Part shown: one piece after another, positions 1-64,000 of the stretch
Layout: the number at the start of each line of letters is the position of its first letter
Numbering within the stretch: position 1 is the stretch's first letter
From: Variovorax sp. Root318D1
GTDB lineage: Bacteria > Pseudomonadota > Gammaproteobacteria > Burkholderiales > Burkholderiaceae_C
Reading direction: 5' to 3'
NCBI RefSeq assembly: GCF_001424835.1
Contig: NZ_LMCQ01000019.1
Coordinates: 169,011 to 233,010 of the forward strand
DNA length: 64,000 nt
Made by a program: the position numbers and the translations under genes
Notes under the pieces: generated by a model
Told to the model about the DNA's origin: nothing
Database searches by the model: none
The model's input: the letters and a program-made list of their open reading frames with translations, nothing else

Positions 1-59
1 CGGCGCCAGAAGCCCGGCACCTTGAGCGCCGCTGCGCTCGGAACGGTCATCGCCGTCAT
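1..59 (-). CDS. ABC transporter permease, DppC-type (partial, N-terminus only)
   Basis: Only the first 19 codons lie in the window, and the gene continues past the left edge. The reading MTAMTVPSAAALKVPGFWR has the form of the cytoplasmic N-terminus that precedes the first membrane helix in DppC/OppC-type permeases. The ATG overlaps the TGA of the upstream permease by 4 bp (ATGA), the usual arrangement of DppB- and DppC-type partners. The call rests mainly on this coupling, because the visible peptide is too short for family assignment. Confidence 0.55.
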   Translation of the reverse strand, partial: MTAMTVPSAAALKVPGFWR

Positions 60-1006
60 ATGTCGCTTGCCTTGATGCGCGGGTCGATCACGGCGTAGAG
101 CACGTCGACCACGAAGTTCACGATGACCACCAGCGCCGCGAGCAGCATCACGCAATTGCGCACCACGATCAGGTCGCGGTTGCTGATGGCTTGGAAGATC
201 AGCCGGCCGAGGCCCGGCAGGTAGAACACGTTTTCCACCACGATGGTGCCGGCCAGCAGTTCGGAAAACTGCATGCCCATGACCGTGACAACCGGAATCA
301 TCGCGTTGCGCAGCACGTGGGTCCAAAGCACGGCGCGCTGCGAAACGCCCTTGGCGCGCGCGGTGCGCACGAAGTCTTCGCGCATCACCTCGAGCACCGC
401 CGAGCGCGTGATGCGCGCGAGGATCGCGGCCTGCACCACCGCGAGCGACAGGGCCGGCAGCAGCAGCGACTTGATGCCCGCGAAGATGCCTTCGCTCCAA
501 CCCTCGAAGCCGCCGGCCGAGAACCATTGCAGCTGAACCGAGAACACCAGGATCAGCAGGATCGCGAACCAGAAATTGGGAATGGCGATACCCACCTGGG
601 TGAGGCCCATCAGGCCGACATCGCCGAGCTTGTTGTGGCGCGCGGCGGCCGTGACGCCCACCAGCAGCGCGAGCACCGTGGTCAAGGCCATCGCGAGCAG
701 CGCGAGGGGTACAGTGAGCGCGAGCCGTTCCAGAATCAGGTCGAGCACCGGCGAGCTGTAGGCGTAGCTGTCGCCCAGGTTGCCCGTCAAAAGGCCGGCA
801 ATCCAGTGCCAGTAACGGGTCCAGGCGGGCTGGTCGAGGCCGAGCTTGGTGGCGAGGGCGGCCACCGCCTCGGGCGCGGCGTCTGGCCCCATGAGCATCT
901 GCGCGGCATTGCCGGGCAGGATCTCCAGGACGAGGAAAACTATGACCGAAGCGCCGATCAACGTGGCGATCAGCGTGGTGAGGCGCTTGAGAATGAACAG
1001 GCTCAT
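56..1006 (-). CDS. ABC transporter permease, DppB/OppB type
   Basis: Inner-membrane permease subunit of a dipeptide, oligopeptide or nickel-type ABC importer. The 316-residue protein starts MSLFILKRL, typical of DppB-type subunits, and has about six hydrophobic helices. The binding-protein-dependent transport signature (the EAA loop that contacts the ATPase) is visible as VRTARAKGVSQRAVLWTHVL. A TTG 36 bp upstream is in frame, but the ATG matches the family N-terminus better. It overlaps the next permease by 4 bp. The solute-binding protein and ATPases are outside the window, so the substrate is unknown. Confidence 0.93.
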   Translation of the reverse strand: MSLFILKRLTTLIATLIGASVIVFLVLEILPGNAAQMLMGPDAAPEAVAALATKLGLDQPAWTRYWHWIAGLLTGNLGDSYAYSSPVLDLILERLALTVPLALLAMALTTVLALLVGVTAAARHNKLGDVGLMGLTQVGIAIPNFWFAILLILVFSVQLQWFSAGGFEGWSEGIFAGIKSLLLPALSLAVVQAAILARITRSAVLEVMREDFVRTARAKGVSQRAVLWTHVLRNAMIPVVTVMGMQFSELLAGTIVVENVFYLPGLGRLIFQAISNRDLIVVRNCVMLLAALVVIVNFVVDVLYAVIDPRIKASDI

Positions 1007-1062
1007 GGGGCGGGGCGCAGCATAACCCGACTCCTGCAACAAGCGTGCCTTGTTCGCGATAA

Positions 1063-1872
<810 letters not shown>

Positions 1873-1923
1873 TTGTTTTTCTCTCCCTCTTTCTCTCGCT
1901 CTCCCGCCCTCTGGGCCGGCTGA

Positions 1924-2556
1924 CTAGGGGGCGGCGGGCGCGCCTCCATCGCCGGGCTCTCGCCGCGGCGGTTTGGGCCGGGGCGGTTTGCTCGTGTGAA
2001 TGATCAAGGTGGCTTTTTCCATCTCGCCCGCCACCAGTGCGGGTGCCGCGTGCAGGGTGCGCGCAATGGCGTCTTCGATGGCTTCGCGCTGTTCCTTCAG
2101 CGGCTTCTTGAGCACCCAGTTGATGACCTCCGACTTCACGCCGGGGTGGCCGATGCCCAGTCGCAGGCGCCAGTAGTCGCCGGTGCCCAGCTGTGCGTGG
2201 ATGTCGCGCAAGCCGTTGTGGCCGGCGTGGCTGCCGCCGAACTTGAGCTTGGCTTGGCCGGGCACCACGTCGAGCTCGTCGTGCACCACGAGGATCTCCT
2301 CGGGCGCAATCTTGAAGAATCGCGCGAGCGCGCCCACCGATTTGCCCGACAGGTTCATGAAGGTCTGCGGTTCCAGCAGCCAGACGCTTTGCCCGCCGAT
2401 GTTCGCGCGTGCCGCGAGGCCGTGATAGCTGCGCTCGGGCGCGAGATTGAGTTTCCAGTCGCGCGCCAGGGCGTCGATCCACCAGAAGCCGGCGTTGTGC
2501 CGGGTGGCTTCGTATTCAGGACCCGGGTTACCGAGGCCGACAAACAACTTGATCAT
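1924..2556 (-). CDS. pth: Peptidyl-tRNA hydrolase
   Basis: Releases tRNA from peptidyl-tRNAs that drop off the ribosome. 210 residues, slightly longer than the usual 190-200 because of a Pro/Arg/Gly-rich C-terminal tail. Family motifs are present: [18 protein letters not shown] near the N-terminus with the catalytic His, HDELD, and GHNGLRDI. The ATG at 2556 was chosen because [12 protein letters not shown] is the standard start; a longer in-frame reading adds 14 atypical residues. It follows rplY on the same strand, separated by a strong hairpin, in the conserved prs-rplY-pth order. Confidence 0.97.
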
Positions 2557-2583
2557 GAGGGGAATTATCTCGCCGGCCCCAAA

Positions 2584-2614
2584 GCAAAAGGCCCGCACGA
2601 GGCGGGCCTTTTGC
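2584..2614 (-). terminator. Intrinsic terminator between rplY and pth
   Basis: Perfect 13-bp inverted repeat: GCAAAAGGCCCGC, a 5-nt loop, then GCGGGCCTTTTGC. Read on the minus strand the GC-rich stem ends in a short U tract. It sits 18 bp after the rplY stop and 28 bp before the pth ATG, so it probably ends or attenuates the rplY transcript. The symmetric A/T flanks mean it could also act in the other direction. Confidence 0.8.
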
Positions 2615-2631
2615 AGGGACGCGAAGAGAAT

Positions 2632-3303
2632 TTACTTCTTCGCGGCGGGCTTTGCCGTCTTGGCGGCAGGCTTGCCATTGGCAGCCGGTGCGGCGCCTTC
2701 GGCTGCTGCGGCGCCTTCAGCGGCGGGTGCCGGCTCTTCGGCGACCAGCGGCGGCACGGCCGACACGACGACCGGGTTCAGCTTGCCGTGGCTCACGAAC
2801 TTCACGCCCTTGGGCAACTTGATGTCGTTGACGTGCAGCGTGGCGTTCTTCTTCAGGCCGGAGAGATCGATCTCGATGAACTCGGGCAGGTCGGTCGGCA
2901 GGCAGCTGATCTCGAGCTCGGTCATCACGTGGTTCACGAGGTTGTGGTCGAGCTTGACGGCGTCGGACTCTTCTTCACCCTTGAAGTGGAGCGGCACCTT
3001 CATGTGCAGGCGGGTCTTGGCATCGACGCGCTGGAAGTCGATGTGTTGCACCAGCTGGCGGAACGGGTGGTATTGCACGTCGCGCAGCAAAACCTTGCTG
3101 GTGGCGCCGCCGAGTTCCATTTCGAGGATCGACGAGTGGAAGGCTTCCTTCTTGAGGGCGTGCCACAGCGCGTTGTGATCGAGCTCGATCAGCTGGGGCT
3201 GGCCTTCACCACCGTAGACGATACCGGGCGTCTTGCCCGAGATGCGGAGACGGCGGCTCGCACCCGTGCCCTGCTTTGCGCGCTCAAAAGCGACGAATTT
3301 CAT
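2632..3303 (-). CDS. rplY: 50S ribosomal protein L25/general stress protein Ctc
   Basis: 5S rRNA-binding protein of the large subunit, long (Ctc/TL5) form of 223 residues. The N-terminal L25 domain (about residues 4-95, with [18 protein letters not shown]) is followed by the beta-rich C-terminal TL5 domain (to about residue 185) and a low-complexity Ala/Pro/Lys tail. A clear Shine-Dalgarno AGGAG lies 6 nt before the ATG. It is downstream of prs on the same strand, as in many proteobacteria. Confidence 0.97.
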
Positions 3304-3400
3304 AACAACTCCTGTGAGAGTCCACCGCGACCAGTGCGACTCCGGTTCAACAAGGGCGCCGTTCCGTAAAAAAGGAAGGTGGCGCCCGCTTTTTGCTCGG

Positions 3401-4372
3401 TCAGAACAGGTTGTCCTGGTCCGAGAACAAACTCATCACCGACTCGCCCTTGGCAATGCGCTGGATCGTTTCGGCGATCAGCGGTGCCACGGAGAGCTGG
3501 CGAACCTTTCCGCACGCCAGGGCGCCGTCGGAAAGGGGAATAGTGTTGGTCACGACCACTTCGTCGAGCGCGGAGTGGGTGATGCGCTCGATGGCCGGGC
3601 CCGAGAAGATCGGGTGCGTGCAATAGGCGTAGACGCTCTTTGCGCCGCGCTCCTTGAGCACCTCGGCCGCTTTGACCAGCGTGCCGGCGGTGTCGATCAT
3701 GTCGTCCATGATCACGCAGTTGCGGCCATCGATCTCGCCGATCACGTTCATGACCTCGCTCACGTTGGCCTTCGGGCGGCGCTTGTCGATGATGGCGAGG
3801 TCGCAGTTCAGTTGCTTGGCCAGCGCACGTGCGCGCACCACGCCGCCAACGTCGGGCGAAACCACGATCAGGTCTTCGTAGTTCTTCTGGCGCAAGTCGC
3901 CCAAGAGCACCGGCGACGCGTAGATGTTGTCGACCGGAATGTCGAAGAAGCCCTGGATCTGGTCGGCGTGAAGGTCCATGGTGAGCACGCGCTCGACGCC
4001 CACGGTTTCCAGCAGGTTGGCCACCACCTTGGCCGAGATCGGCACGCGGCTCGAGCGCGGGCGGCGGTCTTGGCGGGCATAGCCGTAATAGGGAATCACT
4101 GCGCTGATCCGCTCGGCCGAAGCGCGCTTGAGCGCGTCGACCATGATCAGCAGTTCCATCAGGTTCTCGTTGGTCGGTGCGCAGGTCGACTGCACCACGA
4201 ACACATCGCGTGCCCGCACGTTCTGGTTGATCTCGACGGTGACTTCACCGTCGGAGAAGCGACCCACGCGTGCGGCACCCAGCGAGGTGCCGAGGTTGTG
4301 CGCGATTTCCGCGGCCAGGCCAGGATTGGCGTTACCGGTGAAAACCATGAAATCAGGGTTATTAGCCTGCAT
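3401..4372 (-). CDS. prs: Ribose-phosphate pyrophosphokinase
   Basis: Makes PRPP from ribose 5-phosphate and ATP for nucleotide, histidine and tryptophan synthesis. The 323 residues give the normal family length. Visible signatures: [15 protein letters not shown] near residue 40, the [11 protein letters not shown] segment in the centre, and the PRPP loop [12 protein letters not shown]. It lies downstream of tRNA-Gln and upstream of rplY in the conserved order. The 202-bp leader between the tRNA and the ATG contains four tandem stem-loops, annotated separately. Confidence 0.98.
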
Positions 4373-4454
4373 GAGCGCGTCCCGGCAGTGCGAATTGGCT
4401 TTTAGGAAGCCGCCAAAGAGTTTGAATCGTGGCGACCCAGGGGCCGCCGATTAT

Positions 4455-4562
4455 TGCAGCGGGTGGGCTGCAAAAGAAGCACTGCGGCCGGTGGGCCGCA
4501 GTTTGAAGCGCTGCGGCGGTTAAACCGCAGCCTGAAGAGCGCTGCGGCGGGTGAGACCGCAG
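4455..4562 (-). repeat. Four tandem stem-loop repeats in the prs leader
   Basis: Four short inverted repeats in a row at 4455-4472, 4482-4501, 4511-4530 and 4542-4562. The last three share near-identical arms (CTGCGG...CCGCAG) with variable loops and are joined by related spacers containing TGAAGAGC/TTTGAAGC. The period is about 27-31 bp. The array lies between tRNA-Gln and prs, so it would be transcribed in the operon. It could separate the tRNA 3' end from the prs message (RNase processing site), block exonucleases, or regulate prs translation. No T tract follows, so simple termination is unlikely. Confidence 0.75.
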
Positions 4563-4574
4563 CCTGAAAAGATT

Positions 4575-4651
4575 TGGCAGGGGAGAAAGGATTCGAACCT
4601 TTGCATGCTGGAATCAAAATCCAGTGCCTTAACCAACTTGGCGACTCCCCT
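4575..4651 (-). tRNA. tRNA-Gln (anticodon TTG)
   Basis: 77 nt including an encoded CCA. The acceptor arms AGGGGAG and CTCCCCT pair fully. The anticodon stem CTGGA/TCCAG holds the loop TTTTGAT with anticodon TTG. The T arm contains GGTTCGAATCC. It is on the same strand as ispE and prs, 69 bp downstream of the ispE stop, matching the conserved ispE-tRNA-Gln-prs arrangement. Confidence 0.97.
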
Positions 4652-4720
4652 ACACGGGTCGATGGTTTTCACCACCAACCGACATATGTCGCGTCGGACC
4701 CATGACGATCCGACCTATCT

Positions 4721-5611
4721 TCAGGTCGCCCATCCCCAAAGTGGATGAACGGCCAGGTTGCTGCATTGGCGAACCTGCCAGCCCGCTGGGGCCTCGGCCA
4801 GTTCCGCTTTTTGCGGCCCTTGCGGCATTTTCGCGAATACCGAACTTCCGGAGCCGGTCATCCGGGCTTTGAGTCCTTGGGCGCCGAGCCATTCGATGGC
4901 GTCGGAGACCGCGGGGCAAAGCCGCTCTGCAACCGGCTGCAGGTCGTTGTGGCCGAAGTCGAAAACCTTGAAAGCGCTGCTTTCTGGGTCTTGGGCTTCA
5001 AGCTGTTCGCTATCTGCAGCAAAGCCCGAGATTATAGCAACAGGAGTTGCGCGTTGAAGGTCCGGTGCAGAAAAAATTAGCCGGGTATCGAGTCCCTCGG
5101 GTGGCTTGACCACCACGAACCTTGCCGAAGGCACGTTCACGGGGGTGATTTTTTCGCCGATTCCCTCGACCCACGCGTTGCGCCCGTCGAGGAAAAACGG
5201 CACGTCGGCGCCCAGTTTCACGCCGATTTCGGCCAAGCGCGACAGCGGCAGGTTCAGCTTCCACAGCCGGTTCAGGGCCAGCAGGCAGGTCGCGGCATCG
5301 GAAGAACCCCCGCCCATGCCGGCCTGCGCCGGCACCTGCTTGGCAATACCGATGTGGGCACCCTGGCCCGGCGCCGCATGCGCCTGGAGCGCGCGGGCGG
5401 CGCGCAGAACAAGGTCGTCGGCCGGCAGTTCGGTCGTGAGGTCTTCGCGGCTGAGCTGGCCGTCGTGGCGCAACTCGACGTGGAGCGTGTCACACCAGTC
5501 GATCAGCATGAAGACTGACTGCAGCAGGTGGTAGCCGTCTTCGCGCCGGCCGGTGACGTGCAAAAAGAGGTTGAGCTTGGCCGGTGCAGGAAGGTCGTAG
5601 ATCGCCTTCAT
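4721..5611 (-). CDS. ispE: 4-diphosphocytidyl-2-C-methyl-D-erythritol kinase
   Basis: GHMP-family kinase of the non-mevalonate (MEP) isoprenoid pathway; phosphorylates CDP-ME at the 2-hydroxyl. 296 residues. The N-terminus DLPAPAKLNLFLHVTGRR has the family Lys, the ATP loop is PAQAGMGGGSSDAA, and a late glycine motif MTGSGSSVF is present. The ATG at 5611 overlaps the lolB stop as ATGA, which fixes the start and implies translational coupling. An unusually Gln/Ala/Asp-rich insert lies around residues 205-225. Confidence 0.97.
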   Translation of the reverse strand: MKAIYDLPAPAKLNLFLHVTGRREDGYHLLQSVFMLIDWCDTLHVELRHDGQLSREDLTTELPADDLVLRAARALQAHAAPGQGAHIGIAKQVPAQAGMGGGSSDAATCLLALNRLWKLNLPLSRLAEIGVKLGADVPFFLDGRNAWVEGIGEKITPVNVPSARFVVVKPPEGLDTRLIFSAPDLQRATPVAIISGFAADSEQLEAQDPESSAFKVFDFGHNDLQPVAERLCPAVSDAIEWLGAQGLKARMTGSGSSVFAKMPQGPQKAELAEAPAGWQVRQCSNLAVHPLWGWAT

Positions 5612-6129
5612 GACCGTTCGAACACGATGCGCAGGTCCGCCGTGGGGCTGGGGGCTTCGCGGGTGGCCTGCAGGCGACCGTTGGCGATCTGCCCCAGGTC
5701 CGGGCGCCAGCCGGGCACGCGGTCGTCGCGGCCCGCAAGCCAGCCGAAGAGAGCGCCCACGGGGATCGCGGCGCCGGTGGCAGCTTCGATCAGCGCATCG
5801 ACGGATTCGTAGCGCCGAGTCTCGCTGCCATTCTTGAGCAGGGCTTCGCCCGGTGACCAATGCAATTGGGCCAGCGTGCTGCCGATCGGGCTCGTGAGCG
5901 AGAGTTCGCCGGTCTCGGGCGAGCCGCGCAATTCGAACAGGGCGGAGAAGGTTTGCACAGGCTGGCTGTCGATGCGCAGCGACATGCGGCCGCTCCATGC
6001 GTCCGTGCCCTGGGGCCGCGTGCCGCTCGGGAGTTGTGCGCAGCCGGCCGCAAGCAGCAGCGCCGCGACCCCCGCCGCCAGCACGCTGCGGCGGCCACCC
6101 TGAAGCCGGGGGGGGAGCATGGCCGTCAC
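5608..6129 (-). CDS. lolB: Outer-membrane lipoprotein insertion factor LolB
   Basis: Outer-membrane receptor that takes lipoproteins from LolA and inserts them into the outer membrane. 173 residues with a lipoprotein signal; the lipobox ends LAAGC at C30. The LolB-like beta fold follows (WSGRMSLRID, later SPIGSTLAQLHW). The GTG at 6129 overlaps the upstream stop as GTGA and is preferred over the ATG three codons later, though either is possible. It sits between the TPR gene and ispE with 4-bp overlaps on both sides. Confidence 0.93.
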   Translation of the reverse strand: MTAMLPPRLQGGRRSVLAAGVAALLLAAGCAQLPSGTRPQGTDAWSGRMSLRIDSQPVQTFSALFELRGSPETGELSLTSPIGSTLAQLHWSPGEALLKNGSETRRYESVDALIEAATGAAIPVGALFGWLAGRDDRVPGWRPDLGQIANGRLQATREAPSPTADLRIVFERS

Positions 6130-7979
6130 GGCTTGACCCGCAAGCGCTTGAGCGTCTCCTGCAGGGTCTCGTTTTCAGCATCGCTCAACAAGGCCTCCTT
6201 CCAGATCGTGACCGCGCGGTCCTTCTGTCCGGTGGCCCAGAGCACTTCGCCAAAATGCGCGCCGATTTCCGGATCGGGACGGGTCTTGTAGGCCGCCTCG
6301 AGGATGCGAATGGCTTCGGTCGTGTTGCCCAGCCGAAACTCCACCCAGCCCAGGCTGTCGGCGATGAAAGGGTCTCCGGGCGCAAGCTGCACCGCTTTCT
6401 GGATCAGCGTACGCGCCTCGTCGAGGCGGATCTTGCGATCCGCGAAGGAGTAGCCGAGTGCGTTGTAGGCATTCTGGTTCTCGGGCTTGAGCTCGATCAG
6501 CCGGCGCAGCAAGCGCTCCATTTCATCGAGGCGGTTCAGCTTTTCGGCCACCATGGCCTGGTCGTAGACCAGGTCGCTGTCGTTGGGAGCAGCGGCGGAA
6601 GCCTGGGCCAGCATGTCGTAGGCCGCCTGGTATTGCTTGGCGTCGCGCAGCAGTTGCACTTCGGCAAGGAATTTCTGCTTCTTGTCCTCTGCCGTGCGCT
6701 CGGGCAGGCCGCGCACGAGTTCGCGCGCCTGGGGCAGCTTGCCCTGGCGCGCCAGGAGGCCCGCGCGGCGCGTCTGCGCAACAACCAGTTCGTCGGTGCT
6801 GTCGACGCGTGCAAGCCAGCGCTCCGCGGCCGTGAAGTCCTTGCGGCGTTCCGCCAACTGCGACAGAACGAGGAAGGCCTGCGTGGTGCCACGCTGGCGA
6901 TCTTCCGCATCTTTCTGGTTGGGCGCCAGATCGACATAGCGCTTGAGCGACGTTTCGGCCGCCGCGTCCTGTCGAGCCTGGGCCTGGAGGCTGCCGAGCA
7001 GCAGCCACGGCTCGGCCAACTCCGGCCGGGACGTGGTGAGCGCCTGCAATTGCGCGGTGGAATCGGCGTAGCGGCGGTTTTCGACCAGCACGCGTGCGTA
7101 GGCAATGCGCAGGTCGGGCGAGGCCTTGGGGTTGTTGGCCAGATGGCGCGTGACGATCGGTTCGGCGAGCGGCTGGCCGGGGTCGATCATCTCGAGTGCC
7201 AGCGCGGCGGGCGCGTCTGACGCGGGGTCGATCTGCTGGCCCTTGAATGCGGCGTCCAGCGCACCGGAGGTGTCGCCCGCATTCAGGCGCAGGCGCCCGA
7301 CTGTCGCCCAAGCCAGTCCGCCTGTGGTGGGACTCTTGAGCTCGTCCACCAGGGCCTGCTCGACCACCGACGCAGCCAGCTTCTTGTCGGAGGCGCGCGA
7401 ATAATTGCGCGCGATCACCGCCATCAGCATCGGCCTTTCGATCTGTGGCGTGGCCGCGATCTCGGCGCGCAGTGGCGCGACGGTTTCACCGATGCGATTG
7501 AGCGCAATCAGGATCTGAAGTTCGATGCGGCGTGCATCGCGCGAGTTGGGCAGCGTTTCCTGCCACGCACGGGCGGCCGCCAGGGCCGCGTCGCCTGAGC
7601 GCGATTGCAGGGCGATTTCGACCGCGCGCTGGAACAGCTTTCCGTCGCGCAGCCGCCGGGCCGCGTCGAGCACCAGCGCATAGCCCGATCCCGGATCGCC
7701 GGAGCGCGTGGTCATCTCGCCCATCAGGATCTCGTAGAACAGTTGCGCAGTCAGGGCCGAGGGCTGCGCGGCGGGTTCGCTCGCGGACTTTGCGTCGGCT
7801 GCCTTTACGGCGGGTGCCGGAGCAGGCCTTGTTCCCGGCCGAGATGGTGTCGGCCGCTCGATGATGGGGGCCGGACTCTTGGGCGCGGCGGGGTCGGAGG
7901 TTTGCGCTTGAACGGCGCAAGCCAGCAAGACGAGAGACGCGGCCGCCGCAAGGCGGTGTCGGCGGAGCGATGGAATCAT
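6126..7979 (-). CDS. Exported tetratricopeptide repeat protein
   Basis: 617-residue protein upstream of lolB, where many gammaproteobacteria and betaproteobacteria carry a TPR gene. Residues 1-26 form a signal peptide ending AVQAQ, followed by a Pro/Ala/Lys-rich linker to about residue 60. The remainder is a helical superhelix of TPR units; the clearest are near the C-terminus ([17 protein letters not shown] and [16 protein letters not shown]). It is probably periplasmic or outer-membrane associated and involved in protein-protein contacts. The ATG at 7979 was chosen because it begins the signal peptide; an upstream TTG adds six residues. Divergent from mutM. Confidence 0.9.
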
Positions 7980-8051
7980 CGAACCATAATAATCCAAGCT
8001 TTTGAGCCAGCATTACGTGGGGCTTCGTCGCAGCCCGGAGATTTCAATTTC

Positions 8052-8864
8052 ATGCCTGAGCTTCCAGAAGTCGAAGTGACGCGGCGCGGTTTTGCCGAAC
8101 GCATCGCCGGTGCACGCATCGATGCGGCCCGCCTCGGCAAGCCCCTGCGTTGGGCGCTGATGGTCGCACCCGAAGCGCTGGCCGGGCGCCGGGTGCTGCA
8201 AGTGCGCCGGCGCGGCAAGTACCTGCTGATCGACCTGGACCGCGGGCTGCTGCTGCTGCACCTGGGCATGTCGGGCAGCCTGCGCTTCGACGCGGCGCTT
8301 CCCGCACCCGGGGTTCACGACCACTTCGACCTGGTCACCGACCGCGGCACGCTGCGGCTCAACGATCCGCGCCGCTTCGGTGCCGTGGTCTACGTGGAGG
8401 ACGAGGCGGCGCCCTGGGCCATCAAGCTGCTCGGCGGCCTCGGCATGGAGCCGCTGGGCGACGCGTTCGATCTGGATGCGTTTCATGCCGGCCTTCGCAA
8501 GCGCCGGACGGCAGTCAAGCAGGTGCTGCTCGCCGGCGACGTGGTGGTGGGCGTCGGCAACATCTATGCGTCCGAGGCGCTGTTTCAGGCGGGCATCCGG
8601 CCGACGCTTTCGGCTGCGCGGATTAGCCGGCCGCGCGCTGCCAAGCTCCATGCGGCAGTGCGCGAAATATTGGCCAGGGCAGTGGAAAAGGGCGGCAGCA
8701 CGCTGCGCGACTTCTCCAACGTCGACGGGCAGAACGGCTACTTTCAACTCGAAGCCACGGTTTATGGCCGGGCAGGTGAGCCCTGTCGGGTCTGCGCAAC
8801 GCCGATCCGACAGCTGCGCCAGGGCCAGCGTTCGACTTACTATTGCCCAAATTGTCAAAAATAG
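8052..8864 (+). CDS. mutM: Formamidopyrimidine-DNA glycosylase
   Basis: Excises 8-oxoguanine and formamidopyrimidines from DNA (GO system). 270 residues, normal length. The mature N-terminus after Met removal is P2-E3, the catalytic proline and glutamate; K56 is the conserved lysine. The helix-two-turn-helix region includes [13 protein letters not shown]-terminal zinc finger uses C245, C248, C265 and C268. It lies two genes upstream of mutY, the other GO-system glycosylase. Confidence 0.98.
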
Positions 8865-8922
8865 TGCTTCGGACCGGCGCGTTCGAATATCCTGCACACG
8901 GTTGCTTCACAGCTTGCGATGC

Positions 8923-8945
8923 TATATTTGTAAGTTGTTTCTTAC
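8923..8945 (+). promoter_or_regulatory. Extended -10 element and inverted repeat before the dynamin-like gene
   Basis: TATATT at 8923-8928 is preceded by TGC, an extended -10 pattern. An inverted repeat GTAAG-TTGTTT-CTTAC (8930-8945) overlaps the expected start of transcription. This AT-rich patch stands out in a GC-rich region. It is a plausible promoter with an operator. The gene's TTG start is 9 nt beyond the repeat. Confidence 0.45.
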
Positions 8946-8954
8946 ATATTCCCT

Positions 8955-10919
8955 TTGAGCCGCTCTTTCAATCAACAACTCGATCAGCACGGTGCCTGGC
9001 GAAGCAATTTTGCGCATCGCCTCCAGTGGCTGACCCGCTGGCTGACCGAAAACGAGCTGCTCGACCAGGCCGTGGCCGAGCGCCTGCGCGGCTTGGAGCT
9101 GCAGATCCGCAACAGCAAGGTCATGGTCGCCTTCGTGGCCGAGTTCTCGCGCGGCAAGTCGGAGCTGATCAACGCGATCTTCTTTGCGGGCTACGGGCGG
9201 CGCATCATGCCGGCCAGCGCGGGGCGCACGACGATGTGCCCGACCGAACTGGGCTATGACGCCGCGCAGCCCCCAAAGCTGCGGCTGCTGCCGATCGAAA
9301 CCCGCCTGGAACCCCATTCGCTCACGCACTGGCGCGAGAAGCCCACGCGCTGGACCGACATCGCGATCGACGTGGAGAACGCCGAGCAACTGGCACAGGC
9401 CATGGGCAAGGTGGCCGAGGTGCGCTGGGTCAGCAAGGACGAGGCGCATGCGCTGGGCTTCTGGAACGAAGAGACGCCGGACGACAACCCGGTGCAGGAC
9501 GCCGAAGGCCGCGTCGAGATTCCACGCTGGCGCCATGCCATCCTGAACATGCCGCATCCCTTGCTGGAGCAGGGGCTGGTGATCCTCGACACCCCGGGCC
9601 TGAACGCGATCGGCGCTGAACCCGAACTCACGGTGAGCCTGATCCCACAGGCGCATGCGGTGGTCTTCATCCTGGGCGCGGAGACCGGCGTGACGCGCTC
9701 CGACCTGTCCATCTGGCGCGAGCACCTGGTCACCGAGAGCGAAGGCAGCGACACGCGCTTCGTGGTGCTCAACAAGATCGACACCATGTGGGACTCGCTC
9801 AGCACGCCCGCGCAGATCGAGCTGCAGATCGAGCGCCAGCGTGAAGTGGCGGCCAAGTTTCTCGAGGTTCCGCTCGTGCAGGTGCTGCCGGTATCGGCGC
9901 AAAAGGGCCTGCAGGCCAAGATCCAGCGCGACCCGCGGCTGCTCGAAGCCAGCCGTTTGCCGGCACTGGAAACGCTGCTCGCCGAAGGCGTGCTCGGCAA
10001 GCGCGAAACCATGCTGCGGCTTGCCGTCGATGCAGGCATGGTCGCGCTGCGGGTGGAGGCCGAGCGCATCCTGAAGGTGCGACAGCGCGACCTGTCCGAG
10101 CAGGCGCTGGAGCTGCAGGGCCTGCGCGGCAAGAATATTTCGGTTATTCGCCACATGCGTGGGCGCATCGACCAGGAACAGACCGAGTTCGAGGGCAGCA
10201 ACACGCGCATCCTGGCCCTGCGCTCGGTGCAGGGCAAGCTGCTGCGCGAGGTTTACGCCGTGCTCGGCCGCACGGCCCTCAAGGCCGACATGGTGCGGCT
10301 TTCTGGCGCGCTCAAGCGCCCGGGCATCAAGCTCAACGTGCGCAAGGTGTATGGCGAGACTTTTGACGCGCTGCGCAACAACCTGCGTGAAGTGCAAGCG
10401 ACCACGGCCGAAATCCAGTCGATGCTGCACGCCACATTCCGCCAGCTGAACGCAGAGCAGGGCTTTAACTTGCAAGCACCCGCCGAGCCGGACCTGAGCA
10501 GCTTCGAACAGGAGCTGAGCCAGATCGAACGCAGCCATATTCACTATCTGGGCGTCGGCAATCTGCTGAAGCTGGCGCAAGCGGACTTCTGCGACAAGCT
10601 CGTCCGTGCGCTTGCGAGCCGCCTGCGGCTGGTCAACGAAGCGGCAATGACCGAGGTAGAGCGCTGGAGCAAGGGCGCCAGTGCGCAGATCGATGCTCAA
10701 CTGAAGGAGCGCCGCCGCAACTTCACCAAGCGCATCGAGGCGATCGAGCGCATCCAGAATGCGGCCGGCAACCTCGACGAACGCCTGCTCGAGCTTTCCG
10801 CGCAGGAGAGCAGCCTGGCCGAGTTGCATGTGCGGCTGCAGGAATTCACTTCGATGATCACGCAACAGGGAAGGCCCGCCGCCGCGGCTGCCGCCATCGG
10901 CGAACTGCGTGCGGCCTGA
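8955..10919 (+). CDS. Dynamin-family GTPase
   Basis: 654-residue large GTPase of the bacterial dynamin-like group. G1 P-loop FSRGKSELIN (GKS at 67-69), T92/T93 as the likely G2, G3 DTPG at 212-215 and G4 NKID at 273-276. The region after the GTPase domain (from about 330) is mostly helical with coiled-coil character, as in dynamin stalks. No clear transmembrane segment is visible. Members of this group act on membranes or in stress responses; the substrate membrane here is unknown. The first plausible codon is TTG (TTG AGC CGC TCT). Its last 11 bp overlap mutY, so the two are probably cotranscribed. Confidence 0.88.
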   Translation: MSRSFNQQLDQHGAWRSNFAHRLQWLTRWLTENELLDQAVAERLRGLELQIRNSKVMVAFVAEFSRGKSELINAIFFAGYGRRIMPASAGRTTMCPTELGYDAAQPPKLRLLPIETRLEPHSLTHWREKPTRWTDIAIDVENAEQLAQAMGKVAEVRWVSKDEAHALGFWNEETPDDNPVQDAEGRVEIPRWRHAILNMPHPLLEQGLVILDTPGLNAIGAEPELTVSLIPQAHAVVFILGAETGVTRSDLSIWREHLVTESEGSDTRFVVLNKIDTMWDSLSTPAQIELQIERQREVAAKFLEVPLVQVLPVSAQKGLQAKIQRDPRLLEASRLPALETLLAEGVLGKRETMLRLAVDAGMVALRVEAERILKVRQRDLSEQALELQGLRGKNISVIRHMRGRIDQEQTEFEGSNTRILALRSVQGKLLREVYAVLGRTALKADMVRLSGALKRPGIKLNVRKVYGETFDALRNNLREVQATTAEIQSMLHATFRQLNAEQGFNLQAPAEPDLSSFEQELSQIERSHIHYLGVGNLLKLAQADFCDKLVRALASRLRLVNEAAMTEVERWSKGASAQIDAQLKERRRNFTKRIEAIERIQNAAGNLDERLLELSAQESSLAELHVRLQEFTSMITQQGRPAAAAAAIGELRAA

Positions 10920-11997
10920 ACCTACGGTGTTGTCCACCGCGGCTAGCGAACTGCAAGCACCCACCGGTTTCGCCGAGCAGATCGTGGCCTGGCAGCGCAC
11001 CCACGGCCGCAGCGAATTGCCGTGGCAGAACACGCGGGATCCCTACCGCGTCTGGCTTTCGGAAGTCATGCTCCAGCAGACCCAGGTCTCGACGGTGCTC
11101 GGGTACTTCGCGCGCTTTCTCGAACGCTTTCCGACCGTGTCGGCACTGGCTGCGGGCACCGAGGACGAGGTGTTCGGACTCTGGAGCGGCCTCGGCTACT
11201 ACAGCCGCGCGCGCAACATGCACCGCTGCGCGGCGGAGGTGGTGGCGCGCTTCGGCGGCGAGTTTCCGCGCACGGCCGCCGAACTCACGACTTTGCCCGG
11301 CATCGGCCGCTCCACCGCCGCGGCGATTGCGGCCTTCTGCTTTGGTGAGCGGGTCGCGATTCTCGACGGCAACGTGAAGCGCGTGCTGACGCGCGTGCTC
11401 GGCTTTGGCGGCGACATGTCTTCGTCGGCGCAGGAGCGCGCGCTATGGGGTCAGGCCACGCAACTGCTACCGCCCGCCGAGCAGAAAGAAGCCATCGCGA
11501 GCTATACGCAAGGAGTGATGGACCTGGGCGCCACAGTCTGCCTGCCGCGCAAGCCGAGTTGCATGATCTGCCCGGTGAGCCCGAGCTGCGTGGGACTGAG
11601 GGAGGGGCAACCCGAGCGCTACCCGGTCAAGACCCGCAAGCTGAAGCGCAGCGCCCAGTCGCTCTGGGCGTTGTTGGCGCGCGATGCAGAAGGCCGTATC
11701 TGGCTCGAGAAGCGCCCCGCGAAGGGCATCTGGGCGGGGCTCTATTGCCTACCGGTGTTCGACACTCGCGAAGAGTTGCTTGCCGCGCTGCCGCCCGCCG
11801 AGCAGGACCACACGCAGGACCTGCCGCCCTTCGTGCACGTGCTGACTCACAAGGACTTGCATCTTCACCCGGTGTTGCATCACAACGGCGGCCAGCCGCA
11901 GGGCGATGCCGCGCGCTGGGTGGATGCGCAAGAGTGGGGCCGCCTGGGACTGCCAGCGCCCGTGCGCAAGCTGCTTCTAGAGAGCAGCGCAAGTTAG
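10909..11997 (+). CDS. mutY: A/G-specific adenine glycosylase
   Basis: Removes adenine mispaired with 8-oxoguanine. 362 residues. The catalytic Glu is E52 (WLSEVMLQQTQV), the helix-hairpin-helix is LPGIGRSTAAAI (129-140), the catalytic Asp is D153, and the [4Fe-4S] ligands are C211, C218, C221 and C227. A C-terminal NUDIX-like domain that recognises 8-oxoG follows. The start is GTG, overlapping the dynamin-like gene by 11 bp; the first ATG is too far inside the catalytic domain. Confidence 0.97.
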   Translation: MRPEPTVLSTAASELQAPTGFAEQIVAWQRTHGRSELPWQNTRDPYRVWLSEVMLQQTQVSTVLGYFARFLERFPTVSALAAGTEDEVFGLWSGLGYYSRARNMHRCAAEVVARFGGEFPRTAAELTTLPGIGRSTAAAIAAFCFGERVAILDGNVKRVLTRVLGFGGDMSSSAQERALWGQATQLLPPAEQKEAIASYTQGVMDLGATVCLPRKPSCMICPVSPSCVGLREGQPERYPVKTRKLKRSAQSLWALLARDAEGRIWLEKRPAKGIWAGLYCLPVFDTREELLAALPPAEQDHTQDLPPFVHVLTHKDLHLHPVLHHNGGQPQGDAARWVDAQEWGRLGLPAPVRKLLLESSAS

Positions 11998-12052
11998 CGT
12001 TCTGACTCCTTCGTGGAACACCGAGGAACCGGCTTCGCCGGGCCTCTGGTGT

Positions 12053-12107
12053 TGCCCCCGGTAGGGGGTTGGCGTAGCGACACGAAGTGCGCGAAGACTG
12101 GGGGCGA
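12053..12107 (-). repeat. Dispersed intergenic repeat, copy A
   Basis: GC-rich element between the convergent mutY and rapZ genes. On the minus strand it reads GCCCCCAGTCTTCGCGCACT and continues, with CGCACTTCGTGTCG (complement of 12078-12091) and a CCCCC-TACC-GGGGG hairpin. The 14-mer recurs at 58112-58125 in the same order, again between a GCCCCCA block and a C-run/G-run hairpin. The hairpin may help terminate both convergent genes. Confidence 0.7.
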
Positions 12108-12109
12108 GC

Positions 12110-12985
12110 CTATACGGCGTCGAGTTCGCGGTGCCGCTTGAGGGCGCCCCAACGGGTTCCGAAAGCGCGCGCCAATTGTTCGACCAGGAATACCGAGCGG
12201 TGCTGGCCGCCCGTGCAGCCGATGGCCACGGTCACGTAGCTGCGATGGTCCCGGGCCAGCGCATCGAGCCAGCGCGAAAGAAATTGCTCAATGTCGTCGT
12301 ACATGCGCGCCACATCGTCGTGCTCGCGCAGCCATTCGACCACCGGCGCATCACGGCCCGTGAGCGGGCGCAGCGTGGCCACGTAGTGCGGATTGGGCAG
12401 CATGCGCACGTCGAATACGAAGTCGGCGTCCAGCGGCACGCCGCGCTTGAAGGCGAATGATTCGAACACCAGCGTCAATGGACTCTGCGGCGCAGAGATC
12501 AGTGCCTTGATGTAGCTCTGTAGCTGAGCCGGGCGGATGAGGCTGGTGTCGATCACGTCGGCGCCGTCGCGCAGGTCAGCCAGCAGCTCTCGCTCGAGTT
12601 CAATGGCTTGAACCAGCGCGCGCTCCTGTTCGGGAGCATCGGTGCGGCCCTCCTGGCGCGAAAGCGGATGGCGCCGGCGGGTTTCCGAGTAGCGCCGCAG
12701 CAGTGCGTCTGTGGTCGCGTCGAGAAAAAGCGATCGCAGCGAGACACCGTCCTGCCGCAAGGCATCGAGCTGCTGCGGAACGATGGGCAGCGACACACCG
12801 CTGCGCACGTCCATCGCAATGGCGACCCGCGTGGCCTGCTGTTCGTGCTGAAGGGCTATGAACGGCGTCAGCAGCTCGGGCGGCAGGTTGTCGACGCAGT
12901 AGTACCCGGCGTCTTCCAGCGCATGCAGTGCGACCGACTTGCCCGAGCCCGACATGCCGGTGATGAGCACCAGGTCGAGGTCCAT
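12110..12985 (-). CDS. rapZ: RNase adapter protein RapZ (YvcJ-type nucleotide-binding protein)
   Basis: P-loop protein; in enterobacteria RapZ guides RNase E to the sRNA GlmZ and links this to glucosamine-6-phosphate levels. 291 residues. Walker A GMSGSGKS at 10-17, the YYCVDNLPP motif after it, and the conserved C-terminal half with [14 protein letters not shown]. The ATG at 12985 shares one base with the recN stop (TGATG), so translation is coupled. A GTG one codon earlier is the only alternative. The adapter role in this organism is inferred from the family. Confidence 0.95.
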
Positions 12986-14664
12986 CACAGCGCTGCCGAA
13001 GTCTTGTGGCCCAGCATTTCGCGGGCATGCGCCAGCGAAGTCTGCGAAACCTTCTCGCCGCCGAGCATGCGGGCAATTTCGCGCGCGCGGTTGTCGTCGT
13101 CGAGCCGTGCGACGCCGCTTTCGGTGCGCGGGCCGTCCTGGCCCGCTGCGGTCGTCTGGCGCTTGGCCACCACCAGGTGGTGATCGGCGCAGGCCGCCAC
13201 TTGCGGCAAATGGGTCACGGCCAAAACCTGGCGGTCGCGCCCGAGCTGTTTCATGAGGCGCCCCACGGTCTCGGCCACGGCACCGCCGACGCCGGCATCG
13301 ACCTCGTCGAAGATCAGCGTCTGCGCTGCGCCGAGCTGGCTCGTGGTGACCGCAATGGCCAGGGCAATGCGGGACAGTTCGCCGCCCGACGCCACCTTGC
13401 CGATCGGACGTGGTGTGCTGCCGGGATGGCCGCTCACCAGAAAGGCGATCTCCTCAAGACCGGCGCGGCCCGGCTGCGCCAGCGGCTGTAGTTCGACTTC
13501 GAAACGGCCGCCCTGCATGCCCAGGCCCTGCATGGCCTGCGTGACCGCAAGGGCGAGGCGCGGGGCCGCCTGCTTGCGTGATTTGCCGAGCGCCTTGGCC
13601 TCTTTCGTGTAGGCCTGCTGCGCGTTTTGCTCGGCGCGCTCCAGCCCTTCGAGATCGCTCTGCGCATCGAGCGCCTTCAGCTCGGCCTGCCAGCCGGCCA
13701 GCAGTGCCGGCAGGTCGTTCGGCGTGCGCTTGTAGCGGCGCGCCAGCGACATCCACAGACCCATGCGCTCGTCGAGCTCGGCCAGACGCTGCGGGTCGGC
13801 TTCGGCGTCGCGCAGGTATCCGTGCAATGAATGTGCGGCGTCGGAGGCCTGCGCCACGCTGGAGGCCAGCACCTCGCCCAGCGCGCGGAATTCGGGTTCG
13901 ATGTGCTCGCAGTTCTGCAGCAGGGTGACCGCGCGCGACAGCGCTGCGAGGGCACCGTTGTCGTCGTCTTCCAGGGCCTGGCTGGCGCCTTGCGCCGCGT
14001 CGATCAGCGCCTGTGCGTTGGAGACGCGGGCATGGTTGGTCGAGAGCTCTTCCCACTCACCCTCGGCGGGGGCCAGCTTCATCACCTCGGCAATCTGCCA
14101 TTGCAGCCGCTCACGCTCGCGCAGCAGCGAATCTTGCGCCGAGCGCGCGTGGTCGAGCGCGGAGAGTGCCTGCCGCCAGCCTTGCCAGGCCGCATCGAGC
14201 GCATCGGTGCGCACTCCGGCGTAGGCATCGAGCAGGCCGCGCACGGCCTCGGGCCGCGTCAGGCTCTGCCATGCATGCTGCCCGTGAATGTCGAGCAGGC
14301 GATCGCCAAGCTCTCGCAGCTGAGTGGCCGTGGCCGGGCTTCCGTTGATCCAGCCGCGGCTGCGGCCCTGCAGGTCGACGGTGCGGCGCAGCAGCAGGGC
14401 GTCACCGGATTCGAATCCGCCTTCATCGAGCCATGCCGCAAAGGCCGGATCGGCGTCGAACTCGGCGCTCACGTCGAGCCGCTCGGCACCCTCGCGCACC
14501 GCGCCGGCATCGGCGCGGTTGCCGAGCGCCAGCTGAAGCGCATCGATCAGGATCGATTTGCCTGCGCCGGTTTCGCCGGTCAACACCGTGAAGCCGGTGG
14601 ACAGATCCAGTTCGAGTGATCGCACGATCACGAAGTCGCGCAGTGCGATGCGTCGCAGCGCCAT
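12985..14664 (-). CDS. recN: DNA repair protein RecN
   Basis: SMC-like ATPase acting in double-strand-break repair. 559 residues, normal length. Walker [21 protein letters not shown] in the N-terminal head, a long coiled-coil middle (about 160-370), then the ABC signature ([11 protein letters not shown]) and Walker B ([12 protein letters not shown]) in the C-terminal head. The start at 14664 lies 1 bp past the nadK stop. The nadK-recN order is common in proteobacteria. Confidence 0.97.
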
Positions 14665-14665
14665 C

Positions 14666-15577
14666 TCAGGAGCCCCCTTCGTTCCAATGAAGTTTCTTGC
14701 GCAGCGTGTCGAAATAGCTCCAGCCGCGCGGGTGCAGAAAGCGCACCCGGAAGTCGGAGCGGCGCACCACCACGCGATCGCCAATGGCGAGCGACGCCAG
14801 CGACTGCATGTCGAAATTGGCGCTGGCGTCGCGCCCGGCGACCAGTTCGATAACGATCTCGTCGGCATCGGGCAGCAGCACCGGACGGTTCGAGAGCGTG
14901 TGCGGTGCAATGGGCACCAGCACCCAGCCCGGCACCGCGGGATGCAGCAGCGGCCCGCCGGCCGACAGCGCGTAGGCCGTCGAGCCCGTGGGCGAAGCGA
15001 TGATCAGGCCGTCGGCGCGCTGGTTGGCCACGAAATGCCGGCCGACCGAAACCCGCAACTCCACCATGCCCGACGTGGCGCCGCGGTTGACCACCACGTC
15101 GTTCATTGCCAGCGCATCGAAAACCGACGCGCCGTCGCGCATGACCTGCGCATGCATGAGGCTGCGGTGGTCTTCCTCGTACTCGCCGGCCAGCATCGGG
15201 ATCAGGGTGGCCTGGTAGTTGTCGAGCGGAATGTCGGTGATGAAGCCGAGTCGCCCGCGGTTGATGCCGATCAGCGGAATACCGTAGCACGCCAGCTGGC
15301 GGCCGATGCCCAGCATGGTGCCGTCGCCTCCCACCACAAGGCCCAGATCGCAGCGCTGTCCGATTTCCTCGACACTCAGCGGTTCGTAGCGGCCGCCGAC
15401 GTTCGCATCCGCATCGGCTTCGCCGTCCGCCGATTTTTCGACGAACACCTGGCACCCTTGAGATTCCAGGAAGGCGCCGATATCTTCCATGACGCCGTCG
15501 CGCGCGTCTGCCTGCGCCCGGGCGCCTGAAGCCTGGTATTTGCCGATCAGCGCGACGTGACGAAAGCGGGAAGTCAT
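14666..15577 (-). CDS. nadK: NAD kinase
   Basis: Phosphorylates NAD to NADP. 303 residues. The diagnostic GGDGT is at 83-87, followed by [13 protein letters not shown], a central [10 protein letters not shown] segment and [14 protein letters not shown]. The ATG at 15577 was preferred to a TTG two codons upstream. Divergent from hrcA, with only 28 bp between the two start codons, so both promoters must overlap coding sequence or each other. Confidence 0.97.
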
Positions 15578-15593
15578 GTACAAATTACAACAC

Positions 15594-15599
15594 TAAAAT
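15594..15599 (+). promoter_or_regulatory. Candidate -10 element for hrcA (possibly leaderless)
   Basis: TAAAAT ends 6 nt before the hrcA ATG. If used, transcription would start at or next to the ATG, giving a leaderless mRNA. No ribosome-binding site is visible in the remaining 6 nt. A CIRCE operator (TTAGCACTC with its complement) is not present here. Confidence 0.35.
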
Positions 15600-15605
15600 C
15601 TTCCA

Positions 15606-16613
15606 ATGCTGGACGACCGTGCCAAGTTGCTCCTCAAGACGCTAGTCGAGCGTTACATCGCCGAAGGCCAGCCGGTCGGGTCGCGGACTTTGTCGCGCGC
15701 GCCCGGTCTGGACCTGTCCCCCGCGACCATCCGGAACGTGATGTCCGACCTCGAGTCGCTGGGGCTGATTGCGAGTCCGCACACCTCGGCCGGACGCATT
15801 CCCACCGCTCGCGGCTACCGGCTTTTCGTCGACACCATGCTCACGGCGCAGCGCGAGCAGATGAGTGCACCGAGTCTTGCGCCCGACCAGCCGCAGAAGG
15901 TGATTGCAAACGCCGCCAACCTGCTGTCCAACCTGTCGCAGTTCGTCGGTGTCGTCATGGCGCCGCGGCGCGCCTCGGTGTTCAAGCAGATCGAATTCCT
16001 GAAGCTGTCGGACCGGCGGCTGCTGGTGATCATCGTCTCGCCCGATGGCGACGTGCAGAACCGGGTGATCTTTCCGGAGGCCGACTATTCGCAGTCGCAG
16101 TTGGTGGAAGCATCCAACTACATCAATGCCCACTACGCCGGCCTGACTATCGAGCAGGTACGCGACCGGCTCCAGTCGGAAGTCGAAAAACTCCGCGGCG
16201 AGATTGCCGCGCTGATGCAGGCAGCGGTCAACGTCAGCTCCGAGGTGCTTACCGAGGCGCAAGAAGACGACGTCGTGATTTCCGGCGAGCGCAACCTGCT
16301 GTCGGTGACTGACTTTTCGAGCGACATGGGTCAACTGCGCCGTGCCTTCGAGCTGTTCGAGCAAAAGGCGCAACTGATGCGGCTGCTCGACGTTTCGAGC
16401 AAGGCGGAAGGCGTGCGCATCTTCATCGGCGGCGAAAGCCAGGTGGTGCCGTTCGAGGAGCTTTCCATCGTCAGCGCCAACTACGAGGTCGACGGGCAGG
16501 TGGTGGGCACCTTGGGCGTCATCGGGCCCACGCGCATGCCCTACGAGCGCATGATCCAGATCGTCGACATCACCTCCCGGCTGGTCAGCAATGCGCTGAG
16601 CCACCGCAAGTAG
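15606..16613 (+). CDS. hrcA: Heat-inducible transcription repressor HrcA
   Basis: Represses groE/dnaK-type chaperone genes by binding CIRCE operators, with activity tuned by GroEL. 335 residues, normal length. The N-terminal winged helix contains [18 protein letters not shown] and then [14 protein letters not shown], both signature segments; the GAF-like central domain includes GVVMAPRR and the C-terminus [12 protein letters not shown]. The first ATG is the only plausible start. No CIRCE copy is seen in its own 28-bp upstream region, so autoregulation is not supported here. Confidence 0.97.
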
Positions 16614-16645
16614 CCGGCGCCGCGAATAGAATCATGGCCTCTCGT

Positions 16646-16722
<77 letters not shown>

Positions 16723-16767
16723 CTTGGCATTCATTTCTCACTCGGTTCGCCGAGGGGCAAAAATGGA

Positions 16768-16776
16768 TGCTATAAT
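16768..16776 (+). promoter_or_regulatory. Extended -10 promoter of tRNA-Arg
   Basis: TGC followed by consensus TATAAT (16771-16776), 10 nt before the tRNA 5' end, an ideal position for transcription starting just upstream of the tRNA. The -35 region is weak, as expected for an extended -10 promoter. It suggests tRNA-Arg is transcribed independently of the preceding tRNA. Confidence 0.7.
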
Positions 16777-16786
16777 CGATAGCTGT

Positions 16787-16863
16787 GCGGCTGTAGCTCA
16801 GTTGGATAGAGTACTTGGCTACGAACCAAGGGGTCGTGGGTTCAATTCCTGCCAGCCGCACCA
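16787..16863 (+). tRNA. tRNA-Arg (anticodon ACG)
   Basis: 77 nt with encoded CCA. The acceptor arms GCGGCTG/CAGCCGC pair fully. The anticodon stem CTTGG/CCAAG holds the loop CTACGAA, anticodon ACG (A34 is normally deaminated to inosine by TadA). It has its own extended -10 promoter and is followed by a strong terminator. Confidence 0.97.
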
Positions 16864-16872
16864 CTCTTTGAA

Positions 16873-16911
16873 TGGCCTAGAAGGTTTCGATCTTCTAGGC
16901 CATTTTCTTTT
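16873..16911 (+). terminator. Intrinsic terminator after tRNA-Arg
   Basis: TGGCCTAGAAG, an 8-nt loop, then CTTCTAGGCCA: an 11-bp perfect stem at 16873-16902, followed by TTTTCTTTT. It begins 10 nt after the tRNA CCA and clearly ends that transcript. Confidence 0.93.
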
Positions 16912-17021
16912 GGCCCATCGCAAGCGTGCATCCATGCAGCCGCGGTCGCGGCGCGAAGAGAAAGCACGCTCATGCGCCTGGGGCTAAAGTTCAGCCCAGT
17001 CATACAACGGGGCAGGGCACC

Positions 17022-17468
17022 ATGAGCATTTCGGCAAAGCGGCTTGCACTCCAGTTTTTCATGTTGTCTTCGGCAGCAGGTGCGGCGTCGGCAGGAACCA
17101 TCACCTGCGTCCCTGGCGCAAGCAATGGCTCCGCGTCGCCCTTCAACTGGGTCCGCAGGATTTCGATCGACGAGCACTCCCGCACCGTCAACCTGGACGT
17201 CGTGCGTTCACGGACGAAAGACACCGAAACCATGGGGAAAATGAGGGCCGACCTCGTGAGCATGGAAGACGGCCAGACGGGAGAGCCGGTCTATGTTTTC
17301 AATTCCATTCCCACCGCCGGGACCGAGGTCACGCACCTCTTCAGGCTGTTCAAGGCGGGCGAGTGGCGTCTCATCAGTGCCGCCGTTGCTGTTGCGAGCA
17401 AAGTGCCCGCGCTGAGAGCAGTCGAGCAAGGCGTGGTCTTCGACTGCAAGCGCTCGGACATGGGTTGA
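17022..17468 (+). CDS. Exported protein of unknown function
   Basis: 148 residues. The N-terminus (MSISAKRLALQFFMLSSAAG) is a signal peptide with cleavage after about residue 24 (AASAG). Two cysteines near each end of the mature part (TCVPG and FDCKRSD) could form a disulphide. I recognise no domain. The ATG at 17022 has a GGGGCAGGG purine stretch upstream. It lies alone between the tRNA-Arg terminator and greB. Confidence 0.7.
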   Translation: MSISAKRLALQFFMLSSAAGAASAGTITCVPGASNGSASPFNWVRRISIDEHSRTVNLDVVRSRTKDTETMGKMRADLVSMEDGQTGEPVYVFNSIPTAGTEVTHLFRLFKAGEWRLISAAVAVASKVPALRAVEQGVVFDCKRSDMG

Positions 17469-17493
17469 GGAAAGTTGATTCGGAGCTTCTACC

Positions 17494-18069
17494 GTGAGCA
17501 AAGCATTCACCAGGGAAACCGACACTGATGCCGACGATGATGACGGCGACGGCACCGCCCCCGCACTGCCCAGCGGCAGCAAGAACTACATGACGCCCGC
17601 CGGCTATGCCCGGCTGCGCGACGAATTGCTCCAGCTGATGGACGAAGAGCGCCCGAAGGTGGTGGAGGCCGTGCATTGGGCCGCCAAGAACGGCGACCGC
17701 TCGGAGAACGGCGACTACCTCTACGGCAAGAAGCGGCTGCGCGAAATCGATCGGCGCATTCGCTTTCTCACCAAGCGGCTCGAGATCGCCGAGGTCACCG
17801 ACCCCTCGGTGCACCACGGTAGCGACCAGGTTTTCTTTGGCGCCACGGTGCGCTATGTCGACGAGACCGGCGACGAGCGCAGCGTGACCATCCTCGGCAT
17901 CGACGAAGCCGACAGCGCCAAGTTGCAGGTCAGCTGGATTTCTCCCATCGCGCGGGCGCTTCTCAAGTCACGCGAGGGCGACGTCGTGAAGCTGGTGACG
18001 CCGGGCGGCACGCATGAGGTGGAACTGCTGTCGGTCAGCTACCCAGTCCCTGATTCGGGCACGGCCTAG
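17494..18069 (+). CDS. greB: Transcription elongation factor GreB
   Basis: Rescues backtracked RNA polymerase by stimulating transcript cleavage. 191 residues. The coiled-coil tip with acidic residues is visible as GDRSENGDYLYGKKRLREIDRR, typical of GreB rather than GreA, followed by the FKBP-like C-terminal domain. The first 25 residues form an Asp-rich extension (DTDADDDDGDG) absent from the E. coli protein. The start codon is GTG with GGAG about 9 nt upstream. Convergent with spoT. Confidence 0.94.
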   Translation: MSKAFTRETDTDADDDDGDGTAPALPSGSKNYMTPAGYARLRDELLQLMDEERPKVVEAVHWAAKNGDRSENGDYLYGKKRLREIDRRIRFLTKRLEIAEVTDPSVHHGSDQVFFGATVRYVDETGDERSVTILGIDEADSAKLQVSWISPIARALLKSREGDVVKLVTPGGTHEVELLSVSYPVPDSGTA

Positions 18070-18090
18070 CAATTCGGCCTGCGGCCGTCT

Positions 18091-20346
18091 TCAGGCGGCG
18101 GGAACCATGCGCGCGGCGGTCAGCACCGAGGCGGTCCGCCGCGCAGCGCGCAAGACGGCGTCCAGATGGCTCCGGTCGCGCACGGCAATCACGAAGCGCA
18201 GGTCGGTCGAATCTTGTGGCGTCTCGTCGGCCATCTCGACGTGCGTGATGTCGGCCTCGGCATCAGCCAGCGTCGCGGCCACGCGGGCCAGCACGCCTTT
18301 GTCATTGCGCACGGTGATGACCACGCCAGTCTCGAAGGCGCGGGTGGGTTCGTCCGCCCATTCGACCGCGAAGAAGCGCTCGCTGTCCTTGTGGCGCAGG
18401 CGCTGGCCGACGCCGCAGCTTTCGGTGTGCACCACCAGGCCTTCGCCATGCCCGAGGTAGCCGACGATCTCGTCACCCGGAATGGGTCGGCAGCACAGCG
18501 CGAAGCGCACCGACGAGTTCTCGCTGCCATCCAGCGTGACGGCGCCCTGCGAGATGGTTTCGTGCGAAATAAAGCGTTCACGGCTCAGCAGCAGCGCGTC
18601 CGGCCGCTCGCCCAGTTCTGACAGCATGGCCACCAGGCGCTTTGCCACGATGCTGGCAATCCGCTTGCCCAGGCCGATGTCGGTCAGCAGTTCGGCGCGG
18701 GTGCGGTTGCCGGTGAAGCGCAGCAGCTTGTCCCACAGCGCCTGATGTTCCGCATCGTCGGCCGGCAGCTTGCCGAGGCCTTCGGCGCGCAGTGCCTGGG
18801 CCAGCAGCTTCTCTCCGAGGCCTTCGGATTCGGCGTGGGCCAGGGTCTTCAGGTAGTGGCGGATCTTGGAGCGCGCGCGGCCGGTTCGCACGAAGCCGAG
18901 CCATGCCGGGTTGGGCGTCGACACAGGCGCGGTAATCACCTCGACCACGTCGCCGTTCTTGAGCTCGGTGCGCAGCGGCACCTGGTCGCCGTTGATGCGG
19001 GCGGCCGAGGTGTGGTCGCCGATGTTGCTGTGGATGGCGTAGGCAAAGTCGACCACCGTCGCACCGCGCGGCAGCGCCAGGATCTGGCTCTTTGGCGTGA
19101 ACACGTACACCGCATCCGGAAAGAGGTCGACCTTGACGTGGTCCCAGAACTCGGCGGCATCGCGGGTTTCATCCTGGATGTCGAGCAGCGACTGCAGCCA
19201 CTTGGTTCCGAGCCTGTCGTTGCTGGGCGCATTCGGCTCTGCGGCCTTGTAGAGCCAGTGCGCCGCGACGCCCGATTCGGCCACCACGTGCATGGCCTCG
19301 GTGCGCAGCTGGAACTCCACGTTCACGCCAGCCGGGCCCACCAGCGTGGTGTGCAGCGACTGGTAGCCGTTGAGCTTGGCAATGGCAATGTGGTCCTTGA
19401 ACTTGCCCGGCAGCGGCTTGTACATCTGGTGCAGGATGCCAAGGCCCGTGTAGCAGGCGATCACGTTCGGCACGATCAGCCGAAAACCGTAGATGTCGGT
19501 CACCTGGGCAAAGCTCAGGTGCTTTTCTTCCATCTTGCGGTAGATCGAATAGAGCGTTTTTTCTCGTCCCGCGATGCGCAGCGTCATGTTGGCGTTGGCA
19601 AAGGCGGTCTCGACCTCGCGCTGCACCTTCTGGATCAGATCGCGGCGGCGCCCCCGCGCCCTGGCCACTGCCTTCGACAGGGTGGCGTAGCGCCAGGGTT
19701 TCAGGTGGCGGAACGACAGCTCCTGCAGTTCGCGATACGTCTGGTTCAAACCCAGCCGATGCGCGATGGGCGCGTAGATTTCGAGCGTTTCGCGCGAAAT
19801 GCGGGCCCATTTTTCGCGCGGCGCATCGTCCAGCGTGCGCATGTTGTGCGTTCGGTCGGCCAGCTTGACCAGAATGACACGCACGTCGCGCGCCATGGCC
19901 AGCAGCATCTTGCGGAACGATTCGGCCTGGTTCTCTTCGCGGGTATTGAACTGCAGCTTGTCGAGCTTGGTGAGCCCGTCGACCAACTCGGCCACCGGCG
20001 CTCCAAAGCGCTCGATCAACTCCGGCTTGGTCACCCCGCAGTCTTCAATGGCATCGTGCAGCAGGGCGGCCATGAGCGCCTGCGCGTCGAGCTTCCATTC
20101 GGCGCACTGCGCCGCAACGGCAATGGGGTGGGTGATGTACGGTTCGCCGCTGTTGCGCAACTGGCCCAGGTGCGCCTCGTCGGCAAAGCGGTAGGCGCGG
20201 CGCACCAGTTCGGTGTCTTCGGGACTAAGGTAGTCGAGCCGGGCCGTCAGCGCGGCAAAGCTTGCGGCAGCCGCATTCAGCGCCGCCGGGCTCGGCTTTG
20301 GCGTGCCCGAAGGGGCATGGGACTGATGTTTGGCGACCGCGCTCAT
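18091..20346 (-). CDS. spoT: Bifunctional (p)ppGpp synthetase/hydrolase
   Basis: Controls the alarmone (p)ppGpp. 751 residues, in order: HD hydrolase domain with H73 and the HD/ED pairs at 97-98 and 101-102 (LLHDAIEDCG); synthetase domain (GREKTLYSIYRKMEEK, then DIYGFRLIV); TGS domain (VYVFTPKSQILALPRGATVVDFAY); a helical/zinc-finger region; and a C-terminal ACT domain. The intact HD motif argues for a Rel/SpoT-type bifunctional enzyme, not RelA. The ATG at 20346 is preferred over a GTG three codons upstream. Downstream of rpoZ on the same strand, but separated by a terminator. Confidence 0.96.
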   Translation of the reverse strand: MSAVAKHQSHAPSGTPKPSPAALNAAAASFAALTARLDYLSPEDTELVRRAYRFADEAHLGQLRNSGEPYITHPIAVAAQCAEWKLDAQALMAALLHDAIEDCGVTKPELIERFGAPVAELVDGLTKLDKLQFNTREENQAESFRKMLLAMARDVRVILVKLADRTHNMRTLDDAPREKWARISRETLEIYAPIAHRLGLNQTYRELQELSFRHLKPWRYATLSKAVARARGRRRDLIQKVQREVETAFANANMTLRIAGREKTLYSIYRKMEEKHLSFAQVTDIYGFRLIVPNVIACYTGLGILHQMYKPLPGKFKDHIAIAKLNGYQSLHTTLVGPAGVNVEFQLRTEAMHVVAESGVAAHWLYKAAEPNAPSNDRLGTKWLQSLLDIQDETRDAAEFWDHVKVDLFPDAVYVFTPKSQILALPRGATVVDFAYAIHSNIGDHTSAARINGDQVPLRTELKNGDVVEVITAPVSTPNPAWLGFVRTGRARSKIRHYLKTLAHAESEGLGEKLLAQALRAEGLGKLPADDAEHQALWDKLLRFTGNRTRAELLTDIGLGKRIASIVAKRLVAMLSELGERPDALLLSRERFISHETISQGAVTLDGSENSSVRFALCCRPIPGDEIVGYLGHGEGLVVHTESCGVGQRLRHKDSERFFAVEWADEPTRAFETGVVITVRNDKGVLARVAATLADAEADITHVEMADETPQDSTDLRFVIAVRDRSHLDAVLRAARRTASVLTAARMVPAA

Positions 20347-20390
20347 GGCTATCACTTTAGCGTGACCGCTGTATGGACGCGTCCAGACGT

Positions 20391-20414
20391 AAAAAAAGCA
20401 CCGCTTTGCGGTGC
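20391..20414 (-). terminator. Intrinsic terminator between rpoZ and spoT
   Basis: On the minus strand: GCACCGC-AAA-GCGGTGC followed by seven T residues. It lies 26 bp beyond the rpoZ stop. Readthrough would be needed for rpoZ-spoT cotranscription; otherwise spoT has its own promoter in the 44 bp between the T tract and its ATG. Confidence 0.9.
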
Positions 20415-20439
20415 CTTTTCGTTGCAGGGGTGCGTCAGA

Positions 20440-20643
20440 TCAGCCCGGCACCTTCTTGAGCATTTCGATGCCAATCTTGCCTTCGGCAATTTCGCGCAGG
20501 GCGGTCACGGCCGGCTTGTTCTTGCTCTCGATCTTGGGCGCGTGGCCTTGGCTCAGCATGCGCGCACGGTACGTGGCGGCCAGAACCAGCTGGAAACGGT
20601 TGGGGATCTGAAGCAGACAATCTTCGACGGTGATGCGGGCCAT
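20440..20643 (-). CDS. rpoZ: RNA polymerase omega subunit
   Basis: Assists assembly of the beta-prime subunit into RNA polymerase and mediates part of the ppGpp response. 67 residues, normal length. [24 protein letters not shown] and the later [11 protein letters not shown] are standard omega motifs. It lies between gmk and spoT, the usual gmk-rpoZ-spoT order. Confidence 0.97.
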
Positions 20644-20672
20644 GATGAGAATCTTTCGGGGTGAGCAGGAAA

Positions 20673-21305
20673 TCAGGGGATGTTCAGGGCGGCGAATGTG
20701 TCGGCACGTGCGCGGCGCTGTGCAGAATACCGAAGCCGCTGAGCGTGGACGATCGCCTTGAGATCGAAAAGCGCGCGCTCAAATAACTCGTTGATTATAA
20801 CGAAGTCGAATTCCCCCGCCCTGGCCATCTCTTCGGCGGCATTCTTGAGGCGCAGTTCGATGACGGCCGCGCTGTCTTCGCCGCGCCGCTCCAGCCGCGA
20901 GCGCAATTCTTCCCAACTGGGCGGCAGGATGAAGATCATGACCGCGTTAGCAAAGGTCTTGCGGATCTGGATGGCGCCCTGGAAGTCGATCTCCAGGATG
21001 ACGTCGGCCCCCTGGGCGATCCGCTCCTCAATGGCTTTCTTGGAGGTGCCGTATCGGTGGCCGTGCACATGGGCCCACTCCACGAAGCCGTCGGCGGCGA
21101 TCATGGCGTCGAATTCGGATGGCGAGGTAAAAAAGTACTCCCGGCCGTGCTTTTCCTGCCCGCGCGGTGGCCGCGTGGTGTGGGAAACCGAAGGCTGGAC
21201 GGCCGTGTCCAGCTCCATGAGCGCCTTGACCAGGCTCGACTTGCCGGCACCGCTTGGTGCCGCGACGACAAAAATATTGCCCGGATAGTCCATTCGCTCG
21301 CTCAT
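20673..21305 (-). CDS. gmk: Guanylate kinase
   Basis: Phosphorylates GMP to GDP. 210 residues. Walker [10 protein letters not shown] (K22) and the GMP-binding segment [15 protein letters not shown] are clear; [13 protein letters not shown] contains the conserved Asp. The ATG overlaps the yicC stop as ATGA, so yicC and gmk are translationally coupled. Confidence 0.98.
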
Positions 21306-22216
21306 TCGATGTTTTGTACCTGTTCGCGCATCTGCTCGATCAGGACCTTCATGTCCACGCCAATGCGGGTGAGCTCCAGCGCAGCCGACTTGGAGCCCAG
21401 TGTATTGGCCTCGCGATGCAGTTCCTGGATCAGGAAATCCAGCCGCTTGCCGATTTCGCCGCCCTTTTTGAGCAGCCGCTCGATCTCGTCGAGGTGGGAA
21501 TTCAGGCGCGTGAGCTCTTCAGCCACGTCGATGCGGATGGCAAAGGCGGTGGCCTCGTTCAGCGCCCGGTCCTGGGCCGCCTCGGGCAGGGTGCCGCCGG
21601 TGAGGCCCATGGCCTCCTGCCAGCGCTCCAGGAAACGCGCCCTCTGCTGCTCAACCAGCTGGGGAATCAGCGGCCCGGCCTGTTCGACCAGCGTACGCAG
21701 CTGGGCCAGGTGGGCCTCCAGCATCTTGGCGAGCCGTGCGCCTTCGCGCTGGCGGGCGGACATCAGGGCGTCCAAGGCCTTGGCGGTCACGTCGATCAGG
21801 TCGCTAGCCCAGTCGCCACGGGTTGCGCTGTCGCCGCCGGCAAGGCGCAGCACGTCGGCCACGCTCAATTCGCGGGCGCCGGGCAGCCAGGCCTTGATGC
21901 CGTCCTGCACGCCGTTCAGCCGCTGCAGCAGCTTGACGGAGGGCTCGACGACGCCGGCCTGGGCGGTGTTCTCGATGGCGGCCCGCACCTCGACCTTGCC
22001 GCGCTTGAGCTTGCCGGTGAGCAGCTCGCGCAGCGCGGTTTCATGCTGGCGCAGTTCCTCCGGCAATTTGAAGGTGAGATCGAGGAAGCGGCTGTTGACC
22101 GAGCGTATCTCGACCCCGAGTCGTCCCGCGGCGGTAGGCCGTGCTTCGGCTTCGGAGTGGCTGCCAACGGGCCCGTTCTGGCCACTGGCATAGCCGGTCA
22201 TGCTGTAAACTGGCAT
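21302..22216 (-). CDS. yicC: YicC-family endoribonuclease
   Basis: 304 residues. The N-terminus [12 protein letters not shown] and the C-terminal block ([20 protein letters not shown], then [13 protein letters not shown]) are the two conserved regions of the YicC family, reported as endoribonucleases acting on small RNAs in E. coli. The middle is helical. The ATG at 22216 fits the family start better than the internal ATG at 22201. First gene of the yicC-gmk pair. Confidence 0.94.
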
Positions 22217-22308
22217 TGCGCCTCACTGTGGTTTTTGCTTGCATGCACCGAGGCGTCGGCATGGCGTTCGCTTGCCGCACCATCGCCTTCGGGCGAAACT
22301 CCCGGATT

Positions 22309-23316
22309 ATGTCAAAGGTCAAGCCTTCGCCCCTGCTGCCCGATACGGTCATTGGCGGTTACCGCATCGTTCGCCGCCTTTCCGCAGGCGGTTTTGGCGT
22401 TGTCTATCTCGCCATAGACCCCAGCGGACAGCAGGTTGCCGTCAAGGAATACCTGCCGTCGTCGCTCGCCACGCGCGGGCCGGGCGAGCTCACGCCCGAG
22501 GTTCCGCCCGAAAAGCTCTCCCTCTACAGGCTCGGTTTGAAGAGCTTTTTCGAGGAAGGCCGCTCGCTCGCACAGATCTCGCATGCCTCGGTGGTCAGCG
22601 TTCTCAACTTTTTCAGGGAGAACGAAACCGTCTACATGGTCATGAACTACCTGGAGGGCGCGACCCTGCAGGACTTCGTGGTGACCGCGCGCGACCTGAA
22701 AAAGCCCAAGGTTTTCCGGGAATCGACCATCCGGTCGCTTTTCGACGAAATTCTGCGGGGCCTGCGCATCGTGCACCAGTACAAGATGCTGCACCTGGAC
22801 ATCAAGCCTGCCAACATCTTCGTCACCGACGAAGACCGCGCGGTGCTGATCGACTTTGGCGCCGCCCGCGAGGTGCTCAGCAAAGAGGGCATCTTCATCC
22901 GCCCGATGTACACCCCCGGCTTTGCCGCCCCCGAGATGTACCGGCGCGACTCGTCGATGGGCCCCTGGACCGACATCTACGCCATTGGCGCTTGCATTTA
23001 CGCCTGCATGCAGGGCTATCCGCCCAACGACGCCCCGCGCCGCATCGAGAAAGACCGGCTCAGCCTGTCGCTGTCGCGCCTGCGCGGCGTGTACTCCGAC
23101 AACCTCATCGAAGTGGTCGAGTGGTGCATGTCGCTCGATCCGCTCTCGCGGCCGCAATCGGTCTTTGCGCTTCAAAAAGAACTGAGCCGCGAAGGCGAGC
23201 GGCGCTACACCAAGCTCACCGTTGGCGAGAAGGTGCGGCTTTCATTCGACAACATCCGCTCCTTCGACAAGAAGGCCCTGCCCAGGGCGGCGGCACCTAC
23301 GACGCGTCCGGCATGA
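22309..23316 (+). CDS. Serine/threonine protein kinase (Hanks type)
   Basis: 335-residue cytoplasmic kinase without a transmembrane segment. Glycine loop SAGGFGVVY (25-33), catalytic Lys K46 (VAVKEYLP), catalytic loop HLDIKPANIF with D164, K166 and N169, DFG at 182-184 and APE at 207-209. The catalytic loop has Leu where HRD kinases have Arg. The ATG at 22309 gives a compact start just before the kinase fold; in-frame codons further upstream overlap yicC. The stop overlaps the phosphatase start as ATGA, so the two opposing enzymes are coupled. Substrates are unknown. Confidence 0.93.
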   Translation: MSKVKPSPLLPDTVIGGYRIVRRLSAGGFGVVYLAIDPSGQQVAVKEYLPSSLATRGPGELTPEVPPEKLSLYRLGLKSFFEEGRSLAQISHASVVSVLNFFRENETVYMVMNYLEGATLQDFVVTARDLKKPKVFRESTIRSLFDEILRGLRIVHQYKMLHLDIKPANIFVTDEDRAVLIDFGAAREVLSKEGIFIRPMYTPGFAAPEMYRRDSSMGPWTDIYAIGACIYACMQGYPPNDAPRRIEKDRLSLSLSRLRGVYSDNLIEVVEWCMSLDPLSRPQSVFALQKELSREGERRYTKLTVGEKVRLSFDNIRSFDKKALPRAAAPTTRPA

Positions 23317-24218
23317 AATTCTCGGTATTCCAGGTCAGCCGCAAGGGCGGCCGTCTCAAGAACGAAGACCGCATGGGCTATTGCTACACGCGGGAGTCGG
23401 GCCTCTTTGTGCTGGCCGACGGCATGGGCGGCCACCCCGAGGGCGAGGTTGCGGCCCAGCTGGCATTGCAGACCATTGCGGCGCTCTACCAGCGCGAGGC
23501 GCGCCCCACCGTCAAGGACGCCAAGGCCTTTCTGGCCGAATCGGCCATGGCCGCGCATCAGCAGATCATGCGGTACGCAAGCCACAAGGCCATGCTCGAC
23601 ACGCCGCGCACCACCGTCGTCGCGGCCCTGCTGCAGGGCACCACGGCCACCTGGATGCATTGCGGCGACTCGCGCCTTTACGTGGTGCGCGACGGCCGCC
23701 TGCTGACGCGCACGCGCGACCATTCGCACGCCGAGCGCCCGCGACCACAAGGCTCGGACATGCCGGTCAACCGCAACCTGCTGCTCACCTGCCTGGGCTC
23801 GCCGACCACGCCGTTGTTCGATATTTCGGCCCCGCTGCAACTGCAGCGCGGCGACCGCATCATGCTGTGCTCGGACGGCGTCTGGGGCGTGCTCGACGAC
23901 GCCGTCATCGTGCACACGCTGTCTTCCGACAAGCCGGTGTCCGATGCGGCGCCCGACCTCGCCGAAATGGCGCTTCGCAAGGGCGGCGCCCACAGCGACA
24001 ACGTGACGCTCATCGCGCTCGAATGGGAACAGCCCGATTCGACCCGCGAAGAGCGCGGCGTTTCCACCGAAACTATCGACGAGGGCGTTTTTGCGTCCAC
24101 CATCCAGGCCGGCATGCCCTCCGATGGAGAGATCGAGGACATGGACGAAGACGCCATCGAGCGTTCGATTGCAGAAATCAACGAGGCCATTCGCCGCTCT
24201 GCGGCAAAGAAGATTTGA
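23313..24218 (+). CDS. PP2C-family protein phosphatase
   Basis: 301-residue metal-dependent Ser/Thr phosphatase, probable partner of the adjacent kinase. Motifs: NED at 17-19, DGMGG at 36-40, MHCGDSRLYVVRDG, LCSDGVWGVLDD and SDNVTLIAL, which supply the metal-binding aspartates. The C-terminal 60 residues are acidic and outside the fold. The start overlaps the kinase stop by 4 bp. Confidence 0.94.
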   Translation: MKFSVFQVSRKGGRLKNEDRMGYCYTRESGLFVLADGMGGHPEGEVAAQLALQTIAALYQREARPTVKDAKAFLAESAMAAHQQIMRYASHKAMLDTPRTTVVAALLQGTTATWMHCGDSRLYVVRDGRLLTRTRDHSHAERPRPQGSDMPVNRNLLLTCLGSPTTPLFDISAPLQLQRGDRIMLCSDGVWGVLDDAVIVHTLSSDKPVSDAAPDLAEMALRKGGAHSDNVTLIALEWEQPDSTREERGVSTETIDEGVFASTIQAGMPSDGEIEDMDEDAIERSIAEINEAIRRSAAKKI

Positions 24219-24353
24219 TACCCGGGCGTGCCGCGCTCGCGCCGCCCACCCGTTTTTAAGTAAGGCTGCTGTTCCTACAGCTGCCGGCAATGCCGGCGCC
24301 GCGGCACGGTTGGCCGATGAGTTCCGTTTTTATTCCCACGCACCTCTCACAAA

Positions 24354-25085
24354 ATGACTGCTTTCACACGAAGCGCCGGCCGCGCCGCCGACCAGCTGCG
24401 CCCGGTGCGCATCACCCGCGGTTTCACCATCCACGCCGAAGGCTCGGTGCTCATCGAATTCGGCCAGACCCGCGTGCTGTGCACCGCCTCGGTTGAAGAG
24501 CGGGTGCCGCCGCACAAGCGCGGCAGCGGCGAAGGCTGGGTCACGGCCGAATACGGCATGCTGCCACGCGCCACCCACACGCGCAGCGACCGCGAGGCCG
24601 CCCGCGGCAAGCAAAGCGGCCGCACGCAGGAAATCCAGCGCCTCATCGGCCGCTCGATGCGCGCCGTATTCGACCTGGCCGCGCTGGGCGAGCGCACCAT
24701 CCACCTCGACTGCGACGTGCTGCAGGCCGACGGCGGCACCCGCACCGCGGCCATCACCGGAGCATTCGTTGCCGCGCAAGACGCCGTCAACAAGCTACTG
24801 GCCGCCGGCACGATCCCCGCATCGCCCATCAAGGGCCACGTGGCCGCCATTTCGGTCGGCATCGTCGGCGGCACGCCGCTGCTCGACCTGGAATACACCG
24901 AAGACTCCGCCTGCGACACCGACATGAACGTCGTCATGACCGGCGCCGGCCATTTCGTCGAAGTGCAAGGCACCGCCGAAGGCGCTGCCTTCTCGCGCGA
25001 AGAGATGAACATCCTCCTCGGCCTGGCGGAGAAGGGCATTGGCGAACTGATCGTGCTGCAGCAGCAGTCCCTCGTTTCGAAGTAA
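24354..25085 (+). CDS. rph: Ribonuclease PH
   Basis: Phosphorolytic 3' exonuclease that trims tRNA ends. 243 residues, normal length. [22 protein letters not shown], the phosphate-binding [12 protein letters not shown] and the C-terminal [16 protein letters not shown] are diagnostic. First of the rph-rdgB-hemW run on the plus strand, downstream of the kinase/phosphatase pair with a 135-bp gap. Confidence 0.97.
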
Positions 25086-25106
25086 TCAAGTAGTTAAGTA
25101 GTGGCG

Positions 25107-25706
25107 ATGAAACTGGTCCTGGCCTCCAACAACGCCGGCAAGCTTGCCGAGCTCCAGCAGCTGTTTGCGGAGTTGGCCGTAACGCTCGTGCCCCAGTCGG
25201 CACTGGGCGTGGGCGAGGCCGAGGAACCGTTTCGCACCTTCGTTGAAAACGCGCTGGCCAAGGCGCGCCATGCCAGCGCCGCGACCGGCCTGCCCGCCAT
25301 TGCCGACGACGCCGGGCTTTGCGTCGATGCCTTTGGCGGCTTGCCGGGTGTCGACACCGCCTTCTATGCCACGCAGTTCGGGTACGCCAAGGGCGACGCC
25401 AACAACGTCAAGGCCCTGCTGGAGCAGCTCGACGGCGTGGTCAACCGGCGTGCCGCACTCGTCAGCACGCTGGTCGCGCTGCGCGGGCACGACGACCCCG
25501 AGCCCCTCATTGCCGTCGGTCGCGTGGTCGGCGAAATTACCAAGGCGCCCATCGGCGACAACGGCTTTGGTTTCGATCCCGTCATGTATTTGCCCGGCTT
25601 CGGCAAGACCTTTGCGCAGCTGCCGCCCGAAGTAAAAAACGCCAACAGCCACCGAGGCCAGGCGGCCAAGGCCATGCTGGCCTTGATGCGCGAACGCTGG
25701 TTCTGA
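25107..25706 (+). CDS. rdgB: dITP/XTP pyrophosphatase
   Basis: Hydrolyses non-canonical purine nucleoside triphosphates (dITP, XTP), keeping them out of DNA. 199 residues. The SNNAGKLAEL start motif, TGLPAIADDAGLCVDAFGG and the late NSHRGQAAKAM match the Ham1/RdgB family. The ATG at 25107 is chosen for the standard MKLVLASNN start; a GTG two codons earlier is in frame. Confidence 0.96.
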   Translation: MKLVLASNNAGKLAELQQLFAELAVTLVPQSALGVGEAEEPFRTFVENALAKARHASAATGLPAIADDAGLCVDAFGGLPGVDTAFYATQFGYAKGDANNVKALLEQLDGVVNRRAALVSTLVALRGHDDPEPLIAVGRVVGEITKAPIGDNGFGFDPVMYLPGFGKTFAQLPPEVKNANSHRGQAAKAMLALMRERWF

Positions 25707-25711
25707 CTCCA

Positions 25712-26971
25712 ATGGCCACTGTGTTTCCCATTCAGCCGGCACAGGCCGCGGGCGCGCCGCAGGCCAACGACGTGCTGCACTGGATGCGGCCCGGCCCGCT
25801 GCAGCTTGCGGCGCTGCCGCCGTTGTCGCTCTACATCCACCTGCCCTGGTGCCTGCGCAAGTGCCCATATTGCGATTTCAACTCGCACGAGTGGCGCGCC
25901 ACCAACGAGGCCGAGGCCGAAGGCATTCCCGAGGCGGCCTACCTCGACGCGCTGATTGCAGACCTGGATGCCGCGCTGCCGCTCATCTGGGGCCGCACCG
26001 TCCACACCATTTTTATTGGCGGCGGAACGCCTAGCCTCTTTTCGCCCCAGGCCATCGACCGCCTGCTGGGCGACGTGCGGGCCCGCCTCAAGCTGGCGCC
26101 CGACTGCGAGATCTCGCTCGAAGCCAACCCCGGCACCTTCGAGCGCAACCGCTTTCGCGCCTACCGCAGTGCGGGCGTCACGCGCCTGTCGGTCGGTGTG
26201 CAGAGCTTCAATGACGAGCACCTGAAGGCATTGGGCCGCGTGCACGATCGCGCACAGGCCATTGCCGCCGTCGAAGAAGCTGCGAGTGCGTTCGACACCT
26301 TCAACCTCGACCTCATGTACGCCCTGCCGGGCCAGACGATCGAGGGCCTGGACGCCGACCTGACCCAAGCGCTGGCGCTCGCGCCGCCGCACATCTCGGT
26401 GTACCACCTCACCATCGAACCCAACACCTGGTTCGCTAAATTTCCGCCGGCCTTGCCCGAAGACGACGTGGCCTACGCCATGCTCGACCGCATCACCGAG
26501 CGCACCGCCGCCAGCGGCATGTCGCGCTACGAGGTTTCAGCCTACGCGCGCGCCGGCCACACCTGCGCGCACAACCTCAACTACTGGCAGTTTGGCGACT
26601 ACCTTGGCATTGGCGCCGGCGCTCACAGCAAGCTGAGCTTTGCCCATCGCATCGTGCGCCAGGTGCGCTTTCGCGAACCGCGCCTGTACATGGACAACGC
26701 CCGCGCAGGCGCCGCCGTGACCCAAAGCGAAGAAGTCGCGCTGGCCGACCTGCCGTTCGAATTCATGCTCAACGCGCTGCGCTTGAAAGAAGGCTTCACG
26801 CTGCCCCAGTTCAGCGAGCGCACAGGGCTGGCCATGACCAGCATCCAAAAAGGGATGGAAGAAGCCGAGCGCAAGGGCCTCATCGCGCGCGACCTGCACC
26901 GCGTGTGGCCCACCGAGCGCGGGCTGGATTTTCTGAGCGACTTGCAGACGCTTTTCCTGCCCGAGGCTTGA
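25712..26971 (+). CDS. hemW: Radical SAM heme chaperone HemW (coproporphyrinogen-dehydrogenase-like)
   Basis: Heme chaperone related to HemN, thought to deliver heme to respiratory proteins. 419 residues. The radical-SAM cluster ligands are C47, C51 and C54, preceded by YIHLPW; the SAM glycine motif is GGGTPSLFS; the central SVGVQSFNDEHLKALGR and the C-terminal HemN domain complete the fold. The N-terminus is about 35 residues longer than in many homologues, which would also fit a downstream start. Five bases after rdgB. Confidence 0.93.
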   Translation: MATVFPIQPAQAAGAPQANDVLHWMRPGPLQLAALPPLSLYIHLPWCLRKCPYCDFNSHEWRATNEAEAEGIPEAAYLDALIADLDAALPLIWGRTVHTIFIGGGTPSLFSPQAIDRLLGDVRARLKLAPDCEISLEANPGTFERNRFRAYRSAGVTRLSVGVQSFNDEHLKALGRVHDRAQAIAAVEEAASAFDTFNLDLMYALPGQTIEGLDADLTQALALAPPHISVYHLTIEPNTWFAKFPPALPEDDVAYAMLDRITERTAASGMSRYEVSAYARAGHTCAHNLNYWQFGDYLGIGAGAHSKLSFAHRIVRQVRFREPRLYMDNARAGAAVTQSEEVALADLPFEFMLNALRLKEGFTLPQFSERTGLAMTSIQKGMEEAERKGLIARDLHRVWPTERGLDFLSDLQTLFLPEA

Positions 26972-26987
26972 GGCCCCAGCGTCAGCA

Positions 26988-26993
26988 TAAAAT
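26988..26993 (+). promoter_or_regulatory. Candidate -10 element of tRNA-Ser
   Basis: TAAAAT 10 nt upstream of the tRNA 5' end, the correct spacing for transcription starting at about 27000. No strong -35 hexamer is seen. Confidence 0.45.
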
Positions 26994-27003
26994 CGACGGT
27001 TCC

Positions 27004-27091
27004 GGAGAGTTGGGTGAGTGGTTTAAACCAGCAGTCTTGAAAACTGCCGACGAGAAATCGTCCGTGAGTTCGAATCTCACACTCTCCGCCA
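27004..27091 (+). tRNA. tRNA-Ser (anticodon TGA)
   Basis: 88 nt with encoded CCA. The acceptor arms GGAGAGT/ACTCTCC pair fully. The anticodon stem GCAGT/ACTGC holds the loop CTTGAAA, anticodon TGA. The long variable arm (class II) is present as expected for serine. It lies 32 bp after hemW. Confidence 0.97.
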
Positions 27092-27152
27092 AATCTGCCA
27101 CTTCGCGCAACAGCGCTTCGAAGCCGAAGCGCCGGCCGCCCACTTCGCCTCG

Positions 27153-27548
27153 CTACTCAAACCGTATCTCAGCCACCGTAGGCGCATTCGGTTCCCTGGT
27201 GTTGGCATTCGCAATGGCGCCGTCCTTCTCATTCCTGAACCAGTAGCGGCATCCGGTTCGAGAAATCATCGTCACGCACATCGAGCCGTCGGGATTGAAA
27301 AACCACTTGCCCGACGCACGGCCGGGGCCGCTTCGATTGGCAAAGTCGACGCGGCCGTCCGAATAGAACTGCCAGCGCGAGACCATGCCGGTCGAACGAT
27401 TGCTTGAAACGATGGGCTTGCCGATCAAGGTGGTCTCGATCTCGGCTTTGCTCAGAAACACGCGGTCATGGATTGGTGCGTGCTCTTCGGAGATGGCGGG
27501 CACGGCGGCAACGCAAAGCAGCGTGCGGATGGCGTAGCGTGTGAACAT
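27153..27548 (-). CDS. Exported protein of unknown function, DUF995-like
   Basis: 131 residues with a probable signal peptide (residues 1-20). The mature part has GKPIVSSNRSTGMVSRW, a FYSDGRVDF strand, GKWFFNPDGSMCV and GCRYWFR. This pattern of DG turns and two cysteines resembles small secreted DUF995-type domains, but I am not certain of the family. It is transcribed towards tRNA-Ser. Confidence 0.65.
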   Translation of the reverse strand: MFTRYAIRTLLCVAAVPAISEEHAPIHDRVFLSKAEIETTLIGKPIVSSNRSTGMVSRWQFYSDGRVDFANRSGPGRASGKWFFNPDGSMCVTMISRTGCRYWFRNEKDGAIANANTREPNAPTVAEIRFE

Positions 27549-28497
27549 GACATGCCCCTCTGACGTCGCGTGGTCGGCGGGCGTACAGCCGTGCGCGTGC
27601 GTCCAACCGCCTGGTTGGCCTGTCGGTAACGCCGGATGGCGTTACATGGCATTAACTAAAAAGCGCTACATCTCTGCGCGCTAGATCCGGCCGGTGCACG
27701 CGAACGAGGCCTGCTTCTTCCTGCGCTCCACAGCCACGCCGGGAGGCTGTGGCCCGAGATCGACCTGCGGAAGGCGGCATTCTTTTTCGGCGATGACACG
27801 ACTTGTGCTCCGATGGTCCCTCGGTAAGGTGGCCGAAGGGCGTTGTGTGGTGGCTTTCGCAAACTCCTTGGCAAGGCGCCAGCGACCGCGGATGAGCACT
27901 ATGAATGCAACTGTGCAGATGCTTGTATTGCGCTGTGTCGTGCGTACGGCGCTTGTAAACGCCCGCCTCGTGAATCGCCTTGTGCAGGCGCGGGCGCGAT
28001 CCCTTCGAGACCGCTGCGGAACGGCCCGCTGGCCGCTTTTTTCTTGGCCTCGGCGTTGCCTAAATCCGTCAGAGTCGCACGGGTTGGTTACCGGATATGT
28101 TCGGCTAACCTAGGCCGCGGCTGCCGCTTCCCGATGCCTCGATTTCCGCGCTCCGGCGCTTTTTGCGGACGCGGCTTGGAGAGCTTGCTGGGCAACCCTG
28201 AAACCGGCTGGGTTTGCCTGCCGGACGAGGCCTTTCGTTGTCAACAGCGATAAATCCGACGCCACTGTAGGAAGTTAGCTCGACCGAATGGTCGGTCAGG
28301 ATGTGAAGTCCGCACATCTTGTTGCTCACCGAAGCAGTGGTAATTCGGGTTTAGCCGTACCTTCGTATTGCACTGCAGCATGCGGACGCGGCGGCCCTCG
28401 AGGCGCCGGCAGCTCCGCTGGGTTGCGGGCAAGTTCCCTTTCATTCATGGATGTTGCGCCGATTTCCGGCGCACGCCTTCGCATCAAGAGGTGGGGT
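27549..28497 (+). other. Region of about 950 bp without a convincing gene
   Basis: Both strands have only short open frames with atypical composition (many Cys/Arg/Pro) and no recognisable domain or good ribosome-binding site. It holds a T-tract hairpin at 28022-28042 and a weaker one (GCGC-TCCG-GCGC-TTTTT) at 28148-28164. As the upstream region of the exopolysaccharide locus it probably contains its promoter and possibly a small RNA. A decayed gene is another reading. Confidence 0.5.
28022..28042 (+). terminator. Orphan hairpin with T tract
   Basis: CGGCC-CGCT-GGCCG, one C, then six T residues. It has the form of a plus-strand intrinsic terminator, yet no plus-strand gene ends nearby. It might end a small RNA or attenuate transcription into the exopolysaccharide locus. 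Confidence 0.4.
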
Positions 28498-29799
28498 ATG
28501 CGTGTGTCGAAACTGCCTTCATTTGTTTTTCCCCGCGGCGATCGCCGCACTGGCAGCGCGAGGGCCCGTCGGGTTCCGCGCAGCCCTCATAGAGCCCGGC
28601 AGGGGGGCGCCTTCGTTCCCAAGCTGGCGGCGTATGCGCTGCTGGCCTTCGTGCTGTGGCTGATGGTGGCCACACTCGTCCAGCCGCTGTTGTCTTCGCA
28701 GGCCACGCGAGCGGTGCTGCAGGCGCCTGTTGGCCTGATCACGTCGCCTATCAACGGCGTGGTGTCGCAGATGGTGGTGCATGCGCGCGACACGGTGGAG
28801 CCCGGCACCATCGTGGCTACGGTGCGCAACCCGACCGTGAGCCAAGAGATTCTCACCACGCTGCGCTCGCAGCACCTCGCACTGCAAAGCCAGTTGGCGC
28901 AATTGGGCAACCAGTTCAAGGCCGACAACCAGGAGATGAGGTCGGTCGGACAAGAGGCCACGGTTCACCGCGAGGCGTCCGTGGCGCAAGCCTGGGAGGC
29001 CTGGCAGATTGCGCGGCGGCAGCGCGACGTGGCGCACAGCATGGTCGAAGAGCAGGAGAACAAGGTCAAGACCAACCAGGCCTTGCTCGAACAGGGCGCG
29101 ATCAGCGAGCAAGTGATGAACGCGTCGATGGCGCAGCTGAACACGGCGCGTGCCAATGCGTCGGTGGCGGAACAGGCCTTTGCGGGACAGGCGCAGACCG
29201 TCGCCAGCGCGGGCCAGGGAGCGTTCGTAGGCACCGGGGGCAACAGCCTCTTCCAGACGCTCGCAAGCCGGCGCGAGGTGCTTCGCAACAGCGTGGGCCG
29301 GGCCCAGCAGGACGGCGCCGCCATCCTCCAGCAGCTCAAGCAAGTGATCAAGCTCGAAGAAGAAGAGCGGCAACGGGTCGAGAAGCTGTCCTCTTACGAA
29401 ATCAAGGCCACGCAGTCGGGCCAGGTTCACTCGGTGCTCGCCCCCGAAGGCGCGTACGTCACCGCGGGTGCCTCGCTGGTGCGAGTGACCGACTGCAGCC
29501 GGCTTGGCGTGGTGGCGGTGTTTCCGGCGCGGGTGGCCAAGCGCCTCAGCATCGGCTCGACGCTCGACGTAACCCTCACCGAAAACGGCGCCGCGGTGCC
29601 GGCGCGCGTGGAGCAGTTGCTGCCCGTGGCGTCTGAAGAATTGCAGAGCACCTACAGCGTGCCGTTTCCCTTCGCCGAGCAAGGCTCGATCTACGCGGTG
29701 GCGCGCATCGAGGCCAAGGACGTGTCGTCGGCCGCAACCGCCGCCGGCAACAACCTGTGCGCGCCCGGCAAGGTGGTATCGGCCACCCTTAAATCCTGA
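28498..29799 (+). CDS. HlyD-family periplasmic adaptor of an exopolysaccharide locus
   Basis: 433-residue membrane-fusion (adaptor) protein. A basic cytoplasmic N-terminus of about 40 residues is followed by one transmembrane helix (about 44-66). Then come a beta-barrel/lipoyl half (ITSPINGVVSQMVVHARDTV), a long coiled-coil hairpin (about residues 120-285) and the returning lipoyl half (IKATQSGQVHSVLAPEGAYV). Adaptors of this type bridge an inner-membrane transporter or synthase to a TolC-like outer-membrane channel. The ATG at 28498 has AGAGGTGG just upstream; an ATG 51 bp earlier is in frame but weaker. First gene of a four-function operon. Confidence 0.85.
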   Translation: MRVSKLPSFVFPRGDRRTGSARARRVPRSPHRARQGGAFVPKLAAYALLAFVLWLMVATLVQPLLSSQATRAVLQAPVGLITSPINGVVSQMVVHARDTVEPGTIVATVRNPTVSQEILTTLRSQHLALQSQLAQLGNQFKADNQEMRSVGQEATVHREASVAQAWEAWQIARRQRDVAHSMVEEQENKVKTNQALLEQGAISEQVMNASMAQLNTARANASVAEQAFAGQAQTVASAGQGAFVGTGGNSLFQTLASRREVLRNSVGRAQQDGAAILQQLKQVIKLEEEERQRVEKLSSYEIKATQSGQVHSVLAPEGAYVTAGASLVRVTDCSRLGVVAVFPARVAKRLSIGSTLDVTLTENGAAVPARVEQLLPVASEELQSTYSVPFPFAEQGSIYAVARIEAKDVSSAATAAGNNLCAPGKVVSATLKS

Positions 29800-29828
29800 G
29801 CGCCGGCGTACCGGCTTCGAAAGGAAAC

Positions 29829-31160
29829 ATGCAGCTCTTCCCGCTCTCCCGGACTCTGGCGCATTGCGCCGTGGCATCGGTGGCCTTGGCGCTGCCGATG
29901 TCCGCGGCCTTGGCCCAGCAGCCTCGGCAGCCCGGCAGCGCCGTGCAGAAAGAACTCGCGCGGCAGAGCTGCGAGGGCCTGCGGCGAGCCGTGACGGAGG
30001 ACCAGAAGGGCGCCGCTTCCGGGCCGCTGTTTCTCGCCAGCTACCGGCTGGCCGACCCGAGGCAAGGCACCCCGCTGGAGCCTGCGTTGGTGGGCGCGGC
30101 CTTCACGTATGACAACGCGCTGGCCGGCATTGCGCTGCTGGCATGCGGCGACACCGCATCGGCCAGGCGCATCGGCGACGCGGTGGTGCGTGCGATGGAA
30201 CGCGACCCGAACACGGCCGACGGGCGTGTGCGCAACGCCTATCGCGCGGGTCCGATGACCGAGGACAAAGCCGCGCTGCCGGGGCGCTGGGACACGGGCA
30301 AGAACCAGTGGATCGCGGACGCCTACCAGGTGAGCACGGCCACGGGCAACGTGGCCTGGGCCGCCTTGCTGCTGCTCAACCTGAACGAGGCCGAACCATC
30401 GCCCGCCTATCTGGCAAATGCACGCAAGCTGCTCGGCTGGATCGAGCAGCGCACGCGCGCCAAGAACGCGCCCGACGGCTACAACGGCGGCTGGTATGGC
30501 TGGGACAACGCGCAGCGCGCGCAGACCTGGAAGTCGACCGAGCACAACATCGACATTGCCATGACGGCCGCATGGGCCGCGCGTGCAGCAGGCGGGCAGG
30601 CCGACGCCGAGCGCCAGCAGGCGCGCACCGCGCTCGAGTTCGTGCGCCGCATGTGGAACCCGTCGGAGCAGCGCTTCTACATCGGCACGAAGGAAGATGG
30701 CGCCACCATCTCCACCGAGAGCTCGGGATTGGATGCGCAGTTGTGGCCTTTGCTCGCTGCGCCCGAAGGCTCATGCGCCTGGACGCGCGGGCTCGATTGG
30801 GTGGAGAAGAACCATCGCTCCGGCGAGGGCTACGGCTTCTCGCGCAATCCCGACGGCATCTGGACCGAGGGCACTGCCCAGGCCGCCGCAACCCTGGTGG
30901 CACGCAAGGGCTCGGCGCCCGACGCCTTGTGGCAACTGCTGGCGTCGCAGCGCGCCGGCAACGGCCTGTACTACGCAACGCCCAGTGCACGCATCTCCAC
31001 CGGCCTGGCCATCGGCCCGGACTCGGCGGGTGCCGACTTCTTCTACTACCGCTGGCCCCACCTCGGCGCCACCGCCTGGATCGCGCTGGCCGCGACGGGC
31101 TTCAACCCCTTTACCGGCAAGACCATTGCCGCAGGAGCTGCTTCACCATGTCCCACCTGA
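29829..31160 (+). CDS. Exported glycosidase-like protein with alpha/alpha-barrel character
   Basis: 443 residues with a signal peptide (cleavage near AALAQQ, about residue 29). The repeated helical pattern and aromatic/acidic motifs (FTYDNALAGIALL, WDTGKNQWIADAY, GYNGGWYGWDN, STEHNIDIAMTAAW, SSGLDAQLWPLL) resemble six-hairpin glycosidases. It probably trims or edits the polymer in the periplasm, as BcsZ or AlgL do in other systems. The exact family and bond are unknown. A good AAGGAA site precedes the ATG. Its last 13 bp overlap the start of the GT2 gene. Confidence 0.78.
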   Translation: MQLFPLSRTLAHCAVASVALALPMSAALAQQPRQPGSAVQKELARQSCEGLRRAVTEDQKGAASGPLFLASYRLADPRQGTPLEPALVGAAFTYDNALAGIALLACGDTASARRIGDAVVRAMERDPNTADGRVRNAYRAGPMTEDKAALPGRWDTGKNQWIADAYQVSTATGNVAWAALLLLNLNEAEPSPAYLANARKLLGWIEQRTRAKNAPDGYNGGWYGWDNAQRAQTWKSTEHNIDIAMTAAWAARAAGGQADAERQQARTALEFVRRMWNPSEQRFYIGTKEDGATISTESSGLDAQLWPLLAAPEGSCAWTRGLDWVEKNHRSGEGYGFSRNPDGIWTEGTAQAAATLVARKGSAPDALWQLLASQRAGNGLYYATPSARISTGLAIGPDSAGADFFYYRWPHLGATAWIALAATGFNPFTGKTIAAGAASPCPT

Positions 31161-34100
31161 TTGCCACACCGGAGTTCCAGCTCAACGCACTCGTTGCGGG
31201 GCTCGCACTTCTTCTGATGACATGGGGGCGGGTCCAGCGCGCCTCCCATCGCATGCTGTTCGGCGGGCTCACGGCGCTGCTGTTGATGCGATATGCGATA
31301 TGGCGCGTGGTCGCCACCATGCCGCCTTCGGACCTGGGCTTTGAAACCTTGTTTGCGTGGGTTTTCCTCGCTTTCGAGCTCACGGCCATCGTCTACACGC
31401 TGATGTCCATTCACATGCTGGTGCGGCGGCGCGACAACCATGCCCTGGCCGACCGCGGTGAAGCCGAGCTGCGGCGCCTTGGTGCCAAGGTGCCGGCGGT
31501 GGACGTCTTCATCTGCACCTACAACGAAGAGCTGGCCGTGCTGGAAAAAACCATCATCGCCGCACAGGCCATCGACTACCCGCAGGTGAAGGTCTGGGTG
31601 CTCGACGACACCCGTCGCGACTGGCTGCGCGACTATTGCGAGCGCAAGGGCGTGCACTACGCGCGGCGGCCCGACAACAGCCACGCCAAGGCCGGCAATC
31701 TCAACAACGGGCTGAGTATTTCAGCGGGCGTGACCAATGCGCCGTACATCCTGGTGCTCGATGCCGACTTTGCGCCGCAGCGGCAAATCATCTATCGCAT
31801 GCTGGGCCTGTTTGCGGACCGCAAGGTGGGGCTGGTGCAGACGCCGCAGTTCTATTACAACGCCGACCCCATCCAGCACAACCTGCGCGCCACCGACAGC
31901 TGGGTCGACGAGCAGCGCGTGTTCTTCGACGTGCTGCAGCCCGCCAAGGATGCGGTGGACTCTGCCTTCTGCGTGGGCACCTCGTTCATCGTGCGGCGCG
32001 ACCTGATCACCGCCGCGGGCGGCTTTCCGGTGGGCAGCGTGTGCGAAGACATCCACACCACCTACCTGCTGCTGCGCCATGGCCACGTCACGCGCTGGCT
32101 GGGCGAGCGGCTGTCGAACGGCTTGTCGGCCGAGAGCATCATCGACTACATCAACCAGCGCAGCCGCTGGTGCCTGGGCACGGTGCAGCTCGCGCTCCTG
32201 CCCCAGGGGCCGCTGCGCGGCAAGGGCTACAGCCTCTCGGCGCGGATGCACTTCTTGCACGGCCTGCTGCATTGGCTCGGCAAGCCTTTCATGGCGCTGA
32301 TCATGCTGGCGCCGGCGCTGTACTGGTATGCGGGCGTCTCGGTCTTCCATGCCTCGCCGCAGGCCTTCGCCGCCTACGGTTTGCCCCCGCTCGTGATGTT
32401 CTGGGCCTACAGCTACTGGATCAGCGAGCGGCGCTGTCTGCCCGTGTTCAGCGAGGTGAGCCAACTGGTGGCAGCCATGGCCGTCACCAGTACGCTCGCA
32501 AGCGCCATGCTGCGGCCCTTCGGCCGGCCATTCAAGGTGACGAACAAGGGGCTCGACCGCTCGAAGACGGTCGTGCACTGGAAGCTGGTCGCGATGTTCG
32601 GCGGGCTTCTTGTCGCGCTGCAGCTCGGCGGCGCGTCGGTGGCCTTGAGCGGCGAGGCGCTCACGCCCGGCGATGAGCTCAATCTCGTGTGGACCGGCAT
32701 CGCGCTGCTGCTGTGCCTGGCCGCGCTCATGGCCTGTGTCGACTTGCCGCGCCCGGAACAGGAAGAGCGCTTTCCCTGGCGCGCTCGCACACGGGTGCGC
32801 ACCGCGGCGGGCGAAGGCGATGCCCGCTTCGTCAACATCGCGGCGGACGGCGCGCTGGTGGAAGCCAAAGCGCCGCTGAAGCGACTGCGCGTGGGGCAGC
32901 CGCTTGAGGTGTATGTCGATACCGTGGGCTGGCTACCGGCGCGCCTTGCGCGCAAAAGTTCCGCGGGCGCCGAGCTGCGCTTCGACGCCACCTCCGAGGC
33001 TCAGCGCGAACAATTGGTGAGCCACGTGTTCACTGTGCCGCCGAGCCACGTCGCCGTCCAGGTGCGGCCATGGCGAGCCGCTTCGGCATTGCTCGAGAGC
33101 GCGGGGTTCGGCGCGCCCGGAGCGGGCTTCATGCGCCTCTTTCTGCGGCTGTTCCTGCTGGTGATCGCGACCTGCGTGGTGCTGGTGGTGAGCGGATGCA
33201 ATCTGACGCCGCCGATGAAGCAGCCCGACCTCGCCGTGCCCACGCAATGGCCGGCCGGCACCACGGCGCCAAGCGCCGAGCCGGTGGACTGGCGCAGTTT
33301 CGTGCAGGACGAAGAACTGCGCGGGCTGATTGACACCGCTCTCAAGCAGAACCGCGACCTGCGCGTCTACGCTGCGAAGGCACGCGAGGCGCGGGCCGTG
33401 TATGCCGGAACTCGCGCTTCGCTGTTCCCGCAGATCGGCCTTTCGGGCCACGCTCAGCGCGCGCAGACCACGCCGCAGGGCTCGCTCAGCCCGATTGGCA
33501 ACGTACCGACCAACGGGGGCGTGTCCAACAGCTTCGATGTGCAGGCCGGCGTGACTTCGTACGAGCTCGACTTCTTCGGCCGCCAGCAGAGCACGGCGCA
33601 GCAAGGCGGCGCCTTGGCCGAAGCAGGCGACAAGGACTACGCAGCCGCGCGCATGAACCTGGTGGGCGAGGTGTCGAATGCATACCTCACGCTGCGCGCC
33701 GACCGCGCATTGCTCGCCTTGGCGAATGCCAACGAAAGCGGGCTCTCTTCCAATGCCGACATGATCGGCCGCGCCAAGGCGGCCGGCGGCGCTGCGCAGC
33801 TCGATGTCTATCGTGCGCAATCGCTGTTGCAGAACGCGCGTGTGCGGCAAGAGGAATACCGCATGCGTGTGGCGCAGGATCTTCAGTGGTTGAACGTGCT
33901 GGTCGGTCAGCCGGTGCCGCCCGAGACAGGCAGCACACGGCCCTGGCCAGAGCGCTCGACGGCTCCGGTGACGGCGGGCCTGCCGTCCAGCCTGCTGCAA
34001 CGCCGACCCGACTTGCTGGCCGCCTATGCGCGGGTCGAGGCCGCCAATTCGGGTGTGGGTGCGGCCAAGGCCGCGATGCTGCCGACCATCTCGCTCACGG

Positions 34101-34558
34101 CCCTGGCAGGCGGCATCAGCGGGGACTTGTCTTCGCTGCTCAGCAGCGGCAACAGGAGCTGGGCGGGTGTACTCGGTGTGTCGCTGCCCCTGTTCGACTG
34201 GGGGCGCCGCTCGGCCAACATCACCGCCAACGAAGAGCGGCTTGCGGCCGCCATGTCGTCGTATGAATACGCGGCGCAAGTGGCCTTCCGGGAAACCGCC
34301 AATGCGTTGATTGCCGACGACCACCTGCGTCCGCAGTTGGAGGCGCAGCAGACCCGTGTGCAGTCGCTGGAAAAAGTGGCCAGCATTTCACGGACGCGCT
34401 TTCGCGGCGGCCTGGAAGACTACTTCTCGAGCCAGGATGCCCAGCGCGAACTCTATGCGGAGCAACAGCAGCTGATCGAACTGCAGCTCAAGCAGGCCGT
34501 GAACCTGGTCAACCTGTACAAGGCGCTCGGAGGCGGATGGAGCAGCGCGCAGGGTTGA
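31148..34558 (+). CDS. Cellulose-synthase-like GT2/PilZ protein in one frame with a NodT-type outer-membrane factor
   Basis: One uninterrupted frame of 1136 codons. Residues 1-661 form a BcsA-like processive glycosyltransferase. N-terminal membrane helices are followed by the GT-A motifs D119, D153/D154, DAD at 205-207, the CEDIHTT segment at 299-305 and QRSRW at 337-341. More helices and the gating-loop motif FKVTNKG (462-468) follow. The PilZ-like domain has RxxxR at 545-549, but NIAADG (563-568) in place of NxSxxG. Residues 662-1136 form a full-length NodT/OprM-type outer-membrane factor. It begins with its own signal peptide and lipobox VSGC (C684). Either a true fusion, a precursor cut at the lipobox, or two proteins through an internal start. 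Confidence 0.85.
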   Translation: MSHLIATPEFQLNALVAGLALLLMTWGRVQRASHRMLFGGLTALLLMRYAIWRVVATMPPSDLGFETLFAWVFLAFELTAIVYTLMSIHMLVRRRDNHALADRGEAELRRLGAKVPAVDVFICTYNEELAVLEKTIIAAQAIDYPQVKVWVLDDTRRDWLRDYCERKGVHYARRPDNSHAKAGNLNNGLSISAGVTNAPYILVLDADFAPQRQIIYRMLGLFADRKVGLVQTPQFYYNADPIQHNLRATDSWVDEQRVFFDVLQPAKDAVDSAFCVGTSFIVRRDLITAAGGFPVGSVCEDIHTTYLLLRHGHVTRWLGERLSNGLSAESIIDYINQRSRWCLGTVQLALLPQGPLRGKGYSLSARMHFLHGLLHWLGKPFMALIMLAPALYWYAGVSVFHASPQAFAAYGLPPLVMFWAYSYWISERRCLPVFSEVSQLVAAMAVTSTLASAMLRPFGRPFKVTNKGLDRSKTVVHWKLVAMFGGLLVALQLGGASVALSGEALTPGDELNLVWTGIALLLCLAALMACVDLPRPEQEERFPWRARTRVRTAAGEGDARFVNIAADGALVEAKAPLKRLRVGQPLEVYVDTVGWLPARLARKSSAGAELRFDATSEAQREQLVSHVFTVPPSHVAVQVRPWRAASALLESAGFGAPGAGFMRLFLRLFLLVIATCVVLVVSGCNLTPPMKQPDLAVPTQWPAGTTAPSAEPVDWRSFVQDEELRGLIDTALKQNRDLRVYAAKAREARAVYAGTRASLFPQIGLSGHAQRAQTTPQGSLSPIGNVPTNGGVSNSFDVQAGVTSYELDFFGRQQSTAQQGGALAEAGDKDYAAARMNLVGEVSNAYLTLRADRALLALANANESGLSSNADMIGRAKAAGGAAQLDVYRAQSLLQNARVRQEEYRMRVAQDLQWLNVLVGQPVPPETGSTRPWPERSTAPVTAGLPSSLLQRRPDLLAAYARVEAANSGVGAAKAAMLPTISLTALAGGISGDLSSLLSSGNRSWAGVLGVSLPLFDWGRRSANITANEERLAAAMSSYEYAAQVAFRETANALIADDHLRPQLEAQQTRVQSLEKVASISRTRFRGGLEDYFSSQDAQRELYAEQQQLIELQLKQAVNLVNLYKALGGGWSSAQG
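33131..34558 (+). CDS. Outer-membrane factor lipoprotein (NodT/OprM type), alternative internal start
   Basis: Within the preceding frame, the ATG at 33131 has GGAG 8 nt upstream and opens a textbook lipoprotein signal: MRLFLR, a hydrophobic core and VSGC with the lipidated Cys at residue 23. The 475-residue product has the duplicated TolC-like architecture: helical hairpins (LIDTALKQNRDLRVYAAKAR; LLQRRPDLLAAYARVEAANS) and beta strands (FDVQAGVTSYELDFFGR; GVLGVSLPLFDWGRR). It would form the outer-membrane exit duct. Listed separately because both translation modes are plausible. Confidence 0.6.
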   Translation: MRLFLRLFLLVIATCVVLVVSGCNLTPPMKQPDLAVPTQWPAGTTAPSAEPVDWRSFVQDEELRGLIDTALKQNRDLRVYAAKAREARAVYAGTRASLFPQIGLSGHAQRAQTTPQGSLSPIGNVPTNGGVSNSFDVQAGVTSYELDFFGRQQSTAQQGGALAEAGDKDYAAARMNLVGEVSNAYLTLRADRALLALANANESGLSSNADMIGRAKAAGGAAQLDVYRAQSLLQNARVRQEEYRMRVAQDLQWLNVLVGQPVPPETGSTRPWPERSTAPVTAGLPSSLLQRRPDLLAAYARVEAANSGVGAAKAAMLPTISLTALAGGISGDLSSLLSSGNRSWAGVLGVSLPLFDWGRRSANITANEERLAAAMSSYEYAAQVAFRETANALIADDHLRPQLEAQQTRVQSLEKVASISRTRFRGGLEDYFSSQDAQRELYAEQQQLIELQLKQAVNLVNLYKALGGGWSSAQG

Positions 34559-34587
34559 ACCGGTGCGCGCCGCTGGTCAATGCGGGA

Positions 34588-34866
34588 TCAGCCCCCGTTG
34601 ATGGCGTCTTTCAGCGCCTTGCCCGCGGCAAACTTGGGACTCTTGCTGGCCTTGATGGTGATCGGCTGGCCGGTGGATGGGTTGCGGCCGGTGCGTTCGG
34701 CACGGCTTGCAACGGTGAAGGTGCCAAAGCCGATCAGTTGGACGGACTCGCCGCGTACCAGGGCACGCGAGAGTTGCTCCAACGCCGAATCGAAAGCGCG
34801 GCCGGCGTCGGCCTTGCTGAGGTTCGTGTCTTCTGCGATGGCGGCAATGAGTTCGGTCTTGTTCAA
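34588..34866 (-). CDS. HU-family DNA-binding protein
   Basis: 92-residue nucleoid protein. NKTELIAAIAE at the N-terminus, GFGTFTVASRAERTGRNPSTG and the proline of the DNA-bending arms are typical of HU. The start is TTG at 34866, with AAGGA 8 nt upstream; no ATG is available at this position, and upstream in-frame extension has no HU similarity. A TTG start suggests restrained translation. Convergent with the exopolysaccharide locus. The 309-bp region upstream (34867-35175) is comparatively AT-rich and must contain promoters for both flanking genes. Confidence 0.93.
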   Translation of the reverse strand: MNKTELIAAIAEDTNLSKADAGRAFDSALEQLSRALVRGESVQLIGFGTFTVASRAERTGRNPSTGQPITIKASKSPKFAAGKALKDAINGG

Positions 34867-35175
34867 AACAGGGTTCCTTTTCGAATAGAACAGTTGTGGA
34901 AATTTAGGGGTGACAGCACGCGAGTTTGACGGAAGTGCGCCGCGCAATTTTCTATTAACGAATGTCTCTGATCGTCTATCGAATGGATCGCACATTCGCA
35001 AGTGCGTGAAGTACTGGGCAGAGTTGCATCTTAGATACCCCCGCTGGCGAAAACTGAACCCGAGCGTGAAACAGTTCCTGGAAAAATGTTATGGCGCAAA
35101 ATATCTTGGCGCCCTTGTCGACGACGGCGCCCGGCCGTTCGCAACGGCACACCACAATTTCAACAAGGAGCCCCC

Positions 35176-35322
35176 ATGAAAAAAACTGCTGCCACCCTGA
35201 TGTTCGCCTTCGCCATGTCTTTGCTCATGAGCGCCTGCGTGGTTCCCGTCTATGAGGGAGGGGGCGCGCAAAAAGGTGGAAACTTCTGCCCGCCCGGACA
35301 AGCCAAGAAAGGCAATTGCTGA
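35176..35322 (+). CDS. Small lipoprotein
   Basis: 48 residues: lipoprotein signal MKKTAATLMF... ending LMSAC (C21), then a short Gly-rich mature part with two further cysteines (NFCPPGQAKKGNC). A strong AAGGAG lies 5 nt before the ATG. It resembles the small CXXPGQAKKGNC-type lipoproteins common in Burkholderiales. Function unknown. Confidence 0.8.
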   Translation: MKKTAATLMFAFAMSLLMSACVVPVYEGGGAQKGGNFCPPGQAKKGNC

Positions 35323-35369
35323 AACCGGACAAGCCTGAGCACTGAGTCGACCGTGTTCCCGCGCGATCC

Positions 35370-35627
35370 ATGAATAATCCCAAAGCCCCTGCCTTTCGCA
35401 TCCGGAACTGGCGGGTCACATTGATCGGTGCACTGGTCGGCCTGTTGATCGCGCTCGCAATGGCCATGAAATGGCTTGCCGAATTCCAGGTCGAAGCGGC
35501 CGAGGAGCGCCGCTCGCTCGAAGCCATTGCCCGCGCGGCGCAAATGCGCTGCTTCGAACTCGCATCGCATCGCGCCACCGAGGCATGCCGCGCGGCTGCC
35601 GCCGCCAAGCAGGGCGCGGCGCCCTGA
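35370..35627 (+). CDS. Small single-pass membrane protein
   Basis: 85 residues. A basic N-terminus, one transmembrane helix (about 17-37, TLIGALVGLLIALAMAM) and a helical tail with two cysteines (MRCFELASHRATEAC). No family recognised. It is 47 bp downstream of the small lipoprotein and convergent with the AsmA gene. Confidence 0.6.
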   Translation: MNNPKAPAFRIRNWRVTLIGALVGLLIALAMAMKWLAEFQVEAAEERRSLEAIARAAQMRCFELASHRATEACRAAAAAKQGAAP

Positions 35628-35634
35628 GCCGCAG

Positions 35635-37650
35635 CTACTTCTGACGCAATTTCGCCGGCCTTACGGCGGGTGCCTGCGGCTTCTTGCTTGCTGCGGCCTC
35701 CAGCGGCGCACACCCCGCGAACTCCTGCGTTCCTACGTTCAACAACGGCAGCAGTGCGGCCGCCGGTGCCACCGCGCCCAGCGCCACCGCCGCGCCCAGC
35801 TTGAGTGCGACCGCTCCTTTGTCGACGCCCACGTCGGGGTTCTTGAGGGTGCCCTTGACGTACAGCGGCGAGCGCAGCGAAAGAACGCGCAGCGCCTTGT
35901 TTCGCGGCTGGATTTCCAGCGCGAGTTGTTCGTTCGACAAGTTGATGAGCCCGGTCACGTCGATGACTGATTCGTCGGTGTCCAGAACGAAGGAGCGCGT
36001 CTGCATGACGCCTTGCGTCACCTTGAAGTCGCTGGCCAGGCAGTTGAGCTGAACCTGCCTGTCGCCGAAGAGCTGGGTCGCAACCACGTTGCCGATGTTC
36101 AACCCCATGGCTTCGAGCAGAAATTTGCTCATGGTGCCCTTGCTCACCAGGGCCTTCACCTCGCCGTTGGATGCGCCCAGCAAAGCCGCAATGGAATTGC
36201 CGGAGCCGGACAGTGCCGCGTCGCCGCCGACTTCGCCCAGGCTGGCGCGCATCGTGTCCAGGGTTGGAAAGAGCTCCTTGATCTTGAGCTTGCGTGCCGA
36301 CAGCTGCAGGTTCGCCCGAATGGGATTTTGCCGGCCGTCGAGCCTCGCCGTTGCGGCCAGCGTGCCACCCGCAACGCCGAAGCTGAGCGGCGTGAGTGAA
36401 AGCACGCTGTCCTCCAGATGCAGGTCGGCCACAAGGCTCTCGATGGGCAAGTCCTTCGCATGGAGGATCTTGCGGCCCGAAAACTTCACGTCGGCATCGA
36501 TGCTGCCCCAGCTTGCCGTGTCGAACCTTTCCACCGGCAGCACCTTGTCCGCCGGCTGCACGGCCGGCGCGCCCCGCTTGGCCTTGCTCGCGTTGGAGTC
36601 CGCACCGATCAATGGTGCCAGGTCCTGCAGGCGCAGCTGGTTGGATTGCACCTGTCCGCGCAGCAGCGGCCTCGGCTGCCGGGAGATGTATTCCAGCGTG
36701 CCCGCAATGTCGCTTGCACCCACGCTGCCCTTGAAGTCTTCATACAGCCAGCGGCCGCCGGCCTTGTCGAGCTTGCCGACCAGATGGCCCTCGGTGCTGA
36801 AAGGAGGCGTGTTGGGCAGCGTGATGCCCGTGATCGGGTACAGGTGCGCCATGCTGGCGCCCGACAGCTTGAGCCGCAGGTCGAGTGCCGCCAGCGCATC
36901 GGGCTTGGTCAGCGTGCCGGCAACGTCGATGCGGGTCGCGCCGATCTGCACGCCGGCTTGCAGCGGATAGGGTTTGTTGTCTTTCTGCAGCGAAAGCACG
37001 GCGCCGGCCTGGCCGCTTCCGCGCACCTGTGCCTGCCGGAAGGTGCCACTGAGCTTCCAGCCGATGCCGTAGCCCTCGGCGCTCTCTTGAGGCAGGCTGT
37101 CGATGTCCACCTTCAGATCGACCTTTGCCGTGGCATCCAAGAGCTTCACCGTGCCGCGGCTCAGCACCAGCCGCTGCAACTCGAGCTTCCAGACCGATGG
37201 GGCTGTGTTGTCGGAGGCCAGCGTCCAGTTGTTCTTGCCGTCCGCAGTGCGTTCGAGCGAAAGCGCCGGGCCATCGAGTTCCAGCGTCGGAATCCGGATC
37301 GTGCGGTTCAGCAAGGGCAGCGGGTTGAGGGAGAAAGTCAGCTGCTTGATCTGGGCCAGGTGCGGACCGGTCTTGCCCCATTCGGCATTGCCCAGGGTGA
37401 TGTCTTGTGCCTTCAACCGGGGCCAGGGCACCCAGCGCCGCCAGCCGGTTTCGGCCTCGGGGCTGTCCCACTGCAGAACCAGGTCGCCCTGGATCGCGAA
37501 GGGGCGGCCGGTCGCTTCGCTGACGCGTTGGCTGATCCAGGGCTTGGCGCGGTTCCAGTCGAAGTTCAGGGCAACCGTGACGCAGATTGCCGCCAGGATC
37601 GACAGGATCAGCAGCGTCCAACCCGCGAGGCGGGGGAACATCGATTTCAT
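35635..37650 (-). CDS. AsmA-family protein
   Basis: 671 residues. An N-terminal anchor helix (about 8-28) is followed by a long periplasmic beta-rich region. The C-terminal AsmA block is visible (LNIGNVVATQLFGD, then LDTDESVIDVTGLINL). AsmA proteins belong to the repeating-beta-groove group (with TamB and YhdP) linked to phospholipid transport and outer-membrane assembly. The final 40 residues are Ala/Pro/Lys-rich. Monocistronic by layout. The specific role is inferred from the family. Confidence 0.9.
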   Translation of the reverse strand: MKSMFPRLAGWTLLILSILAAICVTVALNFDWNRAKPWISQRVSEATGRPFAIQGDLVLQWDSPEAETGWRRWVPWPRLKAQDITLGNAEWGKTGPHLAQIKQLTFSLNPLPLLNRTIRIPTLELDGPALSLERTADGKNNWTLASDNTAPSVWKLELQRLVLSRGTVKLLDATAKVDLKVDIDSLPQESAEGYGIGWKLSGTFRQAQVRGSGQAGAVLSLQKDNKPYPLQAGVQIGATRIDVAGTLTKPDALAALDLRLKLSGASMAHLYPITGITLPNTPPFSTEGHLVGKLDKAGGRWLYEDFKGSVGASDIAGTLEYISRQPRPLLRGQVQSNQLRLQDLAPLIGADSNASKAKRGAPAVQPADKVLPVERFDTASWGSIDADVKFSGRKILHAKDLPIESLVADLHLEDSVLSLTPLSFGVAGGTLAATARLDGRQNPIRANLQLSARKLKIKELFPTLDTMRASLGEVGGDAALSGSGNSIAALLGASNGEVKALVSKGTMSKFLLEAMGLNIGNVVATQLFGDRQVQLNCLASDFKVTQGVMQTRSFVLDTDESVIDVTGLINLSNEQLALEIQPRNKALRVLSLRSPLYVKGTLKNPDVGVDKGAVALKLGAAVALGAVAPAAALLPLLNVGTQEFAGCAPLEAAASKKPQAPAVRPAKLRQK

Positions 37651-37761
37651 TCAGACACCCTTGAACGGCCGTTGCGTGATGCAGCAATGCCGTGGACTGT
37701 ACCTTCCGCGGTTCTGGGCAAACCCACAGAGCGGACAAGGGCTCCCATTAACGCCGTGCGG

Positions 37762-38208
37762 CTAGCGCAGCACGAGCACCGGAATGTGCGAGTGCGTCAG
37801 CACATGCAGTGTCTCGCTGCCCATCAGCAGCCGTGCAAAACTGCGGCGGCCGTGCGAGGCCATCACGATCAGGTCGCACTGCTGGTTCTTGGCCGTCGCG
37901 ATGATGGCTTCGGCCACCTGGTTGGACTTCATGACGATGGCCTGTGTGCTGCGGACCCCCTTGGCGGTAGCGGCGCTCTGGACCGCATCGACCAGGCGCT
38001 GGCCGGTTTGATCGGCTTGCTCTTGCGAAGCTTCGATTTCGCGCTGGTTCAGCATCATCGAGCCTTCGAAATAGCCGTAGGGCTGGACGTGCACGACGTT
38101 GACGCTCACCAGTTCGGCCCGGGTCAGCACGGCAAGGTCGATGGCGGTGGCAACCGCCTGTTCGGAGAGCGAAGAGCCATCGGTGGCGACGAGGATGCGC
38201 TTGTACAT
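37762..38208 (-). CDS. Universal stress protein, UspA family
   Basis: 148 residues, single Usp domain. The N-terminus MYKRILVATDGSSLSEQAV and the C-terminal nucleotide-binding segment SHGRRSFARLLMGSET with IPVLVLR fit ATP-binding Usp proteins. The ATG at 38208 has AAGGAG 7 nt upstream, which decides it over an in-frame codon 24 bp earlier. Confidence 0.95.
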   Translation of the reverse strand: MYKRILVATDGSSLSEQAVATAIDLAVLTRAELVSVNVVHVQPYGYFEGSMMLNQREIEASQEQADQTGQRLVDAVQSAATAKGVRSTQAIVMKSNQVAEAIIATAKNQQCDLIVMASHGRRSFARLLMGSETLHVLTHSHIPVLVLR

Positions 38209-38373
38209 GGCCGACTCCTTGGCCCCCGGCACTGCGGGTGCCTTCCCAATCCAGTCTAGGCACGGGGAAGGGGTCCTTCAAGCAAAGTAGCTTGGCTGCG
38301 GCCTCTAATCGCACATGCCGCCTTCGCTCGCGCCATACTTGCGGCTGTCCTGTCCGCCAGTGTTTCTCGTTCC

Positions 38374-38913
38374 ATGCCGAAGCTGCGATCCGTCGTTCTC
38401 CTGTTTTCTTCCCTTTTCATTGTTCGGGCGTTTGCTGTGTGCGTGGCGGTCTTCGCCGCGCAGGCGCTGCATGCACAGGCCCTTCCGGCCGGTGTGCGGC
38501 TTGGCATGACGGCCGATGAATTGCGGACGGCAATGCCCACGGTCCAACGCGTGCAGCGGCCACAACGGCTCGCCGGCGGGCTACTGGGAAGCTGGCAATC
38601 GGCGCCGGTTTCAATGGCAGGTTTGGCGTTCGAGCCAACCTTCTTCTTTGCTGGGTCGCAGCTCCAGCGCGTCGAGTTCGTCGCATCCGCGGAGGCCCTG
38701 CCCGATGGCGGGTCGGTTGCATTTGCCGAACTGGTCCGGTGGGGACGCGCGGCCTTCGGCAGCGAGGTGGCATCGAACGATCCCGGTGCCGCCTATGCGG
38801 CATGGACGAGCGCCGACGCCGATGTGTACGTGCAGCACATGCGCGACACACGCCGCGCGAGCCTGCGGCTCGTCTACAAGGCGCGGCAGGTCCGCGACGG
38901 CAGCGAGCTCTGA
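38374..38913 (+). CDS. Exported protein of unknown function
   Basis: 179 residues with a long signal peptide (about 1-35, ending ALHAQ). The mature part begins LPAGVRLGMTADELRTAMP, a motif seen in small secreted proteins that start with a short helix-turn repeat; the rest is beta-rich. No cysteines in the mature part and no recognisable enzyme motif. Convergent with ureG. Confidence 0.7.
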   Translation: MPKLRSVVLLFSSLFIVRAFAVCVAVFAAQALHAQALPAGVRLGMTADELRTAMPTVQRVQRPQRLAGGLLGSWQSAPVSMAGLAFEPTFFFAGSQLQRVEFVASAEALPDGGSVAFAELVRWGRAAFGSEVASNDPGAAYAAWTSADADVYVQHMRDTRRASLRLVYKARQVRDGSEL

Positions 38914-38929
38914 GGAAGAGAAAAGCGGC

Positions 38930-39580
38930 TCAGGCCGCGGTGAGCATGCCGCGCTGTTCGATGAACGCCACCACCTCGGCCACGCCGGTGTGGGTCTTGA
39001 GGTTGGTCATCACGTAGGGGCGCTGCCGGCGCATGCGCTGCGTGTCCTGTTCCATCACGTCGAGGTTCGCGCCGACGTACGGGGCGAGGTCGGTCTTGTT
39101 GATGACGAACAGATCGCTTTTGGTGATGCCGGGCCCGCCCTTGCGCGGAATCTTCTCGCCGGCGGCGACGTCGATCACGTAGATGGTCAGGTCCGACAGC
39201 TCGGGGCTGAAGGTGGCCGCGAGGTTGTCGCCGCCGGATTCGACGAACACCACGTCAGCATCGGGAAAGTCTTCGAGCATGCGGTCGATGGCCTCGAGGT
39301 TGATCGAGGCGTCTTCGCGGATGGCGGTGTGCGGGCAGCCGCCGGTCTCCACGCCCATGATGCGTTCGGCGGGCAGGGCGCCAGACACGGTGAGCAGGCG
39401 CTGGTCTTCCTTGGTGTAGATGTCGTTGGTGATGGCGATCAGGTCGTACTTGTCGCGCATCGCCTTGCAGAGCATTTCGAGCAGGGTGGTCTTGCCCGAG
39501 CCGACTGGGCCTCCGATGCCCACGCGAAGCGGCGGCAGTTTCTTGGTGCGATGGGGAATGTGGTGCAGGGCGGAGGTCAT
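38930..39580 (-). CDS. ureG: Urease accessory GTPase UreG
   Basis: GTPase that drives nickel delivery into apo-urease. 216 residues. P-loop GPVGSGKT (24-31), the metal-binding CPH motif in [29 protein letters not shown] and [11 protein letters not shown] (G4). The ATG at 39580 gives a family-typical start. Downstream of ureF by 19 bp. Confidence 0.98.
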
Positions 39581-39599
39581 GGGCGTTGTCCGGTTCGAA

Positions 39600-40280
39600 T
39601 CAGCTTCTAAAGAGGCGCGAGTATTGTGTTTCATGGCGGGCCGACAACACCGCCAGCAGGGGCGCAAAGGCTTGGCGCTCGTCGTCGCCGAGGCGCATCG
39701 CATGGGCGACGGCGGCAGGGATTTCGTGGGCCAGCCGCGCAAGGATGCGCTGGCCCGCGCTCTGGCCCAGCGGCACGGCCTTGACCGCCGCGGCGACCAT
39801 GTTCTCGGCCCAGCCGAAGGCGAAGGCCAGGCAGCCGTCGTGTGTCGTGGCGCCGGTGCGGCTCAGCGCGAAGGCGAAGGCCACGGGGTAGCTTGCGGGC
39901 AGGTCCGCAAAGACCTCGGCCGTGTCCGTATGGTGCAGCTTGAGCCACTCCACAAAGGAGCGGCCCATCTGCTCGGTCTGAAGGAAGAACTCGGCCGATT
40001 CGCGCGTGGCGATGACCCATTGGTTGAGCGCGCGGATGCGCTCGACGTCGCCGGCGCGCCAGGCCGGTATGGCTTGCGCTACCAGTGCGAGGTCGCCGCG
40101 CGCGAAGCTTAGGTAGAGCTGGTCGGAGAGCCACTCGATGGCGTTGGCTTCCGAATCGATGCCGGCCCATTCGACTGCCGCTTCGATGCCTTCCGAATAG
40201 GAGAAGCCTCCGACCGGCAGGGCCGGCGAGGCCAGCCATATGAGCTGCAAGAGGCTGTGGGCGTTGAGCGCGTCGGACAA
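39600..40280 (-). CDS. ureF: Urease accessory protein UreF
   Basis: Part of the UreD-UreF-UreG nickel-insertion complex. 226 residues from TTG at 40280. The conserved core begins at once: [20 protein letters not shown], then [12 protein letters not shown]. An alternative GTG at 40412 overlaps the ureE stop (GTGA) and would add 44 residues of low similarity encoded by a repeat-like intergenic stretch. TTG gives the normal family length and has a purine-rich GGAAAG upstream, so it is preferred. Confidence 0.9.
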
Positions 40281-40408
40281 GTCAGCTTTCCAACGCGACT
40301 TGGGTTGCGCGGCGCTTGTGTCTTGATTGCTTTTGTCCAGGGCGCGTGCACAGGCCACCCGGTACTCCCCTCCGCGAATGTCCCCCGTCGGCGGGAGCGC
40401 GCCCTGAA

Positions 40409-40987
40409 TCACGCATGGCCATGGTCGTCGAGCAGCTCCGGTGCGAGTACCAGCGGCTTGGGGCCTTTTGCATGCGAGTGACCATGGTCATGTGCGCGGT
40501 CATGACTATGGGCTCCGCCGTGCGAATGCTCCTGCGACCCATAGGCGCCCCCCTCGGGCTCGAACGCTTCCTCGACCGCGACCACGATGAGATGCATGGC
40601 GCGCAGCATGTCGGCCAGCACATGGTCGGGCTCGATCTTCAAGTGATCGGGCTTGAGTTCGATCGGCACATGCCGGTTGCCCAGGTGATAGGCCGCGCGC
40701 GTCAGGTCGAACGGCGTGCCGTGGGCCGTGCAATGCGTGATACGCAACACGGGCTGCGGCGCCGCGATAACGCGGACCAGCGAGCCGTCTTCCGCCACCA
40801 GCACGTCGCCGCCGCGCACTGCCGTGCCGCGCGGCAGGAACACGCCGATCTGCCGGCCCTGCGAATCGGTCGCGTCGAAACGGCTTTTCTGGCGCACGTC
40901 CCAGTCGAGCTCGATGGTGGCGGCGCGCTTCAGCAGCACGGGCGCAAGGCCGCGGCCTTGGGGCATGAGTTTGTTGGCGGTGAGCAT
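40409..40987 (-). CDS. ureE: Urease accessory nickel chaperone UreE
   Basis: 192 residues. The N-terminal peptide-binding domain ([20 protein letters not shown]) and the metal-binding domain ([13 protein letters not shown]) are followed by a His-rich tail ([18 protein letters not shown]) that binds nickel. Divergent from the toxin-antitoxin pair; ureEFG therefore needs its own promoter in 40988-41057 or long readthrough from ureC across the antisense toxin genes. Confidence 0.97.
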
Positions 40988-41018
40988 GGTGCTTGCGACT
41001 CCGAATGAGGCGGAATAA

Positions 41019-41034
41019 TATAACGCCTGTTATA
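41019..41034 (+). promoter_or_regulatory. Palindrome in the toxin-antitoxin/ureE divergent promoter region
   Basis: TATAAC-GCCT-GTTATA, a perfect 16-bp inverted repeat, 23 bp before the antitoxin ATG and 31 bp before the ureE ATG on the other strand. Its half-sites also look like -10 hexamers. It is a likely operator for antitoxin autoregulation and could influence ureE as well. Confidence 0.6.
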
Positions 41035-41057
41035 ACTTCGATTGAACGGAGCTTTCC

Positions 41058-41285
41058 ATGTCCGCCCTGAAACTGACCCAGATCGGCAACTCGGTCGGAG
41101 TCATCCTGCCCAAGGAAGTGCTGGCGAGCATGAATGTCGGCAAGGGTGACACGGTTTACCTGACACAAGCCGCAAGCGGAGGGTTCACCTTGACCCCGTA
41201 TGACGAAGAGTTCGAGCGCCAGATGGAAGCAGCCCGCCGCAGCATGAAGAAGCGGCGCAACGTGCTGCGCGAGCTCGCCAAGTGA
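41058..41285 (+). CDS. AbrB/MazE-type antitoxin
   Basis: 75 residues. The swapped-hairpin AbrB DNA-binding domain is seen in LTQIGNSVGVILPKEVLASM and the following VGKGDTVYL. The C-terminal part (EEFERQMEAARRSMKKRRNV) is a charged helix likely to wrap the toxin. The stop overlaps the toxin GTG (GTGA). Confidence 0.92.
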   Translation: MSALKLTQIGNSVGVILPKEVLASMNVGKGDTVYLTQAASGGFTLTPYDEEFERQMEAARRSMKKRRNVLRELAK

Positions 41286-41686
41286 GCGCTGCGAACGAGT
41301 CGTGGGTCTGGCTCAGCGTCCAGTTGATCCATGCTGTGCACCAAGAGCAACTGACGGAGCATGGCGGACCCGCCGGGGTGCGCGACGAAGGCTTGCTTGC
41401 TTCGGCGATGGGGCGCCCGCAGAACAGGGCGCTCTATGAATCGCCTGATGCCGCTGCGTTGGCTGCGAGCTACGCTTTCGGCATCGCTCGCAACCACCCC
41501 TTCACCGACGGCAACAAAAGAACAGCCTTCGTTGCCATGGAAGTTTTTCTTGACCTCAATGGCTTCGAGCTTCGCGCGTCCGACCATGATTGTGTGTTCA
41601 TCACGCTCAAGCTGGCCGAAGGCCAACTCGACGAAGAGGCGCTCGCCCAGTGGATTCGCAATCACCTCGTGCCGCGCAGCACCTGA
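41282..41686 (+). CDS. Death-on-curing (Doc)-type Fic toxin
   Basis: 134 residues. The Fic/Doc active-site loop is HPFTDGNKRTA. In phage P1, Doc phosphorylates EF-Tu; the same activity is inferred here. The N-terminal segment HGGPAGVRDEGLLASAMGRP is typical of Doc. GTG start coupled to the antitoxin. Its 3' end lies 3 bp from the ureC 3' end, in a convergent arrangement, so the pair is wedged exactly between ureE and ureC. Confidence 0.93.
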   Translation: MSAANESWVWLSVQLIHAVHQEQLTEHGGPAGVRDEGLLASAMGRPQNRALYESPDAAALAASYAFGIARNHPFTDGNKRTAFVAMEVFLDLNGFELRASDHDCVFITLKLAEGQLDEEALAQWIRNHLVPRST

Positions 41687-41689
41687 CAT

Positions 41690-43438
<1,749 letters not shown>

Positions 43439-43441
43439 GGC

Positions 43442-43747
43442 TTAGAGCTTTCCTTGAACGAGGCCGCGAAAGCCATAGACGATGCGATCGCCCGAAAAGT
43501 CGACCAGCTCGACGGTGCGCTGCTGGCCCGGTTCGAAGCGCACCGCCGCGCCCGAGGCGATGTTCAGCCGCATGCCGCGCGCGGCCTCGCGGTCGAAGCC
43601 GAGCGCGCCGTTGGTCTCGGCGAAGTGATAGTGCGAGCCGACCTGGATCGGCCGGTCTGCGGTGTTCTGCACCACCAGCGTGAGCGTGCGGCGGCCGGGG
43701 TTGAGCGTGTGCTCGCCGTCGTCGGTGAAAAGTTCGCCGGGTGTCAT
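43442..43747 (-). CDS. ureB: Urease beta subunit
   Basis: 101-residue structural subunit. [17 protein letters not shown] at the N-terminus, then [11 protein letters not shown] and [17 protein letters not shown], all standard UreB signatures. It lies between ureJ and ureC. Confidence 0.98.
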
Positions 43748-43764
43748 GGTGTCGCGGCGCCTTT

Positions 43765-44361
43765 TCAGACGGCCTGCGAGAGCATCGTCGCTCCCAGCGC
43801 CAACACGGCAGCACCCGCCAACCGTGGCAGCCAGGCATTGGCATGGCGCAGCGCCCAGCCGAGCCCGATGCCCGCGAGGTGCAGCAGCACGGTGGCGCCG
43901 ACCATGCCGGCCAGCGTCAATGCCGCGCCCTGTTCGCTCGCGAGTTCGTGGCCGTGCGCCACGCCGTGGAAGATGGCGAACACGCCCACCACCGCCGCGG
44001 CCACCGCGGCCGGCAGGCGGATGCGCGTGGCAACCAGCAGGCCCAGCACCAGCAGCGAGGCCGCGATCATCGGTTCAACGGCCGGCAACTGCACGCCCGC
44101 CACTCCCATCAGCGCGCCCACGAGCAGCATGCCCGCGAAAGCCAGCGGCGCCCACAGCAGATCGAGGCCGCGGCGCGCTGCCAGCGCACTCCAGAGGCCG
44201 ACCGCGACCATGGCGGCGAGGTGGTCGGCGCCCGTGAGCGGGTGCAGAAAGCCGGTGACGAAACCGTGGTGCACCCCACCGTCCACGCCGGTGTGGGCGT
44301 TGGCCGCAAACGGCAGCAGCAGGGCGACGAGGGCAAGGGTCTTGGAAGCGTTGTGGCGCAT
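43765..44361 (-). CDS. ureJ: HupE/UreJ-family membrane protein (putative nickel permease)
   Basis: 198 residues. A cleavable signal (ending ANAHTG) is followed by the HupE hallmark [11 protein letters not shown] and about six membrane helices; [14 protein letters not shown] is a second His motif. Such proteins are thought to move nickel into the cell for urease or hydrogenase. Its place between ureA and ureB supports a nickel role. Confidence 0.93.
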
Positions 44362-44390
44362 GGCAGGTCTTTCTTGTTCTGGAGCGGGAG

Positions 44391-44693
44391 TCAGACGATG
44401 GGCTGGTGGACGGTGACCAGCTTGGTGCCGTCGGGGAAAGTGGCTTCCACCTGGATGTCCGGGATCATCTCGGCGATGCCGTCCATCACGTCGGCGCGGG
44501 TGAGCACCGTGCGGCCTTCGCTCATGAGCGCCGCAACGCTCTTGCCGTCGCGGGCGCCTTCCATCACGGCCGCGGAGATCAGGGCGACGGCTTCGGGGTA
44601 GTTGAGCTTCAGCCCGCGCGCCTTGCGGCGTTCGGCCAGCAATGCTGCGGTGAAGATCAGCAGCTTGTCTTTTTCGCGCGGGGTCAGTTCCAT
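44391..44693 (-). CDS. ureA: Urease gamma subunit
   Basis: 100 residues, normal length. [20 protein letters not shown] at the N-terminus and the C-terminal [18 protein letters not shown] are diagnostic. First gene of the ureAJBC operon. The usual upstream ureD is absent; instead the NCS1-kinase gene is divergent from here, with 93 bp between start codons. Confidence 0.98.
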
Positions 44694-44786
44694 GAGGGGG
44701 CGGCGTCGGGTGCGTGGAGGTCGGCCATTATTGGGCAGGCTTCGGCTTTGCAACAGTCGTGCCGGTGTTCGCCAAACGACGTATGG

Positions 44787-47700
44787 ATGGCACGAAAGAT
44801 GCACCGAAACGGTGTGAACCCCGCCGAGACTTCCACCAGCCCCGACGACGCGCCCCAGCGCATCGTCAAGGTGCGGCGCGACTACAACAGCTGGGTTGCG
44901 AGCGAAACGCTCGAGGACTATGCCCTGCGCTACACACCGCAGCGCTTTCGCAAATGGTCCGAATGGCGGGTCGCCAACACGGCCTTCGGGGCGGCGTCGT
45001 TCCTCATCCTCGAGGCGGTCGGCGCCACGCTGCTGGTGAAGTACGGCTTTGCCAACGCTTTCTGGGCGATCCTGGCGACGGGACTCATCATCTTCCTGGC
45101 GGGGTTGCCGATCAGCGTGTATGCCGCGCGCTACGGCGTCGACATGGACCTGCTCACGCGCGGCGCGGGCTTCGGCTACATCGGCTCCACGCTCACCTCG
45201 CTCATCTACGCGTCGTTCACCTTCATCTTCTTCGCGCTCGAGGCGGCGGTGATGGCCTACGCGCTTGAGCTTGCACTCGGCGTGCCGCCGGTCTGGGGCT
45301 ACCTGGTATGCGCGCTGGTGGTGATTCCGCTGGTCACCCACGGCGTGTCGGCCATCAGCCGGCTGCAGCTGTGGACCCAGCCGCTGTGGCTGTTGATGCT
45401 GGTGGTGCCCTTTGTCTTTGTGCTGGTGCGCGATCCTGGTGCGTTTGCGGGAATCGTGCACTACAACGGTGTCAAGACGGGAGCGAAAGGTTTTGATCTG
45501 CACCTGTTTGGCGCTGCACTGACGGTCGGTATCGCATTGATCACCCAGATGGGGGAGCAGGCCGACTACCTGCGTTTCATGCCCGCGCGTACGGCGGCAA
45601 GCGCCCGGCGCTGGTGGGCAGGGGTTTTGGCTGGCGGGCCGGGGTGGGTGGTTCTGGGCGTGCTCAAGATGCTGGGCGGCGCGCTGCTGGCCTACCTGGC
45701 CATCACGCACATGGTGCCGGTCGAGCGCGCGGTCGATCCGAACCAGATGTACCTCGCGGCCTATGAGTACGTGTTCCCCAATTACGGCTGGGCCGTGGCC
45801 GCGACCGCATTGTTCGTGGTGATCTCGCAGCTCAAGATCAACGTGACCAACGCCTATGCGGGCTCGCTGGCCTGGAGCAATTTTTTCTCGCGCGTGGCGC
45901 ACAGCCACCCGGGGCGCGTGGTGTGGGTGGTGTTCAACGCGCTCATCGCCTTCATGCTGATGGAAATGAACGTGTTCGAAGCGCTGGGCGACGTGCTCGG
46001 CCTTTTTGCCAACATTGCCATCGCCTGGATGATGGCGGTGGTGGCCGACCTGGTCATCAACAAGCCGCTGGGCCTGTCGCCGCCGGGCATCGAATTCAAG
46101 CGAGCGCATCTGTGGGACATCAATCCGGTGGGCGTGGGTGCGATGGCGCTGGCCTCGGTGTTGTCCATCACCGCGCACCTCGGCGTCTTCGGGCCGCTGG
46201 CGCAGGCTTTTTCGGCGCTCATCGCGCTGGGCACGGCATTGGTGGTTTCGCCGCTTCTCGCGTGGGCGACGGGCGGCAGGTACTACCTGGCGCGGGGTTC
46301 GGTGGCCCATGGCGCGGTGCCCTTCGCCCCGGCAGCCGGTCCGCGCGCAGTCCGCTGGGCGCGGGTCGAGCACGATGCGTACGAGGGCGGCGCGGAAGGC
46401 AGCTACCAGCGCCTGAAGGTGCAGCACTGCGTGATCTGCGAACGCGAGTACGAAGGGCCCGACATGGCCCATTGCCCGGCCTACCAGGGTGCGATCTGCT
46501 CGCTGTGCTGCACGCTCGATGCGCGCTGCGGCGACCTGTGTAAGCCGCATGCAAGCCTCTCTGCGCAATGGTCGTCGGCGCTGCGCTGGCTGCTGCCGCG
46601 CTTCAGCTGGCGCTATCTGGACACCGGGCTGGGGCACTTCCTGCTGCTGATGCTGATCATCGTGCCGGTGCTGGCGGTGGTGTTCGGCGTGCTCTACCAG
46701 CAGGAGCTGCGCGCATTGGGCGAGAGCGCGCTGCAGATCGCGTCGCAATCGGAGCTGGCCGAGGCGCTGGCCAGCGTGCAGCAATCGTCGTTGCGCTCCG
46801 GCTTTCTCAAGGCCTATATGGCACTGCTGGTGATCGCGGGCGTCGTGGCCTGGTGGCTGGTGCTGGCGCACCAGAGCCGGAGGGTCGCGCAGGAAGAATC
46901 GAACCGGCAGACCCATTTGCTGATGCGCGAAATCGAGTTGCACCGCGCGACCGACCGCGCGCTGCAGTCTGCCAAGCAAACCGCGGATGAAGCGCGCGAG
47001 GTCGCAGAGCAGGCCAAGCTCGCAGCCGACGAGGCCCGGCGCGCCGCCGACCAGGCCAACCAGGCCAAGAGCCGGTACATCAGCGCCATCAGCCACGAGC
47101 TGCGCACGCCGCTCAACAGCATCCTGGGCTACGCGCAGTTGATGGGCGAAGACCAGTCCGTGCCGCCGCACCGTCAGCAAGCCGTGGCGGTGATCAAGCG
47201 CGGCGGCGAGCACCTGCTGTCGCTCATCGAGGGCACCCTGGCCATTGCCCACATCGAGGCTGGCAAGCTCACGCTGCATGCGAGGCCGATGCGCTTTGCC
47301 GACACCTTGCGCGAGCTGGCCGACATGTTCGAGCTGCAGGCGGCCGAGAAGGGGCTGCGGTTTCGCGTCGAGACCACAGGCACCTTGCCCGATGTGGTGC
47401 GTGCCGACGAGAAGCGGGTGTGCCAGATCCTCATCAACCTGCTGGGCAACGCCATCAAGTTCACCGCCGCGGGCGAGGTGACGCTGCGGCTTTCGTATGC
47501 GCGGGAATTCGCCTCGGTCGAGATCGAGGACACCGGACCCGGCATGTCGGCCGAAGACATCGAACGCATCTTCGAGCCCTTTGCGCGCGGCGATGCGGCT
47601 GCGGCTTCCACGCCGGGCGCGGGGCTGGGCCTCACCATCGCCAAGATGCTGACCGACCTGATGGGCGGAGAGATGAAGGTGCGCAGCACGCCCGGGGAGG

Positions 47701-48428
47701 GCTCGCTGTTCTGCGTGAGGCTCTTCCTGCCGCGCGTGCACGACGCTGCAGGCGCCTCGGGCCGGCCGGCCCCGGTGCAGCGCGCGCGGCGCGGCTATGA
47801 AGGCCCCCGCCGGCGGCTGCTGGTGGTCGACAACGAGGAAGCCGACCGCGACTTGCTCGGCCACGTGCTGTCGCCGCTCGGCTTCGAGCTGCGCACCGCC
47901 GCCAGCGGCCACGACGCGCTCGACCTCATCGCGGCCGGCTACCGGCCCGATGCGATGTTCGTCGACCTTGCCATGCCGGGCATCGACGGCTGGGAGACGA
48001 TTCGCCGCGCGCGCAAGCTCGGCTTGGCCGAGGCCTCTGTGGCCATCGTCTCTGCCAATGCCTTCGACAAGGGCCTGGACAACGACGTGGGCATTGCGCC
48101 CGAAGATTTTTTCGTCAAGCCGGTGCGCCACACCGAGTTGCTCGACTGGCTCGAACGCCGCCTCGGCCTGCGGTGGACGGACAGCGCCGCCAAGCCACCG
48201 CCCCTCGCCGAGCCGCTCGCCATGCAGGCGCCTTCGCTTTCCCGCCTGCGCGCTCTCGACGAAGCCGTGAGCCTGGGCTATTTTCGCGGCATCATGAACC
48301 AGCTCGACGAGATCGACAGCGACCAGCCCGAATGCATGGCGTGGACCGAGGCGCAGCGCGTGCTCGCGCGCCAGTTCCAGTTCGAGGCCATGGGCCGGGC
48401 GCTGGCCGCCGCGGTGAGCGCGGCCTGA
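44787..48428 (+). CDS. NCS1 permease-hybrid histidine kinase-receiver fusion
   Basis: 1213-residue membrane sensor. Residues about 40-510 form an NCS1 (nucleobase/allantoin/hydantoin) transporter-like domain with about 12 helices. Next is a cysteine-rich segment with C548, C551, C563, C571, C574, C575, C581 and C585. Two more helices and a coiled coil lead to the kinase core: H-box [10 protein letters not shown] with H770, N-box [14 protein letters not shown] and GAGLGLTI. The receiver has phospho-acceptor D1060 (FVDLAMPG). A C-terminal helical tail follows. The domain order recalls CbrA, where a transporter domain controls a kinase. Two starts are possible (44787, 44799). Adjacent to ureA, so sensing of urea or a nitrogenous ring compound is suggested, not shown. 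Confidence 0.9.
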
Positions 48429-48442
48429 AAAGACAAGTCTTC

Positions 48443-49480
48443 ATGGAAACCACACCGCTCGCAAAATCGCTGCGCGAACAGGGCGCCAACAGCGACCTGG
48501 TGCTGATCGTCGACGACGTGCCCGACAACCTGGCGGTGCTGCACGATGCGCTGGACGAGTCGGGTTACACGGTGCTGATTGCCACTAATGGCGAACAAGC
48601 GCTGCAGCGCGCCGCGCAGGCGCGCCCCGACATCGTGCTGCTCGACGCGATGATGCCGGGCATCGACGGCTTCGAGGTGGCGCGCCGGCTCAAGGCCGAT
48701 GCCGCAACGGCGCACATTCCCATCGTGTTCATGACCGGGCTCACTGAAACCGAGCACCTGGTGGCTGCGCTGGAGGCCGGCGGTGTCGACTACGTCACCA
48801 AGCCGATCAAGCCCAAGGAAGTGCTGGCCCGCATGAACGTGCACCTGCAGGGCGCCCGCCGCGCCCGGCAGGATGCGCGGCAGGCCGGCCAGGCGCGCAA
48901 TGCGCTCGACGCCTTCGGCTACGCCAGCATTACCGTGCGGCTGCCCGAGGGCCGGCTGATCTGGCAGACGGCGCTCGCGCGCGATCTGCTGCAGCGCTAC
49001 TGCGACACCCGCGCGCCCGAAACGCCGCCCGTGGTGCTCGAGTGGCTGCGGCGCCACGCGCCCGATGCCCGGCAGCAGGGCATCGAGCCGCCGGCGCTTT
49101 CCATCGTGCAGGGCGCGGCCGGGCCGGGTGTGGGGGATACGCCGAGCGCAAGCAGCCTCAGCTTGCGCTTGCATCGGCAGACCGGCCAGGACGACGACGG
49201 CGATGAATGGATGATCGTCATGCGCGAGGTTTCCGATACTGCCGTGATCGAAGCCATGAGCCTGAGCCTGAAGCTCACAGCGCGCGAGGCCGAGGTGCTC
49301 TACTGGGTGGTGAAGGGCAAGACCAACAAGGACATTGGAGAAATTCTCGGCAGCAGCCCCGCCACGGCCAAGAAGCACCTGGAGCGGGTGTACGTGAAGC
49401 TTGGCGTCGAGACCCGCACTGCAGCGGCCGGGGTGGCCATCAAGCGCATTCGCGAGTTGCAGCCGCAATTCGAGATCTGA
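48443..49480 (+). CDS. Response regulator, receiver plus LuxR-type DNA-binding domain
   Basis: 345 residues. Receiver domain (about 18-135) with acidic D24/D25, phospho-acceptor D68 (VLLDAMMPG) and the conserved Lys in YVTKPIKPKE. A variable middle region follows (about 140-265), then a LuxR/GerE helix-turn-helix (LTAREAEVLYWVVKGKTNKD). It is 14 bp downstream of the NCS1-kinase gene and almost certainly its partner. Targets are unknown; the divergent urease operon is an obvious candidate. Confidence 0.94.
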   Translation: METTPLAKSLREQGANSDLVLIVDDVPDNLAVLHDALDESGYTVLIATNGEQALQRAAQARPDIVLLDAMMPGIDGFEVARRLKADAATAHIPIVFMTGLTETEHLVAALEAGGVDYVTKPIKPKEVLARMNVHLQGARRARQDARQAGQARNALDAFGYASITVRLPEGRLIWQTALARDLLQRYCDTRAPETPPVVLEWLRRHAPDARQQGIEPPALSIVQGAAGPGVGDTPSASSLSLRLHRQTGQDDDGDEWMIVMREVSDTAVIEAMSLSLKLTAREAEVLYWVVKGKTNKDIGEILGSSPATAKKHLERVYVKLGVETRTAAAGVAIKRIRELQPQFEI

Positions 49481-49529
49481 AGGCGCGTCTTCATCCCTAG
49501 AATCTCCCGGTCCTCGGGGGATGCAGGCG

Positions 49530-50237
49530 ATGAAAGACAACAAACGCACAAGAATGATTCGACCGCCGCGAGCTGCCTGGCTGCTGGCGGGTGCTTGCAG
49601 CCTTGCGAGCACGGGTGCGCAGGCCGCGGGGCATTTCGATATCGACGATGCTGGCACGCTCGATCCGGGCCAATGCCAGTACGAAGCCTGGTGGGGCCGC
49701 ACCGGTCCGGAGCCGGTAAACGGCCTGCACATCGGCCCCTCCTGTCGCGTGGGGCCTGTCGAACTCGGGCTGAACCTCGACCGGTTTTCAGCAGCGGGCA
49801 TGCACTCGGTCGTCGCAGGCCCGCAGGTCAAATGGAATTTCTTCGGCGCGGCGGCCGACGCGCCGTGGAGCGCGGCGCTTTCGGCCGGTGCCTTGTTCGA
49901 CGTGACGCGTGGCGGCCGTGCGGGCGGCCAATTCGTGCTGCCGGTCACGTGGCGCCCGACGGACAGCCTGCAGATTCATGCCAACGTCGGAGCCGACTGG
50001 GCGCCCGGCATCGGGGCTCGCACGCCGCGCGGCGGGTTGGCGGCGGAGTGGGCGATCGACGACAAGGTGTCGCTCATCGCGGAGCGCAGCCGCGCATCGG
50101 GTGTCTGGACCTCGCGCATCGGTGGGCGCTTCAGCCTCACGCCGCTGATCAGCGTGGACATCAGCGCTTCCAGGACGGGACCGCAGGGCGTGCGCGGCTT
50201 TGTCGTGGGGCTGAACCACGAGTTCCCCTGGAAGTAG
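49530..50237 (+). CDS. Exported beta-rich protein of unknown function
   Basis: 235 residues. A signal peptide (cleavage near AQAAG) is followed by alternating short strands ending LNHEFPWK, suggestive of a small outer-membrane barrel. The mature start HFDIDDAGTLDPGQCQYEAW is distinctive and shared by some porin-like or transporter-like outer-membrane proteins. The ATG at 49530 has GGGGG about 9 nt upstream; an ATG at 49521 is too close to that site. Convergent with the LysR gene. Possible link to the preceding two-component system. Confidence 0.65.
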   Translation: MKDNKRTRMIRPPRAAWLLAGACSLASTGAQAAGHFDIDDAGTLDPGQCQYEAWWGRTGPEPVNGLHIGPSCRVGPVELGLNLDRFSAAGMHSVVAGPQVKWNFFGAAADAPWSAALSAGALFDVTRGGRAGGQFVLPVTWRPTDSLQIHANVGADWAPGIGARTPRGGLAAEWAIDDKVSLIAERSRASGVWTSRIGGRFSLTPLISVDISASRTGPQGVRGFVVGLNHEFPWK

Positions 50238-50249
50238 GCCCGTGCGCAT

Positions 50250-51170
50250 TCAGCGCAGGTAGCGCTGAATGCGCTTCTCGTCTTCCGCCAGTTGCTGGCG
50301 CATGAGCGAAAGAAAGTCGCGGGCGGTGGTGGAAAGCACCTTGCCCGCGGGCAGGGCCAGCACGCAGCTAAAAAACACGTCGACGGAGAGCCGGCGCACG
50401 ACGAGGCCGCGTTCCGCGTAGTCAAGCGCGGTGATCGGGTTGACCAGCCCCACGCCCAAGCCGCGCACGGCCATCTCGCACACACTGGCCGCGTAAGGCG
50501 TCTGCACCATCACCCGAAGCGCTGCGCCGCGTTCGGCAAGTGCGGTTTCGAGCCCGCGGTGCGAAGGGTCCTCGGGGTTCAGGGCCAGGAAAGGCGCCTC
50601 TGCGAGCTGCTCCGGCTGGATGCACTTGAAGCGTGCCAGCGCATGGCCTTGCGGCATCACGACCACGCCGGGAAACCGCGCGAAGGTCGAGTGCTCGATG
50701 CCTTCGAGCGGCAGTTCGTCGGCCATCAGGCCGAAGTCGGACAGGCCCTTGGTCACGCGGTCGCGCACGTCCTTGGAACTGAGCACCTGCAGCGACACCT
50801 GCGGCCAGGGACGGTCGCCCCGGTGCGCCTTCAGGCGTTCCAGCGCACGGGGCATGAAGCCGAGACCGAAGGCCGGATAGCAACTGAGTTCGAGCTGGTT
50901 GGTGCCGAAGTCGCGCAGGCTGCGCATGCGGTGCTCGATGGCCTCCATGCCGATGAAGACGCGCTCCACCTCGGTCCACAGCGCGCGCGCCTCGGGCGTG
51001 GGCACCAGCCGCCCACCGGTGCGCTGGAACAGGAGCATGCCGGCTTGTGCCTCGAGCCGCTTGAGCGACTGGCTGATGGCGGGTTGCGTCACATGCAGCA
51101 ATGCTGCGGCCTTGCGGGTGGAGCCGGCACGCATCAGGGCCCGGAACGTCTCTATTTCGGTGAAGCGCAT
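50250..51170 (-). CDS. LysR-family transcriptional regulator
   Basis: 306 residues. N-terminal winged helix-turn-helix (GSTRKAAALLHVTQPAISQS) and a C-terminal periplasmic-binding-fold effector domain (about 90-295). Divergent from the threonine-synthase-like gene. Two inverted repeats sit directly before its ATG, so it probably controls that gene and itself. Effector unknown. Confidence 0.95.
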   Translation of the reverse strand: MRFTEIETFRALMRAGSTRKAAALLHVTQPAISQSLKRLEAQAGMLLFQRTGGRLVPTPEARALWTEVERVFIGMEAIEHRMRSLRDFGTNQLELSCYPAFGLGFMPRALERLKAHRGDRPWPQVSLQVLSSKDVRDRVTKGLSDFGLMADELPLEGIEHSTFARFPGVVVMPQGHALARFKCIQPEQLAEAPFLALNPEDPSHRGLETALAERGAALRVMVQTPYAASVCEMAVRGLGVGLVNPITALDYAERGLVVRRLSVDVFFSCVLALPAGKVLSTTARDFLSLMRQQLAEDEKRIQRYLR

Positions 51171-51203
51171 CGATAAGTCTATTTATCGCTTGAGTATTTC
51201 AAG
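51171..51203. promoter_or_regulatory. Twin inverted repeats between LysR and PLP-enzyme genes
   Basis: CGATAA-GTCTAT-TTATCG (51171-51188), followed at once by CTTGA-GTATT-TCAAG (51189-51203). Both are perfect. Back-to-back half-sites in a divergent LysR promoter are typical of recognition and activation sites for LysR proteins. The region is markedly AT-rich. Confidence 0.65.
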
Positions 51204-51264
51204 CTAGATGATTTTATTTCCAGATGCCTAAGATTTGGGCACGACTTACCCGCCAAGACCGCCT

Positions 51265-52482
51265 GTGAACACACCTCCGCCCGTTCCGGACTTCAAGTCC
51301 GCCGCGCTTCCCGACCCGTCGGCAAAACCATCGGGCGGCGCGCTTGTCCGAACGCTGCCGCCGGTGAGAAACCCTCGCCTGCAAGGCTTTCGGTGCCTGC
51401 GATGCGATGCCGCCTATCCGCTCACATTGGCGAACGATGGCTGTCCTGCATGCCGGGGCATCGGCATCCATGTCGGATTGCGCGCCAGCTACCTGCCCGA
51501 CAGCGGCAGCCCTGTGTCCATGCCCTACACGCCCGGCTTCACGCTGGGCGAGGGCCAAACGCCGCTCACGGAGATGCCCGAGCTGGCGCGGGAGTTCGCC
51601 GTGGCGCGCCTCGCGATCAAGGACGAATCGCGCAACCCCACAGGCTCTCACAAGGACCGCATGACCGCGGTGGGCGTGGCTCAGGCGCTGGATTTCGGCG
51701 CCCACACGCTGGTGCTGGCCTCTTCGGGCAACGCCGCGATCTCGGCGGCGCACTATGCGTGGGCCGCGGGCCTGGTCTGCGAAGTGGCGACCTACGAAGG
51801 TTTGCCCGCCGCCTATGCACGGCAGCTCGATGCCCTGGGCGCCCGGCGCCATGTCTTTGCGGACAACGCTGGCCGCTGGGATTTCGTGCGTGAGCGCTCA
51901 CGACGTCCGGGCTATTTCGCGCTGACCAACTACCGCCTGCCGGCATTGGGAAGCGCGCCGCTGGCGATCGAGGGCTACAAGCCCATTGCCCTGGAGTGCC
52001 TGACCGACGGCGGCCTGCCCGAACATGTCGTGATCCCCACGGCGCGCGGCGATCTGGCCTGGGGCATCTACGCGGGCTTTTGCGACCTGCTGGCCACCGG
52101 ACGCATTTCGCGCCTGCCGCGGCTCTGGCTGGTGGAGCCTTTTGCGCGCCTCTCGCGCGTGCTTGCCGGCGGCGCGCTCAACGGCATGTATCCCGGCGAC
52201 ACGGCACAGTTTTCCACCGCCGGGGCCACCGTGACTTTCCTGCAGTGGCAGGCCGCCGTCGCCTCCGGTGGGGGCGCGGTGGTGGTGAGCGACGACCAGG
52301 CCCGCGCGGCGCGGCGAAAGCTCACGGCGGCCGGCGTGAGCGCCGAACTGTGCGCGGCGGCCGGATTGGACGCCCTGCGCCAGCTGCGCGAAAGCTATGC
52401 CATTGCCGGCGACGCCCACGTGGTGCTGATGCTCACCGCCAACGCCTCGCGCGACCCGACTTGGCCCGACGAGGCCGCGTGA
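51265..52482 (+). CDS. Threonine-synthase-like PLP-dependent enzyme
   Basis: 405 residues of the fold-type II PLP family. A small zinc-ribbon-like element uses C44, C47, C60 and C63. PLP-lysine K130 lies in NPTGSHKDRM, and the phosphate loop is SSGNAAISAA. Similar to threonine synthase, but the context (LysR, Bug receptor) suggests a catabolic lyase or racemase acting on a hydroxy-amino or diamino acid. GTG at 51265 was preferred; a TTG 30 bp upstream is in frame and neither has a strong ribosome site. Confidence 0.82.
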   Translation: MNTPPPVPDFKSAALPDPSAKPSGGALVRTLPPVRNPRLQGFRCLRCDAAYPLTLANDGCPACRGIGIHVGLRASYLPDSGSPVSMPYTPGFTLGEGQTPLTEMPELAREFAVARLAIKDESRNPTGSHKDRMTAVGVAQALDFGAHTLVLASSGNAAISAAHYAWAAGLVCEVATYEGLPAAYARQLDALGARRHVFADNAGRWDFVRERSRRPGYFALTNYRLPALGSAPLAIEGYKPIALECLTDGGLPEHVVIPTARGDLAWGIYAGFCDLLATGRISRLPRLWLVEPFARLSRVLAGGALNGMYPGDTAQFSTAGATVTFLQWQAAVASGGGAVVVSDDQARAARRKLTAAGVSAELCAAAGLDALRQLRESYAIAGDAHVVLMLTANASRDPTWPDEAA

Positions 52483-52513
52483 ACGTCCGAGCCACCCTTA
52501 AGGAATCGAAACC

Positions 52514-53497
52514 ATGCAAGCAATGCAACGCCGCGCCTTCCTGGCTGCCGGTTCAGCCGCCCTGTTCACCGCCGCCGCGCCGCGCGCCTGGGCGGCTTTT
52601 CCCGACAAGCCCATCAAGCTGATCGTGCCGTGGGCGGCTGGCGGGAGCACCGACGCCATTGCGCGCGCCATGGCGCAACGCATGAGCCAGACGATCGGCA
52701 GCTCGGTGATCGTCGACAACCGCCCGGGTGCTGCCGGCCAGATCGGCACCGAGGCGGCGGCCAAGGCGGCGCCCGACGGCTACACACTTTCCATCGTCGA
52801 GTTGCCGCACGCCATTGCGCCTGCGGTGACGATGCGGTTGCCCTACGATCTGCTGCGCGACTTCACGCCGGTGACGATGATCGGCACGTCGCCGCTGGTC
52901 TTCTTTGCAGGCATGGACGACGACAGCCGTGATTTCAAGACCTTCATCAAGACGGCAGCCTCCCGGCCGATGCCGCCGGCCATCGCGCACAGCGGCGCCG
53001 GCACGGTGAGCCATCTGGCGGCCGAGCTGCTGGCGAGCCGTACGAAGATCAAGTTCAACATGGTTCCCTATCGTGGCTCGGCGCCCGCGCTCACCGACGT
53101 GGCGGCTGGTACGGTGGCCGGGCACTTCGCGACGCTGGCCAGCGGTTCCAGCCTCGTAGGCGGCAACAGGATCCGCCCGCTGCTGGTGACGAGCGCGCAG
53201 CGCGTGAACATTCCGGGCCTCAAGGACGTGCCCGGCTTGGCGGAGAGCGGGCTCAAGGGCCTCGAGATCGACCAGTGGTGGGCCATGGTGGCACCCGCCA
53301 CCACGCCGCTGGAAGTGATCGAGCGGCTGCGGCGCGAGGCGATCGCGGCGCTGGACCATCCGTCGGTGAAGGAGCGCATGGCGGTGCTGGGTGTGCAGCT
53401 GAAGGGTTCCACCACGGGCGAATTGCGGGCTTTCATGCGCGCGGAAGCCGAGCGCTGGCAGAAGGTGGCGCACGACATCGGGCTTCAGCCGCAATAA
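52514..53497 (+). CDS. Bug/TctC-family periplasmic solute receptor
   Basis: 327 residues. The signal peptide starts QRRAFLAAGSAALF and ends near AWAAF. The Bug fold follows with FPDKPIKLIVPWAAGGSTD, VDNRPGAAGQIG and PDGYTL, the standard family motifs. Such receptors bind carboxylates or amino acids, either for TctAB transport or as sensors. No membrane partner is nearby. 31 bp after the PLP enzyme gene, probably one operon. Confidence 0.95.
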   Translation: MQAMQRRAFLAAGSAALFTAAAPRAWAAFPDKPIKLIVPWAAGGSTDAIARAMAQRMSQTIGSSVIVDNRPGAAGQIGTEAAAKAAPDGYTLSIVELPHAIAPAVTMRLPYDLLRDFTPVTMIGTSPLVFFAGMDDDSRDFKTFIKTAASRPMPPAIAHSGAGTVSHLAAELLASRTKIKFNMVPYRGSAPALTDVAAGTVAGHFATLASGSSLVGGNRIRPLLVTSAQRVNIPGLKDVPGLAESGLKGLEIDQWWAMVAPATTPLEVIERLRREAIAALDHPSVKERMAVLGVQLKGSTTGELRAFMRAEAERWQKVAHDIGLQPQ

Positions 53498-53544
53498 GCC
53501 AGGTTCCGATGGGGGGCCTTTGGCGCGGCCGGCCGTTTTTTGGT

Positions 53545-53853
53545 TCAGCGCCCGGATTGCACCTTGATCCGGATCGTGTTCACGTCCCAGCCCTTGCTGC
53601 GCAGCCGGGTGACCAGCATCGGAGACAGCTGGCGCAGCTTGGCGGCCGCGGCGCTGCCGTTGACCAGCAGGCACCACACGTCCCCTTCCGCCGGACCGGC
53701 CTGCACGGCGGGCCGCATGGCCGGCGGTATCAATCCTTCGACTGCCCGCAGCCGCTCGCTGGCGTCGCGTGCGCGCGCAATCAGGCTCGCCAGGGTGGGC
53801 GAGCCTTCAGCGGCCTGCTGCAACGTGAAGGGAGGGACGGAGCGGCGATTCAT
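53545..53853 (-). CDS. DciA-like DUF721 protein
   Basis: 102 residues. LASLIARARDASERLRAVEG and the C-terminal basic strand (LRSKGWDVNTIRIKVQ) fit the DUF721/DciA family, whose characterised members help load the DnaB helicase at replication origins. It is shorter than canonical DciA. Located next to secA, a frequent position for DUF721 genes, but here divergent from it. Confidence 0.72.
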   Translation of the reverse strand: MNRRSVPPFTLQQAAEGSPTLASLIARARDASERLRAVEGLIPPAMRPAVQAGPAEGDVWCLLVNGSAAAAKLRQLSPMLVTRLRSKGWDVNTIRIKVQSGR

Positions 53854-53882
53854 GGGTAATCCGGAGGATGGAACAAGACAGC

Positions 53883-53888
53883 TAAAAT
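53883..53888 (+). promoter_or_regulatory. Candidate -10 element of secA
   Basis: TAAAAT in GCTAAAATGC, about 155 bp before the secA ATG. The long leader between (53895-54042) has several short inverted repeats. No -35 consensus is clear, so this is only a candidate. Confidence 0.3.
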
Positions 53889-54042
53889 GCCCGGTTTGCC
53901 GACGCTTGCGCCGGCAGTTCGGTCTGGAGCCGCTTGCTTTCGAGGCTTGCATTCGAAGAAGGCGCGCCCAACTGCTTTCACCATATCTTAGGGAATCCGG
54001 TCGCAGTGCCTGTGTGTCAGGTGCCCGTCCATCTCCACGCCA

Positions 54043-56835
<2,793 letters not shown>

Positions 56836-56865
56836 CCCAGAAACTTCCGAAGAGAAATAACCGCC

Positions 56866-58095
56866 ATGCCCGTGAACCTGTCCGCCCCTGATCCCGCCGC
56901 CTTGTTCGCGGTGCCCGGCGTCCGCATCGGCGTGGCCGAAGCGGGCGTGCGCAAGGCCAACCGCAAGGACCTGACCGTCGTGCTGATCGATGAAGGCTCG
57001 GCGGTCGGCGGCGTGTTCACCCAAAACCGTTTCTGCGCTGCGCCGGTGCAGGTGTGCCGCGACCACCTGGCCGCCAACTACGGCGTTCGCGCGATGGTGA
57101 TCAACACCGGCAATGCCAACGCAGGCACGGGCGAAGACGGCCTGATGCGCACGCGTTCCACCTGCATCGCGCTGGCCCGTCATCTGGAAATTGCGCCGGA
57201 GCAGATCCTCCCATTCTCGACCGGCGTGATCATGGAGCCGCTGCCGGTGGACCGTATCGAGGCCGGCCTGCCTGCTGCACTGGCCGATGCTTCGGAGAAT
57301 CACTGGGCACGTGCCGCCGAAGGCATCATGACCACCGACACGATCCCGAAGGCTTTCAGCCAGCAGGTCCAGGTCGGCGGCGCCACCGTCACCATCACCG
57401 GCATCAGCAAGGGCGCCGGCATGATCCGTCCGAACATGGCGACGATGCTGGGCTTCATGGCCACCGACGCGAAGATCGATCCGTCGCTGATCCAGCCGCT
57501 CGCCAAGTTGTTGGCTGATGCCTCGTTCAACCGCGTGACGATCGACGGCGACACCTCGACGAACGACTCGTTCGTGGTCATCGCCACGCAAAAGGCTGCG
57601 CACGCCACCATCACCTCGCTGGAGTCGGCCGAAGGCCAGGCGCTGGTTGCCGCCATGCAGAACGTGGCCCGCCAGCTGGCGCAAGCGATCGTGCGCGACG
57701 GCGAAGGCGCGACCAAGTTCATCACCATCCAGGTCGAAGGCGGGCGCAATGCGGACGAGTGCAAGCAGGTGGCCTACGCCGTCGCGCACTCGCCGCTGGT
57801 CAAGACCGCGTTCTTCGCCAGCGACCCGAACCTGGGCCGCATCCTGGCGGCTGTGGGCTATGCGGGCATTGCCGATCTCGACCAGACCGGCATCGACCTG
57901 TTCCTCGACGACGTGCACGTGGCGGTCAAGGGCGGGCGCAACCCGTCGTACCGCGAGGAAGACGGCCAGCGCGTCATGAAGCAGAGCGAGATCACGGTGC
58001 GCATCGGCCTGGGCCGCGGGAACGCGAGCGAGACCGTGTGGACCTGCGACCTGAGCCACGAGTACGTCACGATCAACGCCGACTACAGGTCATGA
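56866..58095 (+). CDS. argJ: Bifunctional glutamate N-acetyltransferase/amino-acid acetyltransferase
   Basis: Recycles or makes N-acetylglutamate in arginine synthesis. 409 residues. The precursor self-cleaves between A192 and T193 in NMATMLGF, freeing the catalytic Thr; [15 protein letters not shown] and the late [15 protein letters not shown] are family signatures. Thirty bases after secA. Confidence 0.98.
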
Positions 58096-58100
58096 TGATG

Positions 58101-58172
58101 CCCCCACGCTCCGCACTTCGTGTCGTCGCTGCCCCCCGAGGGGGCGCTCAACGCCCTTCGGGCGGCCGGGCG
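58101..58172 (+). repeat. Dispersed intergenic repeat, copy B
   Basis: Between argJ and the AAA ATPase gene. Order of blocks: CCCCCACGCT, CGCACTTCGTGTCG (58112-58125), hairpin GCCCCC-CGA-GGGGGC, then CGCCCTTCGGGCGGCCGGG. The first three blocks match copy A at 12053-12107 in inverse orientation. It would lie in the leader of the ATPase mRNA; in-frame readings into it are not coding by this logic. Confidence 0.7.
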
Positions 58173-58179
58173 GGCGTCG

Positions 58180-59055
58180 ATGAATGAAAAGTTCGAAAAG
58201 CTGATCGAACGTGCCGAACAGCTGATCGGCCGCATCGAGTCGATCCTGCCGCAGCCGCTGGCGGCACCTGCTGACTGGAACGCGTCGATCGCTTGGCGTT
58301 ACCGCCGCCGCAGTTCGGGCCACGGCGTGCTCGAGCCGGTGAAGCACGTGGCAGCCATGGCGCTCGATTCGCTCAAGGAAATCGACGTCCAGAAAGAAAA
58401 GATCGAGCGCAACACGCGCCAGTTCGTCGAGGGCAAGCCGGCCAACAACGTGCTGCTGACGGGGGCGCGCGGCACGGGCAAGTCGTCGCTTATCCGCGCC
58501 TGCCTGCAGGCCTATGCGCCGCAGGGGCTGCGCCTGATCGAAGTCGACAAGGCTGAGCTGACAGACCTGCCTGACATCGTCGAAGTGGTGTCGCAGCGGC
58601 CCGAAAAATTCATCGTGTTCAGCGACGATCTGAGCTTCGACGAAGGCGAGCCCGGCTACAAGGCGCTGAAGTCGATCCTGGACGGCTCGATTGCGGCGGC
58701 CACGCCCAACGTGCTGATCTACGCGACCAGCAACCGGCGCCACCTGCTGCCGGAATACATGAAGGACAACCTCAGCTACACCCACACCGAGGACGGCGAA
58801 GTGCATCCCGGCGAAGTGATCGAGGAGAAGATCTCGCTGTCCGAGCGCTTTGGCCTGTGGGTGAGCTTCTATCCCTTCAGCCAGAACGAATACCTGGCGA
58901 TCGTTGCGCAGTGGCTGTCGTCGTTCGGCGTCGACAAGGCTGCCATCGAGGCAGCGCGTCCCGACGCGCTGGTGTGGGCGCTGGAGCGCGGTTCGCGCAG
59001 CGGCCGCGTGGCCTACCAGTTTGCACGCGACTACGCCGGGCGGGCCTCCGCATGA
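58180..59055 (+). CDS. AAA ATPase, DUF815 family
   Basis: 291 residues. Walker A GARGTGKS (95-102), Walker B KFIVFSDDLSF, and the family-typical ALKSILDGSI and NVLIYATSNRRHL segments. Function is not established for this family. The ATG at 58180 was chosen because the in-frame extension to 58120 is encoded by the dispersed repeat. The stop overlaps the mutT start as ATGA. Confidence 0.88.
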   Translation: MNEKFEKLIERAEQLIGRIESILPQPLAAPADWNASIAWRYRRRSSGHGVLEPVKHVAAMALDSLKEIDVQKEKIERNTRQFVEGKPANNVLLTGARGTGKSSLIRACLQAYAPQGLRLIEVDKAELTDLPDIVEVVSQRPEKFIVFSDDLSFDEGEPGYKALKSILDGSIAAATPNVLIYATSNRRHLLPEYMKDNLSYTHTEDGEVHPGEVIEEKISLSERFGLWVSFYPFSQNEYLAIVAQWLSSFGVDKAAIEAARPDALVWALERGSRSGRVAYQFARDYAGRASA

Positions 59056-59513
59056 GCGCACAGCCGCAAGCCCAAGGCCGCAAGCACACCGAGGTGGCTG
59101 TCGGCGTGCTGATCCGGCCGGCCGACGATGCGCTGCTGCTGTCGACCCGGCCCGAGGGCAAGGCCTACGCCGGCTACTGGGAATTTCCGGGCGGCAAGAT
59201 CGAGGCCGGCGAAACAGTGGAGCAGGCGCTGCGCCGCGAACTGCACGAAGAACTGGGCATCACCATCGCGGGCGCCGAGGTCTGGAAGGTCACTGAGCAC
59301 GACTATCCGCATGCGCTGGTGCGGCTGCACTGGTGCAAGGTCACGGCGTGGAGCGGCGAATTCGAAATGCGCGAAGGGCAGGCCATGCGCTGGCAGCAAC
59401 TGCCGCTCGACGTGGCTCCGGTGCTGCCGGGCGCGCTGCCGGTGCTCGAGTGGCTGACCCAGGAGCGCGGGCTGCCCGCGTCGGCGGCGCAGGCCGTTTC
59501 GACCCTGGCCTGA
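59052..59513 (+). CDS. mutT: NUDIX hydrolase, MutT-like (8-oxo-dGTP diphosphatase)
   Basis: 153 residues. Complete Nudix box at 48-70 (GKIEAGETVEQALRRELHEE) with the E-x-E-E metal ligands, and TRPEGKAYAGYWEFPGG upstream as in MutT. Cleans oxidised dGTP from the pool, complementing mutM and mutY elsewhere in the window. Coupled to the AAA ATPase gene. MutT identity is likely but other Nudix substrates are possible. Confidence 0.9.
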   Translation: MSAQPQAQGRKHTEVAVGVLIRPADDALLLSTRPEGKAYAGYWEFPGGKIEAGETVEQALRRELHEELGITIAGAEVWKVTEHDYPHALVRLHWCKVTAWSGEFEMREGQAMRWQQLPLDVAPVLPGALPVLEWLTQERGLPASAAQAVSTLA

Positions 59514-59574
59514 TGGGCCCGGTCGCGAGGGCGGGCGCGCACGTTCTGCGAGCACCGCGGGCCTGAGGCACGAC

Positions 59575-61521
59575 ATGCTGCATCCCAAGTACCGCGCCGA
59601 CATCGACGGACTGCGTGCCGTGGCGGTGGCGTCGGTGCTGGCCTTCCATGCCTTTCCCGACGCGCTGCCGGGAGGCTTCATCGGGGTCGACATCTTCTTC
59701 GTGATCTCGGGTTTCCTGATCACGACGATCATCATGCAGAGCCATGCGGCCAGCGACTTCAGCTACCGCGATTTCTATGCGCGGCGCATCCGGCGGATCT
59801 TTCCGGCGCTGGTGCTGGTGTTGCTGGCCACGCTCGCCTTCGGCTGGTATGCGCTGCTGCCCAGGGAGTTCGCCGAACTCGGCAAGCAGGCGGCCGGGGG
59901 TGCCGCCTTCATTGCCAATTTCATTTTCTGGGGCGAGGCCGGCTATTTCGATACGGCTGCGGAGACCAAGCCGCTACTGCACCTGTGGTCACTGGGCATC
60001 GAGGAGCAGTTCTACATTTTCTGGCCCATGCTGCTGGCGCTGGCCTGGCGCCGGCGCTGGCCGATTCTTCGGTTGCTCTGGGTGCTGGCGGTGGCTTCGT
60101 TTCTCGTCAACGTGCTGACGATCCATCCCTTTCGCACGGCGGCCTTCTACTCGCCCGCTTCGCGCTTCTGGGAACTGATGGTGGGCGGCATCCTGGCCTG
60201 CATGCGCCTGCGGCCTGCCCCCCAGCCGGCTCCGGCTTGGCGTAGCCACCTGCAGTCGTGCGTGGGAGTGGGATTGATCGTGCTGGGTCTTGTACTGACT
60301 CGCAGCGACAAGGCGTTTCCCGGGTGGTGGGCGCTGCTGCCCACGCTGGGCGCGGCGAGCTGTATTGCGGCCGGCCCCTCGGGCGTGCTGAACAGGCATG
60401 TGCTCGCCAGCCGTCCGATGGTGTGGATCGGTCTCATCAGCTATCCGCTTTATCTCTGGCATTGGCCCTTGCTGGTCTACGCACGCATCGTGAATGAAGG
60501 CGAGCCATCGCCTTGGGTGCGCGGGGCCATGGTGTTGGCGAGCGTGGCACTGGCCTGGCTCACCTATCGCTTCGTCGAGCGCTTCACCCGGGCGCGAGCG
60601 CACGTCGGCATGCTGCGTATGCTCGCGGGCGGCAGCATGGCGATTGCGGTCGCCGGGCTGCTGGCGCTGGGCGGCATGGCGCCGCGCAACGGCAGCGACC
60701 TGTTGCGCAAGGTGACCGATGCCACCGTAGACGACAACTACTACGCCGGCTTCGAGCAGCAGAAGATCGGTGCCTATCCGGTCAAGCGCGTGGGTAGCGG
60801 CGATCGCAAGGTCTTGCTGATCGGCGACAGCCACATCCAGCAGTACGCGCCGCGTGCGATGGAGCTTGCACGCAGCTCGCCCCAGCGCATGGCCACGACC
60901 TACTTTTCGACGTATGGCGCCTGTCCACCGGTGCCCGGCATGGTCGCCGAGGGCAACCCCGGCTGCGAGCAGGCGCGCCGCGAAATGCTCGCGCTGGCCG
61001 TCGATCCGCGGATCGACACGGTGGTGGTCGGGGCCTGCTGGAACTGCTACTTCACGGGCAACTTTCCGCTGCCGTTCTACTTTCAGGATGGCGCCTCGGG
61101 CTACCTCGTGAACAATGGCGGCGCAGGCCTCGGGCCGTCGCTCGCGTCTCTGGAAAAGCTGCTGGTGCAACTGGTGCAGCACAAGAAGAAGGTCTATCTG
61201 CTGCTGGACAACGCCAGCGGCCCCGAGTTCGAGCCGCGGCGCCTCATCGAAGGCAGCCGCATGGGCAAGATGGTGGCGCTGACCAGCACACACCTGGCGC
61301 CCCTGCCGCCTGAACAGGCGCGGCTCAACGACCAGCTGCGGGCGCTCGCGCTTTCCACCGGCGCGGAACCCATCGACGTGATGGCGAGGCTGTGTGCGGA
61401 CGGGCAGTGCCTCCGGGCGACACCCGACGATGCGCCGGCCTACAAGGACCGGGAGCACCTGCGTCCAGCGTACGTCCGCCAGCACGCGGACTACCTGGAC
61501 CGCGTTTTTCTGGCGCGGTAG
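59575..61521 (+). CDS. OafA/YrhL-type acyltransferase with C-terminal SGNH domain
   Basis: 648 residues. An N-terminal acyltransferase-3 membrane domain of about ten helices (YRADIDGLRAVAV, GFIGVDIFFVISGFLIT, FYARRIRRIFPAL, and the late ISYPLYLWHWPLL) spans residues 1-375. A periplasmic SGNH hydrolase-like domain follows, with GDSHIQQY and the C-terminal DREHLRP (Asp/His). Proteins of this design O-acetylate LPS O-antigen or exopolysaccharide. All active-site motifs look intact. Confidence 0.93.
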   Translation: MLHPKYRADIDGLRAVAVASVLAFHAFPDALPGGFIGVDIFFVISGFLITTIIMQSHAASDFSYRDFYARRIRRIFPALVLVLLATLAFGWYALLPREFAELGKQAAGGAAFIANFIFWGEAGYFDTAAETKPLLHLWSLGIEEQFYIFWPMLLALAWRRRWPILRLLWVLAVASFLVNVLTIHPFRTAAFYSPASRFWELMVGGILACMRLRPAPQPAPAWRSHLQSCVGVGLIVLGLVLTRSDKAFPGWWALLPTLGAASCIAAGPSGVLNRHVLASRPMVWIGLISYPLYLWHWPLLVYARIVNEGEPSPWVRGAMVLASVALAWLTYRFVERFTRARAHVGMLRMLAGGSMAIAVAGLLALGGMAPRNGSDLLRKVTDATVDDNYYAGFEQQKIGAYPVKRVGSGDRKVLLIGDSHIQQYAPRAMELARSSPQRMATTYFSTYGACPPVPGMVAEGNPGCEQARREMLALAVDPRIDTVVVGACWNCYFTGNFPLPFYFQDGASGYLVNNGGAGLGPSLASLEKLLVQLVQHKKKVYLLLDNASGPEFEPRRLIEGSRMGKMVALTSTHLAPLPPEQARLNDQLRALALSTGAEPIDVMARLCADGQCLRATPDDAPAYKDREHLRPAYVRQHADYLDRVFLAR

Positions 61522-61533
61522 TGCAGCGCGCGC

Positions 61534-61746
61534 TTACTGGACCTTCTTCGGGTCGCCGAAAGGCTCGTCGTCGGCCGGCGTTTCGGCTGGCATGCGGAAT
61601 TCCTCGCTGGCCCAGGCGCCGAAATCGATGCCCTTGCATCGGGCGCTGCAAAACGGGCGATAGGGGTTGCGTTCGGCGTAGATGCTGTCGCCGCCACAAG
61701 CAGGGCAGCGGACGATCCGCTCGCCGATCTTGTTCACTTCGCTCAT
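61534..61746 (-). CDS. yacG: DNA gyrase inhibitor YacG
   Basis: 70-residue zinc protein: VRCPACGG and RPFCSARCKGIDFGAW provide four cysteines. YacG binds GyrB and blocks gyrase in E. coli. It lies downstream of zapD, the conserved order. Confidence 0.94.
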   Translation of the reverse strand: MSEVNKIGERIVRCPACGGDSIYAERNPYRPFCSARCKGIDFGAWASEEFRMPAETPADDEPFGDPKKVQ

Positions 61747-61807
61747 TGGATAGCCTTCATGCCTTGCACTGCGGTGCGAGCTTGCCCGGGACAGCCCGGC
61801 ACGTTGC

Positions 61808-62563
61808 TCATGCGCAAAGGGTGAGTTCGAATGCCGCGTCTTCCGTGCTCGGGTGCAACCTGTCGTCAGCCTCGTGCCGCATCAGCCGCACCGAAACCAT
61901 GAGCCGGTTGCCGCTGATCTCGGGAATGAGCCCCAGCGTGGGATCGATGCGCAACCGCAGCAACTGGAAGCTGCGGCCTTGCGGCAGGTTTTGTTGGAAT
62001 TGTCCGCCCGTGGCAATGACCTTGTACGGTACGTCAGCATCGCGCAGCAGCTTGAGCAGCAGGTAGATGGATTCGGCCAGCGGAGACAGCGTGGCGGACC
62101 ACCGTTCGAGGTCGGCGCGGCGGCTAGCCGCGCTGCGATGCTGCCAGGCGTAATAGGCAGGCAGGTCGAATTCGCAGGTGCCGGCCGGAATGCCCGCACG
62201 GCTGCGAATGCTCATGAGCCACTCGTTTTCGGTCAGGGCCTGGCCGGCCTTGCCAGCAACCCCATTGAGGGTTGCGAAGTTGCGCTCGAGCTGGCCCACC
62301 ACTTGGTCGAGCACTGCCTCGGCAATGGCCGGATTGCCGCGGTAGCTGTTGAAGACGTTCTTGTGCTTGTCGAGATCGCGCATCACGTCGGCCTTCAGGT
62401 CGGCGCGCGCGGCCACGTCCATGATCTCGAAGATCGTGACCAGCGCGTAGTGATGCGAGAGCGCGGACTCGGAGGGCACCAGTTCCCCGAGACGGCGGAA
62501 GAGGTGCTCCAGCCGCAGGTAGGTGCGGATGCGCTCGTTGAAAGGGTACTCGTAGAGGATCAC
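61808..62563 (-). CDS. zapD: Cell division protein ZapD
   Basis: 251-residue protein that cross-links FtsZ filaments at midcell. The N-terminus ILYEYPFNERIRTYLRLEHL and the middle EWLMSIRSRAGIPAGTCEFD are diagnostic. The start is GTG; no ATG is available nearby. yacG follows 61 bp downstream. coaE, its usual neighbour, is not in the window. Confidence 0.95.
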   Translation of the reverse strand: MILYEYPFNERIRTYLRLEHLFRRLGELVPSESALSHHYALVTIFEIMDVAARADLKADVMRDLDKHKNVFNSYRGNPAIAEAVLDQVVGQLERNFATLNGVAGKAGQALTENEWLMSIRSRAGIPAGTCEFDLPAYYAWQHRSAASRRADLERWSATLSPLAESIYLLLKLLRDADVPYKVIATGGQFQQNLPQGRSFQLLRLRIDPTLGLIPEISGNRLMVSVRLMRHEADDRLHPSTEDAAFELTLCA

Positions 62564-62599
62564 GCGTTTGTGTCGGTTTCCTGTCGCGCAATCATAGCT

Positions 62600-63616
62600 T
62601 CAGGGTGATTTCGATGGGGGCGTGGGCAGCACTTCGCGCACTGCGCTGAGCATGCGTTCTCCCAGTGCGAGCTGGCCGTGCATGGACATGTGGGTGTCGT
62701 TCGAAAAGTAGAAGTCGCGAATCTGCGTGTGCCTCTCGCGCGTGAACGCGTACAGATCGGGGCCCAGTCCGGAGGCGCGGAACCCGGCCTCGAAATCCTT
62801 GGAGTAATCGGGCTTCAGATACACGGTGGTCTTGTTGGGAATCACCATCCACATGATAGGAAGCTTGCTGTGCGCCTTTGTGAAATTCTTCATCCACTCC
62901 AGGTGCGCGGGAGTCAGCGGGCCATTGTCGTCATCTTCGGCGAAAAAGGGCATCTTGTCGCACGAGCGATGGGAAAAGAGCTTGCAACCATCGGGCACCG
63001 GCCGAACCCACGTGTTCCAGTCGAAGTGAACGTCTGTTGCAGAATTTTTCGCTTTCCAGGTGTTGTAGTAGGTCGTGATCCCGGTCATGAACTGCACGTT
63101 CCAATTGGGTGCGGGGCTGGGCACCGTCTCATCGGGCGTGATCAGGGGGTGGGCCATGGCGTCGAAAGGCCGGACCATCTTCTGGCACTTCATGCTGTCC
63201 TTGGTGCGGTCGCCCAGCAGGCGCTCCACGCTCTCGATGATGATCAGCTTGCCCTTGAATCCGGTGCGCGCGATCCACTGGTCGAAGTCGCCGCAGAGCG
63301 CGTTCTCGTACTGGCCCCAATAGGTGGTCGAGACGCGGTATCCCGCCTTGACAAGCACGGACTGCCAGCGGAAGGTCATCGAGAAGCTGTCGCCGATGAC
63401 CAGGACGTCGGCTTGGTCGACGGGCGTGCCTTTCAGCACGGCAGGGTCGACCTTGGGCGGCGGGGCGGTCCAGCCGAATTCGCGTTCGGACAGGCGGCCG
63501 ATACGCGTGAGGTCGCCGTAAGGCACGGGGCTGGTGAGCGAAACGACCCACAGCACCATCAGGGCGATGTAGCCGATGAGGAAGAATCGCAGCCAGACTT
63601 TGGCGGGCGTCGTCAT
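62600..63616 (-). CDS. SGNH-type periplasmic O-acetyltransferase-like protein (AlgX/AlgJ class)
   Basis: 338 residues. An N-terminal signal anchor (about 7-28) is followed by an SGNH domain with VIGDSFSMTF (nucleophile Ser) and the C-terminal NDTHMSMHGQLAL (Asp/His). Such proteins transfer acetyl groups brought across the membrane by an MBOAT partner. Four cysteines in the middle may form disulphides. It lies 6 bp after the MBOAT gene on the same strand. Confidence 0.87.
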   Translation of the reverse strand: MTTPAKVWLRFFLIGYIALMVLWVVSLTSPVPYGDLTRIGRLSEREFGWTAPPPKVDPAVLKGTPVDQADVLVIGDSFSMTFRWQSVLVKAGYRVSTTYWGQYENALCGDFDQWIARTGFKGKLIIIESVERLLGDRTKDSMKCQKMVRPFDAMAHPLITPDETVPSPAPNWNVQFMTGITTYYNTWKAKNSATDVHFDWNTWVRPVPDGCKLFSHRSCDKMPFFAEDDDNGPLTPAHLEWMKNFTKAHSKLPIMWMVIPNKTTVYLKPDYSKDFEAGFRASGLGPDLYAFTRERHTQIRDFYFSNDTHMSMHGQLALGERMLSAVREVLPTPPSKSP

Positions 63617-63622
63617 GTCGAA

Positions 63623-64000
63623 TCAGAATTGGAAATAGAGGAACGGGCTGTAGTTGCCCAGCTTCGAAACGCACCAGGCAAAGAGCGCGAAAGTGCCGAT
63701 TGCAAGCACGGCCGAGGAGAACCACGCCATGACGGGCTGGCCCGCAACCGCCTTCGGGTGGGGAATCCAGCGCTCCAGCGAGATCGTCGGAGGCAATGCA
63801 AGGCAGATGATGATGCCGACCAGCATGGTCTGGAAGAACTCGGGCTTGCGGAACGGCACTGGCCCCAGTTCGCTGAAGGCCGAGACAGGGGCGCCGTGCA
63901 GGCCGAGCATGCCCTTGTAGATGGCCATGGCCGTGTGGACCCCGTCGGCGCGGAAGACGACCCATGCCAGCACTACGCAGAGAAACGTTAGCAGCCAACC
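63623..64000 (-). CDS. MBOAT-family O-acyltransferase (AlgI-like), C-terminal part
   Basis: The last 125 codons only; the gene continues beyond the right edge. TFLCVVLAWVVFRADG is the typical late AlgI/DltB motif, followed by two further membrane helices. Paired with the downstream SGNH protein, it would form an acetyl-transfer system for a cell-surface or secreted polysaccharide. Confidence 0.87.
   Translation of the reverse strand, partial: GWLLTFLCVVLAWVVFRADGVHTAMAIYKGMLGLHGAPVSAFSELGPVPFRKPEFFQTMLVGIIICLALPPTISLERWIPHPKAVAGQPVMAWFSSAVLAIGTFALFAWCVSKLGNYSPFLYFQF

Follow-up and report, generated by a model that had tools for sequence, protein, structure and literature searches.

How do polymers made by GT2 synthases get through the outer membrane where BcsC is absent, and what does it mean when such a synthase shares one reading frame with an outer-membrane factor (OMF)? 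The second question is raised by the window, a stretch of 64,000 nt of Variovorax sp. Root318D1 (all coordinates are window positions, Table 1), in which the original prediction saw a GT2/PilZ protein run on without a stop codon into an OMF, leaving open whether the chain is cut, stays uncut or is accompanied by a second product from an internal start. Translation of the gene gives 1136 residues with the sole stop at the end, and the relatives described below confirm the single frame. Judging from sequence comparison, the product of the gene is probably a precursor from which two envelope proteins arise, a synthase in the membrane and a duct in the outer membrane. A more far-reaching version, held with somewhat less assurance, is that of a polyprotein matured by LspA, which would supply a polysaccharide synthase of the inner membrane and the outer-membrane duct for its product in equal amounts. 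The cut and the enzyme that would make it, and likewise the polymer and the conduit, we infer.

Table 1. The fused gene, its parts and its neighbours
Feature	Position	Strand	Basis
HlyD-type periplasmic adaptor (membrane fusion protein)	28498..29799	+	Pfam HlyD_3 E 3.5e-11
Exported hydrolase-like protein, predicted (alpha/alpha)6 toroid	29829..31160	+	AlphaFold2 pLDDT 87.7
Fused GT2/PilZ and OMF gene	31148..34558	+	single frame, 1136 codons and stop (translation)
Synthase half, residues 1-661, membrane GT2 and PilZ	31148..33130	+	profile matches, motifs
GT2 domain	31493-32173	+	profile match, residues 116-342
PilZ domain	32759-33031	+	PF07238 E 3.2e-08, residues 538-628
Synthase tail and junction, residues 631-661	33038..33130	+	omega 0.098 clade A, 0.255 clade B
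Candidate internal start, GGAG and ATG	33119..33133	+	not conserved in all relatives
Internal signal peptide (predicted), residues 662-683	33131..33196	+	sequence comparison
Lipobox cysteine codon, Cys684, predicted Lgt/LspA site	33197..33199	+	kept in relatives
Duct half, mature NodT/OprM-type OMF, residues 684-1136	33197..34555	+	TIGR01845

The open reading frame as listed begins at 30143, which is an upstream extension of the same frame; the start was placed at 31148 since matches in relatives agree with that position, and it overlaps the end of the hydrolase-like gene (31160) by 13 nt. The first half carries all motifs of a processive GT2 of the cellulose synthase superfamily (D, D, D, QxxRW, FxVTxK), in the form of DDT 153, DAD 205, CED 299, QRSRW 337 and FKVTNK. 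It scores 350.8 bits against the BcsA model TIGR03030 (CelA), below the curated cut-off of 699.1, and the BcsB partner (PF03170) had no match in the window's genome in a search that was positive in 2 of 14 control genomes. The c-di-GMP motif of PilZ domains is given as (D/N)x(S/A)xxG in PMC5567048. All 58 separate-gene rows have DxSxxG at this place, and the 31 Variovorax rows have N-x-A (24) or E/Q-x-A (6), the remaining one reading FMEIAG, a row that the motif pattern misread. A loss of c-di-GMP binding in Variovorax was considered and dropped, as clade A still fits the motif; clade B, with E or Q, deviates from it.

With residues 678-1130 the second half covers positions 4-460 of 460 of TIGR01845, the model of NodT outer-membrane subunits, at E 5.9e-89 and 299 bits (cut-off 210.05), so that it is indeed the complete NodT/OprM-type protein that had been proposed. 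A lipobox signal precedes the mature duct, as in other proteins of this type, here in the interior of a fused chain. Nine other matches to the fused protein in its own genome concern the duct half only (residues 625 or later) and sit in frames of 491-752 residues.

The gene order is HlyD adaptor, hydrolase-like protein, GT2 and OMF. The adaptor frame is listed from 28288; in several relatives similarity to it begins at about residue 64-71, and the ATG at 28498 is preceded by AGGTGG. Upstream of the synthase, 77 of 79 loci have the adaptor gene, L104 and L113 being too short to show it, and all 79 have the hydrolase-like gene. The predicted fold of the latter aligns with glycosidases and sugar epimerases (VIA-align Z about 30); the window's own sequence matched no Pfam family and no PDB sequence with an E better than 0.12, and some of 31 members have Pfam matches, the best being to GH127 (8 members, E 0.00029). 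A promoter and terminator scan of the locus gave no signal above shuffled sequences.

The fused frame is no peculiarity of this assembly, as it would be if all relatives had a stop that is lacking only here. Among the matches listed from 100 Variovorax genomes, a sample of a larger group, at least 33 pass through the junction without a stop and none has one there; 32 of these 33 cover most or all of the query, and one further genome (G070) matches residues 874-1134 only. The in-frame stops seen in G037, G047, G048 and G063 were rejected as an unfused state, each lying at the extreme C-terminus. When 108 of 109 loci were classified, all 47 Variovorax rows were fused, as were 2 Pseudomonas rows, while the 59 separate-gene rows came from other genera and from Pseudomonas. 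The same four-gene order with GT2 and OMF as separate neighbours was found, among the best 80 of 220 relatives, in Pseudomonas, Dyella, Rhodanobacter, Frateuria, Cupriavidus, Burkholderia, Pandoraea and Ralstonia. Three long Pseudomonas frames (L127, L129 and L132; 1203-1278 residues) were rejected as fusions, since all three have a TAG between the genes.

On a GT2 tree of 91 distinct sequences, the fused label needs three changes, and the starred branches force three: an early one in Variovorax and two in Pseudomonas, in the strains L057 and L058, whose in-frame deletions differ. According to a warning of the tree tool, three changes might in principle include losses; the fusion apparently arose three times. 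In L057, a deletion of 75 nt took the stop, the start of the duct gene and the bases preceding it, and kept the lipobox; in L058, the original duct start also lies within the deleted stretch by a looser alignment. The halves of L057 compared with near relatives have an omega of 0.026-0.039 each, as in separate-gene pairs; such low values in L057 and L058 may for the most part date from before the fusion.

The lipoprotein signal was kept at all these junctions. As proposed, the lipobox reads VSGC (residues 681-684, Cys codon at 33197-33199), and a lipobox pattern is present at the junction in all 33 distinct fused proteins, with Cys684 and Gly683 invariant in 29 of 29 sequences (23 of clade A and 6 of clade B). 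The pattern alone is weak, because the same regular expression also matches a membrane helix at residue 530 of this protein. Around the cysteine the signal peptide changes rapidly (omega 0.49 and 0.96 in clades A and B, respectively); its second cysteine, 676, is kept in 20 of 23 clade-A and none of 6 clade-B sequences. In all 32 fused rows measured, Asn or Ser occupies position +2, K, R, D, E, H, N and Q are absent from the 12 positions before the cysteine, and the 23 positions preceding those 12 hold 2-8 Lys/Arg. Residue 662 is about where the old start codon of the duct gene is expected, and residues 631-661 before it are under purifying selection. LspA is encoded in the window's genome.

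In the reading that we prefer, the ribosome would make a single chain, and its first half would become a beta-glucan-type GT2 synthase folded in the inner membrane, with the PilZ domain in the cytoplasm. The hydrophobic stretch 662-683 would then enter with its positive end inside and act as an internal lipoprotein signal peptide, after which Lgt would lipidate Cys684 and LspA would cut before it. The freed lipoprotein would move to the outer membrane and form an OprM-like trimeric duct, which the HlyD adaptor of the cluster would join to the synthase, so that the polymer could pass through one conduit of all three; the hydrolase-like protein would trim chains in the periplasm. The fusion itself would have originated by loss of the stop between two adjoining genes.

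Of the three options left open originally, the comparison favours the cut polyprotein and weakens the other two. If ribosomes also started at ATG 33131, the duct would have its own signal peptide and the fusion would be mere read-through, which we regard as unlikely. The window does have GGAG (33119-33122) 8 nt upstream of this ATG, as had been noted, with -6.2 kcal/mol in a simple scan, and the place fits, candidate starts of separate duct genes lying mostly 16-31 residues before the cysteine. The corresponding codon is ATG in 6 of the 23 clade-A sequences (the window's own and five near relatives) and GTG in 13, and of these 19 sequences 13 scan at -3 kcal/mol or lower and 9 at -6.0 or lower, energies comparable to those at starts of separate duct genes, so that internal initiation is possible in those strains. 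However, the codon is GTA (1) or GCG (3) in the four others, the truncated L031 has no listed start there, and GTG may simply be a common valine codon of a GC-rich genome. The scan energies of the 19 range from -1.5 to -7.0 kcal/mol, and the GGA of GGAG is kept in 8 of the 23 sequences and replaced by GGC in 11. Clade-B sequences have several in-frame Met codons near the junction except for L033, which offers only GTG 48, ATG 41 and GTG 9 residues before the cysteine. Synonymous changes in residues 631-661 are not reduced in clade A (pS 0.451; GT core 0.281, OMF 0.382), a coarse test of an internal start since a ribosome site comprises few bases. As neither start codon nor GGAG is conserved throughout and the L057 deletion removed the start of the duct gene altogether, internal initiation at ATG 33131 appears weakened.

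An uncut trans-envelope protein, with the signal helix staying in the inner membrane and the duct tethered to the synthase, would agree with the continuous frame and with a helix predicted at 660-682, but we consider it quite improbable in view of the invariant lipobox cysteine and the short spacer. Between this cysteine and the first conserved motif of the duct lie 31 residues in all 30 measured Variovorax rows and 36 in the two Pseudomonas fusions; in separate OMFs the figure is 36 in 25 of 46 rows (range 35-52), and the motif pattern gave no value for 13 rows, one being a fusion. The fused spacer is thus not longer than in separate OMFs and has no added length to span the periplasm. A fold model of the whole fused protein (pLDDT 75.7, pTM 0.55) is weak at the junction and was therefore left out of arguments on geometry. 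The most serious competitor, tentative as it is, accepts the cut and sees no function in the fusion: a stop lost once in Variovorax would have been tolerated since the signal peptide still works. The small changes that separate fused from separate states in the compared loci speak for this, as do the Pseudomonas fusions, isolated strains among separate relatives (1 of 14 matching genomes, plus L058). Against it stands the persistence of the fused state across a Variovorax clade of 31 distinct sequences, with identity down to about 68-70% and no reversal seen. To an assembly or sequencing error or a decaying gene we give practically no credence: one Variovorax frame (G025) does break later, near residue 800, but the same junction recurs in numerous independent assemblies, several of which comprise one or two contigs, and in clade A the GT core, PilZ and duct have an omega of 0.13-0.16, so that relatives and selection on both halves rule it out.

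Part of the claim that no such combination had been described still stands, as term searches of open-licence papers found no description of a GT2-OMF fusion; a processed synthase fusion of the same superfamily is on record, however, and a synthase/HlyD/TolC-like combination has been proposed, and these, together with BgsBA, come nearest to the Variovorax case. Precursors of a comparable kind, with one frame and an internal signal, include FbcH, the cytochrome b/c1 precursor of Bradyrhizobium, in which a multi-spanning membrane protein is fused and cut at an internal signal peptide. Its product stays at the inner membrane, whereas the Variovorax frame has a conserved internal lipobox signal and a predicted outer-membrane product. 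The XcsAB-TolC model, of which Maeda et al. 2018 is reportedly the original source, resembles the Variovorax cluster in its GT2 synthase with PilZ, HlyD-like adaptor and TolC-like duct. As outlined in the review PMC12430437, this model was proposed for cyanobacterial cellulose export; the genes for synthase, adaptor and duct do not share an operon, and experimental validation is lacking according to that review. In Variovorax all four genes adjoin and synthase and duct are fused; the endoglucanase of XcsAB-TolC may have its counterpart in the fourth gene, with a predicted (alpha/alpha)6 fold common to glycosidases and epimerases. AcsAB or fused BcsAB of Gluconacetobacter (Novacetimonas) hansenii and Komagataeibacter is a fused GT2 synthase (PMC4877109, PMC9318390), and AcsAB is reported to be proteolytically processed into separate proteins. 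As described there, it too joins a GT2/PilZ synthase and an export partner in one polypeptide, but that partner is BcsB, whereas Variovorax has a TolC-like lipoprotein duct of the outer membrane in this place, with lipoprotein signal peptidase as the enzyme that would cut. A match on pSymB of S. meliloti 1021, 40% identical over residues 24-475 and unannotated in the record, is presumably bgsA. The mixed-linkage (1,3;1,4)-beta-glucan system BgsBA of Rhizobium/Sinorhizobium shares, in the accounts of PMC9495663 and PMC5567048, a GT2 with a CESA_CelA_like core, the FxVTxK gating loop and an adjoining HlyD-like protein (28498-29799 in Variovorax); BgsA is reported there to be without PilZ, in contrast to the Variovorax protein with PilZ at 538-628 and a fused duct.

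In Variovorax, a genus of soil bacteria, the synthase half probably makes an exported sugar polymer that leaves through the duct half. Repeated fusion suggests that synthase and duct work together: they lie in an operon-like cluster with an adaptor, were apparently fused three times and would thus be functionally tied. If true, three separate events would provide gene-fusion evidence that this GT2 family uses an HlyD-OMF (type I secretion-like) conduit instead of the BcsB/BcsC route, and the cluster is a genetically simple test case for polymer export. Should the cut be confirmed, Lgt and LspA would act on a signal peptide behind a large multi-spanning protein, and the fusion would be a natural way of fixing the synthase-to-duct ratio.

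The cluster is patchy, as indicated by the few matches in surveys with a strict E. At the level of the family, 4 of 399 genomes matched, two of them Variovorax and the others L119 and L120 (36-37%), for which no duct was found in the available flanks. In the order, 3 of 399 genomes matched, two from Variovorax plus G1467, at 55% and with an internal TGA, and in the class, the single match among 369 was the window's own genome. Viral contigs contained a single relative (37%), which corresponds to the GT part only.

Translation of the fused gene gives one continuous frame of 1136 residues, the only stop of which is terminal. Profile searches placed a GT2 and a PilZ domain in its first half and a complete outer-membrane factor of the NodT type in its second (TIGR01845, 299 bits, cut-off 210.05). 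The lipobox VSGC and the ATG preceded by GGAG lie where the original prediction had put them. The source genome measures 5.7 Mb and its closest named relatives, among the best 80 of 220, are Variovorax. The HlyD frame was called from 28288, but the downstream start listed in the table is favoured by its ribosome-site context and by the similarity seen in several relatives.

Coordinates of the cluster and of related features (window positions unless a genome or locus is named)
Feature	Location	Residues
HlyD adaptor	28498-29799	
Hydrolase-like protein	29829-31160	
Fused gene	31148-34558	
GT2 domain		116-342
PilZ domain	32759-33031	538-628
Outer-membrane factor		678-1130
Internal ATG	33131	662
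Lipobox Cys		684
Fused gene with frame break	G025, C2:530990-534389	near 800
Fusion junction, Pseudomonas	L057, near 9890-10160	
Fusion junction, Pseudomonas	L058, near 9860-10075	

The missing stop, for which the original prediction had proposed a comparison of strains, proved to be a shared property: among the matches listed for 100 Variovorax genomes, taken from a larger group, the junction is read through in at least 33 and a junction stop was found in none. The fused matches form two clades (A and B), one with 84-100% identity and the other with about 68-70%, and one genome (G050) carries members of both; in one further genome (G070) the match is limited to residues 874-1134. In G025 the frame breaks downstream of an intact junction, reflecting either an error or early decay. 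Classification of 108 of 109 loci, a set that includes some strains twice, once as a genome and once as a named contig, and omits L104, which ends inside the duct, gave 49 fused rows (47 Variovorax and 2 Pseudomonas) and 59 separate rows (Pseudomonas, Frateuria, Dyella, Rhodanobacter, Cupriavidus, Burkholderia, Pandoraea, Ralstonia and unassigned). The gene order is HlyD adaptor, hydrolase-like protein, GT2 and outer-membrane factor; in the named loci (from the best 80 of 220 relatives) the adaptor is present in 77 of 79 (L104 and L113 do not extend far enough), and all 79 have the hydrolase-like gene.

If the duct were translated from its own start at residue 662, that start should be kept. 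The codon is ATG in 6, GTG in 13, GTA in 1 and GCG in 3 of 23 clade-A sequences, so that a usable codon persists in 19, with a ribosome-site score of at most -3 kcal/mol in 13 of those and at most -6.0 in 9, values that the starts of separate genes can match. However, the start is not uniform, with GTA or GCG in four sequences, and the codon supplying the GGAG is GGA in only 8 of the 23 (GGC in 11). Synonymous variation in the synthase tail (residues 631-661, clade A) is not lowered (pS 0.451, compared with 0.281 for the GT core and 0.382 for the duct); its omega of 0.098 is expected on its own, because the stretch is partly ordinary synthase tail.

A chain that needs cutting and lipidation should keep its lipobox. 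Gly683 and Cys684 are identical in all 29 sequences, within a signal peptide whose other positions change quickly (omega 0.49 for clade A and 0.96 for clade B). Each of the 33 distinct fused proteins also matches the lipobox pattern at the junction, a pattern that alone is unspecific, as residue 530 matches too. LspA is encoded in the source genome. An uncut protein spanning the envelope would be expected to have a longer spacer, yet in the rows recognized by the motif pattern (13 were missed, one of them the fused L037) the Cys and the first conserved motif of the duct are 31 residues apart in 30 of 30 measurable Variovorax rows and 36 in both Pseudomonas fusions, no farther than in separate rows (36 in 25 of 46, range 35-52).

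Fused, processed precursors reportedly include FbcH. A fused and proteolytically processed synthase is already on record in AcsAB; Variovorax adds an outer-membrane duct partner with a lipoprotein signal at the predicted cut. Such a fusion was not found in the open-licence literature searched.

In a quick maximum-likelihood tree built from 91 distinct GT2 sequences, 33 of them fused and 58 separate, the distribution of the fused label requires three changes, all forced by well supported branches: one leading to 31 Variovorax sequences (support 100) and one each for Pseudomonas sp. 14P_8.1_Bac3 (L057) and P. putida 700447 (L058). A change on the tree may also be a loss, but the differing junctions of the two Pseudomonas strains make three gains the more economical interpretation, and judged from the sequences the fusion apparently arose three times. 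Relative to its near relatives, L057 has a 75-nt in-frame deletion that runs from the last part of the synthase gene through its stop codon into the beginning of the duct gene; L058, compared with more distant relatives, lacks a different, larger stretch. Both retain the lipobox and appear to be recent, separate fusions through in-frame deletion. Strong matches occurred in 14 of 298 Pseudomonas genomes searched (1 fused, 13 separate). Together with their separate-gene relatives, L057 and L058 offer natural before-and-after pairs for testing fusion.

The closest solved structure to the synthase half is BcsA (E 1.1e-55), and the half scores below the CelA cut-off. It shares the FxVTxK loop marked in BcsA and BgsA (PMC5567048); BcsB had no match in the source genome, and the hydrolase-like protein has a predicted (alpha/alpha)6 fold. 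Therefore, the product is most likely a beta-glucan-type polymer. The synthase would make it and the adaptor and duct would export it, a gene-based proposal corresponding to a cyanobacterial model described as without experimental validation (PMC12430437). Plasmids of rhizobia and Nitrobacter carry homologues of the synthase half, with identities reaching about 47%; the match on S. meliloti pSymB has 40% across residues 24-475. In the two plasmid clusters inspected (L144, Agrobacterium; L145, Nitrobacter) HlyD-like and hydrolase-like genes accompany GT2, and gene tables and tblastn with the duct half revealed no duct in the 6-kb flanks. The HlyD-like gene of L144 is annotated as a multidrug transporter.

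The hydrolase-like protein and its relatives form a conserved exported family (alignment A2, 31 rows, mean column identity 59%); the window's member has no Pfam match. With its modelled fold, the family is a possible new group of glycoside hydrolases linked to GT2 exporters. All 58 separate rows and the two Pseudomonas fusions have the PilZ motif DxSxxG; Variovorax clade A has N-x-A-x-x-G and the clade-B rows examined have E/Q-x-A-x-x-G, which may mean that the old fused lineage differs in its control by c-di-GMP.
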